This document shows, in pieces, positions 1 to 35,841 of a DNA stretch of 35,841 bases. The notes beneath the pieces are model-generated. The model did no database searches, was not told where the DNA came from, and saw nothing but the letters and a program-made list of their open reading frames with translations. The position numbers were made by a program, and so were the translations under genes. Position 1 is the first letter of the stretch, and every line of letters starts with the position of its first letter. This DNA is from Veillonellaceae bacterium (GTDB lineage: Bacteria > Bacillota > Negativicutes > JAAYSF01), in contig JAAYSF010000079.1 in the NCBI GenBank assembly GCA_012523975.1, positions 1 to 35,841 of the forward strand, in the 5' to 3' direction.

Positions 1-82
1 GTCAGACTCCGGTCCGTTCGACTTGCATGTGTTAAGCACGCCGCCAGCGTTCGTCCTGAGCCAGGATCAAACTCTCCAATAA
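1..82 (-). rRNA. rrs: 16S ribosomal RNA, 5' end (partial)
   Basis: The complement reads AGAGTTTGATCCTGGCTCAG at positions 75 down to 56, the universal start of bacterial 16S rRNA, followed by the usual GCTGGCGGCGTGCTTAA segment. Alignment by eye to the E. coli 5' end puts the mature terminus near 82. Only about 80 bases lie in the window; the rest of the gene runs off the left edge. It is transcribed leftward from the promoters at 277-379. Confidence 0.97.
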
Positions 83-137
83 AGTTATATTATTGGAGCC
101 TTGATGGCTCTTATAATCAATAAAGAATTTATTAGTT

Positions 138-153
138 GTGCTTCGAAAAGCAC
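138..153 (-). other. stem-loop in the 16S leader
   Basis: GTGCTT and AAGCAC form a perfect 6-bp stem around a four-base loop that reads TTCG in the transcript. It lies between the boxA and the 16S 5' end. Leader hairpins of this kind usually take part in rRNA precursor folding or processing; that role is inferred. Confidence 0.5.
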
Positions 154-189
154 CGCACATCTGGCATATTGTTTAACCTTACATTGTTC

Positions 190-204
190 AGTTTTCAAGG
201 AGCA
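190..204 (-). promoter_or_regulatory. boxA-like antitermination site of the rRNA leader
   Basis: The transcript reads TGCTCCTTGAAAACT, close to the rrn boxA found before 16S genes in Gram-positive bacteria (TGCTCTTTGAAAA). In known systems it recruits NusB/NusE to keep RNA polymerase resistant to termination. It sits about 110 bases upstream of the 16S 5' end and downstream of both promoters, as expected. Confidence 0.75.
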
Positions 205-276
205 TCATCGTTATATACTTCAATAACCAAGCAACAATCAAGAATATGTGTGATTTGTTGAACTGACGACTTTTAT

Positions 277-305
277 ATGTTAACACATATAAAAGTAATT
301 GTCAA
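277..305 (-). promoter_or_regulatory. rRNA operon promoter P2
   Basis: On the minus strand, TTGACA (300-305) is followed after exactly 17 bases by TAACAT (277-282). The -35 is a perfect sigma-A hexamer and the -10 is near consensus. It is the promoter closer to the 16S gene. Confidence 0.85.
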
Positions 306-349
306 CAGACTTCTTAACTTTGTGTTGTTTTATGTCTATAACGTGAAGA

Positions 350-379
350 ATATTACCACAAATAAACTTCTTGTGTCAA
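350..379 (-). promoter_or_regulatory. rRNA operon promoter P1
   Basis: On the minus strand, TTGACA (374-379) is followed after 18 bases by TAATAT (350-355). Together with the promoter at 277-305 this gives the tandem arrangement usual for rRNA operons. It lies just past the end of yunB, so the operon does not depend on transcription from yunB. Confidence 0.8.
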
Positions 380-413
380 TATTATCGTATTGAACAACTG
401 TTACGAATCTCTA

Positions 414-1118
414 TCAATGTTGATTAGAATTTGGCTGTTGATTATTCTCATGCCCATTTCCTGCAAATTCATTGGCTAATGGGAAAGGAAACTGAACATA
501 CGTACTTGGCACCTCGCCAACAACTACATACTCAGCAATTGGCACTTGGGTATTAACCATTACACTTTTACTTACAAGTGGAACCACAATTCTTATTTGG
601 GTAGTCGTTACTAAGTAAACCATATGCCGCGTTTGGTTAATACCGGCTTGTTCAAAATTATCTACTACTTTAACCTGTACTGTTCCGATTGGAATGATTG
701 TTACAGTAATTTTGGGCCCCATACTGGCTAAAAGTTGACTGCCTAAAACTTGACCAATCGGAATACTGATTTTTTCATGACCAATCTGTTTTAATACCTC
801 TTGGACTTTAATAGTTGTATCAGCTGCTAGTTTATTAAACTCCATTGTATTAGGCTGAATTAATACAACTCTGCCCCGACTGTCAACTTTCACAATCACT
901 AGAGTCTGTGGATCAATACTGCGGCTTACATAGTCATTAATTACATTATTTATAGCCTCTGTCGCAATTAATGTAGCCTTTGCCTCAGCAATAGCTAGAA
1001 GCGTTGGCTTTAAATTAGTCTCCATCACCCAGAAGCTATATACAAATAACGATATAATCAATATCAATGCCAAAGTCATCGTTGGTATTTTTCGCTTTTT
1101 ACGCACCGCAAATCTCAT
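414..1118 (-). CDS. yunB: Sporulation protein YunB
   Basis: A 234-residue protein matching the YunB sporulation family: a short basic N-terminus, one membrane anchor at about residues 12-31, then an extracytoplasmic beta-rich domain containing the IGQVLGSQLLASMGPKI segment and the repeated VTIIPIGTV and IRIVVPL strands. In Bacillus, YunB is made in the mother cell and needed for efficient spore formation; its biochemical function is unknown. An ATG exists 33 bases upstream, but GGAGGAAG at 1124-1131 sits 5-8 bases from the ATG at 1118, so the shorter form is chosen. A sigma-E-like -10 box lies at 1181-1188. The gene ends just before the rRNA promoters. Confidence 0.88.
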   Translation of the reverse strand: MRFAVRKKRKIPTMTLALILIISLFVYSFWVMETNLKPTLLAIAEAKATLIATEAINNVINDYVSRSIDPQTLVIVKVDSRGRVVLIQPNTMEFNKLAADTTIKVQEVLKQIGHEKISIPIGQVLGSQLLASMGPKITVTIIPIGTVQVKVVDNFEQAGINQTRHMVYLVTTTQIRIVVPLVSKSVMVNTQVPIAEYVVVGEVPSTYVQFPFPLANEFAGNGHENNQQPNSNQH

Positions 1119-1180
1119 CAATACTTCCTCCCCAGATTGCAGATTGCTCACTGAGTAGACTTAAAGTTTTAGGCTCATTC

Positions 1181-1188
1181 ATTATATG
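1181..1188 (-). promoter_or_regulatory. possible sigma-E-type -10 box of yunB
   Basis: The minus strand reads CATATAAT, seven of eight bases of the Bacillus sigma-E -10 CATACAAT, about 60 bases upstream of the yunB start. The matching -35 is weak, so this rests mainly on the -10 and on the known mother-cell expression of yunB homologues. Confidence 0.35.
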
Positions 1189-1210
1189 GCCCACGTTGAT
1201 TATTTGTGAA

Positions 1211-1240
1211 TAAAAAAAATTGCGACCTTTTGGTAGCAAC
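1211..1240 (-). terminator. orphan intrinsic terminator upstream of yunB
   Basis: In minus-strand reading, TTGC-T-ACC and GGT-C-GCAA pair around an AAAA loop (1220-1239) and are followed by eight T. No annotated gene ends here: yunB begins downstream and the neighbour on the right is on the other strand. It implies a leftward transcript starting somewhere in 1240-1500. Confidence 0.6.
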
Positions 1241-1521
1241 TCTTATTTTATGCTGAGAAGACAATTTTCGGCAAGCCTTCGCTTACCATTTTTGAATTGA
1301 CAAAGCGTTGATTTTTTCAATTAGTTCGCTTTGGGGGCAGGATTTCCGCTATATCGCGTTTAATTAATTTTAACTGCTGATCCAGAAGTACATACAGTAC
1401 CTCCAAAGTAAATTCAAAAGCAAATATTTACAATTTTAGCCGATTATATAATGTCGCTAAAATTCTAAAGGATTCTATAATCAATAACACTATCGACTTT
1501 TTATGATATAATAACCTTTAT
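1241..1521. other. intergenic stretch with a long palindrome
   Basis: No convincing gene is seen. A 9-bp perfect inverted repeat, AATTTTAGC (1432-1440) and GCTAAAATT (1456-1464), encloses a nearly symmetric core containing TATAAT on both strands, so the whole 33 bases form an almost perfect palindrome. On the minus strand several short open stretches (for instance residues reading LIEKINALSIQKW around 1275-1315) are broken by stops in every frame. That could be the debris of a decayed gene or chance. The orphan terminator at 1211-1240 lies downstream of this stretch. Confidence 0.45.
1504..1512 (+). promoter_or_regulatory. extended -10 promoter of the PBP gene
   Basis: TGATATAAT contains the TGn extension directly before a perfect TATAAT hexamer (1507-1512). 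The -35 region is poor, as is common for extended -10 promoters. The start codon of the penicillin-binding protein is 34 bases downstream of the hexamer. Confidence 0.6.
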
Positions 1522-1545
1522 ATGATTCATAGTAGGAGGATGACC

Positions 1546-3684
1546 ATGCAGAATGATAACAGCGGCGCTCGAAGAAAAGGCAGTCGCTCTTCGAAGAAGT
1601 CTCGCTTTAATATTACTCTTATTTTGCTTACCGTAATTATTGTCCTTGTAACTGGCGCCGGACTTGGTTTCATAGCAGCTAGTTTTAGTACCCTCCCTAG
1701 CTTAAAAGGCGATATTCGTCCAGCTGCTGCTTCGCAGATTTATGATATTAATGGCAAGTTAATCGCTACAACCAAATCAGTTGAAAACCGTATTCCGGTA
1801 CCGATAAGCAAAGTGCCAAAGAATTTGCAGCATGCTTTTGTTGCGGTTGAGGACGTTCGTTTCTATCAACATGCCGGTATTGATCCGCGAGGAATCCTGC
1901 GTGCGGCTTGGTCTAATCTAGCTAATCGTGGCGTTTCTGAGGGTGGTAGCACAATTACACAGCAGTTGGCAAAGAACGCTTTACTGTCACAAGAACGTAC
2001 ACTAAAGCGAAAAATCCAAGAAGCTTTTTTAGCTATACAAATTGAACGCCAATATACAAAGAATGAAATTTTAGAACTCTATCTGAACCAAATATATTTC
2101 GGCCAAGGCGCATATGGAGTTCAAGCTGCTGCCCATGTATACTTCGGAAAGAACGTTGAAGATTTGACTCTTGCCGAAAGCGCAATGCTAGCTGGCATAC
2201 CAAAAAGTCCTAATTATTTCTCGCCTTTTAACAACTTGAAGGCAGCAACCGAACGCCAGCATACAGTCCTTGATCAAATGGTTAAATATGAATATATTGA
2301 CCAAACAACTGCAAATAAGGCAAAAAATACAAAACTAAAATTAGCAGCACGTTCTGGCTCAGGAGGTAACTCATCAACTGCGTCTTACTTTGTAGACTAC
2401 GTCACACAGCAAGTAATGGAAAAGTATGGGGCCGATTCAGTCTACAAAGATGGCTTAAAAATTTATACTACGCTTGACTACGATATGCAAATTGCGGCAG
2501 AGCAAGCTATGAGCAAACTACCGGCAGCAAGGAAAGATAGTAATGGTATAAAACAGCCACAAGGGGCTTTAGTGGCAATAGATCCTCATAATGGCCATAT
2601 AAAGGCTATGGTTGGAGGCCGCGGCGACGATGAATTTAATCGCGCTGTTATGGCTGAGCGCCAGCCAGGTTCTGCATTTAAACCGTTTGTCTTTCTAGCA
2701 GCAATAGAAAGCGGGTTAGATTCTGCTTCAATAATTAGTGATACTCCTGTTACATTCGGCGACTGGTCACCACAGAACTATAACGGCAAGTTTAATGGCA
2801 ACGTTACACTCAGAACGGCAGTAGAGCGTTCACTTAATGTTCCGGCAGTAAAATTAGCCCAGCAAGTAGGCGTTGACAAACCGCTTTACTATGCGCAGCA
2901 GCTCGGAATTTCAACCCTAGTCCTTCAAGGTTCTATCAACGATAGAAATCTTGCCTCTTCTTTAGGTGGCTTAACTCGGGGTGTAACACCACTAGAAATA
3001 GCTAGCGCCTTTGGCGTTATAGCCAACCAGGGCGTAAAAGCTGAACCGATTGCAATCATTAAAATACTTGATCGCAATGGTAAAGTTCTTGAGCAGCGTA
3101 CAACTAGGGAAAAAGCTGTAATTAGCGAACGAAGTGCATATATATTACTTGACATGATGCGCGGTGTTATCACAAAAGGTACTGGTACTGCCGCCAACAT
3201 CGGCCGGCCAGCGGCAGGTAAAACAGGTACTACTAATGATTACAAAGATGCATGGTTTGTTGGTTTTACTCCCGATATCGTGGCATCAGTCTGGATTGGG
3301 TATGACAATGATGGATATTTAAATGGAATAACCGGAGGAACTATACCAGCGGATATCTGGCGTTCTTTTATGATTAACGCATGTTCCAAACTCCCCGTAA
3401 GAGACTTTATTAAGCCCGCCGGCTTGATTATACCAGAACCTCCTAAGCTCGATGAAAAAACTGATAAAGAAACCGATAAAGAAACCGATGACCCCGCTAA
3501 GGCAGATAATAAATCACCACAGACTAAGAAAAAAGACGAGAAAGATAGTAAACAGAAAGATAAAGATTTGGAAGTAAAACCCGAGCTGAATGATTCCAAA
3601 GACAAAGCTTTGCCGCCCCCGCCAAAACCGGAAAAGGCTAAATTACCGAAGACAGCAGAAAAGTCTGATGATAACAAAAAATAA
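1546..3684 (+). CDS. Class A penicillin-binding protein (1A family)
   Basis: A 712-residue bifunctional peptidoglycan synthase that polymerises lipid II and cross-links the peptides outside the membrane. A basic cytoplasmic tail and a membrane anchor (about 22-46) precede a GT51 transglycosylase domain with EDVRFYQHAG (catalytic Glu about 102), GGSTITQQLAKN (about 133) and ELYLNQIYFG. The transpeptidase domain shows SAFK (nucleophile Ser about 376), SLN (about 429) and KTGT (about 559). A C-terminal tail of roughly 80 residues is rich in Lys, Asp and Pro and probably lies in the wall. An in-frame ATG lies 24 bases upstream, but AGGAGG at 1534-1539 favours the ATG at 1546. The gene is monocistronic, with an extended -10 promoter and its own terminator. 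Confidence 0.93.
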   Translation: MQNDNSGARRKGSRSSKKSRFNITLILLTVIIVLVTGAGLGFIAASFSTLPSLKGDIRPAAASQIYDINGKLIATTKSVENRIPVPISKVPKNLQHAFVAVEDVRFYQHAGIDPRGILRAAWSNLANRGVSEGGSTITQQLAKNALLSQERTLKRKIQEAFLAIQIERQYTKNEILELYLNQIYFGQGAYGVQAAAHVYFGKNVEDLTLAESAMLAGIPKSPNYFSPFNNLKAATERQHTVLDQMVKYEYIDQTTANKAKNTKLKLAARSGSGGNSSTASYFVDYVTQQVMEKYGADSVYKDGLKIYTTLDYDMQIAAEQAMSKLPAARKDSNGIKQPQGALVAIDPHNGHIKAMVGGRGDDEFNRAVMAERQPGSAFKPFVFLAAIESGLDSASIISDTPVTFGDWSPQNYNGKFNGNVTLRTAVERSLNVPAVKLAQQVGVDKPLYYAQQLGISTLVLQGSINDRNLASSLGGLTRGVTPLEIASAFGVIANQGVKAEPIAIIKILDRNGKVLEQRTTREKAVISERSAYILLDMMRGVITKGTGTAANIGRPAAGKTGTTNDYKDAWFVGFTPDIVASVWIGYDNDGYLNGITGGTIPADIWRSFMINACSKLPVRDFIKPAGLIIPEPPKLDEKTDKETDKETDDPAKADNKSPQTKKKDEKDSKQKDKDLEVKPELNDSKDKALPPPPKPEKAKLPKTAEKSDDNKK

Positions 3685-3687
3685 TTT

Positions 3688-3720
3688 AAAAAAACACGCG
3701 TTTTTACGCGTGTTTTTTTT
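3688..3720 (+). terminator. intrinsic terminator after the PBP gene
   Basis: ACACGCGT and ACGCGTGT form an 8-bp GC-rich stem with a short T loop, preceded by seven A and followed by eight T. The A and T tracts make it able to act in both directions, which fits its place between this gene and the convergent small genes. Confidence 0.9.
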
Positions 3721-3738
3721 GTTATTGCATATACATTA

Positions 3739-3852
3739 CTATAAACCAGTCGGAGAATCGTCTTCAAAGAAGAACAGTAGGATTATAATTATAATGATAA
3801 TCCAGATTCCACTACCATTGCCGAACCCACAGCCGCCAAATCCACGAGCCAT
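3739..3852 (-). CDS. Tiny Gly/Ile-rich membrane peptide, YjcZ-like (copy 1)
   Basis: A 37-residue open reading frame too short for most gene finders. It starts MARGFGGCGFGNGSGIW, continues with seven Ile, then LLFFFE and the short acidic tail DDSPTGL. This Gly-rich head, single strongly hydrophobic segment and short charged end resembles the tiny spore-associated YjcZ-type peptides of Bacillus. AGAGGAGG lies 8 bases upstream of the ATG. A CATATATTA box at 3899-3907 with an AC 17 bases further upstream suggests sigma-K-type control. The gene at 3989-4093 encodes a close paralogue, and sharing of the Gly head, Ile run and LLFFF block between two copies supports real coding. Function unknown; a coat or spore-membrane role is inferred. 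Confidence 0.8.
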   Translation of the reverse strand: MARGFGGCGFGNGSGIWIIIIIIILLFFFEDDSPTGL

Positions 3853-3898
3853 AATTAATCCTCCTCTCTTTGTTTTCTTCTCAATATTCTTTTTACTT

Positions 3899-3926
3899 TA
3901 ATATATGGAGCTACCTAGCATAGGGT
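3899..3926 (-). promoter_or_regulatory. sigma-K-like promoter of tiny peptide copy 1
   Basis: The minus strand reads AC, 17 bases, then CATATATTA (3899-3907), matching the sigma-K pattern AC-N16/17-CATANNNTA known from Bacillus. The same nine-base box recurs before the next two minus-strand genes. Confidence 0.55.
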
Positions 3927-3988
3927 TACACCTATAGCTTACTTAAGGAAATACGTTTTCGGCCTCTCCATGCCTTAAGTATCCATGA

Positions 3989-4093
3989 TTATGATAAAGT
4001 AGTGTCTTCTTCAGCAAAGAAGAACAGCAGGATAATGATTATAATGATAATCCACCAAGATCCTCCTCCAAATCCACCACAGCCTCTTACCAT
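3989..4093 (-). CDS. Tiny Gly/Ile-rich membrane peptide, YjcZ-like (copy 2)
   Basis: A 34-residue open reading frame: MVRGCGGFGGGSWW, seven Ile, then LLFFFAEEDTTLS. It is a clear paralogue of the gene at 3739-3852, sharing the M-x-R-G start, the Gly-rich head with one Cys, the Trp before the Ile run and the LLFFF block. AAGGGGGT precedes the ATG by about 8 bases. The intergenic spacing and a separate CATATATTA box (4145-4153) suggest independent transcription. It probably inserts as a single-pass membrane peptide late in sporulation; this is inference from composition and promoter. Confidence 0.8.
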   Translation of the reverse strand: MVRGCGGFGGGSWWIIIIIIILLFFFAEEDTTLS

Positions 4094-4144
4094 AACATTA
4101 CCCCCTTAAGTGTATCTTTTAGGGCGTACTGCCCGCCCTTCTAG

Positions 4145-4172
4145 TTTAATATATGGATTAAAATATCGAAGT
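4145..4172 (-). promoter_or_regulatory. sigma-K-like promoter of tiny peptide copy 2
   Basis: The minus strand shows AC, 17 bases, then CATATATTA (4145-4153). This is the same layout and the same nine-base -10 box as before copy 1. Confidence 0.55.
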
Positions 4173-4195
4173 GTTACTGAGCCATTAGTACATTT

Positions 4196-4552
4196 TTACT
4201 GCAATAGCTTTCTAATATGTTTTGGAGCCTCAGAAGCGGCCCTTACTGACTGCATGGTATTTGTCAAGACATCAGTTATCCCGCGAATAGCCTCAATTTT
4301 AGTTGTCATAGTGTCAATTCTTCTATCCATCCTAACGTTATCAGATGCCAATGTAAGTATGATGACCAATACTTGAAAAGTAAAGTTAGGATTGTTAACT
4401 ATTTTTCTAATAAACCCCATATTGCTACTAACTACTGGTTTAGCTATTTTAATCTCTTCCCCATTAGTTTCAGTTAAAAATTCAGACGTACTATTCACAT
4501 TCTCATTGCTGACACGTTTTAACTTCCGAATATGCTTACGCCTTAATCTCAT
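4196..4552 (-). CDS. Small protein of unknown function, probable late-sporulation gene
   Basis: A 118-residue protein that I do not recognise. The N-terminus is very basic (MRLRRKHIRKLKR), the middle has one hydrophobic stretch (FQVLVIILTLAS, about 60-71), and the C-terminal 45 residues look helical with heptad-like spacing (RRIDTMTTKIEAIRGITDVL). The frame also opens at a GTG 9 bases upstream, but GGGGTGAT directly before the ATG at 4552 acts as the better ribosome-binding site. The CATATATTA box at 4592-4600 is the same one that precedes the two tiny peptide genes downstream, so the three probably share a sporulation regulon. Shadow frames on the other strand are not supported. Confidence 0.6.
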   Translation of the reverse strand: MRLRRKHIRKLKRVSNENVNSTSEFLTETNGEEIKIAKPVVSSNMGFIRKIVNNPNFTFQVLVIILTLASDNVRMDRRIDTMTTKIEAIRGITDVLTNTMQSVRAASEAPKHIRKLLQ

Positions 4553-4591
4553 AATAATCACCCCGTTCTTTGATTAATCTATTCTATTTTA

Positions 4592-4600
4592 ATATATGAT
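4592..4600 (-). promoter_or_regulatory. third CATATATTA -10 box (sigma-K-like)
   Basis: It is identical to the nine-base boxes at 3899 and 4145. Here an AC dinucleotide lies 18 rather than 17 bases upstream, so the -35 half is slightly off. It lies about 40 bases before the start at 4552. Confidence 0.45.
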
Positions 4601-4707
4601 CTAAGGTTCCATGATGGTCCAGTTTCTAGGTTGGACACACACAATTTTGGAATGAATGAATAAACTACATAAATTATACGAGATAGAGAAATTAGGAGGG
4701 ATTCGAA

Positions 4708-5028
4708 TTGTTAGAGCAGGTCGGAAATATGATGGAAATGGTAAAAAAAATTCAACAAAATGTTGAAGAAGTACAAAGCCGTCTAAAAGATGAAAGAGTA
4801 GAAGTTTCAACTGGAGATGTAATTAAAATAATAATGAATGGACAACAAGAAGTTGTATCTATCGAATTAAATAGCAAATACTTATCTGCAGGAAATGCTG
4901 CTTTACTGCAAGACCTACTAGTAACAACAGTAAATAACGCACTAACAAAGTCCCGCGAACTCAATCAGGTGGCTATGAGCAAATTGGCCGGCGATTTAAA
5001 CTTGCCCAAAATTCCTGGCCTATTTTAA
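4708..5028 (+). CDS. Divergent YbaB/EbfC-family nucleoid-associated protein
   Basis: A 106-residue protein with the YbaB/EbfC layout: a helical N-terminus (GNMMEMVKKIQQNVEEVQ), a central beta-hairpin (DVIKIIMNGQQEVVSIELN), a second helix (LLQDLLVTTVNNALTKSREL) and the family C-terminus LNLPKIPGLF. The family forms dimeric tweezers that bind DNA. It differs from the standard copy in lacking the Gly-rich loops and in not lying in a dnaX-ybaB-recR cluster, so it is probably a second, specialised paralogue. The start is TTG, set by GGAGGG 7 bases upstream. A possible weak promoter is TTGGAA-17-TAAATT (4647-4675). It is followed after 12 bases by the gene at 5041, with which it surely forms an operon. 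Confidence 0.8.
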   Translation: MLEQVGNMMEMVKKIQQNVEEVQSRLKDERVEVSTGDVIKIIMNGQQEVVSIELNSKYLSAGNAALLQDLLVTTVNNALTKSRELNQVAMSKLAGDLNLPKIPGLF

Positions 5029-5040
5029 GGAGGAGGCACA

Positions 5041-5616
5041 ATGTCCGGAGCTATTCCCGAAAAGTCTTTAATGCAGATAATTACTCAAACAATTGATACT
5101 TTTACTACTGATGGGAAAAATTACGATACACTTATAAACGTTCTTTCTCTAATTTGCCTAATTACAATCTTGAACAGAAACCACTCTCAACCAGCACAAG
5201 TGACAGCAACGGCTGCCGGAAATCCATTGCAAAAGCTATTAGGCGAACTAACCAAGGGAGATGGTCATTCTGGAGGCCCTTCCCCAGATATGCTTATGTC
5301 TCTCTTACCACTACTTAACAACCCACAGTTAAAATCTAAGTTAAATCCGTCTAATATTGCTGCAATTATGGGGTTAATAAACAGTATGGGCGGAAATACC
5401 AGTGACAAGCAAGAACAGGCTAAGCCGGAAAAGAACACTTCAAAACCAGAAACGAAACAAGATGATCCTACAGCCGCTACTGTAACTGCCTCGGCTCCAG
5501 TTCCTCCAGCGGCGGCTGTCATAACCCCAACTGAATCTTCGGTCCAGGTCACAGAAACTGAAGATACAGATCGAAAAGGGTTAGGACGTTATCTTAATTG
5601 GAAAACTAATTTTTAA
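5041..5616 (+). CDS. Unknown partner protein of the YbaB paralogue
   Basis: A 191-residue protein of unrecognised family. Residues 1-30 look amphipathic. A hydrophobic stretch (LINVLSLICLITIL, about 31-44) may be a membrane segment or a buried helix. Residues 60-120 contain short helical repeats rich in Leu, Pro and Asn (MLMSLLPLLNN, NIAAIMGLINSMGG). The last 70 residues are a low-complexity Lys/Glu/Thr/Ala/Pro linker ending GRYLNWKTNF. GGAGG is 7 bases before the ATG. The 12-base gap to the YbaB-like gene and the shared strong terminator indicate a two-gene operon, so a joint role is inferred. There is no basis for naming a function. Confidence 0.65.
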   Translation: MSGAIPEKSLMQIITQTIDTFTTDGKNYDTLINVLSLICLITILNRNHSQPAQVTATAAGNPLQKLLGELTKGDGHSGGPSPDMLMSLLPLLNNPQLKSKLNPSNIAAIMGLINSMGGNTSDKQEQAKPEKNTSKPETKQDDPTAATVTASAPVPPAAAVITPTESSVQVTETEDTDRKGLGRYLNWKTNF

Positions 5617-5619
5617 AAA

Positions 5620-5665
5620 CGAAAACGGGCTGTATACATTACGTTTTGTATACAGCCCGTTTTTC
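5620..5665. terminator. bidirectional terminator between the YbaB operon and mutS2
   Basis: A perfect 13-bp stem, CGGGCTGTATACA (5626-5638) with its complement (5647-5659), closes an 8-base loop and is flanked by AAAA and TTTTT. It serves the rightward operon and the leftward mutS2 equally well. Confidence 0.93.
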
Positions 5666-5668
5666 GTA

Positions 5669-8029
5669 CTATAAAAGCTTAACAACAGTTGCTCCATCGC
5701 CACCCTCATTGACTTCACCTATACTTATATCTCTGACAGCTCGATGATGTTTTAAATATGTTCGTACTCCCTTGCGAAGTGCACCCGTACCTTTTCCATG
5801 AATTACAATGACCTGAGTGAGACCATTTAGAACAGCATCATCTAAAAATTTATCCAGAATTGTTTCTGCTTCTTCTACTGTTGTTCCCCTAATGTCTATT
5901 TGCCTAGCTATATCCCTAATAGCACTTGAGGAATAACTGTTAGATGTTGCTAGTTTATAACTTTTAGCCCTATCTTGTTTGCTTTCTTCACTAATTATAC
6001 AAGCAGTTAACGGAACAGTAGCTTTTAGAATTCCAACCTGAACATTAACCTCTTCATCACCTACAGTCAGAACTGTTCCTTTCTGTCTTAGTGTAGTAAT
6101 ATACACTGATGTTCCAGGTTTGAGCAATTCTTTGCTGGGCGGCCTTACAACATCCTCCTCAACACTTATATCGCTCAAGCTGCTTTTTAATCTCTGGCGA
6201 GCTTTGTCTATTGCCTGTTGGCGCTCTTTTGCCTGGTTTACATTGAACTGTGCTTTTAGTTCATCGATAATATCTGCAGCCTCACGTCTTGCATTACGCA
6301 AAATTAGAGCTGCCTCATCACGCGCCTTGGCCAAAACTGAATTCTTATTTTCGCGAAGATTTTGCACTTCAAGCTGTAGACTTTCTTGATCGGACAAAAG
6401 TCGCTGTCGTTCAAGACTTACTTGATCATACATTTGGTTATAAGCACGTTTTTTCGCCTCAAGATCATTGAGCAAGGTCTCTAGATCAGTGTGTTCTTTA
6501 CTAAGTAATGCTTTTGCCCTTTCAATTATATCCCCTGAAAGCCCCAGCCGACGGCTTATTGCAAAAGCATTGCTTCCGCCAGGAACACCTAGTAGCAGAC
6601 GATAAGTAGGCCGCAATGTTTGTATATCAAATTCTACGCTTGCATTCTCGATTCCATGTCTAGAATAAGCAAATGTTTTAAGTTCACTATAGTGGGTTGT
6701 TACCATTACTCTGGTATCGAGCTTCAGTAAATGCTCAAGGATCGACATAGCCAAGGCAGCGCCTTCTTGAGGATCAGTACCGGCACCAATCTCATCAATT
6801 AGTACTAAGTCATTATTAGAAACTCGCGATAATATTTTTACTAAATTTGTCATATGCGCCGAAAAGGTGCTCAAACTCTGTTCTATACTTTGTTCGTCCC
6901 CAATATCAGCATAAATATTGTTAAATATCGGCATTTGAGACTCAACGGCAGCAGGAATATAAAGACCAGCTTGAACCATCATAGAAAATAACCCTAATGT
7001 CTTTAACGATACAGTCTTGCCGCCAGTATTGGGACCCGTAATTATTAAAATATTAAATTTTTTACCAAGGGAAATATCAATAGGCACAACAACTTCAGTA
7101 TCAATAAGCGGATGCCGCGCCTGCCGCAATTCCACAACCCCATTGGAGTTAATCATGGGTTTTGTAGCTTTCATATCAATGCTAAGTCTAGCCTTGGCAC
7201 AAAGCAAATCTATTTTCGCCAACACAGTGCAATTAACCAATAGCGCTGCCGATATTTCGGATATTTTACCGCTAATCATCCGCAGGATACGTTCTACCTC
7301 TGACTTTTCAGCAGACATCAGTTGCTTTATATCATTGTTCAGATTAACAATAGCAAGCGGCTCAATAAACACCGTCGCTCCACTTGCAGATTGATCATGA
7401 ACTATCCCCGGAAAGCTGCTCCGATATTCCTGTTTTATAGGAATAACGTAACGGTCACCGCGAACAGTTACCAAAGTATCTTGAAATAGTTTTTGATATT
7501 CACTGGATCGAAGTATACTGTCTAACTTCTCTTTTACTCTTAGCTGCAAATTCCTAATCTCTCGTCTTAGGCGAGTTAATTCTGTACTTGCATCATCTCG
7601 GATAGTACCGTGTTCACTGATAGTGTTTTCAATGAGACTCTCAATATAAGGTAATACTGTAACCTGTTCAACTAACGCTGATAATAGACTTATTTCAGCA
7701 GGCAACCCTTTAAAAAATACCTTCAGCCTTCTTCCGGCATAAAGAGTACTTCCGATAGCTAATAATTCATCAGGCTCTAATATTGCCTCTAATTGTGCCC
7801 GTCTGACTATCCCTCTAATATCACGAATTCCACCTAAAGGGATATTTGGGTATTCGTCAAGAATACGCCTAGCCTCCTCAGTCTCTTTAATTCTAGTTTG
7901 AACCTCGGAGTAATCGCTTACAGGTATAAGCTGGTAGGCCAATTCCTTGCCCATTGCTGAACTAGTCCTGCTAGCCAACATTTCTTGCACCTTATTATAC
8001 TCTAGCGTACGTAAAACTGATAAATCCAT
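5669..8029 (-). CDS. mutS2: Endonuclease MutS2 / ribosome-collision factor
   Basis: A 786-residue MutS2 ATPase of normal length. The core carries Walker A GPNTGGKT (332-339), Walker B LVLIDE (408-413) and the TTHYSELK switch. A long coiled-coil region (about 515-615) leads to the C-terminal Smr domain (711-786) with IDIRG and HGKGTG. MutS2 lacks the mismatch-recognition domain of MutS. Homologues suppress recombination and, in Bacillus subtilis, act on collided ribosomes. GGGAG precedes the ATG. Only 11 bases separate it from the U32 gene upstream, so they are co-transcribed. Confidence 0.96.
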   Translation of the reverse strand: MDLSVLRTLEYNKVQEMLASRTSSAMGKELAYQLIPVSDYSEVQTRIKETEEARRILDEYPNIPLGGIRDIRGIVRRAQLEAILEPDELLAIGSTLYAGRRLKVFFKGLPAEISLLSALVEQVTVLPYIESLIENTISEHGTIRDDASTELTRLRREIRNLQLRVKEKLDSILRSSEYQKLFQDTLVTVRGDRYVIPIKQEYRSSFPGIVHDQSASGATVFIEPLAIVNLNNDIKQLMSAEKSEVERILRMISGKISEISAALLVNCTVLAKIDLLCAKARLSIDMKATKPMINSNGVVELRQARHPLIDTEVVVPIDISLGKKFNILIITGPNTGGKTVSLKTLGLFSMMVQAGLYIPAAVESQMPIFNNIYADIGDEQSIEQSLSTFSAHMTNLVKILSRVSNNDLVLIDEIGAGTDPQEGAALAMSILEHLLKLDTRVMVTTHYSELKTFAYSRHGIENASVEFDIQTLRPTYRLLLGVPGGSNAFAISRRLGLSGDIIERAKALLSKEHTDLETLLNDLEAKKRAYNQMYDQVSLERQRLLSDQESLQLEVQNLRENKNSVLAKARDEAALILRNARREAADIIDELKAQFNVNQAKERQQAIDKARQRLKSSLSDISVEEDVVRPPSKELLKPGTSVYITTLRQKGTVLTVGDEEVNVQVGILKATVPLTACIISEESKQDRAKSYKLATSNSYSSSAIRDIARQIDIRGTTVEEAETILDKFLDDAVLNGLTQVIVIHGKGTGALRKGVRTYLKHHRAVRDISIGEVNEGGDGATVVKLL

Positions 8030-8040
8030 CTAATTCTCCC

Positions 8041-10539
8041 TTATAGAACTCCTCTAAAATAGTGACCTCTAGTTATATCATTCTCGTAACGTTCAAGCAA
8101 ACCACTATTAGTAAAAACAGGATGTTTCTGACCCTGATCCAAAATATCGCGATAAAGCTTAGTCACCTTACCTATATATTCGACTGTACCTTGCTTCCCT
8201 TCAATACGGATTCTGTTTACTCCGATTTCGCCAAACTTAGGCGTATGAGGAATCATACTAAGCTCTTTAGAGTTAAGCACATGCATACGACAATACTGAT
8301 CAGTGACCAACGGGAATTTTATGCCCTTTCTGTCTTTTAACATATATTGACCGCGCTGACATGCTTGATTACATTGCCCTTTGTGCAACCCGCCAAGATA
8401 GCTCCCCATTGTACAGTACTCGGTTACCATCAGTTCCATAAAGCCGTGGACTAAGCATTCTGTTAAAAGCTCACTGCGCCCTACTATGCGTTCAACTTGG
8501 GACAAAGTTAATTCTGGCGATAATGTAATACTATTAAATCCTAGCCCTTGGCAAAACTCTACTGCCGCACTGTTATAGATGTTGAGAGAATAATCGCCAT
8601 GCAACTTTAAATTTAGGTCCCTTGTTAGCTCCAACGTGCCGATATTTAATACACTAACTGCGTCAGGCTCAAGTTCTTTGAAAAGTTCCAAATTACGCCG
8701 AACAGCATCTTTCTGCCATTCTTTAATTATGCGAGGTGTTGATAAAATAACTTCCTTTTCTTTTTCACGGGCTAAAGCTACAACTCGCTTATAATCATCA
8801 TCTGTAGTAGCTTTATGATTATAAGAATCTCCGCCAAACATTATAATGTCAGCACCATTTTCGAGACAGCTAATCGCTTTTTCGACAGTATCGACATTTA
8901 CAGTTAAATAAGGTTTAGCAGGCTTCTTTACCTTAGAAGTATTTACTTGCGAGTAAAAGCCTATATTTAAATCATCGTTCTCCAGTAACGGACGTCTAAA
9001 TTTAGCTAAACGAGCTTCCTCCAGTTCTTTAATCGCTCTTCTTCTGGCATCATTAATTTCACTTAAAGGTACCATTACTGGGTCTTCTATCTCACATGTT
9101 AGGTTAGCTAACTTAAACATAGTATTACCTAACCGATCAATTTGCTTTGTGATAGTATCAACAGTCAATGGTCGTTTCAATGCAGGCTCAGCAATAAACT
9201 CTGTACTCACCTTACTATTATATCCGTCAGCATCAGTTAGCGAAATTATCATTGGCCGCCCTGCAGAAACTTTAACTTCCGCATTTATAGCTATACGCGT
9301 CTTCTCATTATGCTCAAAAAAACCGCGTGCACGATCCATTAACTTAGCGTCAAAAACTTTAAAAACTCGATCATTAGCTTTTACTGGAGAGGAAAGCGGT
9401 AAAACTACCTCTTTTCGAGCAGGAGCATAAGTTGTTTCCTGCCCGTCAACTATAATTTTAGAAACAGTAGCGCTTACTCGTCCGCCAACCTTTACCCAAA
9501 AGTCCAATATATCATTTTGGGATAAGGGTTCGTCCAGCTTTATTGTTACTGTTTTTTTTCGGCTATCATACTGAAGAACGCGGCCTATTCGCACACCGCG
9601 GTTATTAGGTCGGCGGTCACTCATCATAAGATGGCCCTGTTTTCCTTTAAGATATGCCGTCGTAAAGTCTCTGTTAAAGATTTGTGCTAAATCTTTTATA
9701 TCTTGTTGGTCAATTTCATAGTTCCCAGGACTCGCTAAGTAAGAATCTATTGCCCTGCGATATGTATCAACAACAACCGCAACATATTCGGGACGTTTCA
9801 TACGACCTTCAATTTTGAAAGATTTAACCCCTGCCTGAATAAATTCTGGTATTAACCCCAAAGTATTTAAGTCCTTAGGGCTTAATAAATATTCACCAAC
9901 GTCTGATCCAGCTAGTACCTCATTATTGTTATCATCTATTAGTGTATATGGTAAACGGCATGGTTGTGCACAACGTCCTCTATTTCCGCTTCTTCCACCA
10001 ATCATGCTGCTCATCAGACACTGACCAGAATAAGAAATGCATAGCGCCCCATGGACAAATGTTTCGATTTCCGTATCTGTTTTTTCGCAAATGGTCTGAA
10101 TATCAGAAAGGGATACTTCCCGCGCTAAGACAATTCTTTTAAATCCTAACTCAGTTAGTAATTTTACACCCTCTAAATTATGAATGGTCATCTGCGTACT
10201 TGCATGGATAGGCAGGCTAGGAACAACCTCTTTTGCAACTTTTGCAACACCAACGTCCTGCACTATAATTGCATCTACACTGATTTCGTATAAATACCTC
10301 AAGTATCTTACAAGTTCTGGTAACTCACTATCATCAACTAAGGTGTTCACGGTAACATAAACCAGAACATTTCGCAGATGAGAAAACCGAACAGCGTCAG
10401 CTAATTCCTCATCAGCAAAATTAGATGCATAGGCTCGCGCGCCAAAAGATTTACCTGCCAGATAAACGGCGTCTGCACCAGCTTCAACGGCCGCAATTAA
10501 GGCTTCTTTATTTCCTACCGGAGCTAATAGTTCTACCAT
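8041..10539 (-). CDS. U32-family peptidase-like protein with DUF3656 (RlhA-like)
   Basis: An 832-residue protein starting MVELLAPVGNKEALIAAVEAG, the classic U32 N-terminus. The first U32 module includes ETFVHGALCISYSGQCLMSS and a four-Cys cluster (C-x6-C-x12-C-x3-C) that in relatives holds an iron-sulfur cluster. A beta-rich DUF3656/collagenase-like insert spans about 370-520. A second, degenerate module follows, with ECLVHGFMELMVTEYC and GQCNQACQR. Related proteins such as RlhA and TrhP carry out prephenate-dependent hydroxylation of rRNA or tRNA rather than proteolysis, so RNA modification is the likelier role. An in-frame GTG 51 bases upstream lacks a good ribosome site, whereas AAGGAGA precedes the ATG at 10539. 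It forms an operon with mutS2. Confidence 0.88.
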   Translation of the reverse strand: MVELLAPVGNKEALIAAVEAGADAVYLAGKSFGARAYASNFADEELADAVRFSHLRNVLVYVTVNTLVDDSELPELVRYLRYLYEISVDAIIVQDVGVAKVAKEVVPSLPIHASTQMTIHNLEGVKLLTELGFKRIVLAREVSLSDIQTICEKTDTEIETFVHGALCISYSGQCLMSSMIGGRSGNRGRCAQPCRLPYTLIDDNNNEVLAGSDVGEYLLSPKDLNTLGLIPEFIQAGVKSFKIEGRMKRPEYVAVVVDTYRRAIDSYLASPGNYEIDQQDIKDLAQIFNRDFTTAYLKGKQGHLMMSDRRPNNRGVRIGRVLQYDSRKKTVTIKLDEPLSQNDILDFWVKVGGRVSATVSKIIVDGQETTYAPARKEVVLPLSSPVKANDRVFKVFDAKLMDRARGFFEHNEKTRIAINAEVKVSAGRPMIISLTDADGYNSKVSTEFIAEPALKRPLTVDTITKQIDRLGNTMFKLANLTCEIEDPVMVPLSEINDARRRAIKELEEARLAKFRRPLLENDDLNIGFYSQVNTSKVKKPAKPYLTVNVDTVEKAISCLENGADIIMFGGDSYNHKATTDDDYKRVVALAREKEKEVILSTPRIIKEWQKDAVRRNLELFKELEPDAVSVLNIGTLELTRDLNLKLHGDYSLNIYNSAAVEFCQGLGFNSITLSPELTLSQVERIVGRSELLTECLVHGFMELMVTEYCTMGSYLGGLHKGQCNQACQRGQYMLKDRKGIKFPLVTDQYCRMHVLNSKELSMIPHTPKFGEIGVNRIRIEGKQGTVEYIGKVTKLYRDILDQGQKHPVFTNSGLLERYENDITRGHYFRGVL

Positions 10540-10591
10540 TGCAACATCTCCTTCGTTATCCACGAGCCTCTGCCCCAAAGACTCCCTCACA

Positions 10592-10619
10592 ATTAAAAGA
10601 AGAAGGGAATCCCCCTTCC
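10592..10619 (-). terminator. intrinsic terminator after the DUF421 gene
   Basis: In minus-strand reading, GAAGGG and CCCTTC pair around five bases and are followed by TTCTTTT. It starts right after the DUF421 stop codon and precedes the U32 gene. Confidence 0.6.
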
Positions 10620-10620
10620 T

Positions 10621-11292
10621 CTAGTGCAAATCTTTACTCGTATTGATTTCTTGCTCTTTGTTCGGGGACTTATTAATAGTTTGCTGTTTCACATATTCTG
10701 ATAAAACATGAACATCAGCCATTAATTGCTCTAACTTAGCTAGCTTTTCCCCCATCGGACTTAACGGATTATCCATCAGATTACTAAAGTAGTTGGCAAA
10801 GTCTTCCTTCGTAAGCGGCTCTTTTTCAGTCTTGCGAATTAGTGAAAAAGAACCACAACTTTCCAAACGCGCCAACTTAATATCCTTTAAATTAGTCATA
10901 TCCATACCCTGGCGATGCAGTTCTTGTCGCAAATCATCGTAGTTAAAACTTGTTTTAGCAAAGTTCTCGCGAATAATCTGACCATCTTTAATTAAAGTAA
11001 CAGGAGTTCCTTCAAACCACTTTCTTAAAGTTGTGCTTTTGAGCGCTAAATAGGAAATTAGTTGTTGCAAAACAAGCAAAGCTAATAATCCTTCTATCCC
11101 CGCAATTATTGTCTGAGATCTATCCATTGATGCAGTGACGATTATATCGCCTATTCCTACCATTAAAACAAAATCGAAAGGCGAAAATTGCCCAACTGTC
11201 CGATTACCCATTAAACGAACGACAACAAGAGCTACACCAAGCAGGATAATCATATGTAACAAAACTTGTCCGAGCTCAGCAATATCCACCAC
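10621..11292 (-). CDS. DUF421 / YetF-family membrane protein
   Basis: A 223-residue protein with three predicted membrane helices (about 9-28, 38-55, 62-82), containing the family blocks VVRLMGNRTVGQFSPFDFV and VGIGDI. A cytoplasmic domain follows, with PVTLIKDGQII and the FNYDDLRQELHRQG motif typical of YetF/YcaP proteins. The last 60 residues are a charged, partly coiled-coil extension. YetF-type proteins have been linked to spore germination and membrane traits, but the molecular role is unsettled. The start is GTG, with GGGGG about 4 bases upstream. It follows zapA by 41 bases and probably shares its transcript. It occupies the place of cvpA in the Bacillus zapA-cvpA-polX-mutS2 order. Confidence 0.85.
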   Translation of the reverse strand: MVDIAELGQVLLHMIILLGVALVVVRLMGNRTVGQFSPFDFVLMVGIGDIIVTASMDRSQTIIAGIEGLLALLVLQQLISYLALKSTTLRKWFEGTPVTLIKDGQIIRENFAKTSFNYDDLRQELHRQGMDMTNLKDIKLARLESCGSFSLIRKTEKEPLTKEDFANYFSNLMDNPLSPMGEKLAKLEQLMADVHVLSEYVKQQTINKSPNKEQEINTSKDLH

Positions 11293-11333
11293 ACATCCCC
11301 CTTTAACTATATTATTGGTTGGGGGAGTATTTT

Positions 11334-11588
11334 TTATTTAACTTCTTTGACCATTTGTACGATTTGATTAAAATCATTCTCTAAACGCAGGTAATCGTCC
11401 GCAAGGTTTAACGCGGCCAATACAGCTATCTTCGTAGGGGAGAGAAAAGCATTATTCTTTGCTATCTCTTTCATTTTTGCGTCAACTAACGCTGCAATCA
11501 TTTTAACACGTTCAGCTTCAAGATCTCCTTTAAGCGCATATGATTCGCCATATACTTCAACTGTTACTTTACACTGCTTATCAGCCAT
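11334..11588 (-). CDS. zapA: Cell division protein ZapA
   Basis: An 84-residue ZapA: an N-terminal beta-hairpin (CKVTVEVYGESYAL), helix residues AERVKMIAALVDAKMKEI, the conserved AVLAALNLADDYLRL block and a short coiled coil. ZapA cross-links FtsZ filaments at mid-cell. A TTG four codons upstream would add MGEN, but GGGTGA lies directly before the ATG at 11588. Its place downstream of pheT and upstream of mutS2 matches the Bacillus order, apart from the permease inserted between. Confidence 0.9.
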   Translation of the reverse strand: MADKQCKVTVEVYGESYALKGDLEAERVKMIAALVDAKMKEIAKNNAFLSPTKIAVLAALNLADDYLRLENDFNQIVQMVKEVK

Positions 11589-11661
11589 ATTTTCACCCAA
11601 TATATCTAATGATTAGTATTAATTTCGACCTCTTAATTGCAAATCCTGCATTATTATTAAA

Positions 11662-11700
11662 TTAAAAAACAGCTTATGCTAATGCATAAACTGCTTTTTA
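11662..11700 (-). terminator. intrinsic terminator after the APC permease
   Basis: The minus strand folds GCAGTTTATGC with GCATAAGCTG around ATTA (one mismatch) and continues with six T. It begins right after the permease stop and separates it from zapA. Confidence 0.85.
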
Positions 11701-11702
11701 GC

Positions 11703-13103
11703 TTACGCCCCTTTACTTGCTTCCTCAGTCTTGTTAAGCGCGCTGTTGCGGTAGCTGTATACAAAGTATACTACAACGCCGAGTACTGACCAAATGCCAA
11801 AGCGCATCCAAGTATCTAACGGCAGATTATACATTAAATATCCACAGAACAATACAGCTAAAGGTGCTACTGCCCAAACAGCAGGACATCTAAACGGACG
11901 TTCAACATCCGGTTTAGTTATACGCATTACAGCAACCCCGACAGCCGCTACGCAGAAGGCGAATAGCGTGCCGATGTTAGTTAGTTCAGCAATGAGGCCT
12001 ATTGGCAAGAAGCCAGCAATTAATGCAACCGCAATACCTGCCACAATCGTAATGACGTGAGGAGTACCATACTTAGGATGGATTTTGCAAATACTAGCAG
12101 GAATAAGGCCATCACGAGACATAGCAAAGAATACACGCGTCTGACCATACATTAAAACCAACAGAACTGTTGTAATACCGCAAATCGCTCCGGTACCAAC
12201 CAATGCTGAACCTATATTATAACCAATATGTCTCAAGGCAAAAGCTACAGGTTCTGCATTATTAAGCTGATGATACGGAACCACGCCTGTAAGAACAGCG
12301 GCAACAGCAATGTACAGAACGGTACATACAAGAAGCGAACCTACGATACCAATCGGAAGATCTCGATTCGGGTTTTTACATTCTTCAGCGGCTGTAGCAA
12401 CAGCGTCAAAACCGATATAGGCAAAAAATACGATTGCAGCGCCTGCAGCTACACCCGAGAAGCCAAACGGCATTAGTGGTGACCAGTTAGCAACATTTAC
12501 TTTAGGGCCGGCAAGAGCCAAAAAGATGAATACAGCGGCAAGCTTAATAAAAACAAGTATTCTGTTTAAATTAGCGCTTTCTTTGGTTCCTAGCACAAGA
12601 AGCCAAGTTATGAATAGCGCGATAAACATTGCCGGTAAATTAACAATGCCACCGTCCGCTGGCACAGCAGTATATGCCGTAGATAGTTCAATACCACCTG
12701 ATTTTAATAATCCGACGACATAGCCCGACCAACCGGCCGCAACAGCACTTGAACCGACAGAGTACTCCAGAACAAGATTCCACCCGACAATCCAAGCAAA
12801 GAACTCACCCAACGCGGCGTACGTATAAGTATATGCACTACCTGAAATAGGAACAATGGACGCCAATTCAGCATACGCCAAGGCCGCAAATGTACAAGCT
12901 AATCCAGAAAGTATAAAAGATAGCATAATACCAGGTCCTGCATATTTCGCAGCTGCTACACCAGTTAAAACAAAAATACCGGTGCCGACAATACATCCGA
13001 TGCCTAGCAACACTAGGTCAGTAGCACCCAACGTTTTCTTAAGTGCAACTCTCTCAGCGCCAGCTTTAAGCATTTCAATACTCTTAGTTCGAAAAATATC
13101 CAT
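11703..13103 (-). CDS. APC-superfamily amino acid permease (CAT/YfnA-like)
   Basis: A 466-residue transporter with about 12 membrane helices. The first helix contains the substrate-binding GIGCIVGTGIFVLTG motif of APC permeases. The blocks AYAELASIVPISGSAYTYTY and FFAYIGFDAVATAAEECKNP are typical of the cationic amino acid transporter branch (YfnA/YhdG type), which exchanges or imports amino acids using the proton gradient. Substrate cannot be fixed from sequence. The frame extends 14 codons upstream, but GGTGGGGG sits 4 bases before the ATG at 13103. The gene sits between pheT and zapA with its own promoter, structured leader and terminator, so it is an inserted, separately controlled unit. 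Confidence 0.9.
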   Translation of the reverse strand: MDIFRTKSIEMLKAGAERVALKKTLGATDLVLLGIGCIVGTGIFVLTGVAAAKYAGPGIMLSFILSGLACTFAALAYAELASIVPISGSAYTYTYAALGEFFAWIVGWNLVLEYSVGSSAVAAGWSGYVVGLLKSGGIELSTAYTAVPADGGIVNLPAMFIALFITWLLVLGTKESANLNRILVFIKLAAVFIFLALAGPKVNVANWSPLMPFGFSGVAAGAAIVFFAYIGFDAVATAAEECKNPNRDLPIGIVGSLLVCTVLYIAVAAVLTGVVPYHQLNNAEPVAFALRHIGYNIGSALVGTGAICGITTVLLVLMYGQTRVFFAMSRDGLIPASICKIHPKYGTPHVITIVAGIAVALIAGFLPIGLIAELTNIGTLFAFCVAAVGVAVMRITKPDVERPFRCPAVWAVAPLAVLFCGYLMYNLPLDTWMRFGIWSVLGVVVYFVYSYRNSALNKTEEASKGA

Positions 13104-13106
13104 ATA

Positions 13107-13198
13107 CCCCCACCTTCTTTTTGCAAAATGTAGGGGACGATACAAAAAATAAGACCGAGCCCCAAGGGTCGGTCTCTAAGAAACAGATCGTTCCCCTG
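13107..13198 (-). promoter_or_regulatory. structured leader of the permease gene (candidate riboregulator)
   Basis: The transcript begins near 13198. An outer helix pairs AGGGGAACGAT (13187-13197) with ATCGTCCCCT (13132-13141), with one bulge. Inside lies a hairpin of AGACCGA/TCGGTCT (13152-13175) followed by TTATTTTTT, an intrinsic terminator. The 3' strand of the outer helix overlaps CCCCTAC (13130-13136), which can instead pair with GTGGGGG of the ribosome-binding site (13107-13113). The leader can therefore hide or expose the start site. It matches no riboswitch class that I recognise. The inner hairpin may also terminate pheT transcripts. Confidence 0.5.
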
Positions 13199-13204
13199 GT
13201 TAAC

Positions 13205-13233
13205 AGTGTAACACAGGCATTACGATCCGTAAA
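13205..13233 (-). promoter_or_regulatory. promoter of the permease gene
   Basis: TTTACG (13228-13233) and TACACT (13205-13210) are separated by exactly 17 bases on the minus strand. Each matches four of six consensus positions. It lies in the 36 bases just after the pheT stop codon. Confidence 0.5.
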
Positions 13234-13268
13234 GAGGGTTTTGTATGTTTGCGATGGACAATTATAGA

Positions 13269-15698
13269 CTATTTTCGGAGTTTAGCCGCAAATTTCTCTT
13301 TCAGGCAAACAATTATCCTTTTGTGGTATTCATCCACTTCAGCATCTGTCAATGTCCTATCTTGAGCCTGGAAGGTGAGCGAATACGCCATACTTTTAGC
13401 TCCAGCCGGCACCTGTTCACCCGTATAAAGATCAAATAAAGTAAGCGATCTCATTAATGGTCCCGCAGCATTTATAATTGCCGCCTCTACCTCACTTGCA
13501 GAAACTTCGACTGGCAAAATTACTGCTAAGTCACGATTAATAGCCGGAAACTTAGGTAACTGACTATAGGCATTAACAAGATTAGCTTTTTTAGCGATAG
13601 TCTCCATGTCTATTTCAAATAAATAGACCTTGCGGTTAATACCAAAAGCATCTAAAACTTTTGGATGAACCTCGCCGACTATTGCAATAAGCTCTTCGTT
13701 TTGAAAAAATTGAGCTGTTTTCCCTGGATGAAGTGAATAGTGCTGACCTAGGCAAACTTCATAATTCTCTATTCCTAATCCATTCAGAATTACTTCCACA
13801 TCACCTTTGGCATCATAGAAATCAACACTTTCTCGGGATAAATTCCAGGATAGTTGATTTTTGCTGCCCACAAGCGCACCGCAAAGCTTAAGATGCTCGT
13901 TTGGCAATGCTTCCAGCGGTAGTTCTTTTGGCCAATATACTGCGCCCACCTCATAAATCTTCATATCTTCATTTTTGCGTGATAGATTATAAACAATAGT
14001 TTGCAGCAGTCCAGCGGTTAATGTGGTCCTAAGAATTGGAAACTCATCCGTTATCGGATTTAATACAGTGATAGCATTACGCAGCGGACTTTGTTCAGGG
14101 ATATTCAATTTATCAAACACCTGCGGGTGAGAAAAACTATATGATATAATTTCGTCAAAACCTGCACCTAGCATTATATTTTTGACAGTGCTGATAATTG
14201 ACTGGGTATAATCCTGGCTGCCGCGACTCATATCTCCAAAAGGCGTAGTTGATGGAATGTTATTGTAACCATAAATGCGGGCAATTTCCTCAGCAATGTC
14301 GGCGGTCCCACTTACATCACCACGCCAAGTTGGTACGGTAACTAACAGTTTTTCTTGATCTGCTTCGATTTGAAATTCTAACCGTTTCAATATGTCAACT
14401 ATTACTTTTTGCTCAACTGACGTTCCTAAATGGTTATTAATTTGATCAGCTGTAAATTGAACTTGTTTAGGAAGTAATACATTCGGATAGTTATCTATTA
14501 CGCCTTCGCACACTTTACAAGCGCCCATATCCTCTAAAAGTTTAGCCGCACGGTCTAATGCTCTAATTATATTAGCAGCATCTACGCCTCGTTCAAACCG
14601 GCCGGAAGCCTCTGATCTCAGGCCAAGCGCCCGTGAAGTTCTTCTTATACTAGCGCCATTAAATACAGCACATTCAAGCAGCACTGTTTGCGTACGATTA
14701 GTTACTTCAGTAGCTAATCCGCCCATAATACCGGCAATACCGACTGCCTGAACCGCATCAGCGATAACCAGCATCTCAGGCGAGAGTTCACGTTTCTGAC
14801 CATCTAAAGTAGTCAGACGCTCCCCTGGCATAGCTTTTCTGACAACAATGCTATGTTTGGCTAACAGATCATAGTCATAGGCATGCATTGGCAGTCCCAT
14901 CTCGAGCATTACAAAATTCGTAACATCGACAATATTGTTAATTGGACGCATCCCGGCTGCTTGCAGGCGATGCTGCATCCAGGCAGGTGATGGGCCAACT
15001 TTAATATCTCTTAGAATCCTACAGGCAAATCTTGGGCAAAGTGATGTATCGTCAATACTAACAGTAGCCAAGCTGCTTGCTTTTGTCTCATCAGCCTCTC
15101 GAACATTAACCATTGGCTTCTTTAAGATGCCGCCAGTTAATACGGCAATTTCTCTAGCCAAACCAAGCATACTGAAACAGTCTGCCCGGTTGGCAGTCAA
15201 TTCGAATTCAAATACTATATCATTAAGTCCGAGCACTTCTTTAATGTCTAAACCAAGTTCCGTATCTTCAGGCAGTATATAGATACCACCTCTTGCATCT
15301 TGAGAAATCAGCTTGCTGTCAATACCAAGTTCAACAGCCGAACACATCATGCCAAACGAGGTAATGCCGCGCAAATCACTTGCCGTAATTTTAACATCAT
15401 TTGGCAGTGATGCTCCGACTAAAGCAACCGGTATAATGTCGTTCTCTTTTATATTCTTAGCACCAGTTACAATAGTAACAACTTCTTTACCAACATCGAC
15501 AGCACATACCGAAAGTTTGTCCGCATTTGGATGTTGTGTAATCGAAGTGATTTTACCGGTTACTACATTATTGATATCTTTCCCTAGATCTTCAATAGTC
15601 TCAACAGATACGCCAGCCATTGTAAGCATCTCAGCTAATTCAGCCGGTGTTTCTTTAAAATCAACATAATCTTTAAGCCATTTTATCGACGCGAGCAT
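13269..15698 (-). CDS. pheT: Phenylalanyl-tRNA synthetase beta subunit
   Basis: An 809-residue PheT of normal full length. It has an N-terminal tRNA-binding (EMAP-like) domain (about 40-150), the B3/B4 editing domain with SFGMMCSAVELGID upstream and MLEMGLPMHAYDYD, the B5 domain (about 400-470), the catalytic-like core (NILGAGFDEIISYSF-like segment) and a C-terminal FDX-ACB anticodon-binding domain beginning near KFPAINRDLAVI. With PheS it forms the alpha2-beta2 enzyme that charges tRNA-Phe and hydrolyses mischarged Tyr-tRNA. It is co-transcribed with pheS 30 bases upstream under the T-box. Confidence 0.97.
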   Translation of the reverse strand: MLASIKWLKDYVDFKETPAELAEMLTMAGVSVETIEDLGKDINNVVTGKITSITQHPNADKLSVCAVDVGKEVVTIVTGAKNIKENDIIPVALVGASLPNDVKITASDLRGITSFGMMCSAVELGIDSKLISQDARGGIYILPEDTELGLDIKEVLGLNDIVFEFELTANRADCFSMLGLAREIAVLTGGILKKPMVNVREADETKASSLATVSIDDTSLCPRFACRILRDIKVGPSPAWMQHRLQAAGMRPINNIVDVTNFVMLEMGLPMHAYDYDLLAKHSIVVRKAMPGERLTTLDGQKRELSPEMLVIADAVQAVGIAGIMGGLATEVTNRTQTVLLECAVFNGASIRRTSRALGLRSEASGRFERGVDAANIIRALDRAAKLLEDMGACKVCEGVIDNYPNVLLPKQVQFTADQINNHLGTSVEQKVIVDILKRLEFQIEADQEKLLVTVPTWRGDVSGTADIAEEIARIYGYNNIPSTTPFGDMSRGSQDYTQSIISTVKNIMLGAGFDEIISYSFSHPQVFDKLNIPEQSPLRNAITVLNPITDEFPILRTTLTAGLLQTIVYNLSRKNEDMKIYEVGAVYWPKELPLEALPNEHLKLCGALVGSKNQLSWNLSRESVDFYDAKGDVEVILNGLGIENYEVCLGQHYSLHPGKTAQFFQNEELIAIVGEVHPKVLDAFGINRKVYLFEIDMETIAKKANLVNAYSQLPKFPAINRDLAVILPVEVSASEVEAAIINAAGPLMRSLTLFDLYTGEQVPAGAKSMAYSLTFQAQDRTLTDAEVDEYHKRIIVCLKEKFAAKLRK

Positions 15699-15728
15699 AT
15701 TTCATCCCCCTCTGAACTTTAGATAACC

Positions 15729-16751
15729 TTAAAACTGGCGTAAGAAGCGCATATCATTTTCGTAAAATAAACGGAGATCATCGATACCATAGGTAAGCAT
15801 AGCAATCCGCTCAACCCCCATGCCGAAAGCAAAGCCGCTTACTTGGTTAGGGTCAAAGTTGCTCATTTCAAGTACCCTCGGATGAACCATTCCCGAACCT
15901 AATATCTCCAGCCAGCCTGTAGACGAGCATACTCTACACCCACGGCCGCCACATATTACGCAAGAAATATCTACTTCTGCACTGGGCTCAGTGAACGGGA
16001 AGAAACTTGGTCTAAAACGCACTCCAACCTTGCTGCCGAATATATCGTGAATAAATAACTCTAACGTTCCCTTTAAATCCGAAAACCTAATGCTTTTATC
16101 GACTACAAGCCCTTCTACCTGATGAAACATCGGGGAGTGCGTAGCATCATAATCGCGCCGATAAACCTTTCCGGGCGCAATCATTCTAACCGGTTTGTTT
16201 GGCTCTGATGCTTGCATCGTCCGAGCTTGTACAGGAGAAGTATGCGTTCTTAATAATATTGAGTCCGTTATATAAAAAGAATCCTGCATATCGCGCGCGG
16301 GATGATCTTGCGGAAGATTCAAAGCCTCAAAATTATAATAATCGGTTTCTACTTCCGGCCCCTCTTTAACCTCAAACCCCATAGTCATGAATGTATTTTT
16401 GATTCGATCCATCGTTAGTGTTAAAGGATGTTTGTGTCCTAATAACGGTTTCCGGCCAGGCAAAGTAACGTCAATCTTTTCCGACGCAAGTCTGTGAGCT
16501 AGCTCAAGCTCTTTTAATTCGTCACGCTTAGCGTTTATGCGGTCTTCCAATTCGGTTCTAACATCGTTAACTAATTGACCTATCCGCGGACGCTCATTAG
16601 CGCTTAATTGGCCTAATCCCCGTAGGGCACTTGTAATAAGACCTTTCTTGCCAAGATATTTAACCCTAATTTCAGCAAGTTGATCAATTTCTGATATCTG
16701 TTCCAATTCTTTCAGAGCAGCTTGTTTCGTTGATTTTAATTGTTCTTCCAT
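15729..16751 (-). CDS. pheS: Phenylalanyl-tRNA synthetase alpha subunit
   Basis: A 340-residue PheS. An N-terminal coiled coil precedes the class II catalytic core, with [20 protein letters not shown], the motif 2 region ending [20 protein letters not shown] and the motif 3 block [14 protein letters not shown]. The Cys-rich [14 protein letters not shown] segment is usual for bacterial PheS. It activates Phe and transfers it to tRNA-Phe. GGGGGG lies about 6 bases before the ATG. Expression is gated by the T-box at 16783-17016. Confidence 0.97.
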
Positions 16752-16782
16752 ATATACCCCCCACTTTGCTTGTGAAATAAAA

Positions 16783-17016
16783 AAACTTTCGCCCCGAAAG
16801 GGGCGAAAGTTTACTTCCGCGGTACCACCCTAATAAGTACTCTAGTTTCTTTAACGCAGAAAACGTCTGGCCTACACAAGAAGATTTCTCTTCAGCTCAG
16901 ATGCTCGGGAGCGAACTTCTGTCAGGTGTTTTTAGACGGCTCTCAGTCTTGGCGCATCCTCCCTGTAAAACCCTTCCTAACATACTCTCTCCGTCATGAC
17001 ATTTACCACTATTGTA
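16783..17016 (-). promoter_or_regulatory. T-box riboswitch of pheST, with promoter
   Basis: The T-box core AGGGTGGTACCGCGGAAG occupies 16814-16831 in minus-strand reading. It is followed by a strong terminator, AAACTTTCGCCCC paired with GGGGCGAAAGTTT and then a T run (16783-16813). Stem I lies upstream and contains a UUC triplet at 16913-16915 that could be the Phe specifier. An extended -10, TGTTACAAT (hexamer 17011-17016), places the start near 17004. Uncharged tRNA-Phe is expected to stabilise the antiterminator and switch on pheST. Confidence 0.93.
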
Positions 17017-17075
17017 ACATCAACCGCTTGTAAACTAAATATGCAACTACAGAACCGGTAGCCGTGAAGATTCTC

Positions 17076-17112
17076 CAAAAAAAATCTGCGGTCAGCATTT
17101 GACCAGGCCCTC
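17076..17112 (-). terminator. terminator-like hairpin between the methyltransferase gene and pheS
   Basis: In minus-strand reading, TGGTCA and TGACC pair around AATGC and are followed, five bases later, by eight T. The T run is a little distant from the stem. A GACCGG upstream can compete for the GGTC arm, which would give an antiterminator-like alternative. Confidence 0.5.
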
Positions 17113-17148
17113 CCTACTAATTTTGGAAATTCCGGTCTTCGTAGTGGT

Positions 17149-17177
17149 ATTATAGCATATCAAATAATCAATTACAA
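17149..17177 (-). promoter_or_regulatory. strong promoter at the end of the methyltransferase gene
   Basis: TTGTAA (17172-17177), 17 bases, then a perfect TATAAT (17149-17154) with the TGn extension. It overlaps the methyltransferase stop codon. The predicted transcript starts near 17142 and meets a terminator-like hairpin after roughly 50-65 bases, before the T-box. Confidence 0.7.
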
Positions 17178-17986
17178 GCCAGCCAGCCTCGCTGCCGTAC
17201 TGCCTCGTATAAAATTACTGCCGCAGCGGCGGATACATTTAACGACTCAGCCTTTCCAATAATAGGAATGTGAAGCCGCTTGTAAGAATGTTCCAGTAAA
17301 TCTTTGCTGACACCATTGCCCTCATTACCAAATATTATGGCGACGCGATCGGTAAAATCAGCGCTGCAGTAATTATCTGAAGACTCTAGAGATGTAGCTA
17401 GCAGCTTTATTTTGTGTCTTTCCATAAACTCAACAATTTCAACTGGTGACATATCCGGATATACAGGCAAATGAAATATTGATCCCATACTGGCACGGAC
17501 AGTTTTTCCCGAAAATAGATCAGCACATCCTCTTGTCAATATAACTGCCGTGCAGCCAACTGCATCAGCTGTACGAATCAAAGTCCCTACATTACCTGGG
17601 TCTTGCACTGCGTCCAGTATCGCAATGAGAGGTCTCTCATGGTCAATTAGCTGTTCTAGTTTATTACTTGACCGTTTGTCTATCAATAGCATTACACCTT
17701 GCGGTTGTTCTGTCTCGCTAATTCGTTCAAAAATATTAGTTGGAACCTCAATAATTCGGCAGTCTCGTGGATCTAGCTTAGTTAATAGGTCCTGGAACCT
17801 TTGGGTTTCTTTTATATCACTTGTGTAAATTAACATATGAGCTTTCCAGCATGAGCCTAAAGCTTCTTCTACTAGACGGATTCCCTCGGCAATAAATAAG
17901 CCCGTTTCATCACGCCGTTTTTTTAGTCTAAGCGATGCTACCAGCTTTACTATTGGATTATGCGGACTGGATATGAATTCACTCAC
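17168..17986 (-). CDS. TrmH/SpoU-family RNA 2'-O-methyltransferase
   Basis: A 272-residue SPOUT methyltransferase. An N-terminal L30e-like RNA-binding domain (about 1-105, with FIAEGIRLVEEAL) precedes the knotted catalytic domain with motif 1 LDAVQDPGNVGTLIRTADA, motif 2 IIFGNEGNGV and motif 3 IPIIGKAESLNVSAAAAV. It methylates a ribose in rRNA or tRNA; the site cannot be told from sequence. The gene stands upstream of pheST, as ysgA does in Bacillus. The GTG start overlaps the ktrA stop in GTGA, and GGAGG lies 7 bases upstream inside ktrA, so the two are translationally coupled. Confidence 0.9.
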   Translation of the reverse strand: MSEFISSPHNPIVKLVASLRLKKRRDETGLFIAEGIRLVEEALGSCWKAHMLIYTSDIKETQRFQDLLTKLDPRDCRIIEVPTNIFERISETEQPQGVMLLIDKRSSNKLEQLIDHERPLIAILDAVQDPGNVGTLIRTADAVGCTAVILTRGCADLFSGKTVRASMGSIFHLPVYPDMSPVEIVEFMERHKIKLLATSLESSDNYCSADFTDRVAIIFGNEGNGVSKDLLEHSYKRLHIPIIGKAESLNVSAAAAVILYEAVRQRGWLACN

Positions 17987-18642
17987 TCAAGTTCCTCCAG
18001 TCTTTGAACCCCTTCATTGCCTCCTACAACTATTAGTATATCTCCAGTGAGGATTTTTTCGGACGGCTCTGGGGGAACTATAATTTCGTCTTTGCGTTTA
18101 ATCGCCAGAACGTTTATCCCATATTTTGCTCGAAGATTAGTTTCGGCAAGACTCTTGCCGGTCAGTATTTTAGGTGCCGTAACTTCGACCATACTAATAT
18201 CCGGCGACAATGCTATAAATTCTAAAACATTAGTAGAAACAAGATTGTGCGCAACTCGTTGCCCCATATCCCGTTCAGGATAAATTACTCTATCAGCGCC
18301 AATCTTTTCTAACATTTTACCATGCAAGGCGTTTTGCGCCTTAGCAACAATATATGGAACACCCATTTCTTGTAACTGTAACGTTGTCAGCATATTAGCC
18401 TGTATGTTTTGGCCAATTGCAACAATTACTACGTCAAAATTACGTATGCCCAATGCTTTTAAAGAATTTTCGTCGGTCGTATCAGCCTGAACAACGTGAG
18501 TAACCTTATCGCTAAAATCCTGAACGCGCTCCTCATTATCGTCGATTGCCAATACTTCGTAGCCCATATCATGCAGAGTTTTAGCGACACTTGAACCGAA
18601 ACGCCCTAAGCCTATAACGGCAAATTGTTTTTTCTTTTTCAT
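17983..18642 (-). CDS. ktrA: Ktr/Trk potassium uptake regulatory subunit
   Basis: A 219-residue cytoplasmic RCK protein. The N-terminal Rossmann domain shows GLGRFGSS (about 12-19), the acidic residue after beta-2 (LAIDDNEE) and VVQADTTDE. The C-terminal RCK_C/TrkA-C domain (about 135-219) includes LTGDILIVVGG. KtrA rings bind ATP/ADP and gate KtrB, and RCK_C domains of this family bind c-di-AMP, which closes the channel. AGGAGA precedes the ATG. The gene follows ktrB by 11 bases and overlaps the next gene, so ktrB-ktrA-methyltransferase is one operon. Confidence 0.93.
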   Translation of the reverse strand: MKKKKQFAVIGLGRFGSSVAKTLHDMGYEVLAIDDNEERVQDFSDKVTHVVQADTTDENSLKALGIRNFDVVIVAIGQNIQANMLTTLQLQEMGVPYIVAKAQNALHGKMLEKIGADRVIYPERDMGQRVAHNLVSTNVLEFIALSPDISMVEVTAPKILTGKSLAETNLRAKYGINVLAIKRKDEIIVPPEPSEKILTGDILIVVGGNEGVQRLEELE

Positions 18643-18653
18643 TCTTTTTTCTC

Positions 18654-20012
18654 CTAACCTATGATAACCCTACCCTCAGGATATTGAATATCAGCTTTCC
18701 TCTTGCGCAATGCCAGTGCAAGAGCCACAGTCACCGGACCAACCTTTCCTGCAAACATAGCAAATATAAGCCATAACTTTCCTAACGATGTTAATGTCGG
18801 TGTAATTCCTGTAGATAAGCCAACAGTACCGAATGCGGAAACAACCTCAAATAGAAGATTTAAAAATTCAGCTTTTTCGGTAATACTCATCATCATTGTA
18901 AAAAAAATAATTAGCGCAACAGAAATAAAAACCAGTGAAAATGCTTTATACACACTACTTGGCGAAATCCTTCTGCCAAACAACTCCGCATCTTGCTTAC
19001 CTGATATATGAGCCCAAACGGCCGCAACAACTACACTTACTGTAGTTGTCTTAATCCCACCTCCGGTAGACGCTGGCGAAGCTCCTATAAACATCAGTAT
19101 CATAAGGAAAAGCAAGGTCGCATTAGTCAGTTCCCCTATATTCAACGTATTTAACCCAGCAGTTCGTGTTACTGCTTGAAAATAACTTCCCAGCAATTTA
19201 CCCTTCCAGGAAAGCTCGCTGATTGTAGCGGGATTGTTTAGCTCTAGCAAAAGAATAACAAGCGTCCCTGAAGCAATCAAAACTCCAGTTGCAGTAAGTA
19301 CGATTTTAGTATGTAATGAGAATCTTGAAAAAGACCTATTAGCTACCACATCCGAAATAACAGTAAATCCAATGCTGCCTAATATAATCAGAGAAGTAAT
19401 AACCAAATTGACTGTAATATCATCTACATAACGTGTATAACCTCTGAAATCACCAAAAAGATCAAATCCGGCACTGCAAAAAGCAGATATAGCATGCCAA
19501 TAACCGAAGTAGATTGATTTTAAACCAAATTCCCCATACCAATGAATAGCTAGTATTGTGCCGCCTATAAATTCCACTAGCAGCGTGGCCTTTATTATAT
19601 ATTTAGTTAACCTTACTATTCCGGCCACGGTTAACTGATTTAAAGCCTCTTGCATTATCAGCCTCTCACGCAATTGTATCTTTTTACGCATAAGAAGCGC
19701 CATTAGAGTCGCCATCGTCATTATTCCCAAGCCACCGGCCTGAATTAAGAAAAGAATAACAACTTGCCCAAATATTGAAAAGCGCGTACCGGTATCAACA
19801 ACAGCCAGCCCTGTTACACATACGGCTGATGTTGCAGTAAATAGTGCATCAATAAATCCAAGTCTTTCTACTGTAGCCGAGGCGTTCGGTAAGGATAACA
19901 AAATAGCGCCAAAAAAAATTAACCCGGCAAAGCCAAGTACAAGAATTTGATAAGGTGTAAGTTTCCATTGCGATATATCAAGCAAGTTAGCAAACTCAGG
20001 CTTTGCTTTCAA
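18654..20012 (-). CDS. ktrB: Ktr/Trk potassium channel subunit
   Basis: A 452-residue KtrB/TrkH-type potassium translocator. Four membrane-pore-membrane repeats carry the selectivity-filter Gly motifs SAVCVTGLAV, FCSAGFDLFG, TRTAGLNT and SAFGTVGLST. The intramembrane gate region is rich in Gly and Ser (GASPASTGGGIKTTT). It imports K+ with KtrA, often driven by Na+. The frame extends 16 codons further to another TTG without a ribosome site; GAGGTG lies 6 bases before the TTG at 20012, giving the family's usual length. The ribosome site can pair with upstream sequence (see 20021-20078). Confidence 0.93.
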   Translation of the reverse strand: MKAKPEFANLLDISQWKLTPYQILVLGFAGLIFFGAILLSLPNASATVERLGFIDALFTATSAVCVTGLAVVDTGTRFSIFGQVVILFLIQAGGLGIMTMATLMALLMRKKIQLRERLIMQEALNQLTVAGIVRLTKYIIKATLLVEFIGGTILAIHWYGEFGLKSIYFGYWHAISAFCSAGFDLFGDFRGYTRYVDDITVNLVITSLIILGSIGFTVISDVVANRSFSRFSLHTKIVLTATGVLIASGTLVILLLELNNPATISELSWKGKLLGSYFQAVTRTAGLNTLNIGELTNATLLFLMILMFIGASPASTGGGIKTTTVSVVVAAVWAHISGKQDAELFGRRISPSSVYKAFSLVFISVALIIFFTMMMSITEKAEFLNLLFEVVSAFGTVGLSTGITPTLTSLGKLWLIFAMFAGKVGPVTVALALALRKRKADIQYPEGRVIIG

Positions 20013-20020
20013 TATTTTCA

Positions 20021-20078
20021 CCTCGGTATAATATTTACCATTAAAATTATAATCATTCAACCCGAGGCTGTCTATACC
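20021..20078 (-). promoter_or_regulatory. alternative pairings around the ktrB ribosome-binding site
   Basis: In the transcript, CCTCGG (20062-20067) is complementary to CCGAGG (20021-20026), which forms part of the ribosome site. GGTATA (20073-20078) is complementary to TATACC (20025-20030), just next to it. The two pairings overlap and are not nested, so they exclude each other or form a pseudoknot. This may tune ktrB translation; it is inferred from complementarity only. Confidence 0.35.
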
Positions 20079-20104
20079 TTAAACAAAAGCAAGCTATACT
20101 AAAT

Positions 20105-20142
20105 AAAAACCCGCCTCACCATACGGAGCAAGGCAGGTTGCA
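20105..20142 (-). terminator. intrinsic terminator after the aldolase gene
   Basis: The minus strand pairs AACCTGCCT with AGGCGGGTT (one G-U) around a 14-base loop, followed by TTTTTATTT. It separates the aldolase gene from ktrB. Confidence 0.85.
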
Positions 20143-20149
20143 TCTTTTT

Positions 20150-21001
20150 CTATATCACTTTTGAGATACAGTCAAAGTTTAACATGTATCTTCGGACTGA
20201 ATCTTTAACTCCCCTTTTAACTGCACTCATGAGATTAATGTAATTTGTGCCGTTTGAAGTCTTCGCTAACTCTGCCTTAAGTTTTTCTACTGCAGCCAAA
20301 GACATATCTGTCGCAATATTTATCTTGGATATACCAGACTGAATTGAATTGCGAAAATCCTCCCTGCTAAGTCTAGAACCACCATGCATAACCAGCGGAA
20401 CATCAATTTTAGCATTTAATTCACTGAGCCTCGAAAAGTTGAGCTTAGTATCTCCTTTATAAGCACCATGGCTAGTGCCAACCGCAACAGCTAAAGCATC
20501 AATTCTTGTCTTATGGGCAAAATCAGCCGCTACTTCCGGTTTGACAATATTTTCGTCATTAATATCTTTAAAACACTCATAACAGCCAACATAGCCCAAT
20601 TCACCCTCGACAGATATACCGAGAGAATGGGCTATGCGCGTAATTTCCTTAGTCCGTTTTAAGTTTTCTTCATAAGGCAAATTTGACCCATCAAACATTA
20701 CTGAAGTAAAACCCCAACGAATTGCTTTCATGACACCATCATAAGTATGCCCATGATCCAAGTGCAAAGCAACAGGCACAGATGCTCTTTGAGCGGCGCG
20801 CACCATTGCCGCACTCAACACCTCAGCATCCGTAAATTTAAACAACCGCTCCGGGATACCCAATACTAAGGGTGTTTTTAATTCCTCTGCAACTTCAACA
20901 ACTGCTCCAAGTGTTTCGAAATTGAAGACATTGAACCCGCCAACTGCATATTTCCTCTTTCTTGCATCCTGAAGTAGTTCGCGCATTGTTACTAAAGCCA
21001 A
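20150..21001 (-). CDS. fba: Class II fructose-bisphosphate aldolase
   Basis: A 283-residue zinc-dependent ketose-bisphosphate aldolase. Visible sites are ALHLDHG (catalytic Asp and the first Zn-binding His), EGELGYVG, GTSHGAYKG (second Zn His), VMHGGSRL (third Zn His) and the phosphate-binding KINIATD. It interconverts fructose 1,6-bisphosphate with dihydroxyacetone phosphate and glyceraldehyde 3-phosphate; tagatose-bisphosphate aldolase of the same family is the alternative. The frame runs 10 codons further upstream, but AGGAGG 8 bases before the TTG at 21001 gives MALVTMRELL, the family's usual start. It is a single-gene unit with its own terminator. Confidence 0.9.
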   Translation of the reverse strand: MALVTMRELLQDARKRKYAVGGFNVFNFETLGAVVEVAEELKTPLVLGIPERLFKFTDAEVLSAAMVRAAQRASVPVALHLDHGHTYDGVMKAIRWGFTSVMFDGSNLPYEENLKRTKEITRIAHSLGISVEGELGYVGCYECFKDINDENIVKPEVAADFAHKTRIDALAVAVGTSHGAYKGDTKLNFSRLSELNAKIDVPLVMHGGSRLSREDFRNSIQSGISKINIATDMSLAAVEKLKAELAKTSNGTNYINLMSAVKRGVKDSVRRYMLNFDCISKVI

Positions 21002-21154
21002 CTTGAACTCCTCCTTTATTAAAAAATGCAACCTTAGCTTAAGATATTTTATTCTATAGCTGCATTTAAAAAACCTTTACCATTGTTTTAATATTTGAAA
21101 CTTTTTAAATATTATCCATTGCCTAATACTTTTCCAAATTGCGGGGTTTTTATA

Positions 21155-21190
21155 CAAAAAAATTCTAGGAATTTTATAATTCCTAGAATT
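21155..21190 (-). terminator. intrinsic terminator after rplT
   Basis: A perfect 13-bp stem, AATTCTAGGAATT (21161-21173) with its complement (21178-21190), closes a four-base loop. On the minus strand it is followed by a run of T. It ends the infC-rpmI-rplT operon. Confidence 0.92.
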
Positions 21191-21200
21191 TTGTTAAAAC

Positions 21201-21557
21201 TTATTGAAGTTGTGCTTTTGCGGTATCTACAAGCTTACCAAAAGCATTCATATCATTAACAGCAAGATCCGCCAACATTTTACGGTTAACCTCAACGCCA
21301 GCCTTTTTCAAGCCATTAATCAGTTGGCTATAAGAAATACCATTGATACGAGCAGCGGCATTAATACGGGCAATCCATAGTTTACGGAAATCGCCTTTCT
21401 TAGCCCGACGGTCACGACGCGCATAATACAGCGCCTTCATAACTGTTTCGTTAGCTTTTTTAAATTGCTTGCTCTTGGCACCTCTGTAGCCCTTAGCAAG
21501 TTTTAGAATTTTTTTATGACGTCTATGTGCAGTCACGCCTTTTTTAACTCTTGGCAT
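21201..21557 (-). CDS. rplT: 50S ribosomal protein L20
   Basis: A 118-residue L20 of normal length with the family start [20 protein letters not shown] and the conserved block [19 protein letters not shown]. It binds 23S rRNA early in 50S assembly and in Gram-positive bacteria also represses its own operon by binding the infC leader. GGGGG precedes the ATG. It is the last gene of the operon, 33 bases after rpmI. Confidence 0.98.
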
Positions 21558-21590
21558 GTTTGTTACCCCCTATTTAGTGTTTACAAAGTG

Positions 21591-21788
21591 TTATGCGTAA
21601 GGAAGCATCTTTACTACGCGTTTATAATCGGATTTGTTAACCAGAGCGGCCTTGCGCAGATTACGCTTCCGGGCTGGTGATTTTTTCTCAAGAATATGGC
21701 TTTTGAAAGCCTTAGCGCGTTTAAACTCGCCAGCACCAGTTACTTTAAAGCGTTTGGCAGCGGCTCTACGTGTTTTAATTTTTGGCAT
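21591..21788 (-). CDS. rpmI: 50S ribosomal protein L35
   Basis: A 65-residue, very basic L35 with the typical [18 protein letters not shown] start and an RNLRKAALV segment. A structural protein of the large subunit. It lies 15 bases after infC, with AAAGGGG before the ATG. Confidence 0.97.
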
Positions 21789-21803
21789 TGTGAATCCCCT
21801 TTC

Positions 21804-22322
21804 TTAATTGTGCGACTTAGTAGACAAAATCATTATCATATTTTTACCTTCAAGTTTGGGCTCGCGTTCGACTGTTGCCATATCTTTAAGTTCAGCAGCC
21901 ATTTTTACTAAGAGCTGTCTGCCTAGTTCCGGATGTGACAACTCGCGCCCACGAAACATAATCGTAACTTTAACCTTGTCTCCATCTTCCAAAAAGCGCT
22001 GAGCATTCTTCTTCTTTACATTGAAATCATGATCCTCAATATTTGGGCGAAGCTTAACTTCTTTAACGGTTACGACTTTTTGCTTTTTCTTAGTTTCTTT
22101 ATCGCGTTTCTGCTGCTCGTACTTGTATTTTCCAAAGTCCATGATACGACACACAGGCGGCTTAGCGGTCGGTGCTACCTCCACTAAATCCAGTTGTTGT
22201 TCGGCCGCTTGACGCAACGCATCACGGAGCGTCATAATCCCCAATTGTTCGCCTGTACTACTGGTAACCCTTACTTCTCTAGCCCGAATTTCTTCGTTAA
22301 CCCTGAGATTTTCTTTGCTAAT
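21804..22322 (-). CDS. infC: Translation initiation factor IF-3 (AUU start)
   Basis: A 172-residue IF3. ATG-based calling would begin at residue 30 and lose most of the N-terminal domain. Reading back in frame gives SKENLRVNEEIRAREVRV, the conserved N-terminus, from an ATT codon at 22322, with AGGAGGTGA 6 bases upstream. An AUU start is a conserved feature of infC: IF3 rejects non-standard start codons and so represses its own translation. The linker is Lys-rich and the C-terminal domain contains VKVTIMFRGRELSHPELG. First gene of infC-rpmI-rplT. Confidence 0.96.
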   Translation of the reverse strand: MSKENLRVNEEIRAREVRVTSSTGEQLGIMTLRDALRQAAEQQLDLVEVAPTAKPPVCRIMDFGKYKYEQQKRDKETKKKQKVVTVKEVKLRPNIEDHDFNVKKKNAQRFLEDGDKVKVTIMFRGRELSHPELGRQLLVKMAAELKDMATVEREPKLEGKNMIMILSTKSHN

Positions 22323-22479
22323 TGCGACTCACCTCCTAATTATTCCAATAAAAAAATGGGCGGCTTTAGCCACCCATACAATCCACCAATAAGATATACT
22401 GGTATCAATCTACCTTACTAACTGCAATAAAGCGTTGCAAGGTGAGAAGCGGATGGCTTCTACTTCAAACATAATTTAC
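22323..22479 (-). promoter_or_regulatory. infC operon leader with attenuator (L20-leader type)
   Basis: The roughly 155-base leader starts with paired segments (GAAGTAGAAGC with GCTTCT) and an ACCTT/AAGGT helix. It ends in a terminator, GGGTGGC-TAAA-GCCGCCC (22358-22375) followed by seven T, only 27 bases before the start codon. In Bacillus such leaders bind L20 to cause early termination. The position and layout match; identity with the Rfam L20-leader family is not proven here. Confidence 0.7.
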
Positions 22480-22485
22480 TTATCT

Positions 22486-22514
22486 AGAATATCATGTTAG
22501 ATTTCCTAAGTCAA
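22486..22514 (-). promoter_or_regulatory. promoter of infC-rpmI-rplT
   Basis: TTGACT (22509-22514), 17 bases, then TATTCT (22486-22491) with a TGn extension. It lies immediately downstream of the thrS stop codon, so the translation-factor operon can be made independently of thrS. Confidence 0.8.
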
Positions 22515-22516
22515 GT

Positions 22517-24427
22517 TTATTTCTTTGCTATTATTTCATTTAACACATTATCAATAAACTCATTGACAGGCTGAGTGCCTATTTCGCCTTGGCCGCGTTT
22601 ACGAACGGCCACGCTTTGCACTTCTGCCTCTTTGTCACCAACGACTAGGATATAAGGTGTTTTTTCCAGTTGCGCTTCCCTAATCTTATACCCAATCTTC
22701 TCATTGCGCTCATCGACCTCAACCCTAATATCCTTGTCATTCATAAGCGCCTCAATTTCGCGTGCATAGGCAACATGACGGTCGGTAATAGGCAGAATCT
22801 TAACTTGAACAGGCGCCAGCCAGATCGGAAACGCTCCGGCATAATGCTCAATGAGGATACCAATGAAGCGCTCCATACTGCCGTAAGCCACACGATGAAT
22901 CATAACCGGGCGATGTTTTTGACCGTCTTCACCTACATAGGTAAGGTCAAATTTTTCCGGCATCTGCATATCTAATTGGATAGTCCCGCACTGCCAAGTC
23001 CGACCAATCGAATCGCGTAAATGAAAATCGATTTTAGGACCATAAAATGCGCCGTCGCCTTCATTTACTTTGTATTCCATACCGCAGTCCTCAAGCGCTT
23101 CCCTGAGAGCATTAGTCGCCAATTCCCAATCAGCGTCTGATCCCATCGACTTCTCAGGACGGGTGCTAAGTTCGGCATGGTATGTCAACCCAAAAGTGCT
23201 GTAAATTTTATTGAATAAATCAATTACATTCTGAATCTCAGCTTTAATTTGGGAAGGCAACATGAAAATATGAGCATCATCTTGAGTAAAACTCCGCACC
23301 CTCATTAAGCCATGCAAAGCACCTGAAAGCTCATGCCGGTGAACTAAGCCAAGCTCAGCGGTGCGAAGCGGCAAGTCACGATAACTATGATGCTGAGTAC
23401 GATACACCAAAATTCCGCCCGGACAATTCATCGGTTTAACCGCATAACCTTCGCCATCGATGTTAGTAAAATACATATTCTCGCGATAATGATCCCAGTG
23501 GCCCGATTGCTGCCATAGCCGCTGATGCATTATAATTGGGGTCTTTATTTCCTTATAGCCATATTTAACATGGATTTTACGCCAAAAATTCTCCAGCTCA
23601 TTACGAATAACCATACCTTTCGGATGGAAGAATGGAAAACCTGGGCCCTCTTCCTGAATACTGAACAAATCAAGTTCACGACCCAATTTACGGTGATCGC
23701 GTTTGGCTGCCTCTTCAAGCATTTGCAGGTAAGCATCTAACTCCGACTTTTTCTCAAAAGCCGTTCCATAAATACGTTGAAGCATTTTCCGTTTTTCATC
23801 GCCGCGCCAGTAAGCTCCAGCCAAACTCTGGAGTTTTATAGCCTTGACCTTACCTGTAGACGGAACATGCGGTCCTGCGCATAAATCTACAAATTCTCCC
23901 TGCTTATAAAGAGAAATGGCGACATCGGCGGGAAGATCATTAATGAGTTCAACTTTATAAGACTCGCCTTTTGCTTCAAAAAGCTTTATAGCTTCCTCAC
24001 GCGATACCTCAACTCGTTCAATCGGTAAATTCTCTTTTACAATCCTTTCCATTTCCCTTTGAATCTTTTCAATATCTTCAGGCGTAAAAGAGTACACTGA
24101 ATCAAAATCATAATAAAAACCGTTAGCGATTGCCGGTCCAATTGCTAATTTTGTATCTTTATACAGTCGCTGAACAGCTTGGGCCAAAATATGCGATGCA
24201 CTATGCCGCAGCGTATCTTTGCCCTCAGGATCTTCAAAAGTTACGAAATCGACCTTGGTGTTTTCATTTAATTTATAACGAAGATCAACAAGCTGTCCAT
24301 TCACTTTTGCAGCAAGCGCGCTTTTTGCTAAGCTCCTACTGAGAGATTCAGCGACTTCGGCCAACGATATTCCTTGCTCGAACTCTCGTTGTGAGCCATC
24401 TTTTAGTTCAATTTGAATTCTACCCAC
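22517..24427 (-). CDS. thrS: Threonyl-tRNA synthetase
   Basis: A 636-residue ThrRS of full length. It has an N-terminal TGS domain (about 1-62), the SAD editing domain with HSASHILAQAV and the FVDLCAGPHVPSTG block, a class II core with Zn-binding PMNCPGGILVY and HRHELSGALHGLMRVR, and a C-terminal anticodon-binding domain (WLAPVQVKILPI onward). It charges tRNA-Thr and removes mis-attached Ser. The start is GTG with AAGGAG 8 bases upstream. The gene is controlled by the T-box upstream. Confidence 0.97.
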   Translation of the reverse strand: MGRIQIELKDGSQREFEQGISLAEVAESLSRSLAKSALAAKVNGQLVDLRYKLNENTKVDFVTFEDPEGKDTLRHSASHILAQAVQRLYKDTKLAIGPAIANGFYYDFDSVYSFTPEDIEKIQREMERIVKENLPIERVEVSREEAIKLFEAKGESYKVELINDLPADVAISLYKQGEFVDLCAGPHVPSTGKVKAIKLQSLAGAYWRGDEKRKMLQRIYGTAFEKKSELDAYLQMLEEAAKRDHRKLGRELDLFSIQEEGPGFPFFHPKGMVIRNELENFWRKIHVKYGYKEIKTPIIMHQRLWQQSGHWDHYRENMYFTNIDGEGYAVKPMNCPGGILVYRTQHHSYRDLPLRTAELGLVHRHELSGALHGLMRVRSFTQDDAHIFMLPSQIKAEIQNVIDLFNKIYSTFGLTYHAELSTRPEKSMGSDADWELATNALREALEDCGMEYKVNEGDGAFYGPKIDFHLRDSIGRTWQCGTIQLDMQMPEKFDLTYVGEDGQKHRPVMIHRVAYGSMERFIGILIEHYAGAFPIWLAPVQVKILPITDRHVAYAREIEALMNDKDIRVEVDERNEKIGYKIREAQLEKTPYILVVGDKEAEVQSVAVRKRGQGEIGTQPVNEFIDNVLNEIIAKK

Positions 24428-24459
24428 ACTTATTTCTCCTTTATCGTTTGATTGTGAAA

Positions 24460-24744
24460 ATAAAATAAACTCTCATCCCTATATAGGGACGAGAGTTACC
24501 CGCGGTTCCACCCTGATTGGCCTAAGGCCCGTCTTATTTGTTATAACGGGTATCTTCCCGGTTTAGCTTACTGAATTTCAGCTAAACAGTTTGGAGGTGG
24601 TAACAATAGTCGTATACGTAAAAATGCTTTCAGCCTCTGGCATTTTCTCTCTGGCAACGTCATTATAACTTTGCCTTGTCCTCCGCATTACTTGTCACAT
24701 CATGCATTTGATAAAATATTATATTATTTTTCCAGCATTGTCAA
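24460..24744 (-). promoter_or_regulatory. T-box riboswitch of thrS, with promoter
   Basis: The promoter is TTGACA (24739-24744), 17 bases, TAATAT (24716-24721). About 195 bases downstream lies the T-box core AGGGTGGAACCGCGGG (24499-24514), then a terminator pairing AACTCTCGTCCCT with AGGGATGAGAGTT (24468-24497). Two ACC triplets (24596-24601) are candidates for the Thr specifier. Uncharged tRNA-Thr should induce read-through. Confidence 0.93.
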
Positions 24745-24760
24745 GAAATCAGCTGCCATA

Positions 24761-25645
24761 TCAGAATTCTTTACATATATGACAACCTTCACATAATGCA
24801 ACCCTACCTTCAAATACATTCTTAATAGTAACTACCACATTCTGTGAAGAATTTATGTCATGATTATGCAGCATTATATTATAAGGTGCTATGCTAATTA
24901 GCGAAGTGATTAGTAAATCTTCATAGTTAATTTCACTGGCACTTTCCACTATAAAGTTTTCTAAGTAATTGTTTTTTATTGCATCTCCACTTGTATCGAG
25001 AATTTTATAACTGCCAGACTGGCCAATAACAACATGGACTTCTTCTATCTTAGGTTCCTGGATATCAATAAAATAACGTAAAACGCGTATAAATTCTTTG
25101 TATTCCAGATCCATCATATAGTCGTCTACAGCAATATCTACTACTTCAACTAACCTCTTTCGATATTCCTTAAGGCGAAAATTCATAAACCCCTCTAAGA
25201 CCAATTCATGATGATTGTCAAGATATTGAATGATCTTTGTCATAATTTTGCTATGCCGAGCTGTTAAGTTAAAATCTACCAATGTTCCGCTGCAAGTATT
25301 TAATATTTCTAGAGCATTAACAAAAATCAATGACCGCTCATTCTCATTAAAATAATAGTAATTCGTATCGATAATTTTCTTTAACAGTTTTTTTTCTTCC
25401 CGACTAATTATTATATCAGCTAAAAGTTTGGCTACATAGTCTTTGAGTAAGCTCTTTATCTTCTCATAATTGCGGAAAGATAATTCACCTTCAATGACAT
25501 TGCACCCTAAAAACGTATAACGTCCCTTGTTTATCTCATCAATCGCCACGCGAAATCCTTCTTGTCTTAATACTGAGCAGTCCTGCTGCAATCTAGCTCT
25601 TATATAATCTGTTGTTCCCGTCAAGCCAACAGAAAGCAACTTCAC
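24761..25645 (-). CDS. ytxC: Putative sporulation protein YtxC
   Basis: A 294-residue protein matching the YtxC family by length, overall helical make-up, the central block LVEVVDIAVDDYMMDLEYKEF-like segment and position directly upstream of thrS, as in Bacillus. The role in spore formation is not defined. Unusually, the C-terminus ends with a Cys cluster, CEGCHICKEF (Cys 285, 288, 291), which might bind a metal. The start is GTG with AAAGGAGTGAT just upstream. It is a single gene, followed immediately by the thrS promoter, which overlaps the region just past its stop. Confidence 0.8.
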   Translation of the reverse strand: MKLLSVGLTGTTDYIRARLQQDCSVLRQEGFRVAIDEINKGRYTFLGCNVIEGELSFRNYEKIKSLLKDYVAKLLADIIISREEKKLLKKIIDTNYYYFNENERSLIFVNALEILNTCSGTLVDFNLTARHSKIMTKIIQYLDNHHELVLEGFMNFRLKEYRKRLVEVVDIAVDDYMMDLEYKEFIRVLRYFIDIQEPKIEEVHVVIGQSGSYKILDTSGDAIKNNYLENFIVESASEINYEDLLITSLISIAPYNIMLHNHDINSSQNVVVTIKNVFEGRVALCEGCHICKEF

Positions 25646-25740
25646 ACTATCACTCCTTTCCTAGATAGTATATGTGCCCTTATTTATTTGCATACAGGAA
25701 TTCACATGCCGTGTCGCGCTAGCTTTCTCCAAAATAAACA

Positions 25741-25773
25741 AAATAGGCAACCTCCGTTGGAGATTGCCTATGT
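25741..25773 (-). terminator. intrinsic terminator after the GRAM-like gene
   Basis: ATAGGCAA-C-CTCC and GGAG-A-TTGCCTAT pair around a three-base loop (25743-25771) with one mismatch. In minus-strand reading it is followed by TTTTGTTTATTTT. The rest of 25646-25740 shows only the ytxC ribosome site. Confidence 0.8.
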
Positions 25774-25782
25774 CGTCCGTCT

Positions 25783-26109
25783 TTATTTAATAAGTTTTAA
25801 TTGTTCATTAATGGACAACAGCCATTCATTCCGCCCATTTACGATAAATTTTAATTTGCGATCTCGTATAGTCGTGATACTAAGAACATTGGGTATAAAG
25901 TAAAAAGTCTTTCCCGGTACTACGTCCGCAATATGCGCTAGCTGAACATCTTCAATATACTTTTCATTAATGTCTAACAAGTAACCAACAAATACCAACC
26001 GCTCACTTGTTAAATAAAAGGCGCCCGCAAACGCTTGACCATCGCAATATAAGTTAGCATGGTCTTTTTTTATTATTTGTTCTTGTTCTGCTAACCGAAA
26101 GCTATACAC
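25783..26109 (-). CDS. Small GRAM/PH-like domain protein
   Basis: A 108-residue protein that fits a single GRAM-type PH fold: ANLYCDGQAFAGAFYLTSERLVFVG resembles the family's opening strands, followed by DVQLAHIADVVP, a strand with LSITTIRDRKLKFIV and a C-terminal helix. Such domains bind lipids or proteins in eukaryotes; bacterial versions are poorly studied. The frame also opens at a GTG 18 bases upstream, but GGGAG lies 8 bases before the GTG at 26109. No membrane segment or signal peptide is visible. It stands alone with its own terminator. Confidence 0.6.
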   Translation of the reverse strand: MYSFRLAEQEQIIKKDHANLYCDGQAFAGAFYLTSERLVFVGYLLDINEKYIEDVQLAHIADVVPGKTFYFIPNVLSITTIRDRKLKFIVNGRNEWLLSINEQLKLIK

Positions 26110-26184
26110 AACAATCGCTCCCACCACAATATAGTGATAAGAAATTATTCGCGGCTTATTATAATTTTCCTACTACCATGCTAA

Positions 26185-26853
26185 CTACTTTGCTAAAAAT
26201 TCATGTCGATTGACTTTATCTCCAGTGAGCGTATCAGCCGTCTGCCGATACGTAAAACCAGGGTTTAGGCTCTCGACAAAACTTGTCGTCCAACGCTGGT
26301 AGAATTTCTTCATTAGCTTAAAATCAGCACCTGCTCTATCCCAATTTCTCTCCTGAAGACAAACCTCGCCTTCCCAAACAAGTTTAGACGATGTATTCTC
26401 AGTCACCATATCACTTTGATCACAAGGCATACCATTAAGCAAATAGTCATTCAACGCTTTATACAGCCCGCCTATTCCCGCAGCATTATAACTATTAGAT
26501 TCCTTTGCACGACGCCCACAAATAGCACCGTGCTCTTCGAAAGACTCTTCGATAATTGTTTTTGCCTCGTCGCCATAGGTATCTAATAGCTCTTTAATTA
26601 AAGTTGCCTCACGAGTTTCAGCTATATTGATCTGCCGTTGGAGCCAGCCATGAATATTCGACTGATCAATTAATTCCGCTAAATCAATATCAGGTAAAGG
26701 CTCCCCATAAGTCTGCCAAACTTGTTGACGGATTTCATCTACAGCTGGTCCTAACTTTTGTTCAGCCTTTGTGTAGATTAGGTTCTCCCTCTCAACGACC
26801 CGTCTGATTTTATTGTATAACCAGTAGTGTATGTGCCCCAGAAATGCGCTCAT
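26185..26853 (-). CDS. Unknown protein co-encoded with the siroheme reductase
   Basis: A 222-residue, mostly helical, soluble protein that I do not recognise. It starts MSAFLGHIHYWLYNKI and contains a segment ICGRRAKE (Cys about 115), a second Cys in GMPCDQSD and a third in EVCLQERN. The ending is DKVNRHEFLAK. The conserved-looking His, Trp and Cys residues would suit a redox or ligand-binding helper. AGGAGG stands before the ATG, and only 24 bases separate it from the reductase gene, so the two form an operon under the CRP/FNR-like site. A role linked to sulfite or nitrite chemistry is inferred from context only. Confidence 0.7.
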   Translation of the reverse strand: MSAFLGHIHYWLYNKIRRVVERENLIYTKAEQKLGPAVDEIRQQVWQTYGEPLPDIDLAELIDQSNIHGWLQRQINIAETREATLIKELLDTYGDEAKTIIEESFEEHGAICGRRAKESNSYNAAGIGGLYKALNDYLLNGMPCDQSDMVTENTSSKLVWEGEVCLQERNWDRAGADFKLMKKFYQRWTTSFVESLNPGFTYRQTADTLTGDKVNRHEFLAK

Positions 26854-26877
26854 ATTGAGTTCCTCCTTGAGTTTTTC

Positions 26878-27834
26878 CTAAATAACTTTGTTCAAAGCAG
26901 CCAGTAATTCGTCGACATCTTGCCCATGAATTTCAGCCGCTTTATGAACCGGTTCACCAGTTGATGATGGGCAACCTAAACACCCCATCCCTAATGATCT
27001 AAAAACAGGTATAGTCTGTGGATACACTCTAATGATATCACTAATCACACTATCTGCCGTAATTTTATCGCCAAACACCAACGTGCCCTCTGTTAATCCG
27101 CCCGCCACAGGAACTATTTTAGCGCCGGCTTCTGATTGTTTCACTTTGGGCTCGGTTTCCTGACTTACTTCACCATAGAAAGCAGCTAGCACGTCGGCTT
27201 TAAATTTTTCAAATCCTATCCGGTCAATAAACTGGCCGATGCGCTCAATGTCGGCATTCTTTTGATAATACTTAATAATGATATCTACTATTTTCAACGC
27301 CTGATCCTCTGTCAGATCCTGAACTAGTTGATTTGCCAACCGGGGATGAGAACCAGCGCTGCCTCCCACATATATGTCCCAGCCATTGTCAGTCGCCAAC
27401 AAGCCGATGTCTTTGATATGGACTTCCGCACAAGAGTTAGGGCAACCTGCCACACCAAACTTTAACCGGGATGGCATTTCCTTTTTATGATAAAGTTTAT
27501 CCAACTGCATCCCAAGTTTAATACTGTCTTGCTTACCCCTTTTACAAAAAGCTATGCCTGGGCAAATTTTGACGCTGCGCACACAATTAGCGAATCCCAT
27601 CGCCGGCGTCATGTCAAGCTCTTTCCATACATTTTCAATATCTTCAGCTTTTAGGGCCGTGATCATAATACGTTGGGCCGAAGTCAATTTCATTATACCG
27701 CCATATTTTTCTGCAACATCAGCATATTTACGCATAAGATCGGGCTTAATAAAGCCGCCTGGCAAATGTGGCGTTACAGCGTAAGTCTTTTTCCCATCTC
27801 TAACCTTTTGCAAATTCGCGCCTTTAGGCAACAT
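26878..27834 (-). CDS. Siroheme sulfite/nitrite reductase-like protein with DUF1858
   Basis: A 318-residue single-module member of the nitrite/sulfite reductase family. The ferredoxin-like half includes KYGGIMKLTSAQRIMI, and the siroheme-[4Fe-4S] ligands are C91-x5-C97 and C131-x3-C135 (CPGIAFC and CPNSC). After a linker, residues about 256-315 form a DUF1858 domain with SLGMGCLGCPSSTGE, whose CxxC suggests thiol or metal chemistry. It is about half the length of classical assimilatory enzymes, like small sulfite-reductase-type proteins of anaerobes. The substrate is not proven. AGGAGGTGG precedes the ATG. First gene of a two-gene operon with 26185-26853. Confidence 0.85.
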   Translation of the reverse strand: MLPKGANLQKVRDGKKTYAVTPHLPGGFIKPDLMRKYADVAEKYGGIMKLTSAQRIMITALKAEDIENVWKELDMTPAMGFANCVRSVKICPGIAFCKRGKQDSIKLGMQLDKLYHKKEMPSRLKFGVAGCPNSCAEVHIKDIGLLATDNGWDIYVGGSAGSHPRLANQLVQDLTEDQALKIVDIIIKYYQKNADIERIGQFIDRIGFEKFKADVLAAFYGEVSQETEPKVKQSEAGAKIVPVAGGLTEGTLVFGDKITADSVISDIIRVYPQTIPVFRSLGMGCLGCPSSTGEPVHKAAEIHGQDVDELLAALNKVI

Positions 27835-27869
27835 ATTGCCACCTCCTCGTTTCCTCGTTTTCTGTTTTT

Positions 27870-27912
27870 ATAATACCCCGAATAGCCACAGTTTACTGTG
27901 ACAAAAATCACG
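27870..27912 (-). promoter_or_regulatory. promoter and CRP/FNR-type operator of the reductase operon
   Basis: TGTGA-N6-TCACG (27897-27912) is one base from the CRP/FNR-family consensus palindrome. A -10 hexamer TATTAT lies at 27870-27875, with no good -35. With a start near 27863 the palindrome centre falls about 41.5 bases upstream, the class II activator position. A second perfect repeat, CACAGT-TT-ACTGTG (27887-27900), overlaps it. Activation by a CRP/FNR-family regulator (for example an HcpR or FNR type) is inferred. Confidence 0.6.
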
Positions 27913-27940
27913 TTAGTAAAAAACTTTACTTAATTCTACA

Positions 27941-28672
27941 CTAATTATAGTTGTTTATAGCTGCAAATTCATTATCGCTCAACTCACGATAATCACCTAG
28001 TTCGAGCTGATTGTCCAACTCCAAAGGCCCCATAGATAAGCGTTTTAGATATAAAACTTTCTTCCCCACTGCAGCAAACATTCGTTTAATTTGATGAAAT
28101 TTTCCTTCATATATCGTTACTTCAATCTCAGACCGGGTACCGCTAGAGATAATGCTTAAATCACTGGGTAGTGTTACATACCCGTCATCAATAGCAACTC
28201 CTTCGCGAAAAACCTTGCAATCCTCGGCTGTTACCTCGCCTTCAATCAGCGCAAAGTAAGTCTTGGGAACATGCTTTTTCGGAGAAAGCAGGCGATGAGC
28301 CAGTTTACCATCATTGGTCAGCAGCAGTAGCCCCTCGGTGTCTTTATCTAATCGCCCCACCGGGAAAGGCTCGAAGACCTTATATTCGGGCGCTAATAAA
28401 TCGGTAACAACTTTTTCCCTAACATCTTCGGTTGCCGAAATAACCCCCGACGGTTTATTCATCATTAGGTATACAAATTCACGATATACTATCTTATTTC
28501 CGTCAACCTCAATATTATCCTTATAGGGCGAAACATGCATGTCAGATTGTCGCGCAAACTCTCCATTAACACTAACCCGTCCGGCCTTGACAATTCTCTT
28601 TATTTCTTTACGTGAGCCGTATCCGATATGACTAAGTACCTTATCCAACCTCTGGCGATCCTTTTCCGCCAT
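27941..28672 (-). CDS. rsuA: 16S rRNA pseudouridine synthase, RsuA/RluB family
   Basis: A 243-residue synthase. An N-terminal S4 domain (RLDKVLSHIGYGSRKEIKR) and the catalytic domain with GRLDKDTEGLLLLTNDG (catalytic Asp 109) and FHQIKRMFAAVG. RsuA modifies U516 of 16S rRNA and RluB modifies 23S rRNA; length and sequence lean to RsuA. AAAGGTGAG precedes the ATG, and it follows the rsmF-like gene by 6 bases, making an rRNA-modification operon. Confidence 0.88.
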   Translation of the reverse strand: MAEKDRQRLDKVLSHIGYGSRKEIKRIVKAGRVSVNGEFARQSDMHVSPYKDNIEVDGNKIVYREFVYLMMNKPSGVISATEDVREKVVTDLLAPEYKVFEPFPVGRLDKDTEGLLLLTNDGKLAHRLLSPKKHVPKTYFALIEGEVTAEDCKVFREGVAIDDGYVTLPSDLSIISSGTRSEIEVTIYEGKFHQIKRMFAAVGKKVLYLKRLSMGPLELDNQLELGDYRELSDNEFAAINNYN

Positions 28673-28678
28673 AATATC

Positions 28679-30043
28679 TCACCTTTCATCTCTATCCTGC
28701 CAGCGCCAACCAGGAGGATACTCATTTTTTAGACTATACCCTCCGCCCTTGCCCCAACCAAGCGGAAAACCATCAACTGTTACTAAGTGCCAGCCCCTCG
28801 GCCATAATTTTCCCTCTTCTTGAATTGTCTCGCCGCGTAAGTATCTTATAACAGCATATCTATCGCTTTCACTTTTAGCCGACAACTCTAAGCATTGCAC
28901 CGCAGCTTTGACAGCATTTAAGTCCATTCCCATAGCAAAGGCCTGACTGGGATAAAAGCGTCCTTTCTCAACGGTACCAAGTAACCAGCCTGATCGCAGC
29001 ACCTTTAATCCTTTGAGTGGCGGCAAGCAGGACTTTTCCCATAGTACATGACCGCTCCGCTCAATGATATTTCCGCCATCAGGAATCCACTTCTGCCATA
29101 AATCCTTATTTCCCCACACTTGTTGAGAAAAGTCAGCAAGCGCTTGGCGGGCATCAGCAGACAACGATTGTTTATGGCAATACTTATGATTGACACCTGC
29201 CCCAGTTTCATGACTTTTAATTTTAGCCGCAAAATGCCCCTCACCCTTGACTCTATGCGGCCATAATCGTCGTGTTTCAATAATTTCAAAAGACTTATTA
29301 GCCATTACAAAATTCTCAACTTGCTTTTCGTTTTCTTCCCTTGAAAATGTACATGTTGAATATACTATTTCACCGCCAGGAAGTAAGAGCTCAGGTACCA
29401 ATTTCAATATGTCCGCTTGCCATTGAACATACTTATGAACCTCTTGCTCACTCCACTCTTTAGCCATATCTGGATCTTTATGAAACATACCTTCTCCGGA
29501 ACAAGGGGCATCAACCAGAATTTTATCAAAAAACTTTCCGAAGACACTGGCAATGCGCTCGGGAGTTTCATTCAGCACAACGGCATTAATTACCCCGTAA
29601 CGTTCTATATTCTTTAAAAGCACTTTGGCCCGCTGAGGATTAATATCATTAACAACAATCAGACCATCACCTAATCTTCCGGCAAGCTGAACTGATTTCC
29701 CCCCTGGCGCCGCACACAAGTCTAAAACCATATCTCCCGCTTGAACATCAAGCAACTCCGCCGGAAGCATCGCACTTGGTTCTTGAATGTAGTATAAACC
29801 GGCATAATAATACGGATGCTTCGCAGGCCGTACTTCTTGTTCATTATAATAAAAACCATCATAGCACCATGGAATATCTTCTTCAACAAAAGGAATCAAT
29901 TTTGCTAATTCTTCAGAAGATATCTTCAGCCGATTTGTCCTAAGCCCAGCAGTACGCGGTTTTGAATAACTCTGTAAAAAATCAGAAAACTCCTGACCTA
30001 AAGTGTCTTGCATCTTCTGTAAAAATTCTTGCGGTAATTTCAT
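28679..30043 (-). CDS. rsmF: 16S rRNA (cytosine-C5)-methyltransferase, RsmF-like
   Basis: A 454-residue RsmB/NOP-family enzyme. SAM-binding motif DLCAAPGGK (108-116), then VDAPCSGEGMF with Cys 181 and YSTCTFSREENE with the catalytic Cys 231. The C-terminal third (about 290-454) is the RsmF-type PUA-like RNA-binding extension with LRSGWLLG and GWGKGG. It makes 5-methylcytosine in 16S rRNA, most likely in the decoding region. AAAGGATG lies before the ATG. It is in an operon with rsuA. Confidence 0.9.
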   Translation of the reverse strand: MKLPQEFLQKMQDTLGQEFSDFLQSYSKPRTAGLRTNRLKISSEELAKLIPFVEEDIPWCYDGFYYNEQEVRPAKHPYYYAGLYYIQEPSAMLPAELLDVQAGDMVLDLCAAPGGKSVQLAGRLGDGLIVVNDINPQRAKVLLKNIERYGVINAVVLNETPERIASVFGKFFDKILVDAPCSGEGMFHKDPDMAKEWSEQEVHKYVQWQADILKLVPELLLPGGEIVYSTCTFSREENEKQVENFVMANKSFEIIETRRLWPHRVKGEGHFAAKIKSHETGAGVNHKYCHKQSLSADARQALADFSQQVWGNKDLWQKWIPDGGNIIERSGHVLWEKSCLPPLKGLKVLRSGWLLGTVEKGRFYPSQAFAMGMDLNAVKAAVQCLELSAKSESDRYAVIRYLRGETIQEEGKLWPRGWHLVTVDGFPLGWGKGGGYSLKNEYPPGWRWQDRDER

Positions 30044-30091
30044 CTAAGACATCCTTTGCATATTCATTCTACTATTGTGCCCCTGTCTATT

Positions 30092-30123
30092 GGCTACTTT
30101 CGTAGCTATATTTACCAATTATA
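30092..30123 (-). promoter_or_regulatory. probable promoter and hairpin leader of rsmF
   Basis: A perfect TATAAT lies at 30118-30123 on the minus strand, without a good -35. Just downstream the transcript has GCTAC-GAAA-GTAGC (30093-30106), a hairpin with a GNRA-type tetraloop. The 5' region is about 65 bases long and matches no leader class I know. Confidence 0.35.
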
Positions 30124-30168
30124 GCAAACATTAAGCCCTAAAAACATACACAAAGCAATTGAAATATT

Positions 30169-30190
30169 GTGCTGCTTAAAAATGCAGCAC
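30169..30190. repeat. perfect inverted repeat between the rsmF and tyrS promoters
   Basis: GTGCTGC and GCAGCAC form a 7-bp stem around eight bases. It has no T run on either side, so it is more likely an operator or a chance hairpin than a terminator. The surrounding stretch 30124-30247 holds nothing else that I can identify. Confidence 0.35.
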
Positions 30191-30247
30191 TCATCATATT
30201 TTACTATTCTTCTTATTACAAGTGCTTTTTCTCCATTCTGCGTGATG

Positions 30248-30541
30248 TTGACAAACATTGCTTCTCAAAGTATATTAATATTATATATATATCAAATGTA
30301 ATGACTGGGAAGAGTAATCAGGCAGCGCTTTTTCAGAGAGTCAAGGGTTGGTGAGACTTGACAGGCGCCCTAAGATGAATACACCCAAGAACAGCTAGCT
30401 GAACGGATTTCAAGTAGGCGATGCCGGTTGCCACCGTTATTGGCTAAAGGCTGTGCGAGCCTTATGAAGTGGCTGATTAGGCAACATGGGTGGTACCGCG
30501 GGTTTAAAATCCGTCCCTATTTAGGGGCGGATTTTTTATTT
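30248..30541 (+). promoter_or_regulatory. T-box riboswitch of tyrS, with promoter
   Basis: Promoter TTGACA (30248-30253), 17 bases, TATATT (30271-30276). Stem I starts with GGGAAGAGTA and holds a UAC triplet at 30380-30382, the expected Tyr specifier. The core TGGGTGGTACCGCGGG is at 30487-30502. The terminator pairs AAAATCCGTCCCT with AGGGGCGGATTTT and is followed by T (30507-30541). Uncharged tRNA-Tyr should open the gene. Confidence 0.95.
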
Positions 30542-30570
30542 TGTATATCCAATGAACAGGAGGAAGACAA

Positions 30571-31788
30571 ATGTCAGTGTTTGATACGCTATTAGAACGA
30601 GGATTTATTCAACAATTAACGCATGAAGATGAAATTAAGGACCTGCTCTCTAAAGAAAAAATCACATTTTATATTGGATTTGATCCGACAGCTGATAGCC
30701 TTCATGTTGGACACTTCATTGGCATGATGGCTATGGCACACATGCAGCGGGCAGGGCATCGCCCAATCTGTCTATTAGGTGGCGGTACAGCCATGATTGG
30801 CGATCCGAGCGGCAAAAGCGATATGCGTAAAATGATGACCGCTGAAACCATTAATAACAACGCTAATTGCTTTAAAGCGCAGATGCGCCGTTTTATCGAT
30901 TTTTCTGATGGCAAAGCGCTAATGGTCAATAACGCAGACTGGCTCATGAAACTTAATTATATACAGATGCTTCGTGACATCGGTGCTCATTTTTCGGTAA
31001 ACAGAATGCTAACCGCTGAATGCTTTAAGAATCGTATGGAACGGGGACTTTCCTTCCTCGAATTCAACTATATGATCATGCAGGCTTATGACTTTTTAGA
31101 ATTGAATAGACAACATGACTGTATCATGCAACTTGGTGGCGATGATCAGTGGTCAAACATTATTGCCGGTGTTGACCTAATACGCCGAAAAGATAGCCGC
31201 CCTGCTTATGGCTTGACCTTTACCCTGCTTACAACCAGCGATGGACGTAAGATGGGCAAAACAGAAAAAGGCGCACTTTGGCTAGATCCTGCCAAGACTT
31301 CCCCTTACGATTTTTATCAGTATTGGCGCAACGTGGACGATGCAGACGTAGAGAAATGCCTCTCCCTGCTCACATTCCTGCCCATGGATGAGGTACGCCG
31401 TTTGAGTGCACTTCGTGATAAAGAAATTAACCTAGCCAAAAAGATCTTAGCCTTCGAAGTAACTAAGCTAGTTCATGGTGAGGAGGAAGCGAATAAAGCG
31501 CAGCAAGCGGCTGAAGCGTTATTTGGCGGAACAGGTACTCTTAATAACGTACCTACAACAATAATTTCACGCTCCGAAATCGGAGCCAAACTTCTGGATA
31601 TCCTTTTTTCAGCAGGAATTATAGCTTCAAAAAGCGAAGGCCGCAGGCTTATCCAACAAGGCGGCTTATATCTCGGAGAAACTAAAGTAAGCGATGTGGA
31701 CTTCACTCTAACCGCCAACTTGCTTGAAAATAACAGTGTATTAATACGCAAAGGCAAAAAAACTTATCATAGAATTACAGTTGAGTGA
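30571..31788 (+). CDS. tyrS: Tyrosyl-tRNA synthetase
   Basis: A 405-residue class I synthetase. HVGH at 45-48 is the HIGH motif, YMIMQAYD (167-174) lines the tyrosine pocket, and the signature loop is KMGKT (227-231). A C-terminal S4 domain begins at about 340 ([14 protein letters not shown]). The KMGKT-type loop and overall form fit the TyrZ-like branch rather than the KFGKS branch of Bacillus TyrS. GGAGGA lies before the ATG. Single gene, controlled by its T-box. Confidence 0.97.
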
Positions 31789-31814
31789 CAAGCGCTATAA
31801 TACCCATTACGAAA

Positions 31815-31847
31815 AAGAACCAACGACTCTCGTAGTTGTTGGTTCTT
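31815..31847. terminator. long hairpin after tyrS
   Basis: A 14-bp stem with one G-U pair (31815-31828 with 31834-31847) closes a five-base loop. On the plus strand the T tract after it is poor; on the minus strand it is followed by TTTTTC. It probably ends tyrS and also stops leftward transcription from the tRNA. Confidence 0.65.
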
Positions 31848-31929
31848 ACAATTTAAACGTTTAGCTTTTTACTAATTAGAATATTCTTATCAGGGATATT
31901 GGTGATTTTAATTACTTGATACTTTAGAC

Positions 31930-31968
31930 AAAAAAAAGGCCCGCTGGGTAAAAACCCGCGAAGCCTTG
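31930..31968 (-). terminator. intrinsic terminator after tRNA-Val
   Basis: In minus-strand reading, AAGGC-CGCGGGT pairs with ACCC-GCG-GCCTT around TTTT, with small internal mismatches, then seven T. It follows the CCA end of the tRNA by about 8 bases. Confidence 0.85.
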
Positions 31969-31975
31969 AATTTAC

Positions 31976-32052
31976 TGGTGGGGTTAAACGGACTCGAACC
32001 GCTGGCCTCTTCGATGTCAACGAAGCGCTCTAACCAACTGAGCTATAACCCC
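31976..32052 (-). tRNA. tRNA-Val (anticodon GAC)
   Basis: A 77-base cloverleaf with encoded CCA. Acceptor GGGGTTA/TAACCCC, D-arm with GCTC-AGTTGGTTA-GAGC, anticodon stem CTTCG/CGAAG with loop TTGACAT (anticodon GAC at 32016-32018, reading GUC), and T-arm with TTCGAGT. It is a solitary tRNA with its own perfect promoter and terminator. Confidence 0.97.
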
Positions 32053-32065
32053 TTACGCAAAACAT

Positions 32066-32094
32066 ATTATACTAAGTTAACGATAATCTGTCAA
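32066..32094 (-). promoter_or_regulatory. consensus promoter of tRNA-Val
   Basis: TTGACA (32089-32094), 17 bases, TATAAT (32066-32071): a perfect sigma-A promoter, located 14 bases before the tRNA 5' end and directly after the acyl-CoA dehydrogenase stop. Confidence 0.95.
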
Positions 32095-32105
32095 GTAGAT
32101 ACTAT

Positions 32106-33239
32106 TTAGTATAAAATATTGTTTGCAATAACCAACCGCTGTATTTGGTTAGTCCCTTCGTAAATCTGCATAATCTTTGCATCTCTCATATATTTTTCTG
32201 CCAGATATTCTTTTGAATATCCATAACCACCCATTACTTGAACAGCATCAGTTGTGACCTTCATGGCTGTGTCAGAAGCAAAGCATTTTGCTAATGCCGA
32301 TTCTTTTGAAAACGGCAGGCCTTGATCCTTTAACCAGCACGCTTTATATACAAGCAATCTTGATGCCTCAATTTGCATAGCCATGTCTGCAATCATCGCT
32401 TGAACTAATTGAAAAGAAGAGATTGGCTTACCGAATTGCTTACGTTCCTTGGCATATTGAACGCATGTATCGAATGCGGCTTGCGCAATACCCACCGAAA
32501 CAGCCCCAACCAATGGGCGAGCAGCATCCAAAGTTTTCATAGCAATCTTAAAGCCTTCACCCTCGCGTCCTAGGCGATTAGCTGCAGGAATGCGGACATT
32601 ATCTAAGATGAGCTCGCATGTGTTTGAAGCACGGATTCCCATCTTCTCTTCTTCTTTACCCACGGTGAAGCCTGGGGTGCCGCGTTCTACAATAAATGCG
32701 GTGAGTCCACGAATACCGGCAGACTTACGGGTGTTCGCAAAAATAACGAATATTTCAGCAAGTCCAGCATTAGTGATAAAACACTTAGTGCCATTTAGTA
32801 TGTAATCGTCCCCGTCTTTAATGGCTGTTGTTGCAACCGCACCGGCGTCAGATCCGGCACCAGGTTCTGTTAAAGCAAAAGCCGCCAGATTACCTTCATT
32901 AATTACTGAGAAAAACTTCTTTTTTTGTTCGTCATTTCCTACCAGAACTACCGGGTATCCAGCCAAAGCATTGGCAGCGATACTTGTAGCAACGCCAGCA
33001 CAGCCTTTGCCTAATTCTTCATACATAAGCCCAATAGTAACAGCATCTAGACCAGGCCCATCATATTCTTCAGGAACAACAAGATTTAATAAACCTACCT
33101 CGTCTATCTTCTGTAATAATCCAGGGTACATCTTACCCTCTTTATCCATCTCCAAAGCATAAGGTGTGATTTCCTTGGCTACAAAATCATGCACCATTGT
33201 TTTTAGATCTAATTGGTCGGGGGTCAAGTTAAAATCCAT
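32106..33239 (-). CDS. Acyl-CoA dehydrogenase (short-chain/butyryl type)
   Basis: A 377-residue flavoprotein of the usual length. FAD and substrate signatures AFALTEPGAGSDAG and ITNAG, the KMGIRASNTCELILDNVRIP block, and QVMGGYGYSKEY. The catalytic base is Glu 361 in YEGTNQIQR, the position typical of short- and medium-chain enzymes. It oxidises acyl-CoA to enoyl-CoA or, with electron-transferring flavoprotein, reduces crotonyl-CoA in fermentation. No etfAB genes lie next to it here. AAGGAGGAG precedes the ATG. Transcribed alone, with an inverted repeat in its upstream region. Confidence 0.93.
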   Translation of the reverse strand: MDFNLTPDQLDLKTMVHDFVAKEITPYALEMDKEGKMYPGLLQKIDEVGLLNLVVPEEYDGPGLDAVTIGLMYEELGKGCAGVATSIAANALAGYPVVLVGNDEQKKKFFSVINEGNLAAFALTEPGAGSDAGAVATTAIKDGDDYILNGTKCFITNAGLAEIFVIFANTRKSAGIRGLTAFIVERGTPGFTVGKEEEKMGIRASNTCELILDNVRIPAANRLGREGEGFKIAMKTLDAARPLVGAVSVGIAQAAFDTCVQYAKERKQFGKPISSFQLVQAMIADMAMQIEASRLLVYKACWLKDQGLPFSKESALAKCFASDTAMKVTTDAVQVMGGYGYSKEYLAEKYMRDAKIMQIYEGTNQIQRLVIANNILY

Positions 33240-33306
33240 GCTTCTCCTCCTTAGCCAGAAAGTTCTAAAAACAAGTATACATCATATTGGTTTTTTTGTT
33301 AACACT

Positions 33307-33338
33307 ATGATCCAGATTTTTTTTATAATCTAGATCAT
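33307..33338. repeat. inverted repeat upstream of the acyl-CoA dehydrogenase
   Basis: ATGATCCAGATT (33307-33318) and AATCTAGATCAT (33327-33338) are 12-base arms with one mismatch around eight bases. It overlaps the stop codon of the transporter gene and lies about 70 bases upstream of the dehydrogenase start. There is no T run after it on the minus strand, so an operator is likelier than a terminator. Confidence 0.5.
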
Positions 33339-33784
33339 CTCAACAATAATTTAGCTCCTATTGCTAATAAAACTAACCCAATTATTTGGTTTATTCCGCA
33401 TGGAACTCGGTCTAAACCAAAACCACCGAAATAATCTATTGCCACTGCAGTAAGAACCTGCCCCACTATAATTGCCGTCGTAGCATTAGCAACACCCACT
33501 TTAGGAATGCTTGCAGCTACCAGATATATAATACCAACCCCAATTATCCCACCTAGATAGGCATACCAAGGTGCTTGGGGCAGCGCTCCCAGGTTTCCCT
33601 TCCCCATTCTGAAAATAAAGAGTAAGAATACCAAAATAATAGTGCCTGTAATGTGGACAACAAAAGTTGTTTCAAGCAAACCAATAACTTTGCTTAATGC
33701 CGTGTTCAAAGATCCCTGAATAGCCATCAATACTCCTGATACCAGAGCTAGTGCAAGCGCTAGCATATCTGCAGACAAATTCAA
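33335..33784 (-). CDS. DMT-family transporter, YdcZ/DUF606 type
   Basis: A 149-residue protein with about five membrane helices, matching half-size DUF606 transporters: ALVSGVLMAIQGSLNTALSK at the start, the PWYAYLGGIIGVGIIYLVA block and a C-terminal helix ending GAKLLLR. Such proteins probably work as dimers; the substrate is unknown. The start is TTG with AAGGGGTG 8 bases upstream. Confidence 0.88.
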   Translation of the reverse strand: MNLSADMLALALALVSGVLMAIQGSLNTALSKVIGLLETTFVVHITGTIILVFLLFIFRMGKGNLGALPQAPWYAYLGGIIGVGIIYLVAASIPKVGVANATTAIIVGQVLTAVAIDYFGGFGLDRVPCGINQIIGLVLLAIGAKLLLR

Positions 33785-33857
33785 TAGTTACACACCCCTT
33801 ATAATAACTATATTCTACAGAAATTAGTATAAGGCTAGGAGTGATATTATATACTGT

Positions 33858-34583
33858 TTAGGAAAAGTTGTGCTTGAGCCATTCAATAACATTGTCGGCT
33901 GCTAGATCGGCTTGTCCTGAAAATTGATGGTCGCCACCTTCAATTACGACTAATTTTTTAGGGTTTTTGGCATAATTCCACATCTGTTTAGCTTGCTCGA
34001 TTGGAACCACTTCATCCTGACTTCCGTGAATAATAAGGACTGGAGACTTTATGTTTCTAACGCAAGCTAAAAGGTCGTAAAACTTGAAATCTTCTATGAA
34101 ACTTGGCCTAATAACGAGATTACCATATTGGTCAGTAAGTTTAACTGTTTTTCCCTCAACTAACAGCTGAAAATTGGCCCCCAGTGATAACTGGAAGGTT
34201 TCATATAAGTTACATGGGGTTGCCCACAAACAGAGTCCCGCAATTCGCTCATCATGCGCAGCAAAAACCAGTGAGCAGCTTCCACCCATACTGCGACCCA
34301 GAAGAATAATTTTAGAGAGAATATTACGCCGGCAATAATCTACAATAGCGCTTAATTCTCTAATCTGTGTAGATAGCTCTTTTACCGGAGTAAAAGCAAA
34401 TCTTATCACAGTATAACCAAACGCCGCTGCTCTATTAGCTAACTTGACCGCTCGCCCGCCGCCGTCCATTGAACCGCGAAACCCATGACAGATAATAAGT
34501 GCTGTCCCTAAATTTTTACCTATTGGTTCATGCAAAGCGACCGGGAGTTTCGATATTCCTGATGAAATAAAAAAAGTTTGCAA
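33858..34583 (-). CDS. Alpha/beta hydrolase (serine esterase-like)
   Basis: A 241-residue cytoplasmic hydrolase. The oxyanion region is ICHGFRGS, the nucleophile Ser 98 lies in GRSMGG, the acid is Asp 190 in GSQDEVVP and the His is 219 in GGDHQFS, so the triad is complete. It resembles small esterases and acyl-peptide-hydrolase-like domains; the substrate is unknown. The frame opens 13 codons further upstream, but GGAGG lies 7 bases before the TTG at 34583. It follows the 3D-domain gene after a terminator. Confidence 0.85.
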   Translation of the reverse strand: MQTFFISSGISKLPVALHEPIGKNLGTALIICHGFRGSMDGGGRAVKLANRAAAFGYTVIRFAFTPVKELSTQIRELSAIVDYCRRNILSKIILLGRSMGGSCSLVFAAHDERIAGLCLWATPCNLYETFQLSLGANFQLLVEGKTVKLTDQYGNLVIRPSFIEDFKFYDLLACVRNIKSPVLIIHGSQDEVVPIEQAKQMWNYAKNPKKLVVIEGGDHQFSGQADLAADNVIEWLKHNFS

Positions 34584-34617
34584 AACGCTCCCTCCTCGAT
34601 AAATTAGGTTAGCTATT

Positions 34618-34650
34618 CTCAAAAAAAGAAAACAGGCTCATTTGCCTGTT
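34618..34650 (-). terminator. intrinsic terminator after the 3D-domain gene
   Basis: AACAGGC and GCCTGTT pair around six bases (34631-34650), followed on the minus strand by TTTTCTTTTTTT. The stem overlaps the stop codon of the gene. Confidence 0.88.
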
Positions 34651-35227
34651 ATTCTAAAATATAAATCGTTATTCTCTGTCTACCGAATTGTAGAGCCTCA
34701 CTACGACTCTCAAACGCTAAGTCAATCTTATTGCCCTTTATAGCACCGCCAATATCATCGGCGATAGCATGTCCATATCCTGGAATGTATAAACGGGTAC
34801 CCAACGGAATTACCGAAGGATCCACCGCAACAAGCCCCTTGTGTAATTTATTGCCACGATAAGTATAACCGGTAGTACCGTCATCGTAGGCGGTATAGGC
34901 TGTTGCAATAACTGACAAAGCCTTACCCGATCTACTAGGCTCGGCACCTGGTCTTGACAAATATTGATAGGTATCATAACCTACAATACCGTCCGCAACA
35001 AGCCCTTGGCTGCGTTGAAACTCTTTAACAGCCTCTAATGTATATTTTCCAAATATGCCATCAATCGCACCGCTATAAAACCCTTTTTCACTAAGCATGG
35101 TTTGAACAGCCTGTACCTTATCCCCGCGCATGCCAAACTTGACCGGATAGTCTACTGATGCCGAAGCAACAGAAGTAAACAGCAGCGATATCAAAAAAAC
35201 TGCTGCTAAAAGAGAAACTTTCTTCAA
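34649..35227 (-). CDS. Secreted peptidoglycan-binding 3D-domain protein
   Basis: A 192-residue exported protein. The signal peptide (1-24) ends near SVASA. A PG_binding_1 domain (about 33-92: RGDKVQAVQTMLSEKGFYSG and AVKEFQRSQGL) is followed by a C-terminal 3D domain (about 105-190) with the Asp-containing block ADDIGGAIKGNKIDL. 3D domains are double-psi barrels, related to lytic transglycosylases of the MltA type, and occur in spore and wall hydrolases such as YocH and YabE. It probably cuts or remodels peptidoglycan. The start is TTG with GAGAGGTG close upstream. Expression is gated by the c-di-AMP riboswitch. Confidence 0.9.
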   Translation of the reverse strand: MKKVSLLAAVFLISLLFTSVASASVDYPVKFGMRGDKVQAVQTMLSEKGFYSGAIDGIFGKYTLEAVKEFQRSQGLVADGIVGYDTYQYLSRPGAEPSRSGKALSVIATAYTAYDDGTTGYTYRGNKLHKGLVAVDPSVIPLGTRLYIPGYGHAIADDIGGAIKGNKIDLAFESRSEALQFGRQRITIYILE

Positions 35228-35248
35228 TAGTTACACCTCTCTTTAAAA

Positions 35249-35410
35249 CTGCCTCCGAGGTTAGCTGTCGGGTTAGGGTCAAAGAGAAGAAAAGAGAAGT
35301 AACCCTTCCGCAATAGCGGATTAACCCCTGTTTTTATATCGGTTCCCCCGTACTTACTCCATCTGCATATCCATGGCCTAAACCTAATAATGGTTGTACG
35401 ATTCGGCATT
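35249..35410 (-). promoter_or_regulatory. c-di-AMP riboswitch (ydaO/yuaA type)
   Basis: The transcript carries the conserved pieces in order: GCCGAATCG near 35407, GGGGGAACCGAT, GGGGTTAATCC, GGAAGGG, then CCCTAACCCGACAGC and TAACCTCGGAGGC near 35251. These are the signatures of the ydaO/yuaA element, which senses cyclic di-AMP and usually turns off wall hydrolase and ion transport genes when the ligand is high. Confidence 0.92.
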
Positions 35411-35418
35411 ATAGAAAT

Positions 35419-35447
35419 AGTTTACAGTAATAAGACTATCTAGTCAA
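35419..35447 (-). promoter_or_regulatory. promoter of the riboswitch and 3D-domain gene
   Basis: TTGACT (35442-35447), 17 bases, TAAACT (35419-35424). The predicted start is just before the conserved 5' end of the riboswitch. A TATAAT nearer to the riboswitch has no matching -35. Confidence 0.65.
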
Positions 35448-35469
35448 GCATAGCTATCAAAGTTTGGCA

Positions 35470-35841
35470 CTACTTACCTAATATACCTAATAAATCCAAT
35501 GTAGATTTATTAGCAACACCTGTCGTTTCTAGCCCATGTTCTGCTTGAAAACGGCTGACTGCTTCCTCAGTTACCTTACCGTAAATTCCATCCGCTCTTG
35601 TGCTAAGATACCCTAACTCTTTAAGTTTCATTTGCAACATTACTACATCCGAGCCTGTAGTTTGATATTTTAATGCACGTTGAACATTAACCTTACGCCC
35701 CTCGATGCGGACGGGTGTTCCTACCGGAACCCATTCAAACAATTCTTCAACATCTTTATTTCTCATTCTAATACAACCGTGGCTGGCAAATTGACCTATT
35801 GACCATGGCTTGTTAGTACCATGAATTCCATAAATTCCCCA
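35470..35841 (-). CDS. L,D-transpeptidase with peptidoglycan-binding domain (partial)
   Basis: The open frame continues to the right edge; 123 residues are visible and the N-terminus is missing. The fragment starts WGIYGIHGT, with the YkuD motif spread over HGT (7-9) and SHGCIRM (20-26), where Cys 23 is the nucleophile. A PG_binding_1 domain follows (about 58-120: [16 protein letters not shown] and [11 protein letters not shown]). It makes 3-3 cross-links or attaches proteins in the wall and resists most beta-lactams. An internal ATG at 35766 is not the start, because the catalytic motif lies upstream of it. Confidence 0.93.

Follow-up and report, generated by a model that had tools for sequence, protein, structure and literature searches.

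The Leader and Its Genes

Is the short interval between pheT and an amino-acid permease gene in this Veillonellaceae genome a regulatory leader, and if so, of what kind? In the window (the whole stretch of 35,841 nucleotides that was analysed) the leader is on the minus strand, as are all features described below unless stated, and lies between the stop codon of pheT (gene 13269-15698, stop 13271-13269) and the permease start at 13103. The permease gene (11703-13103) encodes a BcaP/ApcT-like member of the APC superfamily which matched Pfam PF13520 and had an ApcT-type protein, PDB 5oqt, as its closest solved structure (E=1.9e-170). Its nearest NCBIfam family was the BcaP branched-chain amino-acid transporter NF053761, with a score of 632.7 bits which falls below the curated cut-off of 690 bits. 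The gene zapA follows the permease gene, and the order pheT-permease-zapA is common to many relatives, including Lucifera and Pelosinus; two other genomes of the window's own family had no permease match at the threshold used. Rfam matches elsewhere in the window, at 16796-17006 (-), 30292-30521 (+), 35234-35418 (-) and 22342-22471 (-), comprised two T-box leaders, one c-di-AMP riboswitch and one L20 leader, the T-box leader at 16796-17006 being located before pheS.

A Conserved Promoter Follows pheT

A sigma-A type promoter (13233-13205) was identified by pattern search of the genomes of the class and by alignment. It consists of a -35 element TTTACG (13233-13228), a 17-nt spacer and an extended -10 element TGTTACACT (TGT-TACACT, 13213-13205), with transcription predicted to start at about 13198/13197. 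All pheT-permease intervals that were found were extracted for comparison, and the same arrangement was present in 18 distinct leaders from eight families, with TTTACC as the usual -35 element, the 17-nt spacer, the extended -10 and a start region which mostly read GTTAAC. Also common to these leaders was an upstream element, TGTC-N12-ACA (19 bp, 13260-13242 in the window), which kept its spacing constant at 19 nt in the leaders inspected, lay 7-9 nt upstream of the -35 element and is a possible activator or UP-type site. Alignment further revealed an inverted repeat GTTA-N6-TAAC over the -10 element and the start (GTTACACTGTTAAC, 13212-13199), carried by relatives as GTTAAACTGTTAAC or GTTAYMCTGTTAAC, which we regard as a putative operator.

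The exact promoter pattern was found in 17 of the 379 genomes of the class, with every match at the permease leader and none elsewhere, and the reversed pattern used as a control gave zero matches in nearly all genomes. Permease-less relatives which were inspected had no such promoter after pheT, and a permease not linked to pheT (locus L095 of genome G041) retained a similar one; the promoter therefore belongs to the permease. A generic scan for promoters and terminators detected neither element in the window leader, the promoter because it scores only 8/12 and the terminator probably because its stem contains a bulge, so that both are supported by their conservation rather than by the scan. 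The conserved sequence of the leader corresponded to promoter DNA and about 10 nt of the 5' end, and a similarity search of the leader DNA against 200 relatives returned a single 29-nt match, in a genome of the class.

A Terminator Lies between Promoter and Permease

All folding energies reported here are predictions. An intrinsic terminator (13176-13144) follows the promoter in the window, with a hairpin at 13176-13151 of -15.2 kcal/mol and a tract of six U residues at 13149-13144. Intrinsic terminators of -15 to -26 kcal/mol were located between the promoter and the permease start codon in 17 of the 18 leaders, the exception being Lucifera (L003), in which promoter and permease are present and the terminator is absent. 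When fifteen leaders were folded jointly using RNAalifold, no consensus RNA structure emerged besides the terminator hairpin, 7 of whose 11 pairs showed compensatory changes. Promoter and terminator retained this order in 17 leaders from seven families despite divergence of the leader sequences, although these cases are not independent as the order is inherited by descent.

Most of the permease-less relatives inspected also had a terminator-like hairpin within approximately 150 nt after pheT. Plausibly, then, one terminator is shared with pheT, ending the pheST transcripts and also sitting in the permease leader. The distance of about 40 nt from U-tract to ATG in the window is too short for a second promoter and a ribosome site.

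A Helix Encloses the Terminator in Several Lineages

In the window the terminator is enclosed by an outer helix in which AGGGG-A-ACGAU (13197-13187) pairs with AUCGUCCCCU (13141-13132) through ten Watson-Crick pairs, with one bulged A. Against dinucleotide shuffles this helix gave p of about 0.007-0.015, a value which depends on how the segments are cut and rose to 0.24 once the downstream segment included the ribosome site. The 3' strand of this helix defies alignment, which makes pair counts from sequence alignments of little use for it, and slid controls performed equally well or better. In a partner-permutation test the best pairing between the segments before and after the terminator was determined for each species, and own pairs were compared with pairs made using segments of other species. 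The enclosing helix gave p = 0.0001-0.0002, and 0.0002-0.0004 with a composition control; these and the other p-values are descriptive, since they come from several ways of segmenting, testing and setting thresholds, and the clade grouping is coarse with leaders which share descent. The signal came from 5 of 11 lineages (the window, L072, L076, L078 and L082) and was not found in L005, L007, L073, L074, L080 or L081. As background, 1.3% of 155 other terminators in the same loci gave p below 0.02. The helix varies in sequence, and its positions are not homologous between lineages. Judged from these comparisons, the enclosing helix is a recurring, non-universal feature, real in several lineages and evolving fast.

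The promoter right after pheT, the terminator inside the leader and the outer helix around it had all been part of the original prediction for this locus. All are present in the window, at slightly refined coordinates; promoter and terminator are borne out by the relatives, and the outer helix is so as a feature which recurs around the terminator in several lineages.

With respect to other inverted repeats in this region, CGGATCGT just behind the -35 element and ACGATCTG at the leader's 5' end together form a near inverted repeat (13229-13183). A relative of the window's own family in which the permease is absent (locus L140, genome G001) carries, before its pheT terminator, the perfect palindrome CTGGTTAATAGCGTATATATACGCTATTAACCAG with AGGGG behind it, an arrangement which partly resembles TTAACCAGGGG of the window.

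No Excess of Ribosome-Site Pairing in Relatives

The permease has a Shine-Dalgarno sequence AGAAGGUG (13118-13111) 7 nt before the ATG. The original prediction proposed that the 3' strand of the outer helix could instead hide this site, giving a mutually exclusive translational switch. Such an alternative pairing does exist in the window: CCCCUAC (13136-13130), which shares its strand with the outer helix, can form seven pairs, one of them G-U, with GUGGGGG (13113-13107), covering the 3' part of the Shine-Dalgarno sequence plus the spacer. Its significance against dinucleotide shuffles was marginal (p about 0.09-0.10). In the isolated leader the ribosome-site-paired fold (-35.0 kcal/mol) was about 2.4 kcal/mol more stable than the outer-helix fold (-32.6 kcal/mol). 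For transcripts coming from pheT, the competing upstream pairing of CGGATCGT with ACGATCTG is predicted to disfavour the outer helix further. When the outer helix was forced, the Shine-Dalgarno core could still pair weakly with CAUUUU in the predicted fold. Among relatives, the ribosome-site pairing showed no excess over chance (permutation p = 0.20-0.26, and 0.75 with the composition control) and no covariation. Hiding of the ribosome site in an alternative fold, as would be expected of a riboswitch, thus appears not to be kept in relatives, and the proposed translational switch falls with it.

Comparison with Known Leader Classes

No match at the permease leader was obtained with Rfam at either gathering or relaxed thresholds, in the window or in its relatives, in agreement with the earlier view that the leader belongs to no recognised class; nor was a description of it found within the open-access literature searched. 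A search for an aptamer core with covarying helices found none, the terminator hairpin being the only consensus structure, and the comparisons yielded evidence neither of a translational switch nor of a domain that binds a ligand. An amino-acid ligand had been suggested as fitting the gene; while the gene does encode an amino-acid permease, nothing points to an amino acid as ligand of the RNA.

A T-box leader, with its stem I, specifier loop and antiterminator, was likewise not detected, as there was no RF00230 match at this site while the two other T-boxes of the window scored above threshold. A T-box remnant hinted at by GGGUGGAC in L076 was rejected, as the sequence is not conserved. Attenuation of the pyrG type, based on stuttering at a GGG run at the 5' end, was rejected because the start sequence varies. 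Pairing between the TGTC element and the leader's 5' end recurs in position but displayed no co-evolution (p = 0.48-0.66); if true, it would restrict termination to pheST transcripts.

This last type of pairing was attractive only in one family (f26; L004, L031, L083, L090 and L009), where no common promoter motif and no U-tract terminator were found in the pheT-permease interval. Here the interval where the promoter is expected is flanked by the arms of an inverted repeat, AAAGATGTCCC...GGGACATCTTT, which pair over approximately 12 bp; L009 carries an inverted repeat of different sequence, ATCGGCAAACCG...CGGTTTGCCGAT. With its 5' arm upstream of a promoter, a hairpin of this kind would be confined to pheST transcripts. 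Permease copies unlinked to pheT in L097 and L091 are preceded by inverted repeats resembling TATGTCA/TGACATA, reminiscent of the arms in f26.

Proposed Mechanism and Alternatives

The reading to which we give somewhat better than even odds is that the BcaP-like permease has a 5' leader with a conserved transcription-attenuation layout, a dual-use terminator and a lineage-specific, fast-evolving structure. The conserved sigma-A promoter directly after pheT would start the leader at about 13198, and the terminator at 13176-13144 would stop part of these transcripts ahead of the permease gene as well as ending the pheST transcripts arriving from upstream, so that permease mRNA would be the product of readthrough. 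As its 3' strand lies beyond the U-tract, the outer helix would fold only in readthrough RNA, making the hairpin part of one long stem at the 5' end, and it cannot itself be the antiterminator since the polymerase must first have passed the terminator. A competing pairing between the 5' end of the leader and the 5' arm of the terminator is a possible, weakly supported antiterminator, with partner-permutation p = 0.006-0.011, and 0.087 with the composition control. The terminators (-15 to -26 kcal/mol) are more stable than these possible antiterminators (about -3 to -16 kcal/mol as duplexes), so nothing found here would release them. By comparison among relatives the promoter, the terminator, their order and the recurrence of the enclosing helix are established, at the level of sequence; that termination is partial and regulated is what we infer from them.

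Against attenuation, the hairpin might serve pheST only, with the permease living on leakage, since permease-less relatives also have a terminator after pheT, and Lucifera lives without the leader terminator. A plain pheST terminator, preceded by the promoter by chance, with unregulated readthrough supplying the low permease level needed and surrounding helices of no regulatory role, would also account for the missing aptamer and the lack of a strong antiterminator. We consider this rather unlikely, as it leaves unexplained why promoter and terminator kept their order across seven families while the sequence around them diverged, and why the enclosing helix recurs beyond chance and is rare at other terminators of the same loci.

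Three further readings received little credence. It would be a long shot to see here a new Negativicutes leader class, in which the helix closing round the terminator after readthrough records polymerase escape and then, depending on a metabolite or protein, shields or uncovers the permease message. A small RNA (roughly 50-90 nt) with its targets among other transcripts, the permease mRNA being a by-product, would be consistent with the conserved start, the conserved 5' end (which resembles GGGAUGGACGUAG in several lineages) and the terminator; it is very unlikely given that the RNA body is not conserved, that permease-less relatives inspected lack the promoter, and that Lucifera has promoter and permease without the terminator. 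We hold least to a riboswitch or protein-bound leader which exchanges the outer helix for the 13136-13130/13113-13107 pairing to hide or free the ribosome site. Both pairings exist in the window, on one common strand and at similar predicted energies, but in relatives the key step stands at chance level (p = 0.20-0.75) with no comparative support, there is neither a conserved core nor an Rfam match, and the Shine-Dalgarno core can stay paired in the outer-helix state.

A published survey (PMC2965389) describes the sensing structures of attenuators as varied and quick to evolve, and transporter genes are among the genes affected. As with the ABC-leaders (Naville and Gautheret 2010, PMC2965389), the permease leader combines a terminator in front of a transporter gene with structures which vary between lineages and belong to no known class. 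It differs in that ABC-leaders are reported to form an antiterminator, for which support here is weak, and in that its terminator also occupies the place at which pheT transcription would end. The rimP-leader type attenuators likewise have a conserved terminator stem and no clear antiterminator, although the rimP stem is highly conserved in sequence (PMC2965389) and that of the permease leader only moderately so. Like the T-box leaders (RF00230), this is a terminator-based leader of an amino-acid gene; unlike them, it has no Rfam match and, at about 95 nt, is too short for a specifier stem.

In the attenuation reading which we favour, the locus looks like an ordinary, previously uncharacterised on/off leader of an amino-acid uptake gene. 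As a candidate attenuator of an amino-acid permease it is conserved, compact and testable; it comes from a class of diderm Firmicutes which has been little studied, and it stands directly behind pheST, genes with a T-box leader of their own. The reappearance of the enclosing helix with differing sequence is a point of interest, and the locus offers a case in which a single terminator seems to act for two transcription units.
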